DNA of 64,000 nt from Dyadobacter sp. 50-39 (GTDB lineage Bacteria; Bacteroidota; Bacteroidia; Cytophagales; Spirosomataceae). Shown here in pieces: positions 1-64,000 of the stretch (the first letter of the stretch is position 1; the number at the start of each line of letters is the position of its first letter). A program made the translations under genes and the position numbers. The notes below the pieces were generated by a model, which did not search any database, was not told the DNA's origin, and saw only the letters and a list, made by a program, of their open reading frames with translations. The DNA is taken from NCBI GenBank assembly GCA_001898145.1, contig MKSR01000047.1:372001-436000 (forward strand). The letters run 5' to 3'.

Positions 1-1
1 C

Positions 2-1114
2 AAGGCACGCTGGACAGCCGCACAGGCTGCTGCGAAAGCTGCACTGGATCTGAAAGCAGGTTACAAGCTCAATCTGACCGCACCGGTTACCGCCGCGCAA
101 GGTAAAATCAATTACATTTCGATGGCAATGGCTGGATACAGTGCCGACAAAACCCTGGATGCTTCCGGTGGCGACGATATTATCTTCGGCCGCTATTTCA
201 CCGCCAGCCAGACATCGGACGGAGCGCGGCAGACCGGATTGAACAACGGCCCTAACGGTTATCACAACTGGGCGGGTAATACCCCGATCGGATTGCTGGT
301 GGACGACTATGAAATGATGGACGGAACGTCCTTCTCGTGGACTAATCCGACCCATAAGACCAACCCTTACGTGAACCGTGATCCACGTTTCTATGCCACC
401 GTCATGTATGATGGTGCCCCTTGGAAACCGCGCCCTTCGGATGCGAAAGACCCTGCAAACCAAATTCAGACAGGTTCGTACGACTTGCTTGATGAAAAGG
501 GTGCATTGTTCAATCGCAAAGGATTGGATACCCGCAGCAGCACGATCGAAGACTGGAATGGTAGCCGTACCGGTTACTACATGCGTAAGTTCATCGATCC
601 GAACCCGGCATTATATGACAACACCGACCGTCAGAACATTCCATGGCCATTCCTCCGCGTAACAGAGGTGGTTTTCAACTACATCGAGGCGAGCATTGAA
701 CTGGGTCAGGATGCTGTTGCCCTTGAATGGCTCAACAAGATCCGTTTCCGTGCAGGTATGCCTGCATTGAAAGTTTCAGGATCTGCTCTCAGAGATGCTT
801 ACCGTCATGAGAAGCGCATTGAAATGGCTTATGAAGAACAGCGTTACCATGATGCTCGCCGCTGGATGATCGCGCCAACCACTCTGGGACGTTCTTTGCA
901 GTTCATCACCGTGATTGGTAAGTTCAAGGCCGGCAAATCGATGAAGGAGCCGTACCACTACGATCCGACAGTGTACGATTACACCTACACGCCTACTGAG
1001 GACAAATCGCATGAGAACCGCACCTGGGTGGACAAAATGTACTTCCGTCCATTCAGCCGCGACGAAATTAACCGCAATGCGAAGCTGGTTCAAAACCCGG
1101 GCTACGACAAGTAA
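2..1114 (+). CDS. SusD/RagB-family outer-membrane nutrient-binding lipoprotein, C-terminal part
   Basis: The reading frame is open from base 2, so the gene starts outside the window and only about 370 C-terminal residues are seen; the first in-window ATG (122) is not the true start. SusD proteins are surface lipoproteins that cap a SusC TonB-dependent channel and bind glycans or other nutrients. Family features seen here are the helical TPR-like stretch near the left edge (KAALDLKAGYKL), the late segment WPFLRVTEVVFNYIEASIE, the LNKIRFRAGMP motif, the helix RHEKRIEMAYEEQRYHDARRW and the end FSRDEINRNAKLVQNPGY. The SusC partner should lie just upstream. The signal peptide and N-terminal half cannot be judged. 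Confidence 0.93.
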   Translation, partial: KARWTAAQAAAKAALDLKAGYKLNLTAPVTAAQGKINYISMAMAGYSADKTLDASGGDDIIFGRYFTASQTSDGARQTGLNNGPNGYHNWAGNTPIGLLVDDYEMMDGTSFSWTNPTHKTNPYVNRDPRFYATVMYDGAPWKPRPSDAKDPANQIQTGSYDLLDEKGALFNRKGLDTRSSTIEDWNGSRTGYYMRKFIDPNPALYDNTDRQNIPWPFLRVTEVVFNYIEASIELGQDAVALEWLNKIRFRAGMPALKVSGSALRDAYRHEKRIEMAYEEQRYHDARRWMIAPTTLGRSLQFITVIGKFKAGKSMKEPYHYDPTVYDYTYTPTEDKSHENRTWVDKMYFRPFSRDEINRNAKLVQNPGYDK

Positions 1115-1139
1115 CGGTATCTAAGTATTCTACCGGCGA

Positions 1140-1177
1140 CTGCCCGTGCTGTTTCAGTGCGGGCAGTTTGCATTTTT
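1140..1177 (+). terminator. Intrinsic terminator after the SusD gene
   Basis: Arms CTGCCCG (1140-1146) and CGGGCAG (1160-1166) form a hairpin 25 bases after the stop codon, followed by a T-rich stretch ending in TTTTT (1173-1177). Confidence 0.75.
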
Positions 1178-1362
1178 GAGGGTTTTTGAAGACAAATTCC
1201 CACAAAACGTGGATTTAGGTAAACACTATTAAATTGGTAGAATATTTACAAACAATTGATAATTAGCATATTATGTCTTTTGGCATAGTCCTGTTAACAT
1301 GTAAGTCAGCAGTGCGAATGCACGAGAACAAACATTAATAGTTGTCTTAAAAAACAAGGATT

Positions 1363-1698
1363 ATGAAAAAGCTAGCAGTATCGGCATTAGCCCTGACGCT
1401 CATCTCGTTTGCTTCTGTTCAGGCCCAGACGGCCAATCAGACCACAGCTGATCATTCAGCGCATCAGCAGGCGACAAGTCAAAAAGCGGCGAAAGAAGAG
1501 AAGGTGGCCGTAAAACCGGAAGATTTGCCCGAGGGCGTTAAAAAGACCATAAAAAGTGACGATTTCAGTGGTTGGACGGTCAAAAAGGCATTTTTGGTCA
1601 CAGAGCCAGATAAACCACAATACTATGAGTTGCAGGTTGCTAATGGCAACCAGAATGCCAGAGTGAAACTCGATAAAGACGGAAAAAATGTAGGATAA
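1363..1698 (+). CDS. Secreted PepSY-like (DUF2874-type) small protein
   Basis: The protein has 111 residues. An N-terminal signal peptide ends near VQAQT (residues 18-23), followed by a Gln/Ala/His-rich linker. A single domain covers about residues 50-111: DLPEGVKKTIKSDDFSGW, then strands ending YYELQV and ARVKLDKDGK. This matches the PepSY-like beta-lactamase-inhibitor-like fold (PF11396) common in Bacteroidota periplasmic proteins, where it often occurs in tandem; here there is one copy. Its role is unknown, and inhibitor or calcium-handling roles are only suggested by the fold. It is monocistronic, lying between two terminators. Confidence 0.75.
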   Translation: MKKLAVSALALTLISFASVQAQTANQTTADHSAHQQATSQKAAKEEKVAVKPEDLPEGVKKTIKSDDFSGWTVKKAFLVTEPDKPQYYELQVANGNQNARVKLDKDGKNVG

Positions 1699-1729
1699 CC
1701 ATAGTATTCCTTCATTATTCAGTGATTAA

Positions 1730-1752
1730 GCCGGAGCAATCCGGCTTTTTTT
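1730..1752 (+). terminator. Intrinsic terminator after the PepSY-like gene
   Basis: Stem GCCGGA (1730-1735) and TCCGGC (1740-1745) with a 4-base loop, then seven Ts (1746-1752). It lies inside the 5' extension of the next reading frame, which argues that the next gene starts downstream of it. Confidence 0.85.
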
Positions 1753-1765
1753 ATGCCCGAGTTGC

Positions 1766-1773
1766 TAACTTTG
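1766..1773 (+). promoter_or_regulatory. Candidate Bacteroidota -7 promoter box (TAACTTTG)
   Basis: A perfect match to TAnnTTTG, 33 bases before the ATG at 1806. The upstream -33 position is only T-rich (no TTG), so support is partial. It fits transcription of the dehydrogenase gene starting after the terminator at 1730-1752. Confidence 0.45.
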
Positions 1774-1805
1774 ACCCGCTTTTATTAATCCTAACCCATC
1801 GTTCA

Positions 1806-3524
1806 ATGACCTTTATTTTACGTTTTTGTTGCATTATTTTGGCAGCATGCTTCGTGCTTTCCGGCTGCATCGGAAGAAAGCCGTCCGGCACACAGGTTGC
1901 AGTCAGTAAACAGCCCATCTCGTCCAGCGGCGCAGCGCTCTTCACAACGCATTGTGTATCGTGTCATGCGATGGAGCGGGAGGAAATCGGTCCGCGGCTT
2001 GGCGGCGTGACGAGCATGCTTTCCGAGAGCGAACTGATTAGTTTCATCAAAAATCCCAGTCATGCAATCGAGTCGGGCAATATGCGGGCGGTGAGCCTCT
2101 CGAAAAGGTATAAGATGATCATGCCGCCCTTCGATTTCTTGAAGGATGAAGAAATTCGCTCGATACTTTCCTACATTTCCGCCGAAACCAAACTCCGCGG
2201 TATAGCTCCCCTTGAAGTGAAGGCGGACACTTCATCCCAGAAGCGACTTGCCCAGCCAGTCATTAAAACAGGACTGAAAATTGAACTGGAAGACTTTGTA
2301 AACATTCCGCCGTCCAGCGATAAAATGCCTCGGACGCGCATTGCCAATATGCGCCCGCATCCCTCACAGGACGGCACGCTTTATGTGAGCGACCAACGTG
2401 GCCTCATCTACCGGATCAGCGGAAGTCAAGTGACGACTTTCATCGATCTGAGAAACCAGGTTGAGGATTTTGTCAACGAACCCGGTCTGGGAACAGGCCT
2501 TGGTAGTTTTGCTTTTCATCCCGATTTCTTGCATAACGGGCTGATTTACATTACCCACACCGAGAGATTCAAGGGCAAACCGGCTGACTATTCCTACAAC
2601 AACTCTATTAAGGTGGCACTGCAATGGGTGATTTGCGAATGGAAAATCAGCGACGTAAAGGATACTGTTTTCAAAGGCAATAGACGGGAGCTGCTTCGGA
2701 TCAACGTGCCGAACGTCGTGCATGGTACTCAGGACATTGGCTTCAACCCGGAAGCGGTAAAAGGCGATAAAGATTATGGTCTGCTATATATAGGTACAGG
2801 CGATGGTGGATCTACAATTGGTAAACATCCCGAGCTTTGCCATGACCTACATTCGTTGCTCGGAACAATCATCCGCATCGATCCCCTGGGGAACAACAGC
2901 AGAAACAGGCAATACGGCATTCCAGGGGATAACCCGTTTGTGAATGAAAAGGGCAGTATTTATCGGGAAATCTATGCCTATGGTTTCCGTAACCCGCATC
3001 GCCTGTCGTGGCACAATGGGAGGTTATTCAGCGCGGAGGTAGGCGAGTCGAATTTCGAGGAGGTGAATGTCATCGTGAAGGGCCGTGACTACGGCTGGAA
3101 TGTGCGTGAGGGTAATTTTGGTATTTCTGCCAAAGATCTGAAAAACGTGTACCCTGCGCCGGAGACGGATAGCGGCAAGTTTGAAAATCCCTACTTACAA
3201 TACGACCACATCGATGGTAATGCGATCAGTGGCGGTTACGTGTACGAAGGGCCAATAGCAGCGCTGAGAGACAAATACATTTTCGCCGACATCGTCAACG
3301 GCCGTATGTTTTATGCCAATATCGATCCGAAATTAAGTGACCGGTCTGTTTATGAACTCTCGATTATCCGCGATGGAAAGGAAACGAACCTGATTGAAAT
3401 GTCGGGCTCAAAACGGGTTGATGTCCGGGTAGAATATGACCGCTATACAAAGGAGCTCTATTTGATGACTAAAAGCGATGGCAGGATCCGGCGCGTCGCG
3501 AAAGGTTACACGGTAAATCAGTAA
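1806..3524 (+). CDS. Cytochrome c / PQQ-dependent sugar dehydrogenase (GSDH family) lipoprotein
   Basis: The protein has 572 residues from ATG 1806. A frame starting at GTG 1722 is longer but runs through a terminator. The start chosen gives a clean lipoprotein signal ending LSGC (Cys21). A class I cytochrome c domain follows: CVSCH at 50-54, with a likely Met axial ligand in MPPF. From about residue 155 comes a six-bladed glucose/sorbosone dehydrogenase propeller (FHPDF, IGTGDGG, YAYGFRNPHRLSW, EVGESNFEEVN, YGWNVREGNFG, ISGGYVYEGP). Such enzymes oxidise aldoses with PQQ and pass electrons to heme c. Location is probably outer membrane or periplasmic. The native sugar cannot be told, and no PQQ biosynthesis gene is in the window. 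Confidence 0.9.
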   Translation: MTFILRFCCIILAACFVLSGCIGRKPSGTQVAVSKQPISSSGAALFTTHCVSCHAMEREEIGPRLGGVTSMLSESELISFIKNPSHAIESGNMRAVSLSKRYKMIMPPFDFLKDEEIRSILSYISAETKLRGIAPLEVKADTSSQKRLAQPVIKTGLKIELEDFVNIPPSSDKMPRTRIANMRPHPSQDGTLYVSDQRGLIYRISGSQVTTFIDLRNQVEDFVNEPGLGTGLGSFAFHPDFLHNGLIYITHTERFKGKPADYSYNNSIKVALQWVICEWKISDVKDTVFKGNRRELLRINVPNVVHGTQDIGFNPEAVKGDKDYGLLYIGTGDGGSTIGKHPELCHDLHSLLGTIIRIDPLGNNSRNRQYGIPGDNPFVNEKGSIYREIYAYGFRNPHRLSWHNGRLFSAEVGESNFEEVNVIVKGRDYGWNVREGNFGISAKDLKNVYPAPETDSGKFENPYLQYDHIDGNAISGGYVYEGPIAALRDKYIFADIVNGRMFYANIDPKLSDRSVYELSIIRDGKETNLIEMSGSKRVDVRVEYDRYTKELYLMTKSDGRIRRVAKGYTVNQ

Positions 3525-3633
3525 TCTGGGCGCTAAATAGATTGCAGCGGCCGCTAAGTAATTGAATGGTCTTGATTTTCTGTGAGATCTGTTTCTTTGC
3601 AGCCCTCATTAAACGAAAATCAGGACATTCATT

Positions 3634-3996
3634 ATGGCTAATGTAAAAACAGTACTCGACCAATGGTCGGTAAAGGATCTTGAAGACAATTCCAGCATTA
3701 ACGTACTGGTAGAAGGTTGCTCGGAGCTCGGCAACAATGCCCAACCGGGCGTGCAAATCATCTGCATGGGGCAGTATGTGACCTACGAACCCAATATCGT
3801 AGAGCAGTGGGCCTACAAGGCCGGTAAGCAGGGTGTTTCCGAGTATTTGCTTGAAGACAAATCCTGGACTTTCCATGAAGACCAGTTCGTCAAATACTAT
3901 CTCGTTCTCGGCTCTCCGCTCAAGGCGCGTGTTACCGTTAAAACGCGGAGCTCAAAACCCAACACAAGGGATTATGACCTCCCTTTTGAAGTCTGA
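3634..3996 (+). CDS. Hypothetical protein, first gene of an unrecognised three-gene cassette
   Basis: The protein has 120 residues with no signal peptide or membrane segment. I do not recognise a family. It appears to be a small, beta-rich cytoplasmic domain: two Cys (VEGCSELG, IICMGQ), alternating hydrophobic strands (VQIICMGQYVTYEP; QFVKYYLVLG; ARVTVKTR) and an acidic or aromatic middle (EDKSWTFHEDQF). It ends 32 bases before a membrane-protein gene and shares its direction, so co-transcription is likely. No promoter matching the TAnnTTTG box stands out upstream. Confidence 0.7.
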   Translation: MANVKTVLDQWSVKDLEDNSSINVLVEGCSELGNNAQPGVQIICMGQYVTYEPNIVEQWAYKAGKQGVSEYLLEDKSWTFHEDQFVKYYLVLGSPLKARVTVKTRSSKPNTRDYDLPFEV

Positions 3997-4028
3997 TCCA
4001 CCATACATCACACACACCTTTTTTCGGA

Positions 4029-4733
4029 ATGATCAAGTACACTTATCTCACCCTGCTGGGAGTCCTTTCCATCCTTTTTCTGATTGCAGTAGTATACTAT
4101 CTCATCAAACCCGCCCCGGCCGGCGACAGCTCGGTGGGGTGGGCGACCGGAATTTTTTATCTGGCCGGACTGCTCGGAATCTTGTTATTGGCCTTGCTTT
4201 TCTGGAAAAATAAGACAGTCGGTCTGGTGATTCTGTGCGTCCCGTTGTTGTTTCTCGTGCTGCCGACACTGCGAGACGGAGCAAGGGATTTATACGCATG
4301 GTTTCCGGCCGCCAGGCGCAGTCCGCTCACCTTGCATATTGCCAACAACACCCAGGCGCTTGTGAATGTGAAGCTCGAATGCTGGTTTGGTAAACAGGAT
4401 GGCGACCAGCATTCCCTTTACAAAACATTGGAATTTACATCAAAACCGCTGGCGGTAGATCAGCACGTGCTATCCGACTACGACGCGCAACTTCTTTCTT
4501 CTAAATCCGCATTCGTCCGGCTTGTGTTTTTTGAATGCCTGCAACAGTCAGGAAACGGCTACTCCTATGTCCGGGAAATTCAGCCCTGTATGCAGTCGCA
4601 CGATGTGCCGGTGAAAGATTTCCAGGTTCGAGATTACCTGATCGCCATCGACGGAGAGAAGAATTCGGAAGCGTTTCGGGTGGAGGTGAGGCGGTTGAAG
4701 TCGGATAGTTTGTATCAAAATGGTGTATTCTAA
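4029..4733 (+). CDS. Hypothetical membrane protein with three N-terminal transmembrane helices
   Basis: The protein has 234 residues. Three hydrophobic helices lie at about 5-27, 38-58 and 62-80, followed by a soluble domain of about 150 residues (LTLHIANNTQALVNVKLECWFG to RVEVRRLKSD) that looks beta-sandwich-like. No family is recognised. It is the middle gene of a cassette: 32 bases after the preceding gene and 10 bases before the next. The soluble part may interact with the products of its neighbours; that is inference from gene order only. Confidence 0.75.
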   Translation: MIKYTYLTLLGVLSILFLIAVVYYLIKPAPAGDSSVGWATGIFYLAGLLGILLLALLFWKNKTVGLVILCVPLLFLVLPTLRDGARDLYAWFPAARRSPLTLHIANNTQALVNVKLECWFGKQDGDQHSLYKTLEFTSKPLAVDQHVLSDYDAQLLSSKSAFVRLVFFECLQQSGNGYSYVREIQPCMQSHDVPVKDFQVRDYLIAIDGEKNSEAFRVEVRRLKSDSLYQNGVF

Positions 4734-4743
4734 TTCAACAATT

Positions 4744-5634
4744 ATGCAATTGACCTTATCGAAAATGATCCCGGCGCCGTTGGGAACGTATTTAAAATTT
4801 GCCTACACGATTGAAAGCATAGGCGCTTTTCTTCTAAGCGACGGTGAGAAGGTCGTATTGTTAAGGACGGATGGTTCCATAGATCTCATCGCCAATTTGG
4901 ACGGTGAGCCGTATCAGTGGGGTGGTGTGGGAGCTGATTTTGAGGTCGAAATCCTCCAAAGAAGGGTAAACGGGTTCAAATCGCTAACCAGATACGAAAG
5001 GCAAAGACTTAAAGAATCTGCGATATACAAGTCGACGCGCAACATTCCAATCGTTAATTACGCACATGATGATGTGATCCTATTTTTCGCAGGGAAAAGC
5101 ATCGCCTTGTTGAAATGGGTGGGAGAGGAGCTTGTTGAATTGAAGAGAACCAGAACCAAAGGCAGAGATCCGATCAGATGGGCATTGGCCCCAGAACAAA
5201 ATATGCTGTTGTACGGTACGAATTACGGCGAACTGTATAGCCAGACATTTGGAAGGGATTGTTTCATCAAGTCAGTCAAAGTTGATCAGTTGCCTAACAC
5301 TTGCTATCAAATTACTTTCTCTCCTGACGGTCGACGAATGTTTGCAGGAGGCCTGGGTTTCATCAGATCTTATACTTTCGATGGCAGTACTTTTACACCA
5401 GATATGTCAATCGCCACCGCGATGCGATCATTCGAACTGGTGGAGGACTATATCATAATCAACAAAGGCATCCATGGACTCGATGTGATCCGAGTCAAAG
5501 ACAAACCGGAAAGAGTTACATCGCTCGATCTCCCTTTCATGATCGATAAAATGTATTTTCTGGCCCCACAAAAAGCACTCCTGCTGATTTCCGGCAATAC
5601 GAGCGACTGGGCGCTGTTTAAATTGTCGTGTTAG
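4744..5634 (+). CDS. Hypothetical beta-propeller-like protein, third gene of the cassette
   Basis: The protein has 296 residues from ATG 4744; an in-frame ATG at 4720 would overlap the previous gene by 14 bases. Repeating strand blocks resemble degenerate WD40 or lactonase-type blades, for example IGAFLLSDGEKVVLLRTDG, MLLYGTNYGELY and ITFSPDGRRMFAGGLGFI. There is no signal peptide, so it is probably cytoplasmic. The family is not recognised. By eye its composition is somewhat more A/T-rich than its neighbours, which may mean recent acquisition. It ends 3 bases before the stop codon of a convergent esterase gene. Confidence 0.7.
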   Translation: MQLTLSKMIPAPLGTYLKFAYTIESIGAFLLSDGEKVVLLRTDGSIDLIANLDGEPYQWGGVGADFEVEILQRRVNGFKSLTRYERQRLKESAIYKSTRNIPIVNYAHDDVILFFAGKSIALLKWVGEELVELKRTRTKGRDPIRWALAPEQNMLLYGTNYGELYSQTFGRDCFIKSVKVDQLPNTCYQITFSPDGRRMFAGGLGFIRSYTFDGSTFTPDMSIATAMRSFELVEDYIIINKGIHGLDVIRVKDKPERVTSLDLPFMIDKMYFLAPQKALLLISGNTSDWALFKLSC

Positions 5635-5637
5635 CGA

Positions 5638-6369
5638 TCACAAGTAAATCTTTACCATCTGCCGCCAATACCGGGGCCGGTGTGCTTCGTCATCCCAGAT
5701 GTAGAGCTGATGCGGTACGTCGAGCTGATGCAATGCATCACTCAAATGGCGGTTGTTGTCAAGAAATGTGTCCTCCCGCCCGATCACAAGGGTAATATCC
5801 ATTCGTCTCAACTGTTCGAGCAGCCCCTGATCCGAAATTCCCGGCACGAAATGATTGGGCATATTGAAATAAATATTCTCGTCAAAATATCCATCGAAGA
5901 GGTCGGCGAAATAGGGAAGGGGCTGGGTAAGATCGTACCGTGCGCTCATGCCGACGACCTTTGTGAAAAGCGTGGGATGCTTGAAGGCAATGTTTACCGC
6001 ATGGTACCCGCCCAGACTACAACCCGCGGCCACCAGTCCGGGCTCTTTGTTCTGAGTGCGGATAAAAGGAATTACTTCATCGAGAATATATTTCTCATAC
6101 TGGATATGGCGTGCAATACGGCAAGGGGGAGGCGCATCTGAATAAAAGCTTTCACTGTCGATACTGTCGACGCAGTAAACCTGGATTCGGCCTGTCTCGA
6201 TCCGATCTTTCATCGCATCGATCACACGCCAGTTTTCAAAATCATAAAAATGGGCTGACCTGGTCGGGAAAAATACCACCGGAATGCCCTCTCTGCCGAA
6301 TACGAGCATTTCCATGTTGCGGTTCAAAGTTGGACTAAACCATTTGTGATACGCCCTTTCCATGATCAA
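5638..6369 (-). CDS. Esterase of the putative esterase (EsD/PF00756) family
   Basis: The protein has 243 residues with an alpha/beta-hydrolase fold. The nucleophile elbow is AAGCSLGGYHA (G-C-S-L-G, Ser about 117). An acid follows in VIGREDTFLDN and the likely catalytic His is in WDDEAHRPRYW. There is no signal peptide, so it is cytoplasmic. Family members hydrolyse short acyl esters or S-formylglutathione-like substrates; the actual substrate is not evident. It lies 9 bases after the SGNH hydrolase gene on the same strand, so the two form an operon and may deacylate the same compound. Confidence 0.85.
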   Translation of the reverse strand: MIMERAYHKWFSPTLNRNMEMLVFGREGIPVVFFPTRSAHFYDFENWRVIDAMKDRIETGRIQVYCVDSIDSESFYSDAPPPCRIARHIQYEKYILDEVIPFIRTQNKEPGLVAAGCSLGGYHAVNIAFKHPTLFTKVVGMSARYDLTQPLPYFADLFDGYFDENIYFNMPNHFVPGISDQGLLEQLRRMDITLVIGREDTFLDNNRHLSDALHQLDVPHQLYIWDDEAHRPRYWRQMVKIYL

Positions 6370-6378
6370 ACGGATTGT

Positions 6379-6996
6379 TTAAGATATTTTTTGAAGTCCC
6401 CCAATGACGGCATATATATTCTCACTGATCGCTTTCTTCCATATAGCGTAGCCATCCGCACTCAGGTGAAGCCCATCTGCTTCGAACAGCGACTTGCGCG
6501 GATAGCCCTGATAATTTACCATCAAAGGAAAAATATCGACGTAATGCTGATGGGGGTCGTTGGCGACTTCCTCGCGGATTAGCTCATTGGCTGCCCTGAT
6601 CGAATCTATTATTTCCCATCTTTGGAGGCTGGGTTTAATGGAAACAAAAAAGCAAGGAATGTTGCCGAACCGTTCTCTTATCAAAGAGATAAGCTGTCGG
6701 TAGAACAGCAGCACTTCGGTGGGATGGCGGCCGTCACCCAGATCGTTGTCGCCCGCATATAGGACTATGCGTGAGGGGGCGTTCACGGTAGCCATAATAC
6801 GTTCGAAAAACCAAACGCATGCGGCCAACGTAGAGCCACCAAAGCCGAGGTTAACCGGTTTCAATTCCGCAAAATCCTGATACAAACCAGCCCATAATGT
6901 AAAGCTGGAACTCCCGTAAAAAATAGTGTCGGGCTCGTAATTTAAAGTGGATCGTTCTTTTTCTACTCGTTGTACTTCCTCTTCGTACCAGACCAT
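6379..6996 (-). CDS. SGNH/GDSL-type hydrolase
   Basis: The protein has 205 residues, a normal length for the family. The four conserved blocks are visible: block I TIFYGSSSFTLW (nucleophile Ser), block II NLGFGGSTLA, block III YAGDNDLGDG (Gly and Asn of the oxyanion hole) and block V DGLHLSADGY (Asp and His). Such enzymes cleave acyl or acetyl esters of lipids or carbohydrates. No signal peptide is seen, so action is probably cytoplasmic. It is the first gene of a two-gene operon with the downstream esterase (9-base gap). No clear promoter box was found in the 230 bases upstream. Confidence 0.88.
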   Translation of the reverse strand: MVWYEEEVQRVEKERSTLNYEPDTIFYGSSSFTLWAGLYQDFAELKPVNLGFGGSTLAACVWFFERIMATVNAPSRIVLYAGDNDLGDGRHPTEVLLFYRQLISLIRERFGNIPCFFVSIKPSLQRWEIIDSIRAANELIREEVANDPHQHYVDIFPLMVNYQGYPRKSLFEADGLHLSADGYAIWKKAISENIYAVIGGLQKIS

Positions 6997-7227
6997 ATTT
7001 TCCTGATTTAGGTATCTCTCTGATTTTGGGTGTCTATCCGTAAAAATAAGGATGACACATTAACATACAGTTAAATAATGGTCATCCGAATGAGAATTAT
7101 CACGTTATCAAGCTATTCCACCGGCAATCGCACTGGGAATCCAGCAGAAATATAATTTTTTATAAATCGGTTACAACCATCGCCTTTTGTTCGGTTTCTC
7201 TGGATTATATTCAAAACTACTATTGGC

Positions 7228-7650
7228 ATGAAAAAGACGATTTTACTCGCATTCATCTGCATCGCAACGTTTTCCTGTGATAAGAAGGAAAATGCAGCAC
7301 CACAACCGGACCTGACTCCCATTAGTCTCACTTACCAGAAGGCCGCCACCGTCCGCACTTCGGGAAGTGACTTGAAAGTGGAGCTGAAAGAAGTAAACGA
7401 CAGCCGCTGTCCGATCAATGCGGACTGTATTTCGGCTGGAAGTGCAAAGTTGGTATTCGCAGTTTCAGATGCTTCGAATCAGGTGAATGTGAATTTCGAA
7501 TTTAAAGGAGGCTCTAAAAACGATCAGGTGTTCAAGCTGGGTGGAACGGACTACGTGATTACGGTGTCGGAAGTACTTCCTTACCCGCAAATCTCGGTAA
7601 CCCCGAAGCTTGAAGATTACAAGATTGCCGTATCCATCGAAAAAAAGTAA
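7228..7650 (+). CDS. Small secreted lipoprotein of unknown function
   Basis: The protein has 140 residues. The lipoprotein signal MKKTILLAFICIATFSC ends at lipobox Cys17. The mature part carries the pattern NDSRCPINADCISAGSAKLVF, with two Cys that could form a disulfide; this is a recurring motif in small Bacteroidota lipoproteins of unknown function. The rest is beta-rich (VNVNFEFKGG, YVITVSEVLPYP), suggesting a compact sandwich in the periplasm or at the outer membrane. It is monocistronic with a strong terminator after it. Confidence 0.75.
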   Translation: MKKTILLAFICIATFSCDKKENAAPQPDLTPISLTYQKAATVRTSGSDLKVELKEVNDSRCPINADCISAGSAKLVFAVSDASNQVNVNFEFKGGSKNDQVFKLGGTDYVITVSEVLPYPQISVTPKLEDYKIAVSIEKK

Positions 7651-7680
7651 TAGATTCAGATTTGGTGTGAAGTGCAGCAA

Positions 7681-7709
7681 AAGGAGCCAGGATTGTCCTG
7701 GCTCCTTTT
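7681..7709 (+). terminator. Strong intrinsic terminator after the lipoprotein gene
   Basis: A perfect 12-bp stem (7681-7692 with 7696-7707) around a 3-base TTG loop, ending in TTTT. An A-rich stretch before the stem could also let it act on the other strand. Confidence 0.9.
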
Positions 7710-7786
7710 CTCATTTTTGGCCTCACAGGTGCCGCCAACGCAATTTGTTCGTAACTTGAACATTCCAAAACCCATTAAACAAGCCC

Positions 7787-8719
7787 ATGAAGCATATTTT
7801 TACCAGAAGACAGGCGCTTGCCGGACTGGCTGCGGCCGGTGCGGGACTGGCGCTCAGTCCGTTCAATTCCTCTGCAAACCTCGATATAAAAATGATATTG
7901 GAAAGAAAAATCCCATCTACCGGCGAAAGATTACCTGTGGTGGGACTTGGCTCCTGGCAGCAATTTGATGTAGGGCCAGGTGCTGCCGAACGCGCGCCGT
8001 TAAAGGCGGTTTTGCAAAAAATGCAGGGAATGGGTGGCAGGCTGATCGACGCCTCACCCATGTACGGTCGTGCCGAGCAGGTGATTGGAGATCTGACTAC
8101 GGATTTGAATCTGAACGACCGGTTTTTCTTTGCGACCAAAGTCTGGACTACGGGGAAGCAGGAAGGGATTGACCAAATGAGTGCCTCGCTGCGCAAAATG
8201 AAGCGCAAAAAGATCGACTTGATGCAGGTCCATAACTTGCAGGACTGGGAGACGCACCTGAAAACGCTTAAAGATTGGAAAGCCGAAGGGAAAATTAGGT
8301 ATGTGGGCATCACGCACTATACCGACGCTTCCCATGCCCGACTGGAACAAATCGTGAAATCGGAAAACATTGATTTTGTGCAGTTTAATTACTCCATACG
8401 CTCCCGGAATGCAGAAAAAAGCCTTCTGAAAGCGGCCAGGGACAGGGGAGTGGCCGTAATTATCAACGAGCCTTTCGAACAAGGCGCGCTATTCCGCGCG
8501 GTGAAAGGAAAGGAATTGCCAGGTTGGGCCAGCGACTATGATATCAAAAGCTGGGCCCAGTTTTTCCTGAAATACATCATCAGCAACGATGCCGTCACTT
8601 GCGTAATACCAGGCACCTCGGATGTGAAGCACCTGGTAGATAATCTAGCTGCCGGTGAAGGCCGTTTACCCGACGAAGCAGGCCGGAATAAGATGCGGGA
8701 ATGGATCGTGGGAATCTAG
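7787..8719 (+). CDS. Tat-exported aldo/keto reductase
   Basis: The protein has 310 residues. A twin-arginine signal is at the N terminus (TRRQALAG then AAAGAGLALSP), so export of a folded, NAD(P)-loaded enzyme is predicted. The catalytic tetrad of the AKR TIM barrel is present: Asp88 (LIDASPMYG), Tyr93, Lys118 (ATKVW) and His149 (QVHN). Cofactor-end motifs are VIPGTSDVKHLVDN near the C terminus. Substrates would be carbonyl compounds or sugars. Periplasmic AKRs with Tat signals recur in Bacteroidota and Proteobacteria. The gene ends one base before the stop codon of the convergent PQQ dehydrogenase gene. Confidence 0.9.
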   Translation: MKHIFTRRQALAGLAAAGAGLALSPFNSSANLDIKMILERKIPSTGERLPVVGLGSWQQFDVGPGAAERAPLKAVLQKMQGMGGRLIDASPMYGRAEQVIGDLTTDLNLNDRFFFATKVWTTGKQEGIDQMSASLRKMKRKKIDLMQVHNLQDWETHLKTLKDWKAEGKIRYVGITHYTDASHARLEQIVKSENIDFVQFNYSIRSRNAEKSLLKAARDRGVAVIINEPFEQGALFRAVKGKELPGWASDYDIKSWAQFFLKYIISNDAVTCVIPGTSDVKHLVDNLAAGEGRLPDEAGRNKMREWIVGI

Positions 8720-8720
8720 A

Positions 8721-10850
8721 TTATTCCAGCGCAAAAGCCACATATTGATTGCCTTTCGGGGTACCCAGCTTGGTGCCACCGCAGGCAATGACCACATATT
8801 GCTTGCCATTAACCTCGTAGGTGGCGGGCGTGGCAAACCCCGAGGCCGGCAATTGCGTTTCCCAAAGCAACTTGCCGGTTTTTTTGTCGAATGCCCTGAA
8901 CTTGCCGTCTTTGGTGGCAGCGATAAAAAGCAATCCGCTGGCTGTAACAACAGGTCCGCCGTAATTCTCGGTGCCCGTTGTAGGTACGCCTTTCGCTTTC
9001 AGCGATTCCACTTCGCCGAATGGTATTTTCCAAAGGAACTTGCCCGTGTTCAGATCAATTGCATTGAGCGTACCCCATGGTGGTGAGATGGCCGGAAGCC
9101 CGTTGGCGTCAAGGAATTTGTTGTAGCCTGTACTTTGATAAGGCAGGTAAACCTTTTTCGAGGCTGGGATTTCTGAAACGGCTTCCACCTTTTCATCACC
9201 AAACAGAAATGATACCAGCGACTGCTTTTCGGCAGCCGTCAGCATCGTGAAACCAGGCATCATACCTTTACCCGTGGTAAGGAGCTGGTTGACAAATGCC
9301 TTATCACGCCGGGCGCCGATATCAACAAGCGACGGGTAACCGCTTTTCGCATTGCCTTTGCGCTGCGGGCCATGGCAGGTTACGCAGTAAGTCGTGTAAA
9401 CTTTTTCACCAGGGCTCAGGTTGGATAGCTCGCTTGCTTTCGGCGAGTCTTTCATCGTCAGGATCCACGCCATCTCATTACTGTTAACGTACAGAATGCC
9501 TTCGTTCGGATCGGCCGCGGCGCCTCCCCACTCGGCACCACCGTCGAAGCCGGGAAGAATCACCGTCCCTTCCTTGCTGGGTGCTGCGAAAAGTGCCTTT
9601 TTATAACCTCTGAACTTAATTTTCAATGAATCGCGGTCCGGAGCGTGCATGCTGATGTCGTTTTCTGTCAGCGTGTATGCCTGGCGTGCATAAGGCGCAG
9701 GCTTGCTTGGTACCGGCTGCGTAGGCCACGGATATTCCCCGGGTAACGCCGTTTTGGGAGCGGTAACCTCTTTGATAGGAAACAACGGCTTACCAGTTAC
9801 ACGGTCAAAGAGAAATACATATCCCTGCTTGCTGACTTGGGCGACGGCGTCAATTTTGCGCGGCTTACCATCGGAGCCGGTCTGCGTGACGGTGATCAGA
9901 TTAGGAGGCGCGGGCAGGTCGCGGTCCCACAAGTCGTGGTGCATGGTCTGGTAATGCCAAAGGCGCTTGCCCGTGCGGGCATCCAGGGCGAGCAGGCAGT
10001 TGGAAAAAAGGTTTGCGCCCTTACGTTTGCCCCCATAAAAATCATATCCCGCCGAGCCGGTCGGCACATACAAAATTCCCCGTTTACGGTCCACGGCCAT
10101 GCCTGCCCAGTTGTTTGCAGCACCCGTAAAGGTGTTTTTATAGGCGTCGGGAGGAAATGTTTCGTAACCGAATTCGCCCGGATAGGGGATGGTATGAAAA
10201 GTCCAGGCCAGCTTTCCGGTTCGCACATTGAATGCCCGGATGTCGCCGGGAGCAGCATCGGAATCTTCGGAAAGCCGGACGGGCATGATGATCAGGTCTT
10301 CAAAAATAGTACCGGGCGTGTTGGAGACCATGTATTTATTTTTGGCTGTCTCGGGCAGACCCGTATGAAGGTCAATGCGGCCATTCTCACCGAACTGCTC
10401 GATGACTTTTCCCGTGCGCGCGTCGAGCGCGTACAGATAGGCACCCATGGCGTGCAGGATACGCTTGTCTTCACCATCTTCCCAATAGGTAAGTCCCCGG
10501 CTGGTATTTGAGCCGTTTTTAGACTTATCCCCGAAGAGCCAGAGCTGCTTGCCGGTGGCGGCATCGAGTGCGAAGGCCTGCACAGTGGCTGTTACTCCGT
10601 AAAGCACGCCATTGACGATTATCGGGTTAACCTGGGTCTGTCCGGAGTCCGGCATTGACCACGTCCAGGCTACTTTCAGATTTTTGACATTATCCTTGTT
10701 GATCTGCGTCAGCGGTGAGTAATGGTTACGGTCGGGCCCGCCAAGATATTCGCGCCATTCGCGCTGGTCGTCGTCTAGGTTTGAAACAGTTTGTGCGCCA
10801 GCCAATACTAATGCAAGGCCTCCGATACACCACGATAAGGGTTTAAGCAT
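8721..10850 (-). CDS. PQQ-dependent (quinoprotein) dehydrogenase with internal cytochrome c domain
   Basis: The protein has 709 residues with an N-terminal signal sequence. It begins with the quinoprotein alcohol/glucose dehydrogenase pattern (EWREYLGGPDRNHYSPLTQIN), followed by eight-bladed propeller tryptophan-docking repeats (LDARTGKRLWHYQTMHHDLWDRDLP, DAATGKQLWLFG). A cytochrome c domain with CVTCHG lies at about 487-492, inside the chain. Propeller blades then resume (AIDLNTGKFLWKIPFGE, AFDKKTGKLLWETQLP). It oxidises sugars or alcohols in the periplasm and passes electrons to its own heme. It lies 34 bases after the sialate O-acetylesterase gene on the same strand, so the two are probably co-transcribed. 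The substrate is unproven. Confidence 0.92.
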   Translation of the reverse strand: MLKPLSWCIGGLALVLAGAQTVSNLDDDQREWREYLGGPDRNHYSPLTQINKDNVKNLKVAWTWSMPDSGQTQVNPIIVNGVLYGVTATVQAFALDAATGKQLWLFGDKSKNGSNTSRGLTYWEDGEDKRILHAMGAYLYALDARTGKVIEQFGENGRIDLHTGLPETAKNKYMVSNTPGTIFEDLIIMPVRLSEDSDAAPGDIRAFNVRTGKLAWTFHTIPYPGEFGYETFPPDAYKNTFTGAANNWAGMAVDRKRGILYVPTGSAGYDFYGGKRKGANLFSNCLLALDARTGKRLWHYQTMHHDLWDRDLPAPPNLITVTQTGSDGKPRKIDAVAQVSKQGYVFLFDRVTGKPLFPIKEVTAPKTALPGEYPWPTQPVPSKPAPYARQAYTLTENDISMHAPDRDSLKIKFRGYKKALFAAPSKEGTVILPGFDGGAEWGGAAADPNEGILYVNSNEMAWILTMKDSPKASELSNLSPGEKVYTTYCVTCHGPQRKGNAKSGYPSLVDIGARRDKAFVNQLLTTGKGMMPGFTMLTAAEKQSLVSFLFGDEKVEAVSEIPASKKVYLPYQSTGYNKFLDANGLPAISPPWGTLNAIDLNTGKFLWKIPFGEVESLKAKGVPTTGTENYGGPVVTASGLLFIAATKDGKFRAFDKKTGKLLWETQLPASGFATPATYEVNGKQYVVIACGGTKLGTPKGNQYVAFALE

Positions 10851-10884
10851 ATATTTTCAAAAATTCAGATTGAAAGGCAGCGGT

Positions 10885-12840
10885 TTATTCAAAGCGGGTA
10901 TTGACCGTAATCCCTGGCCAGGCATCGGTACGGAAGGCACTTGCCGGAAAACCGTCGGTACTGTATAGGTTGGCCTCCTCGGGCGCATCTGACCATGCGT
11001 AGCGAACGGCAGTAGGCTTGTCCACCTCCGGGCTCCACACCACTACTTTGTTGCCCTGGATCTCCGCTTTTGCATAGTGAAAGACCTTGTCATCTCCGGC
11101 CACTTCGAAACCTTTGAGATAGCCGTAGCGATCCTTAATTGTTAAGCCGTTTTCCGCATTTTTAAATGAAATAGTGGCTTTGCTGCCGCTTACCTGCATT
11201 TGATCGTAAAGCGGAGAGGCATAGGGAATGTTCTGACCGTAGTCGTTTTTCAATGCATTAGTGGCAAGGCGATGTGCGACATCTTGTTTGTTTGTTGGAT
11301 GGATGTCGTTGGGATTGCCCACATCGGTGGTGACGGCCATCCCCGTTTTAGGAAGGCTCAATGTCATATTCTGCGCCTCACGCAGCTCTGCCCAGCCGCT
11401 TCCCTTGTTGCTGTCGCGGTCGGTTCCGAAGCTCGACAATTGTACCCAGTAAAATGAAAATTCATCATTCCAAAGTCTGCGCCAGTCGCTGATCATCAGC
11501 GGAAACGCCTGCCGATACTGATAAGCCCGTCCGGCATTGCTTTCGCCCTGGTACCAAAGCGAGCCGCGGATGGCAAATGGTACTAGCGGCGCAATCATTG
11601 CATTGTAAATGGTCGTGCCCACATTATTCATTAAATGTGCATACTCATGCTTTTCAGCAAATGCAGGCATCAGATACCAGTCTTTGGCCAGGCTTGTCTT
11701 GCGCGTTCCGTCTTCTACATAAAGATCATTCGCAGAACCGCTAAGACCTGGTCCAAACCAGGCCGCGGCTACCATGTTACCGGTTTTGACGGTCAGAATG
11801 TTTCTTCCTTCTTTCCAGGTATTTGCCGACACCTGGATTTTGCGAGAGCCTTTGGCAATGCCTTCATAAGCGGTTTTGCCATTGATATATACTTCCACAG
11901 GACCGTCGTTTTCAGCGAGTGAGAGCGTGGTCTGCTTACTTACCCAGTCAGAGGGAATCATTACCTCCCGGGTCATGTAACCCTTTCCGCGAAAGCCCAT
12001 TAGCCCTTTCCAATCCCATTGCCCGACACCGTCAGCTGTTTTTTGCCAGCTACTTAAATCCACATCGGGGGAGATGTACTTCTTCTCGTCTTCCAGGGTC
12101 GGTTCATAATTTGCATTCTTAAAAAGCTGCTTTTTGAGCTTCTTATCCATGATTACGTCAGCTTCTTCCCAGGTCTTAGGCAAGTTCTGGGCATAAGAGC
12201 GCAATTCATCGTTGCCTGACATGCCCTCTTTGCTGATCCAGCCTTCGATTTGCGAACCTCCCCATGAGGAATGCAGGATTCCGATAGGTACCCGAAGTTT
12301 CTGATATACTTCACGCGCGAAAAAGAAGCCTACCGCGGTAAATCCGCCAACGGTTTCGGCGCTGGCGATCTTCCACTCGCCGGCAGCCAGATCTTGCTCG
12401 GGTTGGAGCGTCACCACATGGTCGACCCGAAAGTGGCGGATCTGAGGGAAATCTGCGTTTGTACGCTCTTGCTCATAGTTTTTTGACGCCGAAACAGGCC
12501 ACTCCATATTCGATTGTCCGGAGCAAAGCCATACCTCGCCGACCAGCACATCGTTCGCCACGGCGCTCCCGGACTTGGCGCTCACCTGCAATGAATGCGG
12601 CCCGCCGGCTTCCAAGGCTTTAAAAGTTACCCGCCACTTTCCTGTGGGATCTGCCTTGGCGTCCATCGTCTGACCCGCCAGAGTCACTTTCACTTTTTCG
12701 CCTGGCTTTGCCCATCCCCATACGGGAATTGGTTTCTGGCGCTGGAGCACCACATGGTCGGAGAAAAGCCGGGCAAATTTGACTTGTGCGAATGAAGGGG
12801 CCGCACAGGCAAGCAGTAGCAGGATTAATACGCGTTTCAT
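10885..12840 (-). CDS. Sialate O-acetylesterase (SASA-type SGNH hydrolase), secreted
   Basis: The protein has 651 residues. The signal peptide ends near SFAQ (residue 19). A start domain (VKFARLFSDHVVLQRQKPIPVWGWA) precedes the SGNH block GEVWLCSGQSNMEWPV with nucleophile Ser110. The second part has a GH2-like sugar-binding insert (about residues 245-370) and then NAMIAPLVPFAIRGSLWYQGESNAG. The catalytic Asp/His block is NDIHPTNKQDVAHRLA. Family members remove O-acetyl groups from sialic acids or from plant glycans. It is the first gene of an operon with the PQQ dehydrogenase. No sialidase or sialic-acid catabolism gene is nearby, so a plant-type acetylated glycan is equally possible. Confidence 0.93.
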   Translation of the reverse strand: MKRVLILLLLACAAPSFAQVKFARLFSDHVVLQRQKPIPVWGWAKPGEKVKVTLAGQTMDAKADPTGKWRVTFKALEAGGPHSLQVSAKSGSAVANDVLVGEVWLCSGQSNMEWPVSASKNYEQERTNADFPQIRHFRVDHVVTLQPEQDLAAGEWKIASAETVGGFTAVGFFFAREVYQKLRVPIGILHSSWGGSQIEGWISKEGMSGNDELRSYAQNLPKTWEEADVIMDKKLKKQLFKNANYEPTLEDEKKYISPDVDLSSWQKTADGVGQWDWKGLMGFRGKGYMTREVMIPSDWVSKQTTLSLAENDGPVEVYINGKTAYEGIAKGSRKIQVSANTWKEGRNILTVKTGNMVAAAWFGPGLSGSANDLYVEDGTRKTSLAKDWYLMPAFAEKHEYAHLMNNVGTTIYNAMIAPLVPFAIRGSLWYQGESNAGRAYQYRQAFPLMISDWRRLWNDEFSFYWVQLSSFGTDRDSNKGSGWAELREAQNMTLSLPKTGMAVTTDVGNPNDIHPTNKQDVAHRLATNALKNDYGQNIPYASPLYDQMQVSGSKATISFKNAENGLTIKDRYGYLKGFEVAGDDKVFHYAKAEIQGNKVVVWSPEVDKPTAVRYAWSDAPEEANLYSTDGFPASAFRTDAWPGITVNTRFE

Positions 12841-12969
12841 GAAGAGCAGAAGTTGTTTTTATGGATATCTATAAATGGCATAAGTAGCCGGTTTCTACTG
12901 GATTTGTGCATACAGGCATTCGCATTAGGGATTTTGGCATTACTTTTAGCGCCTATTCAAGCATACGCC

Positions 12970-13884
12970 ATGATCTCGATTGTTATTTGTTCGGCCGATG
13001 AGGCCGAGTTGTCCAAAGTCTCCGAAAACATCCGCCAGACGATCGGCATCCCGCACGAAATCATAGCGATTGATAATCGGGCCGCACGCCGCGGCATTTG
13101 TGAGGTATACAATGAGGGCGCGCAAAAAGCCCGGTTCGAATTGCTTTGTTTCATGCACGAGGATATTGAAATAAGGACCGGAAACTGGGGAGCGATTGTG
13201 TCTCAGATTTTTGCGCGCGATCAGGGTATCGGCATTGTGGGGGTCGCCGGAGGCGGTTATAAATCGCTTGCGCCGGCCGGCTGGTACCAGCTCGAATTCC
13301 ACTCCGAAGAGCGTTCCTACCAAAATGTGCTGCAAGGCTACAAGTTCAACGAGAAAGCGGAAATTCACGCTTATCATAACCCCCGTAATGAGCGTCTTAG
13401 CAGGGTAGTGTGCGTCGACGGCCTCTGGTTTTGTACCCGCCGCGACATTGCATTACGATTTCCTTTCGATGGCAAGCTGCTCAGCGGATTTCACGGTTAC
13501 GACCTTGATTTCTGCCTGAGCGTGTTTCCTCATTACAAAATTATGGTAACCTACGATGTTTTGATGAAACATGCCTCAGAAGGAAACTTCAATAAGCAGT
13601 GGTTGGATCAAATCCTGAAACTGCACAAAAAATGGAGCTACGCGTTGCCGCAAACGACCTCTGTGATGAGGGGCAACGAAATGTATGATATCGAAAAAAG
13701 GTCTTTCAAAAAGCTCATCGAGCAAATGATACGGTGGGAATACAGCTATTGGCAAATCCAGACGATGCTCTGGCATAGTGCCAGGACGAAACAAATGACC
13801 ACACGGGTTGTTTTCAAGGGTTTCCTGCACCTTCTGAAGTTGAAGTTACATATTCTTCCCGTTCCGGACGGGCAAAGAACCTAG
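12970..13884 (+). CDS. Glycosyltransferase, GT2-like (PF13712 type)
   Basis: The protein has 304 residues from ATG 12970. The frame is open from TTG 12853, but the family core starts exactly at ATG 12970 (MISIVICSADEAELSK), as is usual for this family. GT-A features: IIAIDNRAARRGICEVYNEGAQKA, then the metal-binding region FMHEDIEI and the acceptor region GFHGYDLDFCLSV. It has no membrane helix and acts in the cytoplasm on surface polysaccharide or glycoprotein synthesis. Its 3' end overlaps the 3' end of the opposite-strand glycosyltransferase gene by 71 bases. Confidence 0.85.
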   Translation: MISIVICSADEAELSKVSENIRQTIGIPHEIIAIDNRAARRGICEVYNEGAQKARFELLCFMHEDIEIRTGNWGAIVSQIFARDQGIGIVGVAGGGYKSLAPAGWYQLEFHSEERSYQNVLQGYKFNEKAEIHAYHNPRNERLSRVVCVDGLWFCTRRDIALRFPFDGKLLSGFHGYDLDFCLSVFPHYKIMVTYDVLMKHASEGNFNKQWLDQILKLHKKWSYALPQTTSVMRGNEMYDIEKRSFKKLIEQMIRWEYSYWQIQTMLWHSARTKQMTTRVVFKGFLHLLKLKLHILPVPDGQRT

Positions 13885-14860
13885 CCCAGAGCAGTTTGGC
13901 ACGCAGGCCCCATATCTGCCTGTAAACAAATGCCAATTTTTTGGACTTTTTGTAAACCGGGATATAGTACAGCTGCTCGTAGTGGTCGCGAATGATACCG
14001 GCGTATTCGAACGAGAAGAACGATTCAAGCCGCTGCTCGAAAAGTGCCCGGAGCCTGTCCAGAAACGGCTGGTCACGGTTTTTCTTGAAAGAAGCACATT
14101 GCTGTACCCATTTCAAATCCTTGCGCAGTTTTTTGATATCACGGTTTTCGTGGTAATTCTTCCTGATTTTCTTACGCTTGTTGAGAATGTCGGTAGACGT
14201 TGTCGTGTGCTGGCGGTATCTCACCAACGTCTCGGGAATGACCTCAATGCTACCCAGGTTCACGGCCACGTAGGCGATCCAGTGATCGTGGAAATGGTCG
14301 GGGTTGAAGGGTAGGAAATCATCCCGGAGTTCGCGTTTGAACAAAATACTGTGACCGGAGACGCAATTGAAATACAGAAAAACCTTCGGATCGTCGCCCC
14401 GGTAGAGGTGAATGATGTCCGACATCTTCCTTTTCCAGGTCATTTGCCGGCCCTGCTCGTCCATGAATGCCGAGTCGTGGTAAATCAGCAGGTTGTCGCC
14501 TATGCCTGCTACCTGCTTACTTATTTTTTCCAAATCCCAGATGTCATCCTGATCGCAAAGCGCAATATACTCGCCTTCACAGAGGCAAATGGCCTTCTCG
14601 AAGTTTTTCACATATCCCAGATTCGCCTCGTTCTCGAAAATTCTAAAAAACGGGTACTTGGCCTGATACGCGCGTAAGATCTCACGGGAGCGGTCCTTGC
14701 TGCCGTCATCGACGACTACAATTTCGAAGTTCGGGTAAGTCTGGTTTACAAGTGAATCCAGCTGCTCTGCCAGGTAGCGTTCGCCATTATAAACACATAA
14801 TGCAATCGAGACGAGCGGATACGGCTTGTGGTGAATATCAGAATCGGGTTGGTTGTTCAC
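13814..14860 (-). CDS. Family 2 glycosyltransferase, last gene of the ABC-exporter operon
   Basis: The protein has 348 residues from a GTG start that overlaps the stop of the preceding gene (GTGA), so translation is probably coupled. GT-A motifs are VSIALCVYNGERYLAEQLDSL, EIVVVDDGSKD (49-55) and the DXD-type DQDD (103-106). The region FNCVSGHSILFKREL and the ending LVRYRQHTTTSTDIL match rhamnosyl/galactosyl-type Bacteroidota GT2 enzymes. It resembles the upstream glycosyltransferase closely, so the two are tandem paralogues. The predicted role is adding sugars to a lipid-linked surface glycan in the cytoplasm. Donor and acceptor are unknown. Confidence 0.92.
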   Translation of the reverse strand: MNNQPDSDIHHKPYPLVSIALCVYNGERYLAEQLDSLVNQTYPNFEIVVVDDGSKDRSREILRAYQAKYPFFRIFENEANLGYVKNFEKAICLCEGEYIALCDQDDIWDLEKISKQVAGIGDNLLIYHDSAFMDEQGRQMTWKRKMSDIIHLYRGDDPKVFLYFNCVSGHSILFKRELRDDFLPFNPDHFHDHWIAYVAVNLGSIEVIPETLVRYRQHTTTSTDILNKRKKIRKNYHENRDIKKLRKDLKWVQQCASFKKNRDQPFLDRLRALFEQRLESFFSFEYAGIIRDHYEQLYYIPVYKKSKKLAFVYRQIWGLRAKLLWARFFARPEREEYVTSTSEGAGNP

Positions 14861-15792
14861 TTTCCTGTAATTTTAGCTTTTGCGCCCCATGATTTTCTGA
14901 GCGCATAAAAGAACTTGCTGCTATCGGGTTTCTTCAAAAGCCGGAGCAATGTATCGCGGTGTTTCCATATCAATATGCCAAACGCCGCATCGAAATAACG
15001 TTTGTTGCGCCGCAAGCTGCGGTGATACAATGCCTGGATCAGACCGTGCGCTTCACCCTTGCACTGCATCGCGCAAAGCCCTAGCCAGTCGCTTTCCCTT
15101 TGCAACGCTTCGATCTTTTGATCAACACTTTTCCCGGACGGTTTCAGGGCCAGAATGTCAGTGTTGTTGCCCGCATGCTGACGGTATTTCACGAGGGCTT
15201 GCGGTAGAAAATCGATGCTACCCGAGCAGGCGGCGTTGAAGGCCAGCCACTGATCGTAGTGAAAATCAGCAGGAAAAGGCAGCGACTTTTGAACCACCTC
15301 CTTTTTAACCAGCATACTGTGGCCGGACACGCAATTCAGGAATAAAAATACTTCCGGCTTATCGCCGCGGTAGAAGTTCAGTTTGTCGGAAATCCGGCGG
15401 TTCATCGACTGGCCTTCCGGGTCGATAAATTCTGAATCATGGTAAATCAAATTATTTTCACCGATGAGCTGCACCTGTTTTTCCAGTTTTTCGGGATGCC
15501 AAATGTCGTCCTGGTCACAAATGGCTATCAGCCCGCTCCGGCAGAGGCCTAATGCCTTTTCAAAATTTTTATTGTAGCCAAGGTTCTGCTGGTTATAATG
15601 CAGGCTGATTCGAGCGTCCCTGGTCGCATATTCTTCCAGGATGCCGCGCGTTGAATCGGTAGAGCTGTCGTCCACAACTACAAGCTCCCAATGGGTGTAC
15701 CGCTGCCGCAAGATGGAATCCAGCTGTTCCCGAAGAAATACGCTGCCATTGTAAGTGCAAAGGGCAATGGATATCAGCGGCCGGTTTTCCAT
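14857..15792 (-). CDS. Family 2 glycosyltransferase, middle gene of the ABC-exporter operon
   Basis: The protein has 311 residues. Motifs: ISIALCTYNGSVFLREQLDS, LVVVDDSSTD (38-47), DXD-type DQDD (93-96) and FLNCVSGHSMLVKKE. The acceptor half ends YRQHAGNNTDIL. Its start codon follows the ABC transporter stop with no gap, and its stop overlaps the next start by four bases. This tight packing supports one transcript of exporter, glycosyltransferase and glycosyltransferase. It is paralogous to the next gene, sharing the DQDDIW, LIYHDS and NCVSGHS blocks. Cytoplasmic enzyme; the sugar specificity cannot be read from sequence. Confidence 0.92.
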   Translation of the reverse strand: MENRPLISIALCTYNGSVFLREQLDSILRQRYTHWELVVVDDSSTDSTRGILEEYATRDARISLHYNQQNLGYNKNFEKALGLCRSGLIAICDQDDIWHPEKLEKQVQLIGENNLIYHDSEFIDPEGQSMNRRISDKLNFYRGDKPEVFLFLNCVSGHSMLVKKEVVQKSLPFPADFHYDQWLAFNAACSGSIDFLPQALVKYRQHAGNNTDILALKPSGKSVDQKIEALQRESDWLGLCAMQCKGEAHGLIQALYHRSLRRNKRYFDAAFGILIWKHRDTLLRLLKKPDSSKFFYALRKSWGAKAKITGK

Positions 15793-17616
15793 TTAAACGT
15801 CGGTGAATTGCTGCATGTCGATCAGGCGCTTGTAGAGCCCGTCGCGCGCTATGAGTTCGGAATGATTGCCCTGCTCTATGATTTTCCCTTCTTCCAGTAC
15901 CAGGATCGTGTCCGCATTCTGGATTGTGCTCAGGCGGTGAGCTATTACCAGTGAGGTCCTGTTTTTCATCAGGTTGTTCAATGCTTCCTGAACCAGTTTT
16001 TCCGATTCCGTGTCCAATGCGGAGGTCGCCTCGTCCAGCAGCATGATCGGAGGGTTTTTTAATACTGCCCTGGCAATACAGATACGCTGCTTTTGTCCAC
16101 CCGAAAGCTTCATGCCCCGGTCACCGATGTTGCTGTAATAGCCGTCTTCGGTCTCCATAATGAACTCGTGCGCATTGGCAATGCGTGCCGCTGCTTCCAC
16201 CTGTTCCATCGTTGCGCCCGGGCTTCCGAAGGCAATGTTCTGGAAAATAGTGTCGTTGAAGAGCATAGATTCCTGGTTTACCAGGCCAAACATCGACCAT
16301 AAAGACTCCTGCCTGATCTGCCTTACATCGATGCCGTCGATCAGCACATGGCCTTCGGCTGTGTCGATGAAGCGGGGCAATAGGTCCATCAGCGTAGATT
16401 TGCCTCCTCCGGAAGGCCCGACCAATGCCACTGCCTTACCTTTTGGAATGGTCACATTGATATGTTTAAGGACAGTCCTGCCCGGGTAGGAGAATGACAC
16501 ATTCTCTAAGCGGATCGACTCCTTGAAATCATTCATCTCGATGGCGTTGGGCGCATCCTGAATTTCGGGCTTCTCATCGATCAGTTCCAGCACGCGTTCA
16601 CCGGCAGCAATACCCGCGTGAATTGTACTGAAAGAGTCTGTCAATGCCTTTGCCGGACGCATTACCTGGGAGAAGATACCGATGTAGGCCACAAATTTGG
16701 AAACGTCCAGATCGGAGTTGTTATCGATAATCAGCGAGCCGCCATATAAAACGATGATAGCAACCATGGTAACACCCAAAAATTCCGAAACCGGAGAGCT
16801 GAGCTGCTGGCGCTTTGCCATTTTTCTTCCAAGATCGGAATAACGGATGTTCTCACTGTGGAATTTGTCTTTGATAGATTCGGTTGCATTGAATGCCTTG
16901 ATGATCTTGATGCCCGTGAGCGCCTCGTCCAGATAGCTGATCATCAGCCCGAAGTAATGCTGCGCCAGGGCAGCCTGCTGCTTCAGCCTCTTGACGATTT
17001 TCGAGATCAGGAATGCAGAAACAGGGATTACCAGTATGGCAAAAAAGGTCAGTTTGGCCGAGGTGGCAAAGAGCATAAAAACGTAGGCGAGCAACTGCAT
17101 CGGTTCCTTGAAAACGACTTGCAGGGTACTGGTAACGGAAAACTGCACAACGCCGACGTCGGATGCGATCTTTGAAATAATATCTCCTTTCCGCTGGTTG
17201 CTGAAATAGCCCACATGCAAGTCCATCACATTGTCGAAGACTTGCTTGCGCAGGTTCAGCAACGTATGGATCCTGAGATTCTCCATGATCCGCTGAGAGA
17301 AATACCGGAATATGTTCGAAAGTAGCACTGAACCGACGATTACGGCGCACACGACTTGTAATGCGCCATGCGGTCCTAAGGTCAGATTGGCTTGCTGCGC
17401 ATAGTAATTGAGCATGCCCGTAGGGTCGAGCCATCCGTTTTCCGGCCTAGGGTCCACCTGCCCGCCCTGGTTAAGAAACAGCGTATTCAGGAGCGGCGCC
17501 AGCAGGGCCAGGTTCAATGTGTTGAATACTACTGCCAGCAGGGTACAGATTATGTATGGGACGGCAAAACGGGCAATCGGTTGAGCAAAAGATAATAGTC
17601 TGAGGTACGTTTTCAT
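15793..17616 (-). CDS. MsbA-type ABC exporter (transmembrane and ATPase domains fused)
   Basis: The protein has 607 residues, typical of half-size ABC exporters that work as homodimers. The membrane domain covers about residues 15-330. The ATPase has Walker A GPSGGGKST (about 395-405), Q-loop FGLVNQESMLF, signature LSGGQKQR (about 507), Walker B IMLLDEATSALD (about 526) and H-loop IAHRLST (about 560). The family flips lipid A, lipid-linked glycans or drugs. Because two glycosyltransferases follow in the same operon, a lipid-linked oligosaccharide is the likeliest cargo (inference). Genome annotation pipelines would often label it MsbA, but a gene symbol is not assured. Confidence 0.93.
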   Translation of the reverse strand: MKTYLRLLSFAQPIARFAVPYIICTLLAVVFNTLNLALLAPLLNTLFLNQGGQVDPRPENGWLDPTGMLNYYAQQANLTLGPHGALQVVCAVIVGSVLLSNIFRYFSQRIMENLRIHTLLNLRKQVFDNVMDLHVGYFSNQRKGDIISKIASDVGVVQFSVTSTLQVVFKEPMQLLAYVFMLFATSAKLTFFAILVIPVSAFLISKIVKRLKQQAALAQHYFGLMISYLDEALTGIKIIKAFNATESIKDKFHSENIRYSDLGRKMAKRQQLSSPVSEFLGVTMVAIIVLYGGSLIIDNNSDLDVSKFVAYIGIFSQVMRPAKALTDSFSTIHAGIAAGERVLELIDEKPEIQDAPNAIEMNDFKESIRLENVSFSYPGRTVLKHINVTIPKGKAVALVGPSGGGKSTLMDLLPRFIDTAEGHVLIDGIDVRQIRQESLWSMFGLVNQESMLFNDTIFQNIAFGSPGATMEQVEAAARIANAHEFIMETEDGYYSNIGDRGMKLSGGQKQRICIARAVLKNPPIMLLDEATSALDTESEKLVQEALNNLMKNRTSLVIAHRLSTIQNADTILVLEEGKIIEQGNHSELIARDGLYKRLIDMQQFTDV

Positions 17617-17878
17617 TCTTGGATAGTGGCATACTCGCCGTATGCCGGAAGTAAAAAAAACCGAAACCGGGTTTTTGGATTAACGCGCAAATTAACGCAT
17701 ATCTGGCGAAACAACTGTCCGTGACATGAATTAATTCCAGACAGGCCAACGGAGAATAGGATCTCCGGGCCGATGCAATGGTTGGAACCCGGACCCGGGA
17801 AGCGTGAAAAAAGCCGACAATTCCCGCCAAGCCCAACTTTTTAAAACAAGTCGTTGTTCAAAAGTAAACCGCAAGACA

Positions 17879-19063
17879 ATGATTACGAATTCCGATATAT
17901 TTTCGATGCAGACAGGTGACCAGGTACCTGTAACCACGTATAAGGCTGCCCGGTCAGTTGCCGGGCTTGTGGCCAGTCATTTCGAGCGGCATCATGATGC
18001 GGTTTCCAAATATTACGAGCAGGAACTTGCTCCCCGGCCCGATGCGCGGATCGTTGAAGCGATTATCGATACGACATTCTGGGCGAGCCTTCGCAGGGAA
18101 GAGGGACGTTCACCGAAAGTTTCGATCGCCTATCTACCACCCGAATCTGCCGAGCATCCGCTGATTTTTGCCGAAAAGCTGACGCTGAGCGCCAACACGC
18201 TGACCAAGCTTGCGCCGGCGGTAGAGCGTTCGGGTATTCACCTGGGCGTTTGGCTGGAAGACGGCGAGTTGCGTATTTGGGGCACCACACGGGTAATTCC
18301 GGGTTTGTGTTTCGTACTCGAAGTAATCGAACCGGGAATGCTGGTGGTCAAGCATCGAAGGGTGGAGGGCTTTGGCAAATTTGTGAATGTGGCCGTATTG
18401 AAAGGAGACCAGGTCAAGATTGTTAATGAAGAGAGCCGCAAGGTGAAAGATTGTCCCTCATTGATCAACTCGCTGATGGGATTTTCATCCACTACATTAT
18501 GGAGCGATTACCCAAATCTGCTTGTGCAACTGGCCGCTTCCATGCGCAGCCACGAGCGGGGTGGGATATTGCTGGTAGTTCCCAAAGGTAAAGACCGCTG
18601 GCGCGATTCAATCATCCATCCGATCACTTATGATGTGCAACCGCCATTCTCTGAATTGGCCGACCTGCACCGAAAATATGTAGAGGATCCCAACCCGATC
18701 ACCTGGCAGAACCAGTTCAGCTCGGCTGTCGCCAATATGGCCGGTCTTACAGCCGTTGATGGCGCCACGATCATTAACGACCGTTACGAACTGCTCGCTT
18801 TCGGCGCGAAAATCGGCAGGGCGCAAGGTGCAAAGCCGGTTGAAGAAATCCTGATCACCGAGCCGGTAATCGGCAACGCAGCCATGGTAGTACACCCCGT
18901 GCAGAACGGCGGTACACGGCATTTATCGGCTGCACAGTTCGTCTACGATCAGCGCGATTCCATTGCGTTAGTTGCCTCTCAGGACGGCCGCTTTACCATT
19001 TTTTCATGGTCTAAATGCGAGAATATGGTGCAGGCGCATCGCGTGGACGCGCTGCTGCTATGA
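17879..19063 (+). CDS. DisA_N/DAC-domain protein (diadenylate cyclase-like) with N-terminal sensor-like domain
   Basis: The protein has 394 residues from ATG 17879; a GTG at 17804 is a possible longer start. The last ~130 residues match the diadenylate cyclase fold: a DGA motif in LTAVDGATIINDRYELLAFG, then a GTRH motif in NGGTRHLSAAQFVYDQRD and the strand IALVASQDGRFTIFSW. Canonical cyclases read GTRHR; here Leu replaces the second Arg. The first ~250 residues resemble the DACNV-type sensor domain described with such cyclases (from memory of the family). Product would be c-di-AMP from two ATP, cytoplasmic; no membrane helix. It converges on dinB with a 6-base overlap of ends. Activity is unproven. 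Confidence 0.8.
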   Translation: MITNSDIFSMQTGDQVPVTTYKAARSVAGLVASHFERHHDAVSKYYEQELAPRPDARIVEAIIDTTFWASLRREEGRSPKVSIAYLPPESAEHPLIFAEKLTLSANTLTKLAPAVERSGIHLGVWLEDGELRIWGTTRVIPGLCFVLEVIEPGMLVVKHRRVEGFGKFVNVAVLKGDQVKIVNEESRKVKDCPSLINSLMGFSSTTLWSDYPNLLVQLAASMRSHERGGILLVVPKGKDRWRDSIIHPITYDVQPPFSELADLHRKYVEDPNPITWQNQFSSAVANMAGLTAVDGATIINDRYELLAFGAKIGRAQGAKPVEEILITEPVIGNAAMVVHPVQNGGTRHLSAAQFVYDQRDSIALVASQDGRFTIFSWSKCENMVQAHRVDALLL

Positions 19064-20185
19064 TCCGAACGGGAAGAGTTCGAGCTGCTCAGGATCCTTG
19101 TATTTACGGGACCTGACCTCCGGTTCATGGAAGTTGGAAAGTGAAATCCCGAGCAGCCGCACCGCTTTTTGTTCCATATCGAGCTTTTCCAGCAGTTGCT
19201 TGGCAGTGTCGGTAATGGTGTCCAGGTCGCCGATCGGATGGGCGAAGGAATGATTTCGGGTGATTTGGGTAAAATCACTGAACTTGACTTTCAACGTGAC
19301 TGTCCGGCCCTTCAACTGATTTTTTTCAAGGCGATTGGCAACCGTTACGCCAATGCGGTCAAGCTCCTTATTCATTTCTTCGGGTGTGGTAAGGTCGTAG
19401 GTGAACGTGTCCTCGGCGCCCAGTGATTTTGTCTCCCGGTGCGTTTGTACCTCACGGTCATCGATCCCCCGCACGATTCGGTAAAAAAAATGTCCTGTTT
19501 TTCCAAAATGGCTGACTAGCTCTTCTTCCGTGAGTTTTTTCAGGTCACAACCTCTGAATAGCTGCATTCCTTTCATTTTGTCAGCTGTAACTTTCCCTAC
19601 GCCATGAAACTTTTCAACGGGCAGCTGATCCATGAAGCTTTCTATTTTGGAAGGGCCAATGAAGGTCAGGCCATCAGGTTTATTGATATCCGAAGCGATT
19701 TTAGCGACAAACTTATTGACCGACACGCCCGCAGAAGCAGTCAGATTCAGCTCGTCCCTGATGGACTGCTTGATCTGCCTTGCAATATCCATCGCTGAAC
19801 CAATACCCATTTTGTCATTGGTCACATCCAGATAGGCCTCGTCCAGTGAAAGCGGCTCGATCAGGTCTGTGTACCGCGAAAAAATCTCTCGGATGCTTCT
19901 GGAAACGGCTTTATAGACCTCGAATCGCGGATGGACAAATATGATTTGAGGACAGAGTTGAATGGCCTGCCGGGACGGCATCGCCGACCGCACCCCAAAT
20001 TTACGCGCCTCGTAGCTGGCCGTTGCTACCACACCGCGGCCAGTGGGGGACCCCCCGACAGCCAACGGTTTGCCGCGGTATTCTGGAAAATCGCGCTGCT
20101 CTACCGACGCGTAGAAGGCATCCATATCTATATGGATGATCTTGCGGACCGGCTTGACGTAGGAGGCTTCCTGCATAAACAGCAA
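19058..20185 (-). CDS. dinB: DNA polymerase IV (Y-family translesion polymerase)
   Basis: The protein has 375 residues, slightly longer than the E. coli enzyme (351). Catalytic carboxylates are in IHIDMDAFYASVEQ (Asp20, Asp22) and SLDEAYLDV (Asp115, Glu116). Helix-hairpin-helix motif VEKFHGVGKVTADKMKG and the little-finger domain (SLGAEDTFTYDL, NSFAHP-like region) follow. The C-terminal end QLELFPF (367-373) fits the beta-clamp-binding motif QxxLF. It copies past damaged bases. It is a single gene, convergent with the diadenylate-cyclase-like gene. No LexA-type box was recognised in the 148 bases upstream. Confidence 0.96.
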   Translation of the reverse strand: MLFMQEASYVKPVRKIIHIDMDAFYASVEQRDFPEYRGKPLAVGGSPTGRGVVATASYEARKFGVRSAMPSRQAIQLCPQIIFVHPRFEVYKAVSRSIREIFSRYTDLIEPLSLDEAYLDVTNDKMGIGSAMDIARQIKQSIRDELNLTASAGVSVNKFVAKIASDINKPDGLTFIGPSKIESFMDQLPVEKFHGVGKVTADKMKGMQLFRGCDLKKLTEEELVSHFGKTGHFFYRIVRGIDDREVQTHRETKSLGAEDTFTYDLTTPEEMNKELDRIGVTVANRLEKNQLKGRTVTLKVKFSDFTQITRNHSFAHPIGDLDTITDTAKQLLEKLDMEQKAVRLLGISLSNFHEPEVRSRKYKDPEQLELFPFGS

Positions 20186-20333
20186 TTTTTTCGTAGTGAG
20201 ATTTCCCTGCCAATTAAAAACAAATTAAATAACATTGCATTCGCATCACGCGGCACTTTTTTTTCGTAGTAGGTGAGTAAATCAGCTGTAACCGGCCGGC
20301 AAATCATTTTACCCAGTTCCTCAGAAAACTTCG

Positions 20334-22475
20334 ATGCGACATACTATACCATTTTTCAAATCCTTTTTTGTCTTTCTACTTCTTCTCCACGTAAGCGCTG
20401 GCGCTGTGCAGGCCCAGGATCGCTGCGCGTCGATGGATCTGCTGCAAAAGCGGTTTACCGATAAACCGGCCCTCAAACTGATGTTTGATCAGCGGGAGCT
20501 GCGTCTGAAACAACTTATCAGCGAACGCATCGCTTCGGGCAAATCGATGCGTACAACCGGCCTTGTGACCATTCCGGTGGTATTTCACGTGGTGCTTAGC
20601 AGGCAGTCGATGGTGACCGACGCGCAGATAATGGCCCAGCTTGATACTATCAACAAGGATTATGCAGGCACGAATGCAGGAGCAGAGAAGGTCCCATCTC
20701 ACTTCAAATCGCTGTTCGGCCAATCGGGCATTCAGTTTTGCCTCGCCCAGCGCACGCCCAATGATGCGCCTTCGACAGGGATTGTGCGCTACACGACTAC
20801 GCGAAGTTCATTTGATTACACCAACAATCAGGTGAAACACGCCGAGTCCGGCGGCGCCGATGCATGGGATACCGATAAATACCTTAACATCTGGGTCTGC
20901 GACCTCTCCGGCACTACATTAGGTTATGCCACCTTCCCGGATGACGGTGTTAAAGACGAGCAGGGCGTGGCGATCGACTACGCTTCCTTGCCCAACGGGG
21001 CTGCCGCCGGATTCAACCAGGGAAAAACATTGACCCACGAAATAGGACATTATTTCAACCTGTACCACATCTGGGGGGACGACAACGGTTCGTGTGCAGG
21101 CAGCGACCAGGTAGACGATACGCCCAACCAGAGCAATAGCACCACCAGCTGCCAGACCGGCATCGTTACCGACCGCTGTACTACTACCTCGCCGGGTATT
21201 ATGTACCAGAATTACATGGACTACACCCCCGATGCCTGCCTTTTCATGTTCACCAGAATGCAGGTCGCCAGAATGGAGACCGCCTTTAGTACCTACCGTT
21301 CACTGCTGGCGATGTCCAATGGGTGTACGCCGGTAGATGTCAAGAAAAAAGACGCATCCCTGAAAGCGATCCGTCAACCAGCGCAACGCATTTGTAGCAA
21401 TACCTTAGCTCCGCAAGTCACATTGGTGAACCGGGGCAGCGAAACGCTTACCTCGCTCACCATCCATGCGGTGATCGATAACGGAGCCGTACAAAATTTC
21501 GGCTGGACAGGCTCGTTGGCGACTTATGCGGAGCAAACCGTAACATTGCCCGCTCTGACGGCGCCAGAGGGTAATCATGTCCTGAGTATCTACACATCGA
21601 ATCCGAATGGTTCGGCCGATGAAGATACGTCCAACGATGCGCTCAGCCTTGACTTTATCTATTACGAGCCGTTCGCGGCCCCTGTAAGAGAAGGCTTTGA
21701 AGGGCTGTTTCCGCCTCAGGGATGGGACATCGTGAACGAAGACGGCGGCTCGACCTGGGAAAAGACGACTTCGGCTTCGAAAACCGGCGGCGCTTCGGTG
21801 AAGATCGCCAACTTCGGCAACCAGGTGGTGGGGCAGCGCGATTACCTGCGTTCGCCCACGGTAAACATCGCAGGTGTGGATTCGGCCTTTGTATCGTTCC
21901 AGGTGGCAGCCGCAACGTATACCAGCACTTCCACACAGGGTAATGTGTGGGATACCCTGCAGGTGCTGATTAGTACAGATTGCGGACAGACTTACACAAG
22001 TATCTACAAAAAATGGGGATCCAGCCTGATTACCCGTAGCGCGGCCACGCGGACCGCATTTACGCCCGGCGTGAATGAATGGCGGCGCGAAGAGATAAAC
22101 ATAGGCAGCTTTATTGGCCAGGGTGAGATTCTGGTGGCTTTCCTGAATACCAATGGCAATGAAAACGATATTTACCTGGATGATATCAATATCAGGACCG
22201 TCACTGTGAACCCGAACTTGAAAGAAGCGGGCTTCCTGGTGACCCCGAATCCGACCAACGGCGTGATGTCTGTACAGTTCTACCCGCACCCCGCGAAGCT
22301 GAAATCGGTCTCGATCTATAATGTATCCGGACAAAAGGTGCGGGAAACCCTGATCACCGGCGAAGTAGCGTTCAATATCTACAATTTTGACCTGACTGCT
22401 TCCCCCGCCGGGTTGTATGTTATCAAAGCGGAGTTCGAGGACCGTGTGCTGACGAAGAAGATTGTGAAGAACTAG
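20334..22475 (+). CDS. Secreted pappalysin-like M43 zinc metalloprotease with T9SS C-terminal sorting domain
   Basis: The protein has 713 residues. The signal peptide ends near VQAQD. The propeptide-like region is followed by a metzincin domain: HEIGHYFNLYHIWGD has three zinc-binding His (235, 239, 245) and catalytic Glu236, and the Met-turn is near YMDYTPDACLFMFT. Then come a CARDB-like beta domain (about 345-440) and a jelly-roll choice-of-anchor/MAM-like domain (about 445-620). The last ~75 residues (VTPNPTNGVMSVQFYP to VLTKKIVKN) are a Por-secretion tail, so it crosses the outer membrane by type IX secretion and is released or surface-bound. It degrades proteins outside the cell. A TGAATGA-bordered repeat follows the gene. 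Confidence 0.93.
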   Translation: MRHTIPFFKSFFVFLLLLHVSAGAVQAQDRCASMDLLQKRFTDKPALKLMFDQRELRLKQLISERIASGKSMRTTGLVTIPVVFHVVLSRQSMVTDAQIMAQLDTINKDYAGTNAGAEKVPSHFKSLFGQSGIQFCLAQRTPNDAPSTGIVRYTTTRSSFDYTNNQVKHAESGGADAWDTDKYLNIWVCDLSGTTLGYATFPDDGVKDEQGVAIDYASLPNGAAAGFNQGKTLTHEIGHYFNLYHIWGDDNGSCAGSDQVDDTPNQSNSTTSCQTGIVTDRCTTTSPGIMYQNYMDYTPDACLFMFTRMQVARMETAFSTYRSLLAMSNGCTPVDVKKKDASLKAIRQPAQRICSNTLAPQVTLVNRGSETLTSLTIHAVIDNGAVQNFGWTGSLATYAEQTVTLPALTAPEGNHVLSIYTSNPNGSADEDTSNDALSLDFIYYEPFAAPVREGFEGLFPPQGWDIVNEDGGSTWEKTTSASKTGGASVKIANFGNQVVGQRDYLRSPTVNIAGVDSAFVSFQVAAATYTSTSTQGNVWDTLQVLISTDCGQTYTSIYKKWGSSLITRSAATRTAFTPGVNEWRREEINIGSFIGQGEILVAFLNTNGNENDIYLDDINIRTVTVNPNLKEAGFLVTPNPTNGVMSVQFYPHPAKLKSVSIYNVSGQKVRETLITGEVAFNIYNFDLTASPAGLYVIKAEFEDRVLTKKIVKN

Positions 22476-22487
22476 GAGGGGGAATTT

Positions 22488-22567
22488 TGAATGATTGAAT
22501 GATTGAATATTTTTTGTTCTGAATACTGACTATTCAATCATTCAAAATTTGGTCATTCAATCATTAA
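22488..22567. repeat. TGAATGA-bordered intergenic inverted-repeat element, copy 1
   Basis: The left arm has tandem TGAATGATTGAATGATTGAA; the right arm has ATTCAATCATTCA and TCATTCAATCATTA. The arms can pair into a long hairpin across a short T-rich centre. It lies between two convergent genes and its right end touches the stop of the gene at 22569. It has the same arms as copies at 34562-34683 and 38991-39197. Confidence 0.75.
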
Positions 22568-22568
22568 A

Positions 22569-22964
22569 CTAATATATCCGCTTCACTACCACCTTGCTGT
22601 TCGTCTGGGAAACGGCGAATTCCTTCGCATTTTCGTTGGGTGGCGCTATAAAAATCTGCTTTTTCTTCTTGCCATCGGTATTGACCCAGTTCGCGGAGTA
22701 AATTTCCGGGAGCTGGCCGGTGTAGATGGGGTGGTGGTCGGAATACATAAACACCTCTTCCTGCTCATAAGCCGTTTCGAGGTCACTTCCTTCAATTACA
22801 TCGCAGATTATTTTCAAACCGCCGGTTTCATCTTCAACCAGACCTTTAATGCGGGCTTTGCCGTAAAAAGGATCCTCTTCAAATTCCCACTGGATGTAGT
22901 ATTCGATTACGTTTCCGATCTGAGACTCAATGTAGTCGGCGGTTAGCAGTTGTTCCTGGCGCAT
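22569..22964 (-). CDS. Conserved-looking hypothetical protein
   Basis: The protein has 131 residues from ATG 22964; a start at 23003 would add 13 residues. A strong promoter at 23034-23063 allows either start. It has no signal peptide or membrane helix. Sequence highlights: IGNVIEYYIQWEFEEDPFYG, LKIICDVIEGSDLETAYEQEEVFMYSDHHP, KKKKQIFIAPPNENAKEF. It is rich in acidic and aromatic residues and probably a small beta-barrel-like or SH3-like cytoplasmic protein; I do not recognise a named family. It stands alone, convergent with the metalloprotease gene. Confidence 0.7.
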   Translation of the reverse strand: MRQEQLLTADYIESQIGNVIEYYIQWEFEEDPFYGKARIKGLVEDETGGLKIICDVIEGSDLETAYEQEEVFMYSDHHPIYTGQLPEIYSANWVNTDGKKKKQIFIAPPNENAKEFAVSQTNSKVVVKRIY

Positions 22965-23033
22965 GGTCGAAGTTGGTTTTTTACACTCCTTAAAACTTGG
23001 CAAAATTCAAACCCGCCCCATTGGGCGTTTTGA

Positions 23034-23063
23034 CAAATGTAATCGGAAGCAGGATGTTTCCAA
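23034..23063 (-). promoter_or_regulatory. Bacteroidota-type promoter for the 131-residue hypothetical gene
   Basis: On the minus strand, TTG (23063-23061), 19 bases, then TACATTTG (23041-23034). This matches the TTG-N19-TAnnTTTG consensus exactly. The predicted RNA start is near 23028, giving a leader of about 60 bases to the ATG at 22964. Confidence 0.7.
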
Positions 23064-23296
23064 AAATTATAGGACGCGTTTGATAGATATTTGAAAAATT
23101 ACCATCAAGCGGGCATTTGAGCCGATCAGGGCTCTTGGAGAGACTTCATTCATATAGGTGCGTAGGTTACGGGCGTAAATGGAATTCGATTTAACAGTGT
23201 AGAAAAGTTATGACCTGAATGAGTGACTTTTTGTGCACTAAGGGGAACATAGCGGTATGGTTTTTGTCTCATGGCGGCTAAGTAACTTTCATTATC

Positions 23297-23311
23297 CGGG
23301 GTATTACCCCG
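23297..23311. promoter_or_regulatory. Palindrome CGGGGTATTACCCCG ahead of susC
   Basis: Five-bp GC arms around TATTA, ending 19 bases before the SusC start codon. It may be an operator or a leader hairpin over the ribosome-binding region. The remainder of the 366-base gap 22965-23330 holds the minus-strand promoter above and nothing else I can name; no clear TAnnTTTG box faces the SusC gene. Confidence 0.4.
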
Positions 23312-23330
23312 TCATTTAGCCAACATTGAT

Positions 23331-26300
23331 ATGAGAAAAACTCAACGAGTCAATGAGCCTGTGCCTTGTTCGGTCCCGCTCATTTTCCTGAGGATCGGTT
23401 TCTTGCTGTTACTATTCTCGGGCCCTGTTACCCGAAGCAGCGCACAGCAAGCCGGGCCGGACTCAACCCGAAAAACCAAGCCCGACACGCTCGCCAACCC
23501 GGTCCCAAAGCCTGATCCGGCATCGACCCGACCGGCATCCGATACCCTCCCCAAGCCTCGCAATACCACCGATTCTGCATCCAAATCCTCCTCTTCGCCA
23601 TTGGTGAAACCCACGCAGAACTTTGACCCGCTGGTCAAACCAGCCCCTCAAAAAGATTCCTTAAACCAACCAGGCGCAGCCAGGACCGATAGTGCAGCGA
23701 AAGCAGCAACGCCTCCCGGAGCAACGGCTCCCGGAGCAACGGCTCCCGGAGCAGCAGCTCCGGCACAGCAAAGCCAGCAGCTAACGCCCGATTCGGCCAC
23801 CGCGCAGAAGCCCGTGCAGGGAGGTATCACTGACGCTGGCCCCGATGCGCGCGAGATCAAAGGGGTCGTCAAAGACGAAAAGGGCATTGGAATGCCTGGT
23901 GTGGCTGTTTTAGTGAAAGGGACACAGATTCAGGCGATCACCGAGCCAGACGGTTCCTTCCTGATGAAAGTGCCTGCCAAAGGCGGTATATTGGTGTACA
24001 GCTTCGTAGGGTTCACCACCAAAGAAGTACCCATTACCGGTCTGACAACCTACAACGCGCAACTGATCCCGGAAGCGAAGGCACTGAAAGAGGTCGTTGT
24101 CGTAGGATACGGTGCGCAGAGCAAGCGAGACCTGGCAAGTTCAACGTCCAGGGTAGCTTCCCAGGAATATAAATCGGCAGTGATCAACACGATAGATCAG
24201 GCCATCCAGGGCAGGGCTACCGGCGTTCAGGTCGTAGAGAGTTCCGGAGAGCCCGGCGCTGCCGCCGTGGTCAGGATACGTGGTAACAATTCCCTGAGCG
24301 GAAACAACGAACCGCTTTACGTGATCGATGGATTTCCAATGCCGCCTTACCGTGAGGCAGGTGCCAACTTCTACGGATCCTATACACAAAATGGCTTGTA
24401 CGGCATCAACCCGAACGACATCGAAAGTATGGAGATTTTGAAAGATGCCTCAGCGACAGCTATTTATGGATCGAGAGGTGCGAATGGCGTGATCCTGATT
24501 ACGACCAAGTCGGGCAAGCGGGGAGAAGGCCGCGTCGAGTTGGTCAATAAGACGTCTTTCGGACAGGTCGCCAATCCGATCCGGATGATGAATTCCCGGC
24601 AATATGCAGAGGTGATCAACGAGAGCTTCCGGGTTTCGGACCGTAATCCGCCGTTCGAGAACCTGGATAGCGCCATGACCAACACCGACTGGGTGGATGC
24701 CATTACCCAGCCAAGCTTCCGTCAGGATATCACGCTGAGCCTTTCAGGAGGAAGTCCCAAATCCTCCTATTACATATCGGGGAATTATCTCAAAGACAAG
24801 GGTACCATCATTAATTCGAATAACGACCGTGCAAGCCTGCGGGTAAACCTGAACAATGAGATCAACGACTGGTATACCGTCAAAGGGCAGTTATCATTCA
24901 GCCGGCAGAAAACCAACCGGGCCGTAACAGCCTCACGCGCCTGGCCGAGTTCGGGCGGGCTCATGGACGGTCTGCGTGCTGCGCCTACACTGGAAGTCGA
25001 CTATCTGGGAAACAACAGCCTGGGGATTCCGAATTATCAGGGCTACTATTTTTCCAACCCGTACAATGAGCTGATGGCCAAAACAGACGTGACGCAAAGC
25101 GATTATTCGATTTTGAATATTGAAAACTATTTCAAGATCGCCAGCGGCCTGCAATTGGTCGTGAGCCTGGCAGGCAACCAGAATCTCACACGCAGGAAGG
25201 TGTTTCTTCCGCCATCCACCGCAGAAGGTAATCAGGTGAAGGGAAAGGGAAGCAATAACACGGCGAACACATACAGCTACAACTTCAATTCGTATCTCCA
25301 ATATGAAAAGACCTTCCGGAAAAACCACTATCTCAATACGACATTGGGTGTGGAATATAACGACCAGACTGTTGAATTCCTCACCACTAACTCTTCTGGC
25401 TTCGCGGTACCTTTTTTCGGCGTCGATAATATCGGTAGCGCCTCATCACAGGTGATTGGTTCATTTAAGGAAAAGCGCATTTTGCAATCGGGTTTCCTAC
25501 GTGCCAACTATTCTTTTAAAGGCAGGTACGTGCTCAATGCGTCGGTGCGGGCGGACGGCGCTTCCGCATTTGCAGCCAATAAGAAGTATGGCATATTCCC
25601 GGCGGTAGCGCTGGCCTGGAACCTTGATCAGGAGGAATTTATGAAAGGCGTCACTTTTATCTCCAATACAAAGTTCCGCGCTTCCTATGGTGAAACGGGC
25701 AGCCAGGCGATCTCGCCGTATTCATCGCTCTCGCTGTATAGCGCCGGTTTCTATGAAATGGGCCCCGGCGGTGATGGAGCTGTGATCAACACAGGGGTAT
25801 TTCCCAACACAATCGCCAATCCTAACCTGTCCTGGGAACGGACGCGCCAGTTTAATGTCGGAATAGATTTCAATGCGGCCAAAGACAGGATCGTGCTGAG
25901 CTTCGATTACTATAATAAAGTGACCTCCGACCTGTTGCAACCACGCAAGGTCCCTACCCAATCAGGTGTAGGAACGATCATCGATAACTACGGAACGATG
26001 CGGAACCGCGGCGTGGAGCTTAGCATTCAGGGCAATATCATCCAGAAAAAGAATGTCACTTATTCGACGCGATTGAACCTGTCCCGCAATGTGAACACGC
26101 TTATCGACCTGGGCGAACGCACCCAGCCCGACTACGTCAGCATCAACGGTAACCTTTTGGGCGGGGTGTCAGGCATCCTGATCCCTGGTCAGGAAGTAGG
26201 CCAATTCTTCGGTTACCGCGTCGACGGCCTGAGCCAACAGGGCGATTTCGATAGCGATGGTAACCCAAAATTCCCGACTTTCGAAGGTCCAAGACCGGCG

Positions 26301-26909
26301 GGATCAAAAGGAAGCCCGCTGTATGGAGCCTGGAAGTATTCGGATGTGAACGGCGATGGCATCATCACTGCCGATGACAGGGTAATATTAGGTAAGTCAA
26401 CACCCGACTTCACTTTCGGATGGAGCCATGACTTTACCTGGAAGAACTTTGCCGTCAACGCATTGTTTACCGGATCTGTCGGAAATGATGTGCTCAACCT
26501 CACCCGTTTTTATATCAGCAATGGTGTTGTTGACTACGGCGGGGTAGGGTTCAATCAGTCCGAAGAATGGTTCCAGAACCGATATACCGATGCCAGGCCG
26601 CATAACAATCCGAAATATCCGGGTGTGCAGCGAGGCATTGCCTCCGGGGACATCAACTCGGTGATGCTGGAAGACGGTAGTTTTGCCCGTCTGAAAATGC
26701 TCACCGTTTCGTATACCTTCCCAAGACTTGGCCCGGTGCAAAATCCACGGCTTTTTGTTACAGGTACCAATCTGTGGACCTTGACCAGATACTCCGGTTT
26801 CGATCCGGAAGTGAGCTCCTATGCACAATCGCTGCTGCAGCAAGGTATCGATTACGGAGCCTATCCTGCTCAACGCTCTTACACCATCGGGTTCTCCTGC
26901 AATTTCTAA
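23331..26909 (+). CDS. SusC/RagA TonB-dependent outer-membrane transporter with long Pro/Ala-rich N-terminal linker
   Basis: The protein has 1192 residues. The signal peptide ends near SSAQQ (residue 39). About 140 residues of low-complexity Pro/Thr/Ala/Lys sequence follow (with PGATA repeats near residues 130-142), which is unusual. Then comes a CarboxypepD_reg-like domain (EIKGVVKDEKGIGMPGVAVLVKG, about 182-260), the TonB box/plug start VVVVGYGAQSKRDL, plug motifs VRIRGNNSLSGNNEPLYVIDG and ILKDASATAIYGSRGANGVILITTK, and a 22-strand barrel ending RSYTIGFSCNF. It imports a bulky substrate with its SusD partner, 23 bases downstream. The substrate is unproven; the linked nucleotidase genes hint at phosphoesters. 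Confidence 0.95.
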   Translation: MRKTQRVNEPVPCSVPLIFLRIGFLLLLFSGPVTRSSAQQAGPDSTRKTKPDTLANPVPKPDPASTRPASDTLPKPRNTTDSASKSSSSPLVKPTQNFDPLVKPAPQKDSLNQPGAARTDSAAKAATPPGATAPGATAPGAAAPAQQSQQLTPDSATAQKPVQGGITDAGPDAREIKGVVKDEKGIGMPGVAVLVKGTQIQAITEPDGSFLMKVPAKGGILVYSFVGFTTKEVPITGLTTYNAQLIPEAKALKEVVVVGYGAQSKRDLASSTSRVASQEYKSAVINTIDQAIQGRATGVQVVESSGEPGAAAVVRIRGNNSLSGNNEPLYVIDGFPMPPYREAGANFYGSYTQNGLYGINPNDIESMEILKDASATAIYGSRGANGVILITTKSGKRGEGRVELVNKTSFGQVANPIRMMNSRQYAEVINESFRVSDRNPPFENLDSAMTNTDWVDAITQPSFRQDITLSLSGGSPKSSYYISGNYLKDKGTIINSNNDRASLRVNLNNEINDWYTVKGQLSFSRQKTNRAVTASRAWPSSGGLMDGLRAAPTLEVDYLGNNSLGIPNYQGYYFSNPYNELMAKTDVTQSDYSILNIENYFKIASGLQLVVSLAGNQNLTRRKVFLPPSTAEGNQVKGKGSNNTANTYSYNFNSYLQYEKTFRKNHYLNTTLGVEYNDQTVEFLTTNSSGFAVPFFGVDNIGSASSQVIGSFKEKRILQSGFLRANYSFKGRYVLNASVRADGASAFAANKKYGIFPAVALAWNLDQEEFMKGVTFISNTKFRASYGETGSQAISPYSSLSLYSAGFYEMGPGGDGAVINTGVFPNTIANPNLSWERTRQFNVGIDFNAAKDRIVLSFDYYNKVTSDLLQPRKVPTQSGVGTIIDNYGTMRNRGVELSIQGNIIQKKNVTYSTRLNLSRNVNTLIDLGERTQPDYVSINGNLLGGVSGILIPGQEVGQFFGYRVDGLSQQGDFDSDGNPKFPTFEGPRPAGSKGSPLYGAWKYSDVNGDGIITADDRVILGKSTPDFTFGWSHDFTWKNFAVNALFTGSVGNDVLNLTRFYISNGVVDYGGVGFNQSEEWFQNRYTDARPHNNPKYPGVQRGIASGDINSVMLEDGSFARLKMLTVSYTFPRLGPVQNPRLFVTGTNLWTLTRYSGFDPEVSSYAQSLLQQGIDYGAYPAQRSYTIGFSCNF
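23711..23755 (+). repeat. Three tandem 15-bp units inside the SusC linker
   Basis: Near-identical units of GGCTCCCGGAGCAAC encode PGATA/PGAAA pentapeptides. In-frame tandem units like these can change in number by slippage without breaking the frame. Confidence 0.8.
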
Positions 26910-26932
26910 TGTACCTATTGCATCTGACAAAC

Positions 26933-28522
26933 ATGAAAATACATATCAAGATATCCATTATGCTGCTGGCTTTGGCGGGGATTACATCCTGTAAGGATAA
27001 TCTGGAAGAATCACCGTATTCCTCACTGGGCAAAGATGTGGCCTTTCAGGATGAGGACGGCCTGAATCAGGCGACGATAGGCGTGTACCAGGCCTGGACC
27101 ACTACCGACCATTCCGACATTTTCAACCGTTTCATTCTCACCGAATCAGGTCACCGGTATGCAACCGCAGGTATACTCGGCTCTGGTGCAGACCCTTACT
27201 ACCGGTTTGCTCACACCTCTGTGTCGGGAGCTTTTGAATCGGTATGGGCGCGGTTCTACAAAATCATCTACCGGGCCAACACGGTGATTGACAATGCGAA
27301 AATGGCTGTCCCGGGTGAGGAGGAGGAAGCTGATCCTTACATTGCCGAAGCGCGTGTGCTGCGGGCTTATGCCTACTTCAATCTGGTGAGGCTATTCGGC
27401 GGCGTACCGCTGATTTTAAAGGAAGTAAAGTCATTCGAAGACAAAGACCTTATTTTTGCGCCCCGGGCGACCGATGCCGAAGTGTACGAGGCCATCCTGG
27501 CTGATCTTGATTTTGCCGAGCGTATTCTACCGGATTCGAGGGGCGGGGCGGAGCTCGGTCGTGTTTCCGCTGGAACGGTGAAGGCGCTGATGGGGAAAGT
27601 TTACCTGACGATGGCAGGCAAACCCTTAAACAGAACGGAGAATTTCCAAAAGGCGGTTGAAAAACTAAGCGAACTGGTTGGAGCGGTAAATGAGGAAAAA
27701 TATGATATGGAGCTTTTGCCGGTCTTTGCGGATGTGTTTGCTTTGGCCAATGAGCGAAACCGGGAAATTGTGCTGTCGTTTGGCTATTTTGTCAATCCTT
27801 CTAACCAAAATGGGAACATATTGCCTTTCCACCTGTTTCCTTCCGGCCTGGTAAATGGCGATGAGCAGACCAACTACGGTTTGACGTACGACTATTACAA
27901 ACTGTTTGACAAAACCGACACGCGCCGCGATTTTACGCTGGTCTCACGCTATGCCTTTACAGGCGGCGCCCGTGCCGGCGCCGAGCCGGGTGATAGCATT
28001 GTATATGATCCGAAAACCTCCCATTACCTAAACCTGCGAACCAAAGAACCGTTTTCGCATGACGATTTCAGGTACGGGATTGCGTTCGGAAAGCTGGCAC
28101 GCGAGGCTAGGCCGGCCGGAGCGCCGGTGCAAGGTTATAGTTCCGACCTGATCGAATTGCGCTTTTCGGATGTGCTGCTGATGCTCGCAGAGGCACTGGT
28201 CGAAACCGGTAAGCCTGCCGATGCCCTGCCGCTGCTCAACCGCGTGCGTGCCCGGGCAAAAGCGACCGCTTCCAAAGCGTCCGGCGTATCCGCATTACGC
28301 GCCGCTGTTCGCATGGAAAGAAGGCTGGAACTGAGCGGGGAATTCAATACGGTGTTCGATATCCGACGCTGGGGTACCTTAAAGGAAGAAATTGCTGCCA
28401 TGAGCGACGACCAGATCGTCGATAACGTGCTGATCCCCTACACGCCGCGCCTGGAACTGTATCCCATCCCGCAGTCACAGATCGATGCGAACCCCAATCT
28501 TCGGCAGAATGACGGCTGGTAG
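26933..28522 (+). CDS. SusD/RagB-family outer-membrane nutrient-binding lipoprotein
   Basis: The protein has 529 residues from ATG 26933, chosen because it gives a lipoprotein signal (MKIHIKISIMLLALAGITSC); an upstream start would sit inside the SusC gene. SusD features are EEADPYIAEARVLRAYAYFNLVRLFGGVPLI, SAGTVKALMGKVYLTMAG, LRFSDVLLMLAEALVETGKPADALPLLNRVRARA, RMERRLELSGEFNTVFDIRRWG and the end YPIPQSQIDANPNLRQNDGW. It is the lid and binding protein of the SusC channel encoded just upstream. Substrate unknown. Confidence 0.95.
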   Translation: MKIHIKISIMLLALAGITSCKDNLEESPYSSLGKDVAFQDEDGLNQATIGVYQAWTTTDHSDIFNRFILTESGHRYATAGILGSGADPYYRFAHTSVSGAFESVWARFYKIIYRANTVIDNAKMAVPGEEEEADPYIAEARVLRAYAYFNLVRLFGGVPLILKEVKSFEDKDLIFAPRATDAEVYEAILADLDFAERILPDSRGGAELGRVSAGTVKALMGKVYLTMAGKPLNRTENFQKAVEKLSELVGAVNEEKYDMELLPVFADVFALANERNREIVLSFGYFVNPSNQNGNILPFHLFPSGLVNGDEQTNYGLTYDYYKLFDKTDTRRDFTLVSRYAFTGGARAGAEPGDSIVYDPKTSHYLNLRTKEPFSHDDFRYGIAFGKLAREARPAGAPVQGYSSDLIELRFSDVLLMLAEALVETGKPADALPLLNRVRARAKATASKASGVSALRAAVRMERRLELSGEFNTVFDIRRWGTLKEEIAAMSDDQIVDNVLIPYTPRLELYPIPQSQIDANPNLRQNDGW

Positions 28523-28530
28523 CGGGAAAT

Positions 28531-28559
28531 CCCGAATTTGAGATGTAATTTCGGGTTTT
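28531..28559 (+). terminator. Weak terminator or attenuator between susD and the nucleotidase genes
   Basis: Arms CCCGAA (28531-28536) and TTCGGG (28550-28555) followed by TTTT. It starts 9 bases after the SusD stop and ends 10 bases before the next ATG. It could lower expression of the two nucleotidase genes relative to SusC/SusD rather than end the operon. Confidence 0.45.
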
Positions 28560-28569
28560 CAATTACGCA

Positions 28570-29328
28570 ATGAAGACTCGTTACAGATCAGTTTACAGTG
28601 CGGTACTGCTCGCGGGCCTGGCCTTGCTCGGCGCTTGCCAGAAGCACCTTGCTGTATCGAAAAGTGAATATAAACAGTACGGCATCGACCAGCAGGTCGG
28701 TGCCGATTCTGCTGTTATGCGGTACTACCAGCCATATAAAGACAAAATGCAGGCTGAAATGAACCGTGTTGTCGGACAAACGGAGCAGGCGCTTACCAAG
28801 CCCTCGGATCCGGAGACCCTAATGGGTAACTTCTTTGCCGACGCCATGCTCAAAGAGGGTTTGAAAAAAGACCCTTCCATCCAGTTCACCATCGCTACCA
28901 AAGGTGGCTTGCGAACGACATTTCCCAAGGGTAATATTACCGTATCTCACGTTTTTGAGCTCATGCCATTTGAAAACGAAATGGTCGTGCTCAAACTCTC
29001 GGGCCCGAATGTGCAACAGCTCATTGATTTTATTGCCAGAAAGGACGGCGAGCCGGTGGCGGGAATTCGTATGAAAATCAGGGACAACAAGGCCTACGAT
29101 GTCACCATTGGCGGAGAGCCTTTTGACATCGGTAAAAATTATTATCTGCTTACTTACGACTATCTGGCGGATGGGGGCGATGAACTTGAATGCCTTCGAA
29201 ATCCGCTCGAAAGAAGGGAAATCAACCAGAAGGTCAGGGAAGCATTATTCGAATATATTGATGACCTCACACGCAATGGCAAGAAAATAACCGTTCAACT
29301 CGATGGAAGAATTGTTTCAGCTCAATAG
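28570..29328 (+). CDS. 5'-nucleotidase C-terminal domain lipoprotein (substrate-binding half)
   Basis: The protein has 252 residues. The lipoprotein signal ends LLGAC (Cys23). The rest is a 5'-nucleotidase C-terminal domain (PF02872): LMGNFFADAMLKEG, IQFTIATKGGLRTTFPKGNITVSHVFELMPFENEMVVLKLSG, QQLIDFIARKDGEPVAGIRM and YYLLTYDYLADGGDEL. In UshA-type enzymes this domain binds the nucleoside and follows the metal domain in one chain. Here it is a separate, lipid-anchored protein encoded first, overlapping the metal-domain gene by 26 bases. The two probably form one enzyme releasing phosphate from nucleotides in the periplasm or at the surface. Confidence 0.9.
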   Translation: MKTRYRSVYSAVLLAGLALLGACQKHLAVSKSEYKQYGIDQQVGADSAVMRYYQPYKDKMQAEMNRVVGQTEQALTKPSDPETLMGNFFADAMLKEGLKKDPSIQFTIATKGGLRTTFPKGNITVSHVFELMPFENEMVVLKLSGPNVQQLIDFIARKDGEPVAGIRMKIRDNKAYDVTIGGEPFDIGKNYYLLTYDYLADGGDELECLRNPLERREINQKVREALFEYIDDLTRNGKKITVQLDGRIVSAQ

Positions 29329-30247
29329 GAGGGCATTCCTCCGGAATGGCGCCCTGGCTACGGCTGCATGGGGTTTGGGTTCGCTCTCAGCATTTGCCGG
29401 CCGGGATTCGGTGGTGCGGCTTACAATCCTGCATACCAACGATGTGCACAGCCGCATCGATCCTTTCCCGATGGACGGCTCGCGCAATCAGGGTCTTGGG
29501 GGCGTAGCGCGCCGCGCAGCATTGGTAAAACAGATCCGCGCCGAGCAGCCTAATGTACTTTTGCTGGATGCGGGTGACGTTTTTCAGGGCACACCTTACT
29601 TCAACTTGTATGGAGGTGAGCTGGAATTTACGATCATGAGCCAGATGGGCTATGATGCCGCCACCATGGGTAATCACGATTTTGACAACAGCATCGCCGG
29701 CTTTGTCAAACAGCTTCCCCATGCCCGCTTTCCATTTCTGGTAAGCAACTACGATTTTAACAACACCGAGCTGAAGGGCAAAACGCTGCCCTATAAGATT
29801 TTCAAAAAACAGGGCCTGAGAATCGGCGTTTTCGGCGTGTGTATCGAGCTGGAAGGTTTGGTCAATAAAAAGAATTATCTCGAAACCGTCTATCTGGATC
29901 CCATCGCCAAAGCGAACGAAATGGCGTCTTTGCTTAAAAATGACTTGCATTGCGATTTCGTCATCTGCCTTTCGCATTTGGGTTACAAATACAAGGAAAA
30001 CAAAGTGTCCGACCAGATCCTGGCTAAGTCTACCCGCAACATCGACCTGATCATCGGGGGGCACACGCATACCTTCATGAAAGAGCCGGAGCATATCATG
30101 AACCTGGCGGGCCAGGTTACGACCATTAATCAGGTGGGTTTTGCCGGGATCAACCTGGGACGGCTGGATTATTTTTTCGATCGGGAGCGTGGCGACAAAA
30201 AAATGATGGCCGCAGTAATGCAGGTCGACGAGCATGTCGTAAGTTGA
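29303..30247 (+). CDS. 5'-nucleotidase metallophosphoesterase domain, Tat-exported (catalytic half)
   Basis: The protein has 314 residues. A Tat-type signal NRRAFLRNGALATAAWGLG is at the N terminus. The calcineurin-like metal site is complete: TNDVHSR (Asp47, His49), AGDVFQG (Asp92), GNHDFD (Asn124, His125) and GGHTHTF (about 252-258). It matches the N-terminal catalytic domain of UshA/YfkN-type 5'-nucleotidases and stops where the C-terminal domain would begin. The missing domain is the overlapping upstream gene. It removes phosphate from nucleotides or related esters outside the cytoplasm. It follows the SusC/SusD pair in the same direction, suggesting a phosphorus or nucleotide scavenging operon. 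Confidence 0.92.
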   Translation: MEELFQLNRRAFLRNGALATAAWGLGSLSAFAGRDSVVRLTILHTNDVHSRIDPFPMDGSRNQGLGGVARRAALVKQIRAEQPNVLLLDAGDVFQGTPYFNLYGGELEFTIMSQMGYDAATMGNHDFDNSIAGFVKQLPHARFPFLVSNYDFNNTELKGKTLPYKIFKKQGLRIGVFGVCIELEGLVNKKNYLETVYLDPIAKANEMASLLKNDLHCDFVICLSHLGYKYKENKVSDQILAKSTRNIDLIIGGHTHTFMKEPEHIMNLAGQVTTINQVGFAGINLGRLDYFFDRERGDKKMMAAVMQVDEHVVS

Positions 30248-30288
30248 ACGGATGACTGTTGATGGCAGTCAGGTAAGGTTCATCCGTT
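30247..30288. terminator. Hairpin between convergent nucleotidase and antiporter genes
   Basis: Arms AACGGATGA (30247-30255) and TCATCCGTT (30280-30288), with an inner GACTG/CAGTC pair. There is no good T-run on either side, so it may protect 3' ends rather than terminate. It overlaps the antiporter stop codon. Confidence 0.4.
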
Positions 30289-31900
30289 ACTCGATATGCA
30301 GAAACTGCTGCCTGACCTTTTCTTCTTCCAGGTCTAGCTGGGCCAGGTGTTGGCGGATAATTTCCTCCTCGTAGGTTTCTTTTTTATTGAATTGATGCAG
30401 GATGTGCCGCTTATGCTCGAGGAGCTCTTTGTTGATTTCCTGAAAGCGTGCAATGTAGGCATGGCCGGCTTCCTCGACCTCTGATTCACGCACATGGTCC
30501 AGAAAGCCGATGTCGCTTTCCAATTTAAATTTCAGGCTCTGCAAAAGCTCATTGTCGTCCACCTCGCCGGCAAATTTTGAATTGATCATATCCAGTGAGG
30601 CCTTCGCAAGTTTCCTGCGAATGATCACGTCCTGCTCCTGCGCCGAAACCGAATAATCCCTTTCTTCTACTCCCATCAGCCTGACTACTGCCGGAAGGGT
30701 GAGCCCCTGGAAAACAAGTGTAACCAATATCACTACGAATGTAATGAACAAGATCATACTCCGTTGCGGAAAGGGTTGCCCGTTGTCGAGCAACAGGGGG
30801 ATGGACAGCGCCGATGCAAGCGAGACTACACCGCGCATTCCGGCCCAGCCAAAAATGAATGGCATACGAATGCCCGGGCTGCTGTCGGCAGTTTTGATGA
30901 AACGGCTGATGAACACGGTGAAGATAGACGAGCCCAATGTACTCGCGATGCGGGTCACAATCACGACCGCCGAGATAATCAGGCCGTATTTGATGGCTTC
31001 TCCCAGAGACGCCTGCCCGAATCCCTGAATGATCACTGGCAGTTCGAGCCCGATAAGCATGAACACAATTCCGTTCAGCACGAAACCTACGGTTGACCAT
31101 ACATTAATGCCCTGAATGCGGCTTAGATGGCTCAGGATGTTTTGCTGGTTGCGCGAAAGGAAAAGGCCACCCGTTACCACTGCGATCACGCCCGAAAAAT
31201 GGAATTCCTCAGCGGTTATATACATGGCATAGGGCGCTACGAAGGTCATGATTGTGTCAATGCTGGGTGTCGTAGGAAGCCAGCGAAGAATGGCGTAAAA
31301 GATTAGCGCGATTCCCAACCCGACCACGAAGCCCATGATGATCACAATGAAAAAGCTGCCGATCGCATCGGTGAGCACAAAGCTTCCCGAAGCAACTGCT
31401 ACCAGCGCAAACCGGAAGACGATCAGCGAAGAGGCGTCATTGAGCAGGCTTTCCCCCTCGGCAATGGTGATGAGCCGTTTGGGCACTTTCACGTTCTTGA
31501 GAATAGAGGTGGTAGCAACCGCGTCGGGTGGTGAAATTATCCCGCCCAGCAGGAAGCCCAGCGCGAGCGTAAACCCCGGTATGATCGCCTGTGATACGTA
31601 TGCGATCACACAAGAAGTGAAGATCACAATAATAAACGCGAACGAGCCGATAACCCGGCGCCATTTCCAGAAATCTTTCCATGACGTCTGCCATGCCGCC
31701 TCGTAAAGCAATGGAGGAAGAAATATCAGAAATATGAGCTGCGGATCAATCTCCACGGACGGGAGTCCGGGAATGAGGCTCAGTGCAAGCCCCCCAAGTA
31801 CGAGTACGATCGGGTAGGCAATTCTGATCCTTTGCGACAGCATGACCAGAAACATGATCACCACTACAAGCGATAGGTAGAGGATAATGGATTCGTGCAT
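30287..31900 (-). CDS. CPA1-family Na+/H+ antiporter
   Basis: The protein has 537 residues. About 12 membrane helices cover residues 5-400. Family marks include FLIFLPPLLYEAAWQTSW, the transport-site region LGGIISPPDAVATTSILKNVKVPKR, EGESLLNDASSLIVFRFAL and FGWAGMRGVVSLASALSIPL. The cytoplasmic tail of about 120 residues is charged and helical (coiled-coil-like). It exchanges Na+ (or K+/Li+) for H+ across the inner membrane. It follows the P450 gene by 20 bases on the same strand, so they are likely co-transcribed. Confidence 0.94.
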   Translation of the reverse strand: MHESIILYLSLVVVIMFLVMLSQRIRIAYPIVLVLGGLALSLIPGLPSVEIDPQLIFLIFLPPLLYEAAWQTSWKDFWKWRRVIGSFAFIIVIFTSCVIAYVSQAIIPGFTLALGFLLGGIISPPDAVATTSILKNVKVPKRLITIAEGESLLNDASSLIVFRFALVAVASGSFVLTDAIGSFFIVIIMGFVVGLGIALIFYAILRWLPTTPSIDTIMTFVAPYAMYITAEEFHFSGVIAVVTGGLFLSRNQQNILSHLSRIQGINVWSTVGFVLNGIVFMLIGLELPVIIQGFGQASLGEAIKYGLIISAVVIVTRIASTLGSSIFTVFISRFIKTADSSPGIRMPFIFGWAGMRGVVSLASALSIPLLLDNGQPFPQRSMILFITFVVILVTLVFQGLTLPAVVRLMGVEERDYSVSAQEQDVIIRRKLAKASLDMINSKFAGEVDDNELLQSLKFKLESDIGFLDHVRESEVEEAGHAYIARFQEINKELLEHKRHILHQFNKKETYEEEIIRQHLAQLDLEEEKVRQQFLHIE

Positions 31901-31920
31901 AAAATAGGTTCAGTATCGGC

Positions 31921-33246
31921 TTATCGGATGTACAATTTAATACCGTTGGTCGATTTTAAAACAATCTGGGGGTGCATTCCCACGCTGAACCCGGGCTCGC
32001 GCACAAAATCGAAGCGCTTTACCAGAGCTGCCAGGACGAGCTGCATTTCCATCAGTGCAAACTGCTGCCCGATACAGATCCTTGGCCCTGCACCGAATGG
32101 GAGATAGTTAAATTTGGCCAGGTTTTTCACGGTTTCCGCCTGGAAATTGTCAGGGTTGAAATCAGTGGGATTTTGCCAAAGATTAGGGTTGCGGTGCAGC
32201 TCGAAGATTGACATAAATATCGAGCTGCCTTTGGGAATGTGGTAACCTTCGATATGCTGATCTACGGTACTCTCGCGCGTCATCGTCCATGCGGGTGGGT
32301 ATAGCCGGAGACCCTCTTCCACGACTTGCCGCGTGTAGGGCATTTTGGTAAGTTGCTCGAAACCGGGCACCGTTTCAAAAATCACACTTTCCTTTCGGAT
32401 TCGTGCTACTATCTCCGGTTGCGCCGACAGCTCCCATAGCAGCCAGCTTAGACCTGTCGCAGAGGTCTCGTGACCGGCGGCGAACATCGTAATGGCCTCG
32501 TCCCGGATTTGTTCATCATTCATTTGTTCGCCCGTTTCCTCGTCGGTACTGTCCAGCAGGAGTTGGAGCAGGTCGTTGGGCGTCTCGCCGGACAAGCGAC
32601 GTTTACGGATAAAGTCATACACCAGGCTATTGAAGTAGGCCAGATCGGATTTGAAGCGACGGTCTTCGCCGTTAATTGCCATCAGCGGCAGGCGGTATGG
32701 TTTGCGCACGCGTGTCACCAGGTAAGTCTGTGTGCGGCTTACCTGGCGGTAAATCTGCTCCTTATCCTCTGTGTTCATATTTCCGAACAGCGTTTTCAGG
32801 GCGATATCCGATGTTATACCCATCATTTTTGCATCGATATCGATGGCTCCTTTGCCGCGGAATTCTTCGAGCTCTTCCATAAATGCGGCCGTTAGCTCTC
32901 CCATCGTCAGGAACAGTTCCAGCAGACGTTCACGGTGGAATGCAGGCTGTACGAGCCTTCGTTGTCTCAGCCAAAAATCTCCGTCGCTTATCACAAGCCC
33001 GTTGCCCAACACCGGCCGGAGCATTTTGACCGAATTACCTTTTTTGAAATTTTTGTGATGCTGTTGCAACACGTGCCGGAAAAACGCCGGATCACGGGTG
33101 ACTATAAACTCACGGAACAACTTCATTTTGAAAGTCTCTCCGCATTCGTCGAAGCCTTGCCTGAGGAAACGGAGCGGATCGCGCGCAAAACGGATCGCTG
33201 AAAAAAGCGGAACGGGACCGATTTTGTATTCGGGGACAGGACGCAT
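31921..33246 (-). CDS. Cytochrome P450 monooxygenase
   Basis: The protein has 441 residues, normal for soluble bacterial P450s. Seen are the I-helix oxygen-activation motif FAAGHETSATGLSWLLWEL, the K-helix ExxR in VVEEGLRLYPPAWTMTRES, the PERF-like region FNPDNFQ and the heme-binding loop YLPFGAGPRICIGQQFALMEMQL (axial Cys about 391). The opening PVPEYKIGPVPLFSAIRFARDPLRFLRQ resembles CYP4/CYP102-like bacterial enzymes acting on fatty acids or terpenoids, but substrate is not clear. No ferredoxin or reductase gene is adjacent. It leads a two-gene operon with the Na+/H+ antiporter. A near-match promoter box (TTTATTTG) lies at 33279-33272. Confidence 0.95.
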   Translation of the reverse strand: MRPVPEYKIGPVPLFSAIRFARDPLRFLRQGFDECGETFKMKLFREFIVTRDPAFFRHVLQQHHKNFKKGNSVKMLRPVLGNGLVISDGDFWLRQRRLVQPAFHRERLLELFLTMGELTAAFMEELEEFRGKGAIDIDAKMMGITSDIALKTLFGNMNTEDKEQIYRQVSRTQTYLVTRVRKPYRLPLMAINGEDRRFKSDLAYFNSLVYDFIRKRRLSGETPNDLLQLLLDSTDEETGEQMNDEQIRDEAITMFAAGHETSATGLSWLLWELSAQPEIVARIRKESVIFETVPGFEQLTKMPYTRQVVEEGLRLYPPAWTMTRESTVDQHIEGYHIPKGSSIFMSIFELHRNPNLWQNPTDFNPDNFQAETVKNLAKFNYLPFGAGPRICIGQQFALMEMQLVLAALVKRFDFVREPGFSVGMHPQIVLKSTNGIKLYIR

Positions 33247-33323
33247 GACAGATGTTTGACGGGAACCGGTGCAAATAAACCAAACCGCAAGAAATAGCAG
33301 TCAATTACGTCGCAAAAATGCAT

Positions 33324-33357
33324 AAAAAAGGCCGCGTTTCATTCCGAAAACGCGGCC
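33324..33357 (-). terminator. Intrinsic terminator on the minus strand with no annotated gene feeding it
   Basis: Perfect 10-bp stem: 33357-33348 with 33339-33330 (GGCCGCGTTT/AAACGCGGCC), then six Ts on the minus strand (33329-33324). Only a microprotein-sized frame lies upstream of it on that strand, so it implies a short unannotated transcript. Confidence 0.8.
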
Positions 33358-33409
33358 GCAGGTGTGCATAGGGATCTTTGGCGATGAGCTTGCCAAAGTC
33401 GTCGAACAT

Positions 33410-33475
33410 TTAGTCATTGAGCAGATACACAACGGGTTTACGTCGGTTCGCTAAGACTGATGCTTTGGCATCCAT
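33410..33475 (-). CDS. Candidate 21-residue microprotein or small RNA
   Basis: ATG at 33475-33473, stop TAA at 33412-33410. The peptide starts MDAKASVLANRRK and ends PVVYLLND. Its stop is followed at once by another ATG in frame, but that second frame runs through the terminator and is unlikely to be made. Support comes from protein-like composition and from the strong terminator 53 bases downstream. No clear promoter was found. The transcript could equally be a non-coding RNA. The rest of the gap 33247-33683 shows a weak plus-strand hairpin (33584-33606) and nothing else recognisable. Confidence 0.35.
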   Translation of the reverse strand: MDAKASVLANRRKPVVYLLND

Positions 33476-33583
33476 GAAAAGTAAGATTGGATTGACATTG
33501 TTTCATGTAAAAATGTCATCAAAATCATACCAACTGATCAGAAAAGGCATCGCAAAGCGTTTAAAGTTGCGGATAAGGCCGGT

Positions 33584-33606
33584 CCGGCGTACAAAAGCCG
33601 GTTTTT
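33584..33606 (+). terminator. Weak plus-strand hairpin with T-run ahead of the SYLF gene
   Basis: CCGGC (33584-33588) and GCCGG (33597-33601) with an 8-base loop, then TTTTT. It lies 78 bases before the SYLF start. It could be an attenuator in that gene's leader or the end of a small plus-strand RNA. Confidence 0.35.
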
Positions 33607-33683
33607 GTTGTCAGAACGCGGTTTTTACGACTGGCGGGCACGATCCTTGAAGTATTGTTTTATACCCATTAATCCCGGTAATT

Positions 33684-34361
33684 ATGTTCCTCAACAATTT
33701 GAAAACTTTAAAAATGCAAGCCTTTCTTCTGATCGGACTTGCGGTTGCAACCCCTTCTTTTGCCCAGAACAAAGAAGAAGATAAGATCAATGCTGCTACG
33801 GCAGTCATGAGCGATTTCAACGGTATGCAGATCCCGACACAGCTGTTAGAAGCATCAAAAGGAATCATCATCATCCCTCGGATGATCAACGGAGGGCTGA
33901 TTGTCGGCGGAAAGCACGGCAGGGGCCTTGCGATGATCAAGCGCGAAAACGGCGAATGGAGCGATCCGGTGTTTGTAACCATCACAGGCGGCAGCGTGGG
34001 TGCCCAGATAGGGGTGCAGGCGGTAGATCTTGTTTTGCTTTTTAAAAGCGAAAAATCACTGCTGAATATCGAAAAAGGCGACTATACACTTGGGGGCGAT
34101 GTTTCTGTGGCCGCCGGTCCGGTAAGCAAGAATGCATCTGCCACCACGGATTACAAGCTGGAAGCCGAAGTATACTCCTACTCACGCGCCAAAGGGCTTT
34201 TTGCCGGCGTAACCGTGAATGGAGCCATGCTGGGCGTGGACGTGCGTGCCAATACTGGTCTATACGGTAGTAAATCTACGGTTCAATCGATTTTCAAAGA
34301 TTCCAACATTTCATCCAAGGCGGTAGACGATCTGCGCGAGGCATTGGATGACTTCAACTAA
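33684..34361 (+). CDS. SYLF-domain (Ysc84/DUF500) secreted lipid-binding protein
   Basis: The protein has 225 residues with a signal peptide ending PSFAQ (residue 28). The SYLF domain fills the mature protein: MQIPTQLLEASKGIIIIPRMINGGLIVGGKHGRGLAMI, WSDPVFVTITGGSVGAQIGVQAVDLVLLF, YTLGGDVSVAAGPVSKNASA and EVYSYSRAKGLFAGVTVNGAML. SYLF proteins bind acidic phospholipids; bacterial exported forms are probably envelope-associated, role unknown. It is followed after 9 bases by a KTSC gene, likely co-transcribed. Confidence 0.9.
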   Translation: MFLNNLKTLKMQAFLLIGLAVATPSFAQNKEEDKINAATAVMSDFNGMQIPTQLLEASKGIIIIPRMINGGLIVGGKHGRGLAMIKRENGEWSDPVFVTITGGSVGAQIGVQAVDLVLLFKSEKSLLNIEKGDYTLGGDVSVAAGPVSKNASATTDYKLEAEVYSYSRAKGLFAGVTVNGAMLGVDVRANTGLYGSKSTVQSIFKDSNISSKAVDDLREALDDFN

Positions 34362-34370
34362 ACTGCGGCC

Positions 34371-34571
34371 ATGCCATCCAGTGTCGTTTCCGAAATGATC
34401 TACAAGGAGGAGACCGAAACATTGCGCATTGTGTATGTTTCAGGAATGGTATATGACTACAAGAAGGTCCCCTGGGATGTCTACCAGGCCATGAAGACTT
34501 CCGGTTCGAAGGGGACATTTTTGAACAAGCACATCAAGGGAAATTTTGAATTTGAGAAGGTAAATGACTGA
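34371..34571 (+). CDS. KTSC-domain small protein
   Basis: The protein has 66 residues. It matches the KTSC domain (PF13619): SSVVSEMIYKEETETLRIVYVSGMVYDYKKVPWDVYQAM, then the signature KTSGSKGTFLNKHIKG. The domain is found alone or near lysyl-tRNA-synthetase-like and phage-encoded proteins; its function is not settled. It has no export signal. It sits 9 bases after the SYLF gene, probably in one transcript. The repeat element at 34562 overlaps its last codons. Confidence 0.85.
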   Translation: MPSSVVSEMIYKEETETLRIVYVSGMVYDYKKVPWDVYQAMKTSGSKGTFLNKHIKGNFEFEKVND

Positions 34572-34683
34572 ATAAAAGAACAGACATGTATTGTCAAGGG
34601 TTGCCAGATATTGTTTAATGCCTTAATGGCTATTCCTGGCTGCCAATGACGATACACGCCTATTCAATCATTCAGTCATTTTT
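34562..34683. repeat. TGAATGA-bordered intergenic element, copy 2
   Basis: The left arm AAATGACTGAATA (34562-34574) pairs with the right arm region ATTCAGTCATTT (34670-34681), next to ATTCAATCATTCA. Inside, 34588-34616 reads GTATTGTCAAGGG then TTGCCAGATATTGTTT, shared with copy 3 (39090-39117) with three mismatches. The left arm lies inside the end of the KTSC gene. Confidence 0.7.
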
Positions 34684-34731
34684 ATTTACTTTGCGATATT
34701 TCCAATCGGATATAACGCTTGTGTCGCGCCT

Positions 34732-37269
34732 ATGAAACTACCGTTTACTGCGTTCATCTTCGCCATACCATTTATGTCCAGGGCTCATGCGCAAACGGAC
34801 ACATTGCAGGCCCATGCGCTGGACGAGGTGGTCGTGACGGCCTCACGGGTGACGGAGCGCATTCTCGTCTCTCCGGTAAGCGTGCAGAAGGTAAGCTCAC
34901 AGGCAATCGCATTGTCGCCCTCGTTGTCGTTTTTTGATGCATTGGAAAACGTGCAAGGCATCCATATGATCACGCCATCGCTGGGTTTTAAGGTGCTGAA
35001 TGCGAGGGGTTTTTCGAATACCACCAACGTGCGTTTCGCCCAGCTTGCGGACGGGATGGATGTGCAGTCGCCGCACATCGGCGGGGCGATCGGTAACTCG
35101 CTGGGGCCGACGGACCTCGATATCGCGAGTGTCGAGATACTTCCGGGCACCGCTTCGGCACTATACGGCATGAATACCGTGAACGGCCTCGCGAATTTCC
35201 TGACCAAAAACCCTTTCGATTCTAAGGGACTGTCGATCCAGCAGAAAACGGCCGTCAACCACCTGAACGATCGCCGCAGCGATGCAAAGCCATTTGTTGA
35301 AACGACGGTCCGTTTCGCAAAAATCATGACGCCGAAATGGGCGTTTAAAATCAATGGCGCATTCACGAAGGGCTACGACTGGATCGCCTACGGTCAGACA
35401 GAAATGAACGCAAACGCCAACAGCAGTACGCAGCTTTTTGGCGCGGACAATCCGGCAAGTGATCCGGTGAATATGTATGGGAATGAAAGTTCGAACCGAA
35501 AGACTGTGACGCTGGGCGGGAAACGTTATGTATTGAGCCGCACGGGTTATTACGAAGCTGAGGTGGTGGATTATAACTTGCAGAATATCAAAGGTGATGC
35601 GGGTATTTATTATAAAGTCGCACCCGGTGCTATGCTGACTTATACCTATCATTTCAGTCTGCTCGACAATGTGTACCAGCGTGCCAACAGATTTCGCCTG
35701 GAAAACTACCTCTTGCAGCAACATGGGATTCAGTACCAGTCGGCATCTGTGCAGGCGAAATTGTACGTTAATTCCGAAAATACCGGCCGTTCCTACAATC
35801 TGCGGTCGATGGCTGAGAATATGGACCGTAGCTACAAATCCGACAATGACTGGTACGCAGACTTCACCCAAGGTTTCAACAAGGCTACTGCCGGCGGGGC
35901 AACCGCGGCTGACGCCCTGCGCCAGGCCCGTGCGGCAGCGGATGCAGGTCGCTACCTGCCGGGTACCGACCGTTTCAATGCACAATTACACAAATTGCAG
36001 GACATCAATAACTGGGACGTAGGTGCTGCATTGCGTGTGAAAGCCGATTTCTTGCACGGAGAGGCGCAGGTGAACCTCACCGAAAAGTACCTCAACGCCT
36101 GGAAAGACACATATGGCCTGGACATTCTGCTAGGTGTCGACCACCGCACCTATATCATCGTGCCCGACGGCAATTATTTCGTAAACCCTGAGCCCGGCAA
36201 TGATGGTAAGAGCATCATTTACGGCAAAACCGGGGGTTTCTTTTCGATGAATAAAGATTTGATAAAGAATAAATTAAGGCTAGGGGTTGTTCTTCGGGCG
36301 GACAAGAACAATTATTTCAGGACGACGTTCAACCCACGGTTATCGGCCGTATTCAGCCCGGTGCACGACCACAATTTCCGCGTTTCGTTTCAGACAGGCT
36401 ACCGTTTTCCGAGCATTTTTGAGGCTTACAGCAATGTGAATAGCGGCGGTGTGAAGCGGGTAGGAGGGCTGCCGGTGATGTCGCAGGGGATATTTGAGCA
36501 TGCATGGCTGGCCAGTTCGATTACCAGTTTCCAGCAGGCGGTTTTGAATGATATCAATCAGAACAGGCTCACAGAGGATGCCGCCATTGAGAAAAATAAG
36601 GGCTTGCTTAAAAAGAATTCTTACACTTATCTGAAACCCGAGCATACCAAGACCTGGGAAGCCGGCTACAAAGGCCTGCTATTCAACAGGGCATTGTTTG
36701 TGAATGCCGATTTGTATTTCAACCGGTACAGCAATTTTATAGCACAGACCAACATGAATGTACCGCTGTCGACAGACCCGGCCGTCATACCGCACGACCT
36801 GTACGACAAGGCCCGTCAGGCACAATACCGGATGTACACCAATTCACGCTCGGTGATCAACAACTATGGTTTTAGCGCCGGTTTGAATTATCAATGGGAG
36901 AGAAAATGGGTAGTGGGATTGAACGCCACTTTTGCAAAGCTGAAAAACGCCGAAAACCAGGACGGTCTCGAAGACGGCTTCAACACGCCCAAATGGATGT
37001 GGAACGCATCGGTCTCCCGCACCAACATCGCCGAAAACCTCAACGCAACCGTTTCTTATAAATGGCAGTCGGGCTACTACTCTCAAACATTTCTTGTTAC
37101 CGGCAACGTCCCATCATACGGCAGCCTAGACGCGCAGGTCACTTACCGGGTGCCCGCGCTGAAAAGTCTTGTGAAGGTCGGCGCGAGCAACTTGTTGAAT
37201 AAGTATTATGTATCGTTCCTTGGCGGCCCGTCGGTTGGCGGGATGTATTATGTGACGGTTGTCTTTTAA
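34732..37269 (+). CDS. TonB-dependent outer-membrane receptor (not SusC type)
   Basis: The protein has 845 residues. The signal peptide ends SRAHAQ. There is no CarboxypepD_reg domain; the plug starts directly (ALDEVVVTASRVTERILVSPVSVQKV, then GIHMITPSLGFKVLNARGFSNTTNVRFAQLADGMD and VEILPGTASALYGMNTVNGLANFLTK). The barrel follows and ends YYVSFLGGPSVGGMYYVTVVF with a terminal Phe. It has no SusD partner. The substrate could be a siderophore, vitamin or oligosaccharide. It converges on the GMC oxidoreductase with 2 bases between the stops. Confidence 0.92.
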   Translation: MKLPFTAFIFAIPFMSRAHAQTDTLQAHALDEVVVTASRVTERILVSPVSVQKVSSQAIALSPSLSFFDALENVQGIHMITPSLGFKVLNARGFSNTTNVRFAQLADGMDVQSPHIGGAIGNSLGPTDLDIASVEILPGTASALYGMNTVNGLANFLTKNPFDSKGLSIQQKTAVNHLNDRRSDAKPFVETTVRFAKIMTPKWAFKINGAFTKGYDWIAYGQTEMNANANSSTQLFGADNPASDPVNMYGNESSNRKTVTLGGKRYVLSRTGYYEAEVVDYNLQNIKGDAGIYYKVAPGAMLTYTYHFSLLDNVYQRANRFRLENYLLQQHGIQYQSASVQAKLYVNSENTGRSYNLRSMAENMDRSYKSDNDWYADFTQGFNKATAGGATAADALRQARAAADAGRYLPGTDRFNAQLHKLQDINNWDVGAALRVKADFLHGEAQVNLTEKYLNAWKDTYGLDILLGVDHRTYIIVPDGNYFVNPEPGNDGKSIIYGKTGGFFSMNKDLIKNKLRLGVVLRADKNNYFRTTFNPRLSAVFSPVHDHNFRVSFQTGYRFPSIFEAYSNVNSGGVKRVGGLPVMSQGIFEHAWLASSITSFQQAVLNDINQNRLTEDAAIEKNKGLLKKNSYTYLKPEHTKTWEAGYKGLLFNRALFVNADLYFNRYSNFIAQTNMNVPLSTDPAVIPHDLYDKARQAQYRMYTNSRSVINNYGFSAGLNYQWERKWVVGLNATFAKLKNAENQDGLEDGFNTPKWMWNASVSRTNIAENLNATVSYKWQSGYYSQTFLVTGNVPSYGSLDAQVTYRVPALKSLVKVGASNLLNKYYVSFLGGPSVGGMYYVTVVF

Positions 37270-37271
37270 TC

Positions 37272-38984
37272 TCAAATGTTCCCCTTCCGCATTTCCTTCA
37301 CCGCAAAATCTGCCGCCCGTGCCGTAAGGGCCATATAAGTCAGTGATGGATTTTGGGTGGAAGCGGACGTCATGCAGGCGCCGTCGGTCACAAACACGTT
37401 CGGGACCTGGTGCATTTGGTTCCATTGGTTGAGGATAGATGTTTTGCCATCTTTGCCCATTCTGGCACCACCCATCTCGTGGTTTTCGCTGCCGGGGTTG
37501 CGGTGCGTGTCGGAGGTTTTGATGTTTTTGAAACCGGCTTTGTCGAGCATTTCGCTTAATTCGGTGTAAAAATCCTTCACCATCTTCATGTCGTTGTCGT
37601 CGAAGGACACGTTCATGCGCAGTTGTGGAATGCCCCAGTCGTCTTTCAGGTTCTCGTGCAGTTTTATAAAATTGGTTTCCTTCATTAATACCTCTCCCAT
37701 CATCTGCGCACCGAGCGACCAGCCGCTTTCGTCGGGTGCAAACAGGCTTGCTTTTAGGGAATCACCCAGGCCGTCGCCTGTATTACCTACTTTGGAAGCG
37801 GTGAATGAGGTCGCATAACCTCGCAGAAAATCGGTTTCCTGCTTGAAAACATTCCGAAAGCGCGGAATGTATGCGCCATTCGGGCGCCGTCCGTCGGTGG
37901 TCCTGTCGTGGAAGCCGTCGAAATCCGCCTGCACGCGGCCGCGGTAGTTGTGAAATCCGATGAACTTGCCCAGTACGCCACTATCGTTACCCAATCCGTT
38001 CGGGAAACGGGTAGATTTCGAATTGAGTAAGATCAGGTTGGAATTGATAGCGGATGCATTGATAAATATGATTTTGGCATAGTACTCGGTCATTTCCTTC
38101 GTGTGCGCGTCCACCAGGCGCACGCCGGTAGCCCGCTTTTTCTTTTCGTCATAAATGACCGAATGCACCACCGAATGCGGCCTAAGCGTAAGATTGCCCG
38201 TTTTTTCGGCCCAGGGTAATGTTGCCGCGTTAGTGCTGAAATATCCCCCGAACGGACAGCCGCGCTGGCACATGTTGCGGTGCTGGCATTTGGCGCGGCC
38301 CTGCTGGGTATGGATCGGTTGCGGGTCGGTAATGTGTGCGGCGCGACCGATGATCACCGGGCGTGAACCTTTGTAGTTTTTGGCCGTCTGGTCGCTGAAA
38401 TGCTTTTCCACGCAGCTCATATCATGCGGGGGCAGAAATTCACCGTCCGGTAGCTGCGGAAGTCCATCCCTGTTTCCTGAAATACCCGCGAATTTTTCCA
38501 CGTAGCTGTACCATGGCGCAATGTCCTTGTATCGGATCGGCCAGTCGGTAGCGAATCCGTCTCGCGCGGGGCCCTCAAAATCGTAATCCGACCAACGCTG
38601 CGTTTGCCGTGCCCACAGCAGCGAGCGCCCGCCTACCTGGTACCCTCGCATCCAGCTGAACGGCTGGTCCTGGACATAAGGGTGTTCATAGTCCTTCACT
38701 ACAAAATGCATTGCATCCTCCCTGAAAATGTAATGCTTGCTAGCCATTGGGCTTGCTTCCCGCACTGCCAGCGGCGGCAGCCCGCGGTGTTCGAATTCCC
38801 AGGGCATCATATTCGTGGTAGGGTAATCTACAATATGCTTCACATCGCGCCCGCGTTCGAGGACGAGTGTTTTTAGCCCTTTTTCGGTTAACTCTTTCGC
38901 TGCCCAGCCGCCGCTTATACCCGTGCCTACCACGATCGCATCGAAAGTTTGTGCCTTCACGGCATCGATATTAAAATAGCTCAT
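37272..38984 (-). CDS. GMC-family FAD-dependent oxidoreductase
   Basis: The protein has 570 residues. The FAD dinucleotide fold is at the N terminus (FDAIVVGTGISGGWAAKELTEKGLKTLVLERG). Substrate-pocket and C-terminal flavin parts follow: QVGGRSLLWARQTQRWSDYDFEG, SAINSNLILLNSKS and VFVTDGACMTSASTQNPSLTYMALTARAADF, with the catalytic region GSENHEMGGARMG. Four clustered Cys (CQHRNMCQRGCPFGG) are typical of the gluconate-2-dehydrogenase-like branch. That branch usually works with a small Tat-exported subunit 3, which is not found beside this gene. It has no signal peptide of its own, so it would need such a partner for export. It oxidises a sugar or polyol. Confidence 0.92.
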   Translation of the reverse strand: MSYFNIDAVKAQTFDAIVVGTGISGGWAAKELTEKGLKTLVLERGRDVKHIVDYPTTNMMPWEFEHRGLPPLAVREASPMASKHYIFREDAMHFVVKDYEHPYVQDQPFSWMRGYQVGGRSLLWARQTQRWSDYDFEGPARDGFATDWPIRYKDIAPWYSYVEKFAGISGNRDGLPQLPDGEFLPPHDMSCVEKHFSDQTAKNYKGSRPVIIGRAAHITDPQPIHTQQGRAKCQHRNMCQRGCPFGGYFSTNAATLPWAEKTGNLTLRPHSVVHSVIYDEKKKRATGVRLVDAHTKEMTEYYAKIIFINASAINSNLILLNSKSTRFPNGLGNDSGVLGKFIGFHNYRGRVQADFDGFHDRTTDGRRPNGAYIPRFRNVFKQETDFLRGYATSFTASKVGNTGDGLGDSLKASLFAPDESGWSLGAQMMGEVLMKETNFIKLHENLKDDWGIPQLRMNVSFDDNDMKMVKDFYTELSEMLDKAGFKNIKTSDTHRNPGSENHEMGGARMGKDGKTSILNQWNQMHQVPNVFVTDGACMTSASTQNPSLTYMALTARAADFAVKEMRKGNI

Positions 38985-38990
38985 GGTTAG

Positions 38991-39197
38991 TGAGTGAATG
39001 AATGAGTGAATGATTGAATGAGTGAATGAGTGAATGATTGAATGAGTGAATGAGTGAATGAGTGAATGATTGAATGAGTGAATAGTCAGGTATTGTCAAG
39101 GCTTGTCAGGTATTGTTTCCCGATACAAGAATGACTATCAATGACTACCATGACTACAAATGACCATATCTGACCATTCAATCATTCACTCATTCAA
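38991..39197. repeat. TGAATGA-bordered intergenic element, copy 3, with expanded left arm
   Basis: The left part (38991-39085) is a tandem array of GTGAATGA and TGAATGAT units, over ten in a row. The middle has GTATTGTCAAGGCTTGTCAG plus GTATTGTTT (39090-39117), shared with copy 2. The right arm ATTCAATCATTCACTCATTCA lies at 39176-39196. It fills nearly the whole gap between GMC and esterase genes and ends 4 bases before the esterase stop. Being between two minus-strand genes, it may separate their transcripts. Confidence 0.8.
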
Positions 39198-39200
39198 AAC

Positions 39201-40448
<1,248 letters not shown>

Positions 40449-41963
40449 TTATGCCAGAATATCCTTCACCAACTTCCCGTGTACATCCGTCAGCCGGAAG
40501 CGCCGGCCTTGGAATTTGTAGGTGAGGCGCTCGTGATCGACGCCCATCAGATGCAGCAAGGTAGCATGAAAGTCGTGGACGTGCACCGGGTCTTTGATGA
40601 TATTATAGCTGAAATCGTCGGTTTCTCCGTAGCTGATCCCGGATTTGACGCCCGCACCTGCCATCCACATGGTGAAGCACCTCGGGTGATGGTCGCGGCC
40701 ATAATCGGTAGCGCTGAGCTTGCCTTGTGAATAGACGGTCCGACCGAACTCGCCACCCCATATCACCAGCGTGTCATCAAGCAGGCCGCGGCGTTTCAGG
40801 TCCATGATCAACGCACCGGTAGCCTGGTCGGTGGCCTTGCATTGCTGCGCGATGGCCTTGGGCAGGCCTCCGTGCTGGTCCCAACCCTGATGGTAGAGCT
40901 GCACGAACTTTACGTCTTTTTCAAGCAACTTTCGGGCTAGCAAACAGTTAGCGGCAAAAGTCCCCGGATCGCGGCTGTCCGGTCCGTAGAGTTCGAAAAC
41001 ATCGTTTGGCTCAGCCGAAGTATCCATCACGTCAGGTACGGAAGTCTGCATGCGGAATGCCATTTCGTATTGCGCAATGCGGTTATTGATCTCCGGATCG
41101 CCGTATGCGTCATTTTGGAGCTGGTTGAGTTTCGAAAGGTAATCGAGCATTTGCTTGCGATCATGCCCATCATAACCTTCCGGATTGTTCAAAAAGAGAA
41201 CGGGGTCCTTCCCCGACCGGAATTGTACACCCTGATGCCGAGATTCAAGAAAGCCGTTACCCCATAGGCGGGCATACAATGGCTGGTCTTTGGGCGCATT
41301 TTTAGAAACCAATACAATAAATGTGGGCAAGTTGTTATTGTCCGTCCCCAGCCCATAGCTAACCCACGAGCCGATCGATGGCCTGCCAGGGAGCTGGTTG
41401 CCGGTTTGAAAAAAGGTAATGGCCGGGTCATGGTTGATCGCCTCAGAGTAAATGGATTTCACAATGCAAAGATCGTCCACCACCTTGGCCGTGTAGGGCA
41501 GCAGTTCGCTAACCCAGGTTTTGGTTTTCCCATGTTGGTTGAACCCGTAAATCGATGGCGCCATAGGCAGTGCGCTCTGGCTGGCGCTCATACCGGTAAG
41601 CCGCTGACCCTTCCGTACCGAGTCGGGCAGGTTTTGGCCTGCCATTTGAACCAGTTTGGGCTTATAGTCAAACGTTTCGAACTGCGATGGGCCGCCGGCC
41701 ATGAACAGGTAAACCACGCGCTTGGCTTTGGGCGCGATATGCGGTAACGCTTTCAGTATCTCCGCTTCCAGATCGCCCGAGCCGCCCGTGGCCGGCCTTG
41801 AAGTGGAGCCATATAGCTTTTCAAGCCCGAACAGCGATCCGACAGCCATAGCGCCCAGTCCCAGCGATGTCTGGGTAAGGAACCGGCGGCGGTCCATTTT
41901 CCGGTGCAGTTCGTCAAACTCGGGCGAATGCACCCGGAAGTCTTCTTCGTGATGATGCTGCAT
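40449..41963 (-). CDS. DUF1501 protein, Tat-exported
   Basis: The protein has 504 residues. A twin-arginine signal lies about 25 residues in (MDRRRFLTQTSLGLGAMAVG). The DUF1501 (PF07394, sulfatase-like fold) signatures are AKRVVYLFMAGGPSQFETFDYKP, VKSIYSEAINHDPAITFFQTG, LPTFIVLVSK and DTLVIWGGEFGRTVYSQGK with GRDHHPRCFTMWMAGAGVKSG. Function is not established. It almost always pairs with a DUF1549/DUF1553 cytochrome protein, as here: the partner gene ends 2 bases upstream. The pair is abundant in Planctomycetes and also present in Bacteroidota degraders. Confidence 0.94.
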   Translation of the reverse strand: MQHHHEEDFRVHSPEFDELHRKMDRRRFLTQTSLGLGAMAVGSLFGLEKLYGSTSRPATGGSGDLEAEILKALPHIAPKAKRVVYLFMAGGPSQFETFDYKPKLVQMAGQNLPDSVRKGQRLTGMSASQSALPMAPSIYGFNQHGKTKTWVSELLPYTAKVVDDLCIVKSIYSEAINHDPAITFFQTGNQLPGRPSIGSWVSYGLGTDNNNLPTFIVLVSKNAPKDQPLYARLWGNGFLESRHQGVQFRSGKDPVLFLNNPEGYDGHDRKQMLDYLSKLNQLQNDAYGDPEINNRIAQYEMAFRMQTSVPDVMDTSAEPNDVFELYGPDSRDPGTFAANCLLARKLLEKDVKFVQLYHQGWDQHGGLPKAIAQQCKATDQATGALIMDLKRRGLLDDTLVIWGGEFGRTVYSQGKLSATDYGRDHHPRCFTMWMAGAGVKSGISYGETDDFSYNIIKDPVHVHDFHATLLHLMGVDHERLTYKFQGRRFRLTDVHGKLVKDILA

Positions 41964-41965
41964 GG

Positions 41966-44900
41966 TTATCGTTTGGTTAAGGCGGCGTCTGAATTAAGAA
42001 TGGTGCTTGCAACCACACTGTTGGCGGCAAGTAATGCAGGGTCCAGCGTTTTATCGGCTATATGCTGGCCGATACGCAGCCAGCCGGCAGCCTTGCCAGG
42101 ATTTTTTCTGAATTTATCTTCTTCCATTTTCTGCATGCTAAGCAGCAAGTCGACCTCTTTCTCGGGTGGTTTGCGTCCGGTTAGCTTACGATATGCGGTC
42201 GTGATCGATTGGCGGGCGTCGGGGATACGGCTCATTTGTTCACCCATGACGCGCATGGCCTCTACAAATGTCGGGTCGTTCAGTGTAACCAGCGCCTGCA
42301 ACGGCGTGTTGGTTTTTTGCCGACGTACGACACAGAAGCTCCGTGAAGTGGCATCAAATGTTGCCAGCGTCGGGTTAGGTACCGACCGCTTCACGATCAC
42401 ATACAGGCTCCGGCGATATACGGCATGGCCGGAGTCGGGAGTGTAGGTGGTGTTGTTGATCGACCATAGCCCCTCTGGCTGGTAGGGCTTTATACTCGCG
42501 CCGCCTATTTGCGCGTTCATCAATCCGCTTGCCATCAATGCATTATCCCGGATCATCTCGGCCGACATTCTGTTCGCTGGTCCGCGTGCATACAGCCGGT
42601 TGTCGGGATCCCGTTCGCGTAGATCGCGGCTGGCGCGCGAATCCTGACGGTATGTCGCTGACATCACGATCAGCTTGTTTAGTTTTTTGATGTCCCATCC
42701 CGACGCGCGAAACGTGACGGCAAGCCAGTCGAGTAGTTCGGGGTGGCTGGGCAGTTCTCCCTGGTTTCCAAAGTCTTCGGTGGTTTTTACCAGTCCGGTT
42801 CCGAAGAAAATTTGCCAGTAGCGGTTCACAGCCACGCGGGCGGTGAGCGGGTTATCCGCGTGCGTGAGCCATTGGGCAAGCCCGTAGCGGTTTTTAGGCA
42901 AGGTTTTGGGGTATTCCAGAATTGCGGCAGGCGTAGATGGGAACACTTTTTCACCCAATGCGTCATAATTGCCGCGTAGCAGGATATGCGCCTGCCTGGG
43001 CTTGGGCATTTCCTGCATCACCATCAGTTCGCGAATGTTTTCGGTTGAATCCGAGAGTTGCCCGCGCGCCTTGCGCAAGGCAATCCGCGCCGTAGCCATA
43101 GCCGGATCGACAGCGGATTTGTAGTAGCTTTTCAATGCGGATATTTCAGCGGCCGTCATCTGGTCGGCGCGCTTGGGAACAGTAGCCACCCAGGATGACT
43201 TTCGGGCGAGTATGGCGGTTTCAAACGGCGTCAGCTCCCGGTTGTAAACGGTAACATCGTCTACCTGCGCGTTTTTCAACCCTAAACCTCTCCACCAGGC
43301 GCCAACCTGCAAGCCGGGCTGAACAGAAGATTTAAAGAGAATGTCCTTGGTCAGCTGGTCCATAGTTGTCTCCATCGCCGCCTCCTTGCCATTGACATAA
43401 AGTTTGAAACCCGCGGCTTTGGAGGAACCATCGTAGGTAACCGTCAGCTGCACCCACTGATTTTTGGGAAGGGGCTGCTTGCTCACTTTCGTTATAGCAT
43501 CCGACGGTGAAGTGTGGGCCATGTTCAGTTCTAGGCGGTCGCCTTTCAGGTACAAGTGATATCCGCGGAAATTGTAAAGCCGCTCGGCCTGACTTTTATG
43601 CAGGATTACTCCCTCTTTCAGTTCTTTCGGGACATTGACCCAAATGCCCACGGTGAATGGTTCCGATTTACGGAACACCCCGTTCTGCCCCAGGTCGAGG
43701 TAAACGTCCCCATCGAGTCGAAGCGATTTGCCATCTGTTTTTGTCCCAAATACAGGCAGGCCTCCCGGTGCACCTGCTTCGCGCTTCATCATCCCTGCTT
43801 CCCTGGCATTTACCGAGTTGCGGAGTGATCCGTTTTCAAATGTGTAAAGTGCGAGCAGCCCTGCTTGGGGAAGGGGCTCTTTGGCCAGGCTGCGGTAGCT
43901 GCCTTTATCAAGCCATTGTATGAAGCCCGTGTCTGCACTGCGTCCGGCGGCTGCAAGTTCTTGTTCTTCGGTTTTGATCCTGTTCTGAATAAACCGGAGT
44001 GTCTGCTGCTGAGCATCGGTCGGAAGGAGCATCGTGGGTGTCGGCAATGCGTCGTCCCAGGAAATCTGGCCGGCTTCTTTTACATTATTAAAGAAGCTGA
44101 ACAATTCGTAGTAGTTCTTTTGGGAAATAGGATCGTACTTATGATCATGGCACTTTGCACAGCCGACCGAAAGGCCCAGAAACGCGTCACCAAATGTATT
44201 GGTGCGATCGACTACGTATTCGGTCTGGAATTCTTCTTCAATAATGCCACCTTCCATGTTTTGCTGGTGATTGCGGTTGAAAGCTGTTGCAATCCGCATT
44301 TCTTTGCTCGGGTTCGGCATCAGATCTCCGGCGAGCTGCCAGTGAATAAACTGATCGTAACGCATGTTTCGGTTGAAGGCATTAATGACCCAGTCGCGGT
44401 AAGGCGACATGTCCCGCAGCCTGTCGACCGTATAACCGTGTGAATCGGCAAAACGGGCAAGATCCAGCCAGTCGACCGCCATCTTTTCGCCGTAGTGGGG
44501 GGAGGCCAGTAGCCTGTCAACCTGCTTTTCGTAAGCGTTAGCAGAATTATCCTTTAAAAACGCATCGGTTTCTGATAGGGTGGGCGGCAGGCCTGTAAGG
44601 TCCAGCGATACGCGTCGCAGCAGTATTTCTTTGTTGGCCCGTGCAGACGGTTGCAGTCTTTCTTCTTCGAGTTTTTTAAATACAAAATGGTCAATCGGAT
44701 TCACGGCCAGGGCATCATGGCTGGTGTGAGGAACGTCGGGGTTTTCCGGTTTTACAAATGCCCAGTGTGGCTTGTATTCGGCCCCTTCCTGGATCCAACG
44801 GATCAATATCGCCTTCTCACGCGCGGACAGGCTCAGGTGCGACTCAGGCGTGGGCATCACGTAGTCGGGATCTAACGAGATTATCCGGTGGAAAAACTCG

Positions 44901-45190
44901 CTGTCTGCCAGGTCGCCGGGCTCAATGGCAGTCCGGCCCGAGTTTTTGGATACCTTCTGAAATGCTGACCCGGCCAGGTCCAGACGAAGCCCTCCTTTTT
45001 GCTTTGCCTTGTCTGGCCCGTGGCAAGCAAAGCATTTATCGGAAAGCACAGGCTTTACGTGCTGATTATAGTCCAGCTTTTCGGGCAGCTCCTTCATCGC
45101 CACCTCCACATCCCGGGGCAGTTCCGGAGAACACGAGAAAAAATGCCCGGCCAGCCATACCCATAGAAAGAGAACTTTAATATGCTTCAT
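41966..45190 (-). CDS. DUF1549/DUF1553 protein with cytochrome c and LamG domains
   Basis: The protein has 1074 residues. A lipoprotein-like signal ends FFSC (Cys20). Planctomycete-type cytochrome c follows (CFACHG, Cys53 to His57). DUF1549 (PSCyt2) covers about 165-375 (SLDLTGLPPTLSETDAFL, HYGEKMAVDWLDLARFADSHGY, NRNHQQNMEGG, CAKCHDHKYDPISQ with a second CxxCH). A LamG/concanavalin-like insert spans about 440-640 (LLALYTFENGSLRNSV). DUF1553 (PSD1) ends it (ARVAVNRYWQIFFGTGLVKTTEDFGNQGELPSHPELLDWLA). Heme groups and a carbohydrate-binding-like insert suggest a surface or periplasmic redox enzyme on polysaccharides, which is inference. It is the operon partner of the DUF1501 gene. Confidence 0.94.
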   Translation of the reverse strand: MKHIKVLFLWVWLAGHFFSCSPELPRDVEVAMKELPEKLDYNQHVKPVLSDKCFACHGPDKAKQKGGLRLDLAGSAFQKVSKNSGRTAIEPGDLADSEFFHRIISLDPDYVMPTPESHLSLSAREKAILIRWIQEGAEYKPHWAFVKPENPDVPHTSHDALAVNPIDHFVFKKLEEERLQPSARANKEILLRRVSLDLTGLPPTLSETDAFLKDNSANAYEKQVDRLLASPHYGEKMAVDWLDLARFADSHGYTVDRLRDMSPYRDWVINAFNRNMRYDQFIHWQLAGDLMPNPSKEMRIATAFNRNHQQNMEGGIIEEEFQTEYVVDRTNTFGDAFLGLSVGCAKCHDHKYDPISQKNYYELFSFFNNVKEAGQISWDDALPTPTMLLPTDAQQQTLRFIQNRIKTEEQELAAAGRSADTGFIQWLDKGSYRSLAKEPLPQAGLLALYTFENGSLRNSVNAREAGMMKREAGAPGGLPVFGTKTDGKSLRLDGDVYLDLGQNGVFRKSEPFTVGIWVNVPKELKEGVILHKSQAERLYNFRGYHLYLKGDRLELNMAHTSPSDAITKVSKQPLPKNQWVQLTVTYDGSSKAAGFKLYVNGKEAAMETTMDQLTKDILFKSSVQPGLQVGAWWRGLGLKNAQVDDVTVYNRELTPFETAILARKSSWVATVPKRADQMTAAEISALKSYYKSAVDPAMATARIALRKARGQLSDSTENIRELMVMQEMPKPRQAHILLRGNYDALGEKVFPSTPAAILEYPKTLPKNRYGLAQWLTHADNPLTARVAVNRYWQIFFGTGLVKTTEDFGNQGELPSHPELLDWLAVTFRASGWDIKKLNKLIVMSATYRQDSRASRDLRERDPDNRLYARGPANRMSAEMIRDNALMASGLMNAQIGGASIKPYQPEGLWSINNTTYTPDSGHAVYRRSLYVIVKRSVPNPTLATFDATSRSFCVVRRQKTNTPLQALVTLNDPTFVEAMRVMGEQMSRIPDARQSITTAYRKLTGRKPPEKEVDLLLSMQKMEEDKFRKNPGKAAGWLRIGQHIADKTLDPALLAANSVVASTILNSDAALTKR

Positions 45191-45348
45191 ACCACCTGTA
45201 AAGCCAGCCCCTCTGAGAATATAATTTAATGTTTATTAAAAATAGTACAAAATGGCGGCAAACCCCAAGACAAGGGGGCGTTGGCTTGTTGCGGAAGCAA
45301 AGCAAAAGGATGGACTTCGGAGAATGGGAAATTACAGCAACAGGGGTG

Positions 45349-45576
45349 TCACCGTTGCGCAACGACCGCAGGGTTGTTATTTCGGATTGACACGCGAATG
45401 TCCTCGATCTGGTGATGGTTGAGCCAGCTCTGAAAGTCGAGTACTTCTTCCGGTTGGTAGTGGATGATCATGCCGTTGGTCAGCATCAGCGTGAACGTAC
45501 TGTAAGTCTGAAGAAATTTGCAGATCTCGGTGGAGTGATACTCGAATCCGGTGAAGTAAGGTTTAGTGAACGCCAT
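45349..45576 (-). CDS. Small hypothetical protein
   Basis: The protein has 75 residues with no signal peptide. The sequence looks like a folded domain with strands FTLMLTNGMIIHYQP and IRVSIRNN and a helix around VLDFQSWLNHHQ. No family is recognised. It is 158 bases upstream of the DUF1553 gene on the same strand and could be the first gene of that transcript. The 61-residue overlapping frame below it (45177-45362) was not accepted. Confidence 0.55.
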   Translation of the reverse strand: MAFTKPYFTGFEYHSTEICKFLQTYSTFTLMLTNGMIIHYQPEEVLDFQSWLNHHQIEDIRVSIRNNNPAVVAQR

Positions 45577-45823
45577 ACTATGATTTAATTAGATTAACTT
45601 CAGTTGCCTAAAATTAAGTACATCACTCAATGGCAAAGAATTTATTGAGCTATGTTTTATAATTACTTATTTAACGGTTTTACAACTTATTGTATGGAGG
45701 AAAAGCTTTACGAAATCTACATATTGTAGACCTGTTCATGTAGACCTGCCGGCATTAATTGTACATCGCACGTGCGTTACAAAATTATCCCGGCACGGCT
45801 ATTTTCATGGCTGGCATTATTTC

Positions 45824-45831
45824 TATATTTG
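45824..45831 (+). promoter_or_regulatory. Candidate -7 box (TATATTTG) for the zinc peptidase gene
   Basis: Perfect TAnnTTTG, 57 bases before the ATG at 45889; at the expected -33 position there is TTT instead of TTG. The gap 45577-45888 is A/T-rich and otherwise holds only a short direct repeat of GTAGACCTG at about 45727 and 45741; no other feature was seen. Confidence 0.5.
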
Positions 45832-45888
45832 AATGCAACGGGTTCAGATCCGCATTTAATTTTTTTCTAACCTAAATACATCAACAAC

Positions 45889-46734
45889 ATGCGTTGGCAG
45901 GATTTACGCAGAAGCAGCAACGTCGAAGATCGCCGCGGAATGTCTGGCGGGGGGAAAGTTGCACTAGGTGGTATCGGAGTGATCATTGTGGTCGCTATCG
46001 GGTTGCTCACTGGTCAGGACCCTCAGGAAATTCTATCGAATATACAGGGTACGCAGACCGAGCAGGCCGAAACCCGGCAGCCAGGGCCTCGTCCTGATGA
46101 TAAAACAGCTGATTTTGTTTCCGCTGTCTTGGGAAGCACCGAAGATGTATGGTCGCAGATTTACGCCCAGAACAATGGACAATATGAAAAGCCTGTTTTG
46201 CAGATGTTTTCCGATGCCACGCAGAGCGCATGCGGCGGAGCTTCGTCAGCAATGGGCCCATTTTACTGCCCGGCGGACCACAAGGTATACATAGATCTTA
46301 CTTTTTGTGACGAGCTCCGTGACCGCTTCAACGCTCCCGGAGAGTTTGCCATAGCTTACGTGGTGGCACACGAGGTAGGGCACCATGTACAGAATCTGAT
46401 GGGGATCTCCCAGCAGGTGCAGGAGCAGCGCGGAAGGCTCAGCGAGGCAGAGTACAACAAACTCTCAGTCAAGCTGGAATTACAGGCCGACTTCCTTGCT
46501 GGGGTGTGGGCAAACCATGCCAATCAAATGGAGAATATCCTCGAACCCGGAGATTTGGAAGCCGCCCTTACGGCAGCAAATGCGATCGGTGACGACAAGC
46601 TTCAAAAGGAATCGCAGGGTTATGTTGTTCCCGACGCATTTACGCATGGTACTTCTAAACAGCGGATGTACTGGTTCAAGAAGGGTTATGAAACCGGTGA
46701 CCTGAATCAGGGCCGCTATGAGGACATCAGGTAG
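45889..46734 (+). CDS. ypfJ: YpfJ-type neutral zinc metallopeptidase, membrane-anchored
   Basis: The protein has 281 residues. The conserved start MRWQDLRRSSNVEDRRG is followed by one transmembrane helix (about residues 25-41) and the zincin domain PF04228. Signature parts: SACGGASSAMGPFYCPADHKVYIDLTFCDEL, then the zinc site AHEVGHHVQNLMG (His161, Glu162, His165), LELQADFLAGVWANH with the third ligand region, and DAFTHGTSKQRMYWFKKGY. It is predicted to act in the periplasm, anchored in the inner membrane. The substrate is unknown. Monocistronic from its own promoter. Confidence 0.93.
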   Translation: MRWQDLRRSSNVEDRRGMSGGGKVALGGIGVIIVVAIGLLTGQDPQEILSNIQGTQTEQAETRQPGPRPDDKTADFVSAVLGSTEDVWSQIYAQNNGQYEKPVLQMFSDATQSACGGASSAMGPFYCPADHKVYIDLTFCDELRDRFNAPGEFAIAYVVAHEVGHHVQNLMGISQQVQEQRGRLSEAEYNKLSVKLELQADFLAGVWANHANQMENILEPGDLEAALTAANAIGDDKLQKESQGYVVPDAFTHGTSKQRMYWFKKGYETGDLNQGRYEDIR

Positions 46735-46739
46735 CGGTA

Positions 46740-46862
46740 TCAATCGCCGTTTTCGTCCTTAGCGCCTTTCAGCAACGCATAAATGGCCATGAAATGCCCC
46801 TGGCCCAGATCGGTATCCCTGAAAACGACATATGGTTTTTTGGTTATTTTTAAGGATTTCAC
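46740..46862 (-). CDS. Candidate 40-residue small protein
   Basis: GTG start at 46862-46860 and TGA stop at 46742-46740. The peptide begins (M)KSLKITKKPYVVFRDTD and ends MAIYALLKGAKDENGD. Its composition is fully protein-like and fits a small basic-then-acidic soluble protein or the remains of a larger gene. It converges on the zinc peptidase with 5 bases between stops. It is too short for the usual gene-length cut-off. No family recognised; start codon and expression are unproven. Confidence 0.45.
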   Translation of the reverse strand: MKSLKITKKPYVVFRDTDLGQGHFMAIYALLKGAKDENGD

Positions 46863-46905
46863 ACCCGAAAATAGAGGAGATATTCAATTACCTGGCAAAG
46901 ACTAC

Positions 46906-46935
46906 TTGATTTAAGATCCTTTGTAATATAATTTG
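46906..46935 (+). promoter_or_regulatory. Near-consensus promoter for the response regulator gene
   Basis: TTG (46906-46908), 18 bases, then TATAATTTG (46927-46935), which is TAnnTTTG with one extra base. It ends 26 bases before the ATG. Confidence 0.4.
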
Positions 46936-46961
46936 CATGAATATATTGACGCTCCTTGTAG

Positions 46962-47342
46962 ATGCTCTATCAGAAAATTCTTCTCATTGATGATGATGAA
47001 GATGATCAGGAAATTTTCCTGACCGCACTAGAATGTACCAAAAAGCCCGTAAGCTGCACCGTTTTGGACAGTGCAAGGAAAGCTTTAAATCAAATTGCAC
47101 AAGGAGAACTCGAAACCGACCTGATCTTTCTTGATTTGAATATGCCGCTTATGAATGGGCAGCAATTCCTGACAGAGATCAAGAAAGATGAAAAACTACG
47201 CCAAATCCCTGTAATAATCCTGTCTACTTCTTCCAACGCAGCCACGGTATCACAGGTAAAACAGTTGGGAGCCCGTTATTTCTTTACCAAGCCAGGCCGG
47301 TTCGAAGATCTGGTAGCCATCCTTGAAAAGGTATTAATGTAG
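46962..47342 (+). CDS. Single-domain (CheY-like) response regulator
   Basis: The protein has 126 residues, only a receiver domain. The acidic pocket is LLIDDDEDDQE (Asp10-12), the phosphorylated Asp is Asp58 (LIFLDLNMPLMNG), the Ser/Thr switch is in VIILSTSS and the conserved Lys is in FFTKPG. It lacks an output domain, so it acts by protein contact or as a phosphate relay. The histidine kinase gene begins 57 bases later, on the same strand; the pair is probably co-transcribed and functionally linked. The RCP/Rcp1-like shape (DDEDDQEIF) is common beside phytochrome-like and PAS kinases. Confidence 0.92.
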   Translation: MLYQKILLIDDDEDDQEIFLTALECTKKPVSCTVLDSARKALNQIAQGELETDLIFLDLNMPLMNGQQFLTEIKKDEKLRQIPVIILSTSSNAATVSQVKQLGARYFFTKPGRFEDLVAILEKVLM

Positions 47343-47399
47343 TATTCTGATCTTGGCGCGATTATAGTGTTGTGGCGCTTAGTGTATTCATTCACCGAC

Positions 47400-49106
47400 A
47401 TGGATTTACGTAAGCCCACAAACGACGAAACTTTTCATTTTATTCAGGGAGGCGGCGAAATGGGTGCCCTGACACGGTCGTTCAACTGGGCGGAAACGCC
47501 ACTGGGCCCGCCGGATCAATGGGAGCAAAGCCTGCGAACTACACTCGGGATTGTTCTTCATTCTGCTTTCCCAATGTTTCTGTTTTGGGGTGACGACCTG
47601 ATCTGCTTCTACAATGATGCATTCCGTCCGAGCCTCGGCGCGGACGGAAAACACCCGGCACTTGGTAAGAAGGGCCGGGATGTCTGGCCCGAAATCTGGG
47701 ATTTTATTGGCCCTTTGCTTCAAAAAGTGATGACCAGCGGGGAGCCCGTCTGGTTTCAGGATCAGCTCGTACCATTCTTCAGAAACGGAAGGATTGAGGA
47801 CATATACTGGACGTTTAGTTACAGCCCTGTGTATGACGACCGGGGGCGAATCAACGGCGTATTTGTAACATGCACTGAAACGACCAGTAAAGTATTGGTT
47901 TTTAACCAGCTGCACGACTCGGAACGACGCTTCCAGAATCTGGTCGCCGATGCCACGGTGGGGATAATCGTACTCACTGGCACTGATATGATCGTGGAGA
48001 TTGTCAACGACGCCTATGGGCAACTTATAGGGCGTTCTCGCGAAGATTTGCTGGGTAAACCACTTTTTTCCATCATCCCGGAGACCGAGCCTCATTTCAG
48101 AAGTATTCATGAAAAGGTAAGGACGACGGGCGAACCGGTGTTTCTCAGTGAGCAGCCCTATTTCGTATTTGTGGATGGCGAGAAGAAGGAGGGTTTTTTG
48201 AATCTGGTCTACCAGCCCTACCGCGGCGGCGACGGCAGTGTGCAGGGAGTAATGACACTTTGCCAGGACGTTACCCCGCAGGTGATAGCCAAGCTGAAAA
48301 TGGAGGAAACAGTCGATGGGCGGACCCGCGAACTGGCCACGGCGAACCGGCATTTACAACGTTCCAATGCCGAACTTGCACAGTTTGCCTACATTGCTTC
48401 GCACGACTTGCAGGAGCCGGTCCGGAAAGTGGCGACATTTACGCAAATGCTGGAAGCCGACCTCGGAGAGACCACTGAGCGCCAGCGGCATTACCTCGCG
48501 AAAATCAAGAATGCTTCCTCTCGGATGTTACTGCTCATCCGAGATGTACTTGCGTTTTCTCAGCTGTCGCGTGACTCCGACCTCGTACGTTACACCGATC
48601 TTGGGGTGATCATCGAGAATATTGTTGATGACCTCGAACTGCTGATTGAGCAGAAGTATGCGACGGTAACCTACGGCAAGCTGCCGGTAGTCGAAGCGGC
48701 ACCCTTGCAGATGTCGCAATTGTTTGGCAACCTGATTTCAAACGCATTGAAATTTACCCGGGTCGATTGCGATCCGGAGATCAGCATATCAGTACAAGCA
48801 CTCGGGCAGGACGCCTTATCTGCCTATCCGATGCTGGATAACCGCTGCACCTATTACCATATTCAGGTGAGTGATAATGGCATTGGCTTTGACCAGCATT
48901 ATGCCGAGCAGATTTTCGAAATTTTCCAGCGCCTGCACGGCAAGAAGGAGTTCGAAGGCACAGGGATTGGTCTGGCGATGTGTAAGAAAATTCTGCAAAA
49001 CCATCACGGGCATATCTACGCCACTTCGGAAGAGGGGCAGGGAGCTACCTTCCACATTTTAATTCCTGAAAATCAGTCTTGTTTTGCCGATTCGTCGACA
49101 CTTTGA
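47400..49106 (+). CDS. Soluble PAS-domain sensor histidine kinase
   Basis: The protein has 568 residues from ATG 47400; a GTG 11 codons earlier is less likely. It starts with a PAS-like domain of the type GALTRSFNWAETPLGPPDQWEQSL (about 20-165), then a second PAS (about 180-300, FQNLVADATVGIIVLTG). HisKA has the H-box IASHDLQEPVRKV (His335) and the ATPase domain has N-box NLISNALKFT, G1 DNGIGFD and G2 GTGIGLAMCKK. No membrane helix, so it senses a cytoplasmic cue. The receiver-only protein upstream is its likely partner. The signal is unknown. Confidence 0.93.
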   Translation: MDLRKPTNDETFHFIQGGGEMGALTRSFNWAETPLGPPDQWEQSLRTTLGIVLHSAFPMFLFWGDDLICFYNDAFRPSLGADGKHPALGKKGRDVWPEIWDFIGPLLQKVMTSGEPVWFQDQLVPFFRNGRIEDIYWTFSYSPVYDDRGRINGVFVTCTETTSKVLVFNQLHDSERRFQNLVADATVGIIVLTGTDMIVEIVNDAYGQLIGRSREDLLGKPLFSIIPETEPHFRSIHEKVRTTGEPVFLSEQPYFVFVDGEKKEGFLNLVYQPYRGGDGSVQGVMTLCQDVTPQVIAKLKMEETVDGRTRELATANRHLQRSNAELAQFAYIASHDLQEPVRKVATFTQMLEADLGETTERQRHYLAKIKNASSRMLLLIRDVLAFSQLSRDSDLVRYTDLGVIIENIVDDLELLIEQKYATVTYGKLPVVEAAPLQMSQLFGNLISNALKFTRVDCDPEISISVQALGQDALSAYPMLDNRCTYYHIQVSDNGIGFDQHYAEQIFEIFQRLHGKKEFEGTGIGLAMCKKILQNHHGHIYATSEEGQGATFHILIPENQSCFADSSTL

Positions 49107-49204
49107 CCTCAGTCGTCGATTTCCACCACCTCCATAAAGTATCCGTCAGTATACGTATCTGTACTTCGCCTTTAAAGAATATTTAATCTTTAAATTTTAC
49201 AAAC

Positions 49205-52200
49205 ATGGCGCAATCGATACGAAGTTGTTTGACGGTCTTGGTGGCCGTACTGTTTTGTGCATACCAGGCAGCAGGGCAGGACAGGCGTGTGAAAGGGAAG
49301 GTTACGGACGAAGCCAATGCCGGCATACCTGGTGTGAGTGTTCTCGTAAAAGGCACCAACAACGGTACCAATACCGACGGTGACGGTATTTTCAGCATAA
49401 TGCTTGGACCGGGGGGGCATTCTCTTACTGTATCGTCGATCGGGTACGTACCTCAGGAAATTCCGTTGTCGGCCGGGGCAACCGAGGTGAACATCAAGTT
49501 GAAAGCGGATATTAAAAGCCTTGGCGAGGTGGTAGTTACCGCACTGGGTGTACAGCGCAGCACGCGCAACGTCGGTTACGCCGTGCAGCAGATTGAAGGC
49601 GGAGGTATCCAGGAGGCGCGGGAAGTCAACTACATCAATTCGTTACAGGGGAAACTGGCAGGCGTGCAGATAGGCGGCAACAGCGGGTCGATGGGCGGTT
49701 CTTCGAGGGTGACGATCCGCGGGCTGAAATCCATTTCCGGCAACAACAATGCTTTGTTTATCGTGGACGGAGTGCCTATGGCTAACATGAACCTGAACTC
49801 GTATGGCGTGACGGGAGGACAGGGAACAGGCGGCGGCGGGTATGACTACGGCAACCCCGCGCAGCTCATCAATCCAAACGATGTCGAAAATATATCGGTA
49901 CTGAAAGGTGCCGCCGCGACGGCACTCTACGGTAGCCGTGGGCAGAACGGGGTGATTTACATTACCACTAAAACGGGCAAGGGTTCCGGCAAGCTTTCGT
50001 TGAATTACGACCTGAATATCCAGGCCGACCAGGTATCGTTGCTGCCAAAGTTTCAGAACCTGTATGGCGGGGGTGGCAGTCCCAATTTTACAAAACTATA
50101 TGTTGGCCAGAATCCATCCGGCTTCCTGCCCGGCGGCGGCACTTATGACGACGGTGATGGCAAAGGCCGCTACGATCTGATCCCCGACTATGGTACCGAT
50201 GAATCCTGGGGACCGAAGATGGAAGGGCAATTGGTGCGTCATTACTGGTCATGGGACCAGGATCGTAATAATCCGAATTTCGGCAAAACGGCCCCGTGGA
50301 GCCCGCATCCGGATAACGCGAAGGAGTTTTTTAAAACCGGCGTGACCTTTTCCAATAACTTGTCTGTGGCCAGCAGTGGTGACAATGGCTCGGTCCGCTT
50401 TTCGGTTGGGCAGACCAAGCAAAACTTTATTTATCCGGGCAGCAACCTTAGCCGTTTTTTTATCAGCCTGAATACAGTTTACAAGTTCACGGAGAAACTG
50501 ACATTCAGCGGTGGGATCAACTACATCAATGACCATTCGAAGGGCCGGCCCGGGACAGGTTTCTTCGGGAACAACCCGATGCTGTTTTACGTGATGTTCG
50601 GTCAACGCCAGATTGACGATGCTTACCTGCGCAACTACAAATATGCGGATGGCACAGAGCAATCCTGGAACCGTACGGCATGGAATATCCAAAAACCCGC
50701 ATTTACCCAAAATCCCTACTGGAACCAGTATGAGAACTACAATACTGACCAGAACAACCGCTATTTCGGCAATGCGGGCCTAACTTACAAGCTTACCGAC
50801 TGGCTTTCAGCGGATATCAGGGTGTTCTCTGACTATCTGAACCACCTGGACGAAGTGCGCAGCGCGAAGGGTTTTTTTGTTGGATCATATGCCAGGCGCG
50901 TGGTTGTTAATAACGAGAACAACTATCAGGGAACTCTGAATATCAACAAATCGCTGGGTGATTCGAAGATGACGCTCGAAGCGGTGGCCGGAGGAAATAT
51001 ATTGAGGATCAAATCGAGCGTCGATGCAGGAACTACTAACGGCGGGCTCCAAAACCCGATGGTATATGTATTGCAAAATTCGGTTACGCCGGCCACCGTT
51101 TCGAATTCCTATGGAAACAAGCAGATTAATTCGGTTTTCGGCTCGGTGACATTGGGATATAACAAACTACTCTACCTGACAGCTACCGGACGGAACGATT
51201 GGGCTTCCACATTGAAGCAGACGGGCAATTATTCCTATTTTTACCCTTCCGTAGCGGGTTCATTCATATTTTCAGATCTGATCACCCACGCCAAATGGCT
51301 CTCGCTCGGCAAGGCTCGCCTCTCCTATGCGCGTGTGGGTAACGACGCTGACCCGTACTCGGTATCCAGGTATTATGACTATGTGGCGCCATTTGACACC
51401 TACCCTTTGCAGAGCACTTCCGACAAGCTCTTTAACAGCCGTTTAAAGCCGGAATTGTCCTCGGAAACCGAAGCAGGAGTGGACTTTAAATTCTTCAACG
51501 ACCGGATCGGGGCGAACTTTACCTACTATAACCGTAAAACAAGGAACCAGATCTGGAATGTGCAGATACCCTCTGAAAGTGGATTTACCACCAAGGTCGT
51601 TAATGGCGGCACGGTGCAGAACAAGGGAATCGAGCTCACCTTTTCAGCGACGCCTGTCATGACGGGTAGTTTCAGCTGGCGGGTGGGACTCAATTTTTCC
51701 AAAAACAAAAACATTGTCCTCGACCTGAACAGCACCGGGGATAATATCGCAGGGATCGAGCGGTTCATTATTGGTACGGAGCGCCGCACCAACAAGGTGT
51801 CCATGGTAGCGCAGAAAGGAATGTCGCTGGGCACCATGCTGGGGACAGATTATGTGTATGATTCCAAAGGCAATAAAACCGTGGCTGACAATGGAACCTA
51901 CAATGTGACAGCAACACCGGTCATCATCGGCGATGCCAATCCGGATTTCATCGGGGGGGTGTCCAATATGCTGAGCTACAAAAACTTCTACTTGTCCGCC
52001 TTGGTGGATTTTCAAAAGGGGGGTGACTTTTTCTCCTATACCAATTTGTATGGGAACAAGTCCGGTATGCTGAAAGAAACGGCTGAAAACGGCATCCGTG
52101 AAAATGGCGTGATTAATCCCGGCGTCAAGGCCGACGGGTCGCCCAACGACATTGTAGTACCCGCTCGGACCCATTTCAATGCGGATGGCGGTAATCGAAT

Positions 52201-52468
52201 CAGCAGGGCCAATTTGTATGACGGCAGCTTCATTTACCTGCGCGAGGTGCGGTTGGGTTGGTACTTGCCTGACGCATGGGCGCAAAAGATCCGCATGCAG
52301 GCATTGCGTGTGACGCTTACCGGGCGGAATCTTTGGCTTATCAAAAGCAATGCGCCAAATGTCGATCCGGCCAACATTACCAATTCCATCAGCAACCAGA
52401 TCGGCTTTGAAGGCGGCGCATTACCAGCTGTACGAAGCTATGGTGTAAATCTGAATGTTACCTTCTGA
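49205..52468 (+). CDS. SusC/RagA TonB-dependent outer-membrane transporter
   Basis: The protein has 1087 residues. The signal peptide ends QAAGQ (residue 24). A CarboxypepD_reg-like domain (RRVKGKVTDEANAGIPGVSVLVKG) comes first, then the TonB-box region GEVVVTALGVQRSTRNVGYAVQQ, the plug (VTIRGLKSISGNNNALFIVDG, VLKGAAATALYGSRGQNGVIYITTK) and the barrel, ending RSYGVNLNVTF. The ALGVQRSTRNVGYAVQ form of the plug start marks the SusC subgroup that pairs with SusD-like_2 proteins, and such a gene follows after 23 bases. Imports a large unknown substrate. Confidence 0.95.
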   Translation: MAQSIRSCLTVLVAVLFCAYQAAGQDRRVKGKVTDEANAGIPGVSVLVKGTNNGTNTDGDGIFSIMLGPGGHSLTVSSIGYVPQEIPLSAGATEVNIKLKADIKSLGEVVVTALGVQRSTRNVGYAVQQIEGGGIQEAREVNYINSLQGKLAGVQIGGNSGSMGGSSRVTIRGLKSISGNNNALFIVDGVPMANMNLNSYGVTGGQGTGGGGYDYGNPAQLINPNDVENISVLKGAAATALYGSRGQNGVIYITTKTGKGSGKLSLNYDLNIQADQVSLLPKFQNLYGGGGSPNFTKLYVGQNPSGFLPGGGTYDDGDGKGRYDLIPDYGTDESWGPKMEGQLVRHYWSWDQDRNNPNFGKTAPWSPHPDNAKEFFKTGVTFSNNLSVASSGDNGSVRFSVGQTKQNFIYPGSNLSRFFISLNTVYKFTEKLTFSGGINYINDHSKGRPGTGFFGNNPMLFYVMFGQRQIDDAYLRNYKYADGTEQSWNRTAWNIQKPAFTQNPYWNQYENYNTDQNNRYFGNAGLTYKLTDWLSADIRVFSDYLNHLDEVRSAKGFFVGSYARRVVVNNENNYQGTLNINKSLGDSKMTLEAVAGGNILRIKSSVDAGTTNGGLQNPMVYVLQNSVTPATVSNSYGNKQINSVFGSVTLGYNKLLYLTATGRNDWASTLKQTGNYSYFYPSVAGSFIFSDLITHAKWLSLGKARLSYARVGNDADPYSVSRYYDYVAPFDTYPLQSTSDKLFNSRLKPELSSETEAGVDFKFFNDRIGANFTYYNRKTRNQIWNVQIPSESGFTTKVVNGGTVQNKGIELTFSATPVMTGSFSWRVGLNFSKNKNIVLDLNSTGDNIAGIERFIIGTERRTNKVSMVAQKGMSLGTMLGTDYVYDSKGNKTVADNGTYNVTATPVIIGDANPDFIGGVSNMLSYKNFYLSALVDFQKGGDFFSYTNLYGNKSGMLKETAENGIRENGVINPGVKADGSPNDIVVPARTHFNADGGNRISRANLYDGSFIYLREVRLGWYLPDAWAQKIRMQALRVTLTGRNLWLIKSNAPNVDPANITNSISNQIGFEGGALPAVRSYGVNLNVTF

Positions 52469-52491
52469 TCCAGGCTTAATCATCGAATGAT

Positions 52492-53934
52492 ATGAAAAAC
52501 AAAATATTAATACTGCTCACCATCCTGCTGGGATTCACAGGGTGCGACAATTTCGACAAGCTGAATACTGATCCGGCGCGTTCGAGTGAAACCCAGCCTG
52601 AGTTTTTGCTTTCCAATGCCGAAAAGCGGGCTTGCGATCTGATGTATGATACCTACTTCAATGGTCGCATTGGAATGGAGCTCTCGCAGTACTGGATGGG
52701 GACCGACAAGACTTCTGATGGGCGGTTCCTGTTTACCAACGACGGACTCTGGGCAGGCCTGTACGCCGGTCCGCTGATGGATTTGAAAGAGATCAGCAAT
52801 TACTATGACCGACATCCGGCCGAACGCAGCGCGCATACACTTGCAGTCGCCGAAATCCTGAAAGCATGGATTTTTCACGTACTTACCGATGTGTATATTG
52901 ATATTCCCTACACCCAGGCATTGCAGGGAGAAAACATTCCCCAGCCTGTGTTCGATCAAGGGAAAGACGTGTATACTTCCCTGTTAAGTTCGCTCAAAAC
53001 GCAGATCGGTGTGCTCTCCGGCACCTCGTCGGGCGTCATACGAGGGGACATTATTGCCAAAGGCGACGTGCAGCAGTGGATACGCATCGCTAACGCTTTA
53101 CGCATGCGTGTTGCTATGCGTATGGCCGACGCTGCCCCCGCTGAGGCAAAGAGTGTGATCGAAGATGCCGTTAAAAATACGTTAAATTCTACTGGCCAAG
53201 ACGTGTATTTTCCGTACAATGTAGCCACTACCACCAACCGGTTTCCCTACAACGATGTGGAGCGGCCTTTGGTGGAGTTTGCGGTCACTTCTACGCTGGT
53301 GGACTACTTGCAATCTGTAAATGACCCGCGGTTGCCTGTTTTTGCACGTCCGGATGATACCAACGGTAAGTATATCGGAAAGGTGTATGGTACCGAAGCC
53401 AACTCACCGACCATGATCGGACTTTCGAAGCCGGGAGTGATCGCGTACAGTGGTTCTGCCAAAGGGTATGTGATTACCTATGCGGAGGTGGCATTTATTA
53501 AAGCAGAGGCGGCCGCACGGGGAATGAATGTGGGAAATGAAACTCCTGAGGTGCTTTATAACGAATCGGTTAAGGCTTCGATGGCGCAATGGGGCGTTAC
53601 AGATGCAAAGGTGGTGGATACCTACCTGAAAGTAGTGCCTTACAAAGCCGGTACGTGGAGGAATGTGATCGGGACCCAGAAATGGATTGCCATGTACATG
53701 CAGGGACTGCAATGCTGGTTTGAGCGTCTGCGGCTTGATCCGAAGAAGCCGGACGGCAGTGTGCTGTTTATTCCTCCCGCATCGGGGAGCCTGGATCCGG
53801 AGGTTACCGATGTGCCTAAGCGGTTGAAATATCCCAGCAACACCCGCGCCAGCAATGCACAGAACAGTGAAAGTGCTGCCAAACGGATAGGTGGTGATAG
53901 TCAGGCGGTGAGGAACTGGTGGGACATCCAGTGA
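52492..53934 (+). CDS. SusD-like_2 (RagB-family) outer-membrane nutrient-binding lipoprotein
   Basis: The protein has 480 residues with lipobox LLGFTGC (Cys18). Family marks: NFDKLNTDPARSSETQPEFLLSNAEKR at the mature N terminus, then AVAEILKAWIFHVLTDVYIDIPYTQAL, WIRIANALRMRVAMRMADAAP, YAEVAFIKAEAAARG and the end SQAVRNWWDIQ. This belongs to the SusD-like_2 group (PF12771), different from the classic SusD at 26933. It is the partner of the SusC 23 bases upstream. The substrate is unknown; the group is often linked to proteins or peptides and N-glycans rather than starch. Confidence 0.94.
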   Translation: MKNKILILLTILLGFTGCDNFDKLNTDPARSSETQPEFLLSNAEKRACDLMYDTYFNGRIGMELSQYWMGTDKTSDGRFLFTNDGLWAGLYAGPLMDLKEISNYYDRHPAERSAHTLAVAEILKAWIFHVLTDVYIDIPYTQALQGENIPQPVFDQGKDVYTSLLSSLKTQIGVLSGTSSGVIRGDIIAKGDVQQWIRIANALRMRVAMRMADAAPAEAKSVIEDAVKNTLNSTGQDVYFPYNVATTTNRFPYNDVERPLVEFAVTSTLVDYLQSVNDPRLPVFARPDDTNGKYIGKVYGTEANSPTMIGLSKPGVIAYSGSAKGYVITYAEVAFIKAEAAARGMNVGNETPEVLYNESVKASMAQWGVTDAKVVDTYLKVVPYKAGTWRNVIGTQKWIAMYMQGLQCWFERLRLDPKKPDGSVLFIPPASGSLDPEVTDVPKRLKYPSNTRASNAQNSESAAKRIGGDSQAVRNWWDIQ

Positions 53935-53979
53935 AAATTAAGATTTTGTTAAAGCATCCTGTATCTTGATTCGGCTCCG

Positions 53980-53987
53980 TACCTTTG
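53980..53987 (+). promoter_or_regulatory. Candidate -7 box (TACCTTTG)
   Basis: Perfect TAnnTTTG 25 bases before the ATG at 54013; the -33 region lacks a TTG at the right distance, so only half of the consensus is met. Confidence 0.4.
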
Positions 53988-54012
53988 GCGCCGAATTAAG
54001 TTTGGATGTGAG

Positions 54013-54315
54013 ATGACACACGAAAAAATATTTGTTTTAGAAACCGGAAGAGCAGTGAAAGTAAAAGTGGAGGGCGTATTAGCCAGCGACCTCTCGAAAG
54101 TTAGTATCCAGGTCGATGTTTTAATTAAAGACCCTAAAGAAGAGGAGTTCCGACCGCCCATCGGTCTTACCCATCCCAAATACTGGAAATTGAAAAACCT
54201 GGAACCGGAGAAGGCTGGTTTGTTGCAAATCCAATACAGTGGCGTACACCGTAAGCAAATCAGGAAGACGATCAGGGAATTCGATAAATTACATGCACTG
54301 GAAGTGCAGGATTAA
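54013..54315 (+). CDS. Hypothetical protein upstream of the metallo-beta-lactamase-fold gene
   Basis: The protein has 100 residues with no signal. Layout: a beta-rich start (IFVLETGRAVKVKVEGV, KVSIQVDVLIKDP), a middle PPIGLTHPKYWKLKNLEPEKAG and a charged C-terminal helix (RKQIRKTIREFDKLHAL). I do not recognise a family. It ends 15 bases before the next gene on the same strand, so co-transcription is likely from the promoter at 53980. A cytoplasmic location is predicted, unlike that of its exported neighbour, so a joint function is not implied. Confidence 0.7.
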   Translation: MTHEKIFVLETGRAVKVKVEGVLASDLSKVSIQVDVLIKDPKEEEFRPPIGLTHPKYWKLKNLEPEKAGLLQIQYSGVHRKQIRKTIREFDKLHALEVQD

Positions 54316-54330
54316 ACTTTTCAAGATTCC

Positions 54331-55590
54331 ATGAGCTACTGCGCTATTGTAAAAACCAGCCTGGCTATCCTTTGGCTCGGCTTTCAGGCACCTCAGGTAC
54401 AGGCGCAGGCTGTCGGCCAGGCGTTGCCGCCCCGCCAGGAAGGCGAGCTTGATATCCATCATATCAACACTGGTATGGGCAACGCGACCTTTATGGTCCT
54501 GCCCGACGGGACTACTTTTCTGGTCGACGCAGGTGCCTTGGATCCCACTGAAGCGCGTACACAGAGTGCACGGAACACGAAGGCTAAACCGAGTGCGGAC
54601 CGACAGCCCGGTGAATGGATCGCCCGATATATTCGTAAAGTTGTCCAAACACCCGTTGTGGACTATGCGCTGATAACCCATTTTCACGACGACCACATGG
54701 GTACGCCGACCTCCATTTCCAAAAAATCGGAACAGGGGAATTATGCGCTGGCGGGTATCACAGAAGTGGCAGAGTTTGTAACGATTAGGAAAATCATAGA
54801 TCGTGGCTGGCCTGACTATGTATATCCGAGGCCGGTGCAGGACACGATGGTGCGTAACTACCGGACGTTTCTGAATTGGCAGGTGAAAAGCAAAAATCTG
54901 CGTGTAGAGGCAAGCATTCCTGGCCGTAATGATCAGATTGTTTTGCTGCACGACCCGCAGAAATACAAAGCTCTGTTTGAAGTACGGAACATTTCAGCCA
55001 ATGGCGAAATCTGGACGGGAGTTGGTACCGAAACGCGTAAGCATTTTCCTGAATTGAAAGACCTGAAACCCGAGCAATACCCCACCGAGAATATGTGCAG
55101 CATCGCCACAAGGGTCAGCTACGGGAAGTTCGATTATTTTACAGGCGGCGACACGCCCGGCGTTGTTCAACCAGGTGTTCCGGTGTGGCACGACGTGGAG
55201 ACACCTGTGGCAAAAGTTGTCGGGCCGGTAGATGTTCATATTCTCGATCATCATGGTAACCGCGATTCCCAAAACGATGTCTTGTTAGGCGCATTACGGC
55301 CGCGCGTGCTGGTGATCCCGGTGTGGTCGTCGGATCACCCCGGCCACGATGTGCTGGACCGTATCTATTCTCAGCGCATTTATCAGGGCGACAGGGACGT
55401 GTTTGCTACGGATATGCTCGAAGCCAACAAGTTGGTGATCGGCGAAATGCTAAGCCGTTTGAAAAGCGATAGCGGCCATGTAGTGGTACGTGTTGCAAAT
55501 GGGGGAGGTAGCTACCGCGTGTTCGTGCTGGATGACCGCGGCGAGGAATTGACCATTAAATCGATCCACGGGCCGTATACCTCCCGGTAA
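54331..55590 (+). CDS. Exported metallo-beta-lactamase-fold hydrolase
   Basis: The protein has 419 residues. The signal peptide ends QVQAQA (residue 27). The MBL fold is seen in DIHHINTGMGNATFMVLPDGTTFLVDAG, the metal motif ITHFHDDHMG (His117, His119, Asp121, His122), DYFTGGDTPG and the late His in DVHILDHHGNRDSQND. This resembles the ComEC/Rec2-type MBL family of stand-alone secreted enzymes. Possible substrates are phosphodiesters or nucleotides; none is shown. An insertion between the metal sites (about 150-230) is specific to this group. It is second in a transcript with the 100-residue gene. Confidence 0.88.
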   Translation: MSYCAIVKTSLAILWLGFQAPQVQAQAVGQALPPRQEGELDIHHINTGMGNATFMVLPDGTTFLVDAGALDPTEARTQSARNTKAKPSADRQPGEWIARYIRKVVQTPVVDYALITHFHDDHMGTPTSISKKSEQGNYALAGITEVAEFVTIRKIIDRGWPDYVYPRPVQDTMVRNYRTFLNWQVKSKNLRVEASIPGRNDQIVLLHDPQKYKALFEVRNISANGEIWTGVGTETRKHFPELKDLKPEQYPTENMCSIATRVSYGKFDYFTGGDTPGVVQPGVPVWHDVETPVAKVVGPVDVHILDHHGNRDSQNDVLLGALRPRVLVIPVWSSDHPGHDVLDRIYSQRIYQGDRDVFATDMLEANKLVIGEMLSRLKSDSGHVVVRVANGGGSYRVFVLDDRGEELTIKSIHGPYTSR

Positions 55591-55713
55591 AAAGATTAGT
55601 CAAAAAATCTCTTGCATTACATTTACATTGGGCCGTTCGGACATCTTCCGGGCGGCACTTTTGTTCATAATCAGCGGTTTAGGCTCCCACAGGATAAACG
55701 GTATTTTATTTGC

Positions 55714-55744
55714 TTTGAATGCCGGAAAGTGGTTAATACATTTG
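55714..55744 (+). promoter_or_regulatory. Textbook Bacteroidota promoter for the two-gene membrane cassette
   Basis: TTTG (55714-55717), exactly 19 bases, then TACATTTG (55737-55744). The RNA start is expected near 55750 and the first ATG is at 55783. Confidence 0.75.
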
Positions 55745-55782
55745 ATTGAAACAAAGGAACTTAATCAAGCTTAGACATCGAT

Positions 55783-55998
55783 ATGGGGCCTATCAACTAC
55801 GAAGAATTGACCAATTATTTCTCATGGGCCGTTCTGGTCGGCACGGGTAGCTGGGGAATTTATTCCGTGTTTAAAGCTCTATCCGTCTTCTTTAAAGATG
55901 AAGTCACATTCTACAATCCTGAGAATGGCAAGACGATTACGCTGGGCAAGCACCACCGTGAAGGTCTCGACAAGGAAATGTTAGATTTTTGGAAATAA
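55783..55998 (+). CDS. Small membrane protein, gene 1 of a two-gene unit
   Basis: The protein has 71 residues. One membrane segment (about 12-35, FSWAVLVGTGSWGIYSVFKAL) is followed by a short polar tail with EVTFYNPENGKTITLGKHHREGL. No family is recognised. It has its own strong promoter, and its stop codon directly abuts the start codon of the next gene (no spacer), so the two are translated together. The role is unknown; the pair looks like a dedicated module. Confidence 0.65.
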   Translation: MGPINYEELTNYFSWAVLVGTGSWGIYSVFKALSVFFKDEVTFYNPENGKTITLGKHHREGLDKEMLDFWK

Positions 55999-56358
55999 AT
56001 GTCTTTACAGAAGCATCGAAAAAGGACTCCGGTTACTAAACCAAACAGCTCCGTTACAGCGGTTGCCTCCTTTTACTCTACGCTTTTTCTCCAACTGCCG
56101 GAATTTGGATTCAAAGGCGTCATTTCAGTTTGTGCTCCCGTTTTTGGATATCTGACATTTATCGTTTGGAAAGTAGTGCATTCCCGGGTGCGTCTGGCTT
56201 ACTACGAATACGAAACAAAGAAATACATTACTGAACTGGAATCCGAGAAGATAAGGCCGGGAATATGCTGTGAGGAGGTTCGTGAAATCGAATCGAGGAT
56301 TAAGAATTACAGAGATGCAATGCACGAGCGCAGAGTGAATGCATTGGAAGGAATCTAA
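55999..56358 (+). CDS. Small membrane protein with coiled-coil-like tail, gene 2 of the unit
   Basis: The protein has 119 residues. A basic N terminus is followed by hydrophobic stretches at about 25-36 and 39-58 (GFKGVISVCAPVFGYLTFIVWKVV) and a charged helical tail (LAYYEYETKKYITELESEKIRPG, CEEVREIESRIKNYRDAMHERRVNALEG) of coiled-coil character. No family recognised. It begins immediately after the stop of gene 1. A bidirectional-looking terminator follows. It may bridge membrane and cytoplasm; that is inference. Confidence 0.65.
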   Translation: MSLQKHRKRTPVTKPNSSVTAVASFYSTLFLQLPEFGFKGVISVCAPVFGYLTFIVWKVVHSRVRLAYYEYETKKYITELESEKIRPGICCEEVREIESRIKNYRDAMHERRVNALEGI

Positions 56359-56370
56359 TGAGATATGTAT

Positions 56371-56399
56371 AAACCCGGTGCCGAATTTCCGGCACCGGG
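56371..56399. terminator. Terminator between the small membrane unit and the alcohol dehydrogenase gene
   Basis: A perfect 10-bp stem (56374-56383 with 56390-56399) around a 6-base loop. On the minus strand it is followed by TTTAT, so it mainly ends the dehydrogenase transcript; it may stop both. Confidence 0.75.
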
Positions 56400-56406
56400 A
56401 CTTACA

Positions 56407-57447
56407 CTACAAAGTGGCCATATCGATTACAAACCGGTAGCGAACGTCGCCTTTCAGCATACGTTCGTATGAAGCAGTGATGTCTTTAATATCAATTAGT
56501 TCAATATCCGAAACGATATTGTGCTCGGCGCAGAAATCCAGCATTTCCTGTGTTTCGGCAATGCCTCCGATGCCGGATCCGGCCATGCTGCGACGGCCCG
56601 TCAGAAGTGAGAATGGCCGGACCGAATAAGGCTCGGTAGGTACACCGACGTTGATCAGCGTTCCATTCGTACGCAGCAGCGATAGGTACATATCCATATC
56701 ATGTACCGCTGAAACGGTGTCGAGAATAAAATCGAAGCTTCCCTTTACGGCTTTTACCTGTTCAGGATCGGAGGTAACCACGAAATGGTGTGCACCGAGT
56801 TCTCTGGCTGCCTGCTCTTTGGACGCGGAAGTGCTCAATACTGTCACTTCTGCGCCGAAAGCGACGCCGAACTTTACGGCCATGTGTCCCAGCCCGCCCA
56901 GGCCAAGCACAGCAAGTTTATGACCTTTACCGACCTTCCAATGGCGAAGCGGCGAGTAGGTGGTAATACCTGCACACAAAAGAGGCGCAGTGGCCGCCAG
57001 GGAGAGCTTGTCGGAAACCGAAAGCACAAATTCCTCGCGCACGACAATGGTGTTGGAATAGCCACCATAGGTCGGTACACCGCTGCGGTCGAGGTTGTTG
57101 TAAGTCTGGGTGTTGCCTTCCAGGCAGTATTGTTCAAGGCCGTCCTTGCAGTTTTCGCAAACCTGACAAGAATCCACCATGCAGCCGACACCCGCCAGAT
57201 CGCCGGCTTTGAATTTCTTCACGTGCCCGCCTACCTGCGTAACTTTTCCCACAATTTCATGGCCCGGGACCATTGGGAATACACCTGGAAACCATTCGTC
57301 CTTTATCTGGTGCAGGTCGGAATGGCAAACGCCGCAATAGTGAATTTCAATCTGAACATCGTGTGGGCCGACGTCCCTTCTTTCAAACTCCCATGGCGCC
57401 AGGTCGGTTTCAGGTGTTTGGGCTGCGTAAGCTTTTGCTTGTATCAT
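56407..57447 (-). CDS. Zinc- and NAD(P)-dependent alcohol dehydrogenase (cinnamyl-alcohol/YahK type)
   Basis: The protein has 346 residues, family length. Catalytic zinc site: YCGVCHSDLHQ, VPGHEIVG and the late Cys in APLLCAGITTYSPL. Four structural-zinc Cys are in CMVDSCQVCENCKDGLEQYC. The Rossmann motif is VLGLGGLGHMAVKF. The C-terminal part GSGIGGIAETQEMLDFCAEHNI is typical of the CAD/YahK group, which reduces aldehydes with NADPH. Cytoplasmic. It has its own promoter at 57476-57504 and stands alone. Confidence 0.95.
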   Translation of the reverse strand: MIQAKAYAAQTPETDLAPWEFERRDVGPHDVQIEIHYCGVCHSDLHQIKDEWFPGVFPMVPGHEIVGKVTQVGGHVKKFKAGDLAGVGCMVDSCQVCENCKDGLEQYCLEGNTQTYNNLDRSGVPTYGGYSNTIVVREEFVLSVSDKLSLAATAPLLCAGITTYSPLRHWKVGKGHKLAVLGLGGLGHMAVKFGVAFGAEVTVLSTSASKEQAARELGAHHFVVTSDPEQVKAVKGSFDFILDTVSAVHDMDMYLSLLRTNGTLINVGVPTEPYSVRPFSLLTGRRSMAGSGIGGIAETQEMLDFCAEHNIVSDIELIDIKDITASYERMLKGDVRYRFVIDMATL

Positions 57448-57475
57448 ATCAGGAAAAAGGGGTTTAATTCGATCA

Positions 57476-57504
57476 CAAAAATAGCAACCCGTTTGCTAGC
57501 GCAA
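57476..57504 (-). promoter_or_regulatory. Bacteroidota-type promoter for the alcohol dehydrogenase gene
   Basis: On the minus strand TTG (57504-57502), 18 bases, then TATTTTTG (57483-57476), 29 bases before the ATG at 57447. A small palindrome (TTTGCTAGCGCAA, 57492-57504) overlaps the -33 region and might be a regulator site. Confidence 0.6.
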
Positions 57505-57699
57505 TTAAGACTTTCAAATCATTGCTTATAGTTTTCAAACAATGCCCTTTTTCATCCTTTTTTGAACACTTTCTTTTTCGTGAGCCGGCAGATCGGTACA
57601 ACCCAAAAGGAAAAAATTCTGGCCTGTACATCGAAAATCAAGTTTGGATCGTTTATAAATTCATGTTGGGTCAACGTATATAAGTACTACGTTCTCAGA

Positions 57700-57727
57700 T
57701 ACGGATTTTTCCGGAACTTAATCCGTA
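57700..57727. promoter_or_regulatory. Inverted repeat ahead of the outer-membrane barrel gene
   Basis: TACGGATT (57700-57707) and AATCCGTA (57720-57727), 75 bases before the ATG at 57802. It may be a leader hairpin or a regulator site. The rest of the 354-base gap 57448-57801 contains only the dehydrogenase promoter; no TAnnTTTG box faces the barrel gene. Confidence 0.4.
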
Positions 57728-57801
57728 CATTACTACGTTACCGCCTCATAACGAATAAATTAGTGCAGCTAAGAATTATCACATCCATTTACAGGCAAAG
57801 T

Positions 57802-58731
57802 ATGCAGTTTCGTAAGCCGGAAGCGTTTGCAATTTTCTTATCCTTGCTGGGCATAAGCATGGTCTGTTGTGCCCAAAAGCCTGGCTTGCCTGGGTCGGCA
57901 CCTTCCAAATGGATCACTTTTCGCACCACGCATGCACCGGGAAAAGTATACCGCTTTGCAAATGGCGGCAACAAGACTTTTACCAATGAGGAAATGTATG
58001 TCCGCGCGTGGTTGCCGGTTGTTCATAAAAAGAACTTCACGTTGATTCTAGGCCCCAACTACCGCGCTGAGCAGCTTGAATTCAAGAGTAGCGGCGAGAA
58101 CCCAGCCAAGAAATTCGAGGGTTGGAACCTGCGTACTTTCGCGCTGGACCTCAACTCATTTGTGCGGTTGGATAGCACGTCCTGGCTTTTGCTGACTTCA
58201 CACGTCAATAAAACAGGGAATTTTGCAATGCTTTCTGCCAAGGAAATTCCCCTGAATTACACTGTTTCGGCGTCGTATCTGAAAAGAACTTCCCCCAATA
58301 AAGAGATCGGAGCAGGCATCATTTTCAACAAGAGTTACAAGCTGACCGTGCTGCCTGTCTTTCTATTCAACTATAATCTCTCCGAAAGAGAAGGAATCGA
58401 GATTATGCTGCCCAAGAAAATGGCGTGGCGGCATAACCTGTCGCCCAATGACTTGTTGTACTTCAAAGCGGAGGCTGTCACGCGCACGTATTATCTTAAC
58501 CGTGTCGCCGAAGGGACGCCGGATGTTTGTCGCCGGATAGACGTCGATATGGGCATATCCTACAACCGGCGGTTTGGAAAATTTGGCGGAGTAGAGCTTT
58601 TTGGCGGCTACCGCAAGAATATTTCCAACAAAATGGTGCACGATGCGGTGCCGGTGCGGACTTCCGGGCTTGCGGCTACGGTCGAGTTTTACATTCAGCC
58701 GCCCAGCTTTCGGGGAAAGCGCGCTCGATAA
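57802..58731 (+). CDS. Outer-membrane beta-barrel protein (DUF6268-like)
   Basis: The protein has 309 residues from ATG 57802, where a signal peptide begins (FAIFLSLLGISMVCCAQ). The frame is open 80 codons further upstream, but that part has no family character. After the signal, amphipathic strands alternate through the whole chain (KNFTLILGPNYRAEQLEF, SWLLLTSHVNKTG, YKLTVLPVFLFNYNL, LLYFKAEAVTRTYYLN, GGVELFGGYRKNIS) and end LAATVEFYIQPPSF. This matches DUF6268-type barrels of Bacteroidota, from memory. The role is unknown; a passive channel or envelope protein is likely. Confidence 0.7.
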   Translation: MQFRKPEAFAIFLSLLGISMVCCAQKPGLPGSAPSKWITFRTTHAPGKVYRFANGGNKTFTNEEMYVRAWLPVVHKKNFTLILGPNYRAEQLEFKSSGENPAKKFEGWNLRTFALDLNSFVRLDSTSWLLLTSHVNKTGNFAMLSAKEIPLNYTVSASYLKRTSPNKEIGAGIIFNKSYKLTVLPVFLFNYNLSEREGIEIMLPKKMAWRHNLSPNDLLYFKAEAVTRTYYLNRVAEGTPDVCRRIDVDMGISYNRRFGKFGGVELFGGYRKNISNKMVHDAVPVRTSGLAATVEFYIQPPSFRGKRAR

Positions 58732-58771
58732 GGACGGTACTTTCTATCAAGCCGGCGTGTTGCCTGTATGA

Positions 58772-59530
58772 TCATCCCGCAATCTCCACCCGCAGACCCT
58801 GCTGTTGCAAGGCCCCGGTTTTATCCGCATCCGCGCCGGGATCGGTGATGAGGGTATGGATGGATGAAAGCCCTGCAAACTTTACATAGCTATCTCTTCC
58901 GATCTTGGAAGCATCGCAAAGAAGCATTACCTGCCCCGCGTTGCGGATGAAAGCGGTGGTAATGCTGGATTCATGCTCGCTATGGGCGGTTAAGCCGTTT
59001 TCTACTGACAATCCGTCGACCCCGATGAATGCCTTATGAGCGTGATAGCCGTTGATATGCTGCACGGCCTTATCTCCGTGGATGGCCTTCCTGGTTTTGT
59101 CGAGCTCTCCGCCGATCAGGTTGATCTGAATCGAAGGTACATCTATCAGCTCTGCCAGCACGGGCAGCGAATTGGTGATCACCCGGATGCTCTTCTTTTT
59201 AAGAAAACGGCACATCTGAAATACGGTACTTCCGCAATCAAGGAAAATAATGTCGCCATCCTGCACATATGAGGCTGCTTTTTCGGCAATCTGCTCTTTG
59301 ACAGGATTGTTCACGGCTGACTTCTCCGAAAACCCGGTCAACACCGGGTTTTCAATTCTCATCGCCCCCCCGTGTGTACGGACAAGAAGCCCTTCTTCGG
59401 CAATGTCGCCCAGGTCGCGGCGGATCGTCGCTGGTGATGCTTCCAGTATCTCGGCGAGCTCGAAAACGCTAAGGCTGTCAGCCTGGTCGAGTGCCGTCAG
59501 AATTTTTTTCTTACGCTCTTGAAAGTTCAT
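58772..59530 (-). CDS. DeoR/GlpR-family transcription regulator
   Basis: The protein has 252 residues. An N-terminal winged helix of DeoR type (ERKKKILTALDQADSLSVFELAEILEASPATIRRDLGDIAEEGLLVRTHGGA) is joined to a DeoR C-terminal sugar-phosphate sensor (DGDIIFLDCGSTVFQMCRFL, VITNSLPVLAELI, AFIGVDGLSVENGLTAHSEHE, CDASKIGRDSYVKFAGL). Members repress sugar or nucleoside catabolism genes until a phosphorylated sugar binds. The gene is divergent from the DUF4406 gene, with two operator copies between, so it most likely represses both itself and that gene. Confidence 0.93.
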   Translation of the reverse strand: MNFQERKKKILTALDQADSLSVFELAEILEASPATIRRDLGDIAEEGLLVRTHGGAMRIENPVLTGFSEKSAVNNPVKEQIAEKAASYVQDGDIIFLDCGSTVFQMCRFLKKKSIRVITNSLPVLAELIDVPSIQINLIGGELDKTRKAIHGDKAVQHINGYHAHKAFIGVDGLSVENGLTAHSEHESSITTAFIRNAGQVMLLCDASKIGRDSYVKFAGLSSIHTLITDPGADADKTGALQQQGLRVEIAG

Positions 59531-59546
59531 GACAAATACTTAATTT

Positions 59547-59582
59547 TGATCAAAAATAATCAAAATTGATTAAAAATAATCA
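59547..59582. promoter_or_regulatory. Double operator for the DeoR regulator
   Basis: Two copies of TGAT(C/T)AAAAATAATCA at 59547-59562 and 59567-59582, each with TGAT/ATCA ends, spaced exactly 20 bases (two helical turns). They sit 17 bases from the regulator ATG. A minus-strand -7 box TAATTTTG (59622-59615) lies beyond them, so bound regulator would block its own transcript. Confidence 0.75.
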
Positions 59583-59663
59583 GATCTGTTAGCGATGAAT
59601 GGCCTGATGCTTGCCAAAATTAGTGTAGTTGATTAAATTATTTCATTTAAATTCAAAACAGTC

Positions 59664-60029
59664 ATGAGCGGATTGATGATCCTGGTGGCCGGTCCCTACC
59701 GGTCGGGCACTAACGACGACCCCATTTTAATGCAAAAAAATCTGGATTACCTTGAATCGGTGACCTTGCAGCTATTCCGTGCGGGTCACTTGCCCGTTAT
59801 CGGCGAATGGGTAGCGCTTCCGCTACTGAAACTGGCGGGTTCCAAGGTGCCTGGCGATGCTCCCTACGAGGAGATTTTATATCCGGTAGCAGGGAGGCTG
59901 TTGCAGAAATGCGACGCGATCCTGAGACTAAAGGGGGAATCCAAAGGTGCCGACGAGGACGTTAGGATCGGTCGCGAACGCGGATTACAGATTTACTATA
60001 ACGTGGCAGATGTGCCTGGTTGTGGCTGA
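59664..60029 (+). CDS. DUF4406 / nucleoside 2-deoxyribosyltransferase-like protein
   Basis: The protein has 121 residues. The fold is suggested by the start LMILVAGPYRSGTNDDPILMQKNLDYLESV, the segment LFRAGHLPVIGEWVALPLLKL and the end CDAILRLKGESKGADEDVRIGRERGLQIYYNVADVP, with the conserved GADEDVRIGRERGL loop. This matches the DUF4406 group of the nucleoside deoxyribosyltransferase-like superfamily. The reaction is not known; a nucleoside or sugar-phosphate substrate is plausible because it shares an operator with a DeoR regulator. Its stop TGA directly abuts the opposite-strand stop of the kinase gene (palindrome TGATCA). Confidence 0.8.
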   Translation: MSGLMILVAGPYRSGTNDDPILMQKNLDYLESVTLQLFRAGHLPVIGEWVALPLLKLAGSKVPGDAPYEEILYPVAGRLLQKCDAILRLKGESKGADEDVRIGRERGLQIYYNVADVPGCG

Positions 60030-61394
60030 TCAGAGCAGGTTGGGTAATCCAACCTTACTTTTATCGAACATCGGCACCAAAACGTAAAAGCACGTGCCTT
60101 TTCCCGGCTCGCTTTCAAGCCAGATCTTTCCATTCTGGGCTTTGATGAATTCCATGCAGAGCATCAGGCCCAGTCCAACCCCTTTTTCATTGTTCGTTCC
60201 AAAGGTCGACTCGACATTGAGAGAAAAAATAGACCGCTGTTTTTCCGGCGACATGCCGATGCCGTCGTCCTGGACGGAAATCAGGCAATTCATTCCCTGC
60301 GCTTCGGCTTTCACCATGATATGCCCGCCCATGCTGGTGAATTTGATCGCATTGCCGACAATGTTCCGCAGGATAAGCTGCATCATGTCGCTGTCGGCAT
60401 ATATGCTGGCGGACGGATCGAAATAATAATCCAGGCTAATGTTTTTTCGGGCGGCCGTGTTCCGTTCCAGGTTCAATGTGGGTTCGAATAGCGTTTGCAC
60501 ATTGAGGCATTCCAGCTGTGCAGAAACACCGTGGAGCTGGGATTTGGACCAGTCGAGCAGCTTGGAGAGCATCGCCAGCGTATTCTTGGTGGAGTTCAGC
60601 AGTTCGTTCTCGATGTCGATCTTCTGTGCCTCATCCAGTTCGTGTTGCGTTAGAAGTTCGAGGAAGTTCTGGATACTGCCCAGCGGCGAGCGCAGGTCGT
60701 GCGCTACAATGGACATCAGTTTGTTTTTCTCTGCATTCAATTTTTCCAGTTCTTCGTTTTGCTTGACGATCTGAGCGTTTTGAAGCTGGATTGCTTTCGA
60801 CTTTTCGAGCGCCGACACTTTTTCGCGCTCATAGCTACCCCTAATATAGTGGATACAGAAATAGGTGATAGCCGCCACTACTGCGTAGGCCGACATGTGA
60901 TCAACAAATCGGTTGGATCTGGTGGTATAGGTGTCAGGCACCAGATGTGGATAATAGAATTCGACCAGATTAAGAATAATCAGGATCGTCACGTTAACCG
61001 GAATCCAAAGCTTGTATTGATCGACCGGGCTGATCGCAATGCTGAGCAGCAGGAATAGCAGAAAAAAAAGATCGGTAGGGCCCCGCAAGCCCGAATTGAG
61101 GAAATAATTAACAGTGAACAACGATATTCCCACAATGTTGGCCAGCAATGCGCTGCTACTGACCATGTTTCTGAACCGCGATGCGTAGTAGAGTCCCACC
61201 GTGATCAACAGGACGATAAGACTTGCGAGTGCGATGTCGGGCAGTCCTATTGCGTAGTTGAATGGTACATTATATAGCAGTGCAAAGATCGATATCAGGT
61301 ATACCGAGTGGAGTATCCGGGCATTCAATGGGAATACCGAAGGGTCACCGGATAAGTTAATCCATGTTCGATAGATTGAATCTTTGAGAGGCAA
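60030..61394 (-). CDS. Membrane-bound sensor histidine kinase
   Basis: The protein has 454 residues. The start is TTG at 61394; no in-frame ATG lies before the first membrane helix and a stop lies further upstream. About six membrane helices cover residues 30-182, with no clear periplasmic domain. A coiled-coil linker (about 186-225, QNEELEKLNAEKN) leads to HisKA with H-box SIVAHDLRSPLGS (His232), N-box NIVGNAIKFT, G1 DDGIGMS and G2 GVGLGLMLC. It senses something in the inner membrane. No response regulator lies next to it, so it is an orphan kinase. Confidence 0.92.
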   Translation of the reverse strand: MPLKDSIYRTWINLSGDPSVFPLNARILHSVYLISIFALLYNVPFNYAIGLPDIALASLIVLLITVGLYYASRFRNMVSSSALLANIVGISLFTVNYFLNSGLRGPTDLFFLLFLLLSIAISPVDQYKLWIPVNVTILIILNLVEFYYPHLVPDTYTTRSNRFVDHMSAYAVVAAITYFCIHYIRGSYEREKVSALEKSKAIQLQNAQIVKQNEELEKLNAEKNKLMSIVAHDLRSPLGSIQNFLELLTQHELDEAQKIDIENELLNSTKNTLAMLSKLLDWSKSQLHGVSAQLECLNVQTLFEPTLNLERNTAARKNISLDYYFDPSASIYADSDMMQLILRNIVGNAIKFTSMGGHIMVKAEAQGMNCLISVQDDGIGMSPEKQRSIFSLNVESTFGTNNEKGVGLGLMLCMEFIKAQNGKIWLESEPGKGTCFYVLVPMFDKSKVGLPNLL

Positions 61395-61416
61395 GATGTG
61401 CAGGGTTTCGTTGCTG

Positions 61417-61449
61417 CAAATATAATGTACGCATGTCCATTAAACACAA
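61417..61449 (-). promoter_or_regulatory. Promoter for the histidine kinase gene
   Basis: On the minus strand TTG (61449-61447), 22 bases, then a perfect TATATTTG (61424-61417). It is 22 bases upstream of the TTG start codon at 61394, which supports that start. Spacing to TTG is slightly long. Confidence 0.5.
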
Positions 61450-61481
61450 GTAGAATTAATTTAATTGGCAGGGCACGTACC

Positions 61482-63899
61482 CTAGCCCTTGATGCGGTTT
61501 AACTCGTCTTCCGACCCGGATCTGCGGCTGCGAGCGGCTTTAATTTCCTTGCTTCCGAAGCGGTAGCTGAAATTGATCCGCAGCATTTGTCCCTCGAAGC
61601 GGAAACGAAGCCGCGTTTCGATGCCTGCATATGCCGAGTTATAGCCTCCCCGGGCCGTATGGAACACGTCGCTGAATGTTGCTTTCAGGCTTGCATTATC
61701 CTTCCAGAACTTCTTCTGCACACCCAGATCGACCATTCCCATCTGCCAGTTGTAGTCAATGCGCCGGTAGGGCGAATTGTACCATCCCGATAGCTCGATC
61801 GTCCAGCCGTTTTTGATCTTGAATGTATTCTGGCCATTGAGATTGAAGGCGGTAGTCCGGTTATTGACGACCACGCCATTATCCAGCGCGGCTTTCCACA
61901 AGTTGTGGTACCCGCTGATATTGAAATTAAAATCCCACCATTTGGTAATTGGCGTGGTAAGGCTCACGTCCAGACTGAAACCTTGCGAGTAATCAAGGTT
62001 TTCCGTGACGAAGTAAGTGCGGCTGCTATCGTAGGGAATGCGAAGTCCAACGACAGGAAACTTGGTACGGCGGTAGCCAAAGGAAGTGGTTAGGATGCCC
62101 TTGTAGACATGCGATAGTTTGAAACTATTGGCGTATTCAGGTTTTAGGAAGGGGTTGCCTTTGGCATACACCAGTTCATCGATGCGGTATTCAAACGGGT
62201 TCAGGTTCTGGTAGCTCGGGCGGTTGATGCGGCGACTGTAATTCAGGTTCCAGGTGTGATTCTTGGATGCCCTGAAAGAGATGGCGCCGCTGGGAAAGAA
62301 GTTGAGATAGGTCGTGTCGACTTTGTCGAGATCGTTGTGTTTATAGCTGGTCAGGTCGCCCAGGGATTTGGTGTGTTCCACACGGAGCCCTGCTTGCAAG
62401 TCCCACTTTTTGCCCAATGAAATGTTGTAGTTTAAGTAGGCCGCATAAACGCGCTCAAGGTATTTGAAGCGGTTGCTTCGGTTGGTGTCGATCACCTCGA
62501 CGTTTTGCAGGACATTAAAGAAATTGAATGTGTTGTCTGATTTCACATCCGATAGTTTTACACCATATCCCAGCTTGCCTTTCTTGAATGGCTGTTCATA
62601 ATCAGCCTTGAAAGATTTTATGGTAATGTCGACAGGCGTTTTGGAAACGTAGTTCCGCTCGATAGGCTCATCGCTGCTGGTCTGGAAATGGTATTTGTTG
62701 GGTTGATAGCTGATCCCACGTGATGAGAACCGGCCGTAATCGGCATCCATGTTCAATTCATGGCCTGATGTATCGGCATAACGGTAATTGACATTCACAT
62801 TAAGGTTCTTGTTCCGCTCTGGGTTGGAAGTGCGCGAGGAAAGGATCAGCGAGTCGGCACTAAGGTTGTTTCGTTTGCTGATGAATGTCTCGCTTTCTCC
62901 ACCGCCATTGTGGTTGCTGACGCGGCCGTTGGCGCTGAAACCCAGCGTGTGCCTGGAATTGATAAAGTAATCGGCACCGATTTTTGCACTGTGCGTGGTA
63001 TCGCGCCAGATGCCGTGCCACACCTTGTTGTAGGCAACATTGTTAAGGATCTGATCGTCATAGGTTGTGTTATGCCAGGCGCCCTGGTTAAAACCGTAGT
63101 TGCCGAACACATTCAGCTTCTTGTCGCGGTGGTTCAGGTTTACAGACGCGTTGTATTTTGGTGTAATGCCAAACATGCCTCCCAGGCTCACATTACCATT
63201 GGTGCCCAGTTTGGCATTCTTTTTCAGGCGGATGTTGATGATACCCAGGTCGCCGGCCGCGTCGAACTTGGCAGAAGGGTTGGTAATGATTTCAATGGCT
63301 TCGATGTCGGCCGAATTCATGCTCTTTAACGTGTAGGCAAGGTCTTTGCCGGCCAGCGGTGAAGGACGTCCGTCAATGTAGATGCGCACGCCGGTTTTGC
63401 CCCGGACCAGGATGTTTTCGTCGCGGTCGATCTGCACGCCCGGCGAGCGTTGCAGCAAGTCGAGTGCATTGGAGCCGGTGGCATTAATGCTGGCTTCCAC
63501 ATTGAAAACCACCCGGTCGTTTTTTACTTCGATCAGCGGTTTAGCAGCGGTTACCTTCACTTCGTTCAATTGTTTCGCTTCCGGGACCATGGATATGACT
63601 GGCAGATTTACATCCTTCCCCGCCACATCGAAGGCTGGCGAATGGTATAATTGCTGGCCGACCGCGGAAATGCGGATAAAATACTTGCCGTCCGGAATGC
63701 CGGCAATTTTGAATGCGCCTTTTTCATCGGCGACGTCGGCTTTTACCAGGGTGGAATCTTTGGATTGGTTCACCGAGACGGCTGCAAAGCCGACGGCCTC
63801 ATTTTGCTGGTTAGTTACAAGGCCACTGACACTGACCGTCTGGGCGAAGCCAGCAGTGGAAAGTCCATGAACCAGCAGGGTGAGTAGTATTTTTTTCAT
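61482..63899 (-). CDS. TonB-dependent-receptor-like outer-membrane barrel (OMP_b-brl_3 family)
   Basis: The protein has 805 residues. The signal peptide ends AGFAQT (residue 20). A CarboxypepD_reg-like domain (VSVSGLVTNQQNEAVGFAAVSV) at 21-105 is followed by a plug (NEVKVTAAKPLIEVKNDRVVFNVEASINATGSNALDLLQRSPGVQID, GVRIYIDGRPSPLAGKDLAYTLKSM, IEIITNPSAKFDAAGDLGIINIRLKKN). The long barrel is of the OMP_b-brl_3 type, ending LRINFSYRFGSKEIKAARSRRSG with a charged tail. Members import or assemble unknown substrates; some sit next to regulators. It has no SusD partner. It lies 87 bases upstream of the histidine kinase gene on the same strand, but that gene has its own promoter. Confidence 0.92.
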   Translation of the reverse strand: MKKILLTLLVHGLSTAGFAQTVSVSGLVTNQQNEAVGFAAVSVNQSKDSTLVKADVADEKGAFKIAGIPDGKYFIRISAVGQQLYHSPAFDVAGKDVNLPVISMVPEAKQLNEVKVTAAKPLIEVKNDRVVFNVEASINATGSNALDLLQRSPGVQIDRDENILVRGKTGVRIYIDGRPSPLAGKDLAYTLKSMNSADIEAIEIITNPSAKFDAAGDLGIINIRLKKNAKLGTNGNVSLGGMFGITPKYNASVNLNHRDKKLNVFGNYGFNQGAWHNTTYDDQILNNVAYNKVWHGIWRDTTHSAKIGADYFINSRHTLGFSANGRVSNHNGGGESETFISKRNNLSADSLILSSRTSNPERNKNLNVNVNYRYADTSGHELNMDADYGRFSSRGISYQPNKYHFQTSSDEPIERNYVSKTPVDITIKSFKADYEQPFKKGKLGYGVKLSDVKSDNTFNFFNVLQNVEVIDTNRSNRFKYLERVYAAYLNYNISLGKKWDLQAGLRVEHTKSLGDLTSYKHNDLDKVDTTYLNFFPSGAISFRASKNHTWNLNYSRRINRPSYQNLNPFEYRIDELVYAKGNPFLKPEYANSFKLSHVYKGILTTSFGYRRTKFPVVGLRIPYDSSRTYFVTENLDYSQGFSLDVSLTTPITKWWDFNFNISGYHNLWKAALDNGVVVNNRTTAFNLNGQNTFKIKNGWTIELSGWYNSPYRRIDYNWQMGMVDLGVQKKFWKDNASLKATFSDVFHTARGGYNSAYAGIETRLRFRFEGQMLRINFSYRFGSKEIKAARSRRSGSEDELNRIKG

Positions 63900-64000
63900 A
63901 AATGGCTAATATTCGTACAGCGCAAGGAGTAAGAACCGGCTTAAATGTTGCATTAGGGCATAATTTTTCTACATTTAATCCGTAAATCGACGTTCCCTCT

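Follow-up and report, generated by a model that had tools for sequence, protein, structure and literature searches.

The open reading frame at 17879-19063 of the window (i.e., the whole stretch of 64,000 nucleotides analyzed here) probably codes for a diadenylate cyclase that is soluble and resembles DisA in its fold; judged from its sequence and predicted structure, it would make c-di-AMP at a variant active site carrying RHL and thus provide a second source beside CdaA. The frame is open (ATG, 394 codons, then stop), its motifs can be placed, the protein recurs in relatives and the gene is under strong purifying selection, which confirms that the observation of the earlier note is real. We refer to the gene as DACNV-DAC, and its parts are the following (all on the + strand):

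17879..19063, + strand: DACNV-DAC gene of 394 aa, with some doubt about the start codon
17966..18418, + strand: N-terminal folded domain (residues about 30-180), containing Pfam DACNV and a DAC-like fold
18230..18253, + strand: SGIHLGVW (residues 118-125), proposed to correspond to PLHDGAVI from alignment by eye and one single-sequence alignment, not statistically significant
18350..18361, + strand: KHRR in the N-terminal domain (residues 158-161), from alignments
18449..19054, + strand: C-terminal DAC domain (residues 191-392), interrupted by ~40 inserted residues (251-292)
18758..18766, + strand: DGA (residues 294-296), preceded by Val, not His
18911..18925, + strand: GTRH-L (residues 345-349), with GTRH at 345-348 (18911-18922) and Leu at 349 (18923-18925), which is Arg in canonical enzymes
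18977..18988, + strand: SQDG (residues 367-370), equivalent to SEET/SEQT of CdaA

Residues 1-15 are modeled with low confidence and poorly conserved. The protein looks soluble from its sequence, its most hydrophobic 19-mer (residues 139-157) lying inside predicted strands.

DACNV-DAC was found in 39 of 59 related genomes, among them 36 of 37 within the genus (the one genome without a match is 91 % complete). Among 559 candidate stretches from a genome collection, 517 contained it, and the best 80 of these were kept. In the phylum 12 of 392 genomes are carriers, in the class 14 of 296, and the distribution is patchy. The same two-part build recurs in PF21751 proteins of Dyadobacter, Mucilaginibacter, Pontibacter, Adhaeribacter, Rufibacter, and others (best 80 loci), and the window protein shows no difference from this main group; the first eight loci, from Dyadobacter fermentans and kin, are 91-96 % identical to it. 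Comparison of the window gene with seven close relatives gave dN/dS values of 0.017-0.035 in 7 pairs (0.009-0.027 for residues 212-394, i.e., the DAC part, and 0.026-0.044 for residues 1-189, disordered start included), all of which are rough because dS exceeds 1. Residue conservation was read from alignment A2, which comprises the window protein and 58 of the best 80 loci (18 Dyadobacter, 3 Mucilaginibacter, and 1 Pontibacter loci were left out).

The domain of the DACNV kind that had been proposed for the N-terminal part is present, as Pfam places DACNV (PF21751) at residues 49-137 with 117.2 bits against a curated cut-off of 27. For DAC (DisA_N, PF02457), the whole protein reaches 14.8 bits (E 0.022, residues 340-371) and the C-terminal part alone 17.7 bits (E 0.0027), both below the curated cut-off of 27. 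That cut-off was reached by none of the seven DACNV proteins scanned, among which the C-terminal part of L136 scored best (22.2 bits). The PF02457 places listed for 49 carrier genomes likewise include no DACNV gene; surveys relying on this cut-off would therefore miss the family. The predicted structure matches DAC entries among the best 40 matches listed, and superposition of the model on DisA suggests that DGA and GTRH lie close together. The DisA_N match sought for the protein is thus wanting at the level of the Pfam score but found at that of the structure model, in line with the C-terminal DAC fold of the earlier note. PDB searches by sequence with the protein or with profile A2 yielded weak unrelated matches and no DAC, and profile A7 retrieved four DAC chains (E 0.32-1.5) among eight weak matches. 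Profile A2 against Bacteroidota CdaA gave E 0.04 at a probability of 1.3 % and, in another comparison, E 0.01, which is not convincing and speaks against an enzyme, and its comparison with the DACNG/DACNH group (E 0.0077; probability 1-5 % over this and the first CdaA comparison) led nowhere. An NCBIfam scan of the protein up to E 1 returned nothing. The DGA motif is present and invariant in A2, whereas the full three-residue RHR is absent (RHL, with Arg and His kept). By the strict tests of the PF02457 cut-off and a full RHR, DACNV-DAC is not a canonical DAC member.

DGA and RHR are described in papers as the diadenylate cyclase signature. Both motifs stand in the order known from DAC enzymes, and Leu indeed follows GTRH, as had been noted. 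The change is not peculiar to the gene: the residue after GTRH is Leu in 49 rows of A2, Phe in 8, and Met in 2, i.e., non-Arg in 59 of 59, and by these alignments a residue other than Arg at the third RHR position is a trait of the aligned family rather than an oddity of one gene. The same holds for alignment A1, whose 12 rows reach down to 51 % identity and read GSRH in L034 and L042. A pattern search of the fetched loci yielded 102 distinct proteins, 100 of them with Leu, Phe, or Met and two (L044 and L045) with Arg; since the pattern demanded G[TS]RH, this count is blind to motif losses, and A1 and A2 are the fairer ones. L107 and L112, both within the best 80 loci, were missed by the pattern and read GTRHL by eye. 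Four of the 102 proteins have DGV, two of these again being L044 (in G317) and L045 (in G136), which represent a second, distant type of DACNV-DAC that combines DGV with GTRHR and occurs alongside the main type in the same genomes. The alignment of close homologues that had been proposed thus gives Leu, Phe, or Met throughout the main group and Arg in the distant type. D294 and R347 never vary in the 59 rows of A2, nor do the remaining residues of DGA or the His of Arg-His, and across 17 DACs of three groups (the main type, the distant type, and the group of L155-L157 described below) ten columns are invariant, among them the Asp and Gly of DGA, the Arg that opens RHR, and S-x-D-G.

In the mechanism that we propose, the C-terminal DAC domains of two molecules would pair face to face, each binding ATP. 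The metal would probably be Mg2+, as DGA is preceded by Val rather than His; according to PMC12974146, this His is found in CdaA-type enzymes and is missing from DisA-type enzymes, which use Mg2+. Two ATP would then be condensed to c-di-AMP, with Asp294 and Arg347 presumably performing catalysis and the third motif residue (here Leu349) not having to be Arg. The N-terminal domain would tune this activity, and DACNV-DAC would supplement the c-di-AMP from the housekeeping CdaA under certain conditions. In CdaA of Leptospira, replacement of D172 (in DGA) or R203 (in GxRHRxA) by Ala is reported to abolish activity, while Ala at S222 leaves 47.5 % (PMC12974146); R203 appears to be the first Arg of RHR, as its distance of 19 to Ser equals that in B. 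subtilis CdaA. In the RHR mutants described in PMC3328451 and PMC13022847, all three residues were changed together, and these mutants therefore carry no information on the third Arg alone and do not show it to be dispensable. A natural case of GTRHLTA is found in DisA of Ca. Acetothermum autotrophicum, along with DRA for DGA (PMC10086821); this protein shares the Leu after GTRH with the window protein and differs by its DRA and its DisA architecture.

Of the two options left by the earlier note, synthesis of c-di-AMP at a variant site is favored over binding alone, given that A2 shows no variation at the catalytic Asp or at Arg-His. The second option, i.e., a DAC domain that no longer synthesizes c-di-AMP but binds that made by CdaA (or binds ATP) and passes the signal on via the N-terminal domain, appears unlikely but would account for the Leu at the third RHR position and for the PF02457 score below the cut-off. 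It would also fit the finding that all 49 carrier genomes (39 relatives and 10 further ones; three later carriers, G502, G669, and G682, lie outside this count) also encode a canonical-scoring DAC with 127 bits or more, which would make a second enzyme unneeded. Yet a pure receptor would have no use for the catalytic Asp, and the invariant D294 and R347 correspond to the positions essential for CdaA catalysis in Leptospira (PMC12974146), the Arg position by the above reading of R203. Several DAC genes per cell are, moreover, reported to be ordinary, with three in the genus Bacillus (PMC4568413), and as a canonical DAC is present in all 49 genomes, DACNV-DAC adds to the canonical enzyme there and does not replace it. 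An altered site that forms a different product, such as some other dinucleotide of cyclic or linear form, is very unlikely: the changed third motif residue and the insertion at 251-292 inside the DAC domain could point that way, but no residue for base specificity can be mapped, and the remaining conserved motif residues are standard.

The genome of the window gene holds one CdaA at C47:279069-279422 with GFRHR, no match to the PgpH-type domain PF07698, and three DHHA1 matches. One of the latter lies in a 395-aa frame (L160, G000:C8:152676-152921) that is a candidate for a DHH-type phosphodiesterase of c-di-AMP or pApA. Within the window, the earlier statement that no c-di-AMP receptor or phosphodiesterase lies nearby holds for the nine proteins scanned (the six nearest and three farther ones, E up to 1e-5) out of 44 other long frames. 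A Na_H_Exchanger gene is located at 30287-31900 of the window, this being its sole Pfam match at E up to 1e-5, with no RCK_C at that limit; relatives of such sodium/proton exchangers are c-di-AMP targets in other bacteria.

Cyclic dinucleotide systems are commonly operonic, and DACNV-DAC might belong to a defense or signaling operon with a fixed effector. Upstream of the gene (neighbor genes being called by a longest-frame rule at 80 aa or more) lie a divergent ABC transporter and then two glycosyltransferases; downstream follows, tail to tail, a dinB-like polymerase gene (19058-20185), the 3′ end of which overlaps the DACNV-DAC stop by 6 bases, and then an M43 peptidase gene. Some neighbors are kept within a genus, as with dinB, which comes after DACNV-DAC in 27 of the 33 Dyadobacter loci, and with a small membrane protein that adjoins the gene in 13 Mucilaginibacter and 4 MAG loci. 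Among the neighbor families present in at least 6 of the best 80 loci, however, none has a fixed place in two named genera, and 63 of the 75 loci with both neighbors have no co-directional gene within 100 bp on either side (12 have one), so that DACNV-DAC is mostly a stand-alone unit. A PADLOC scan of the protein up to E 1 matched 0 families, and searches of plasmids and, by means of two peptide patterns, of viral contigs yielded no DACNV-DAC match. An operon of this kind is therefore highly improbable, even more so than another product.

The earlier description of the N-terminal domain as a dedicated sensor corresponds to the Pfam label ("Probable sensor domain"), while the structure suggests a possible decayed DAC, the domain matching DAC structurally above unrelated folds. 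It has HLGV where canonical CdaA has HDGA, with Leu at the Asp position, and K158 and H159 are invariant, R160 and R161 nearly so, KHRR standing opposite RHR in one single-sequence alignment. The sequence tests give no support for this relation: hhalign of the N-terminal part returned E 0.88 against CdaA and E 0.37 against its own DAC, 34 of 60 column-shuffled profile alignments were as good as the real one, and 16-42 % of permutations matched the strand similarity of the N- and C-terminal domains in an order-permutation test. The pairwise test is weak for the C-terminal DAC as well (mean z 1.3). A Foldseek search of the N-terminal model against viral models gave nothing at E up to 0.001, with no DAC named among the 50 matches listed. 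Tentatively, the DACNV "sensor" may be a decayed DAC, and the protein a pseudo-cyclase (HDGA changed to HLGV, basic KHRR kept) in tandem with a functional cyclase. By pairing head to head with the functional copy, or by binding ATP or c-di-AMP, the inactive copy could keep the enzyme off until nucleotide levels shift. Other DACN "sensor" domains, for example, DACNH, might have the same decayed-DAC origin. By eye, DACNH shows a DAC-like motif order.

Compared with DisA (3C1Y, 7Y0D, 9Y9Y), the window protein has its DAC at the C-terminal instead of the N-terminal end, carries RHL in place of RHR, and lacks the DisA linker and helix-hairpin-helix domain (a Pfam scan up to E 1 gives DACNV and weak DAC only), whereas CdaA/DacA (4RV7, 6HUW) differs by its membrane helices, HDGA, and RHR from the seemingly soluble protein with VDGA and RHL. 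"Probable sensor" domains likewise precede a C-terminal DAC in L155-L157 (G047 contigs C26 and C22; G423); the architecture DACNG-DACNH-DAC was read from a scan of L131, which is the same gene as L157 (G047) and has L155 (G047) and L156 (G423) as relatives. There, too, the motif after the key Arg is changed (GSRYNSA or GARYNSA, with Tyr-Asn for His-Arg), but the sensor domains are others and the DAC scores above the cut-off (39.8-43.8 bits); the respective genomes also hold a canonical DAC and DACNV-DAC. The DACNV family is already catalogued in Pfam, while in the literature searched the name DACNV is absent, biochemistry for the DACNV-DAC family was not found, and of DACNG, DACNH, DACND, DACNK, and two phrases a single one occurs, in a paper on another subject. 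A 2015 paper on nucleotide-centric systems is the likely source of the DACN names.

According to PMC9259658, second-messenger signaling in Bacteroidota is largely unknown. Should the N-terminal domain prove to be a decayed DAC, DACNV-DAC would offer a simple model for c-di-AMP synthesis that is gated within one protein. With the remaining catalytic residues kept but the third Arg absent from every aligned row, the family would also show which part of RHR is required.
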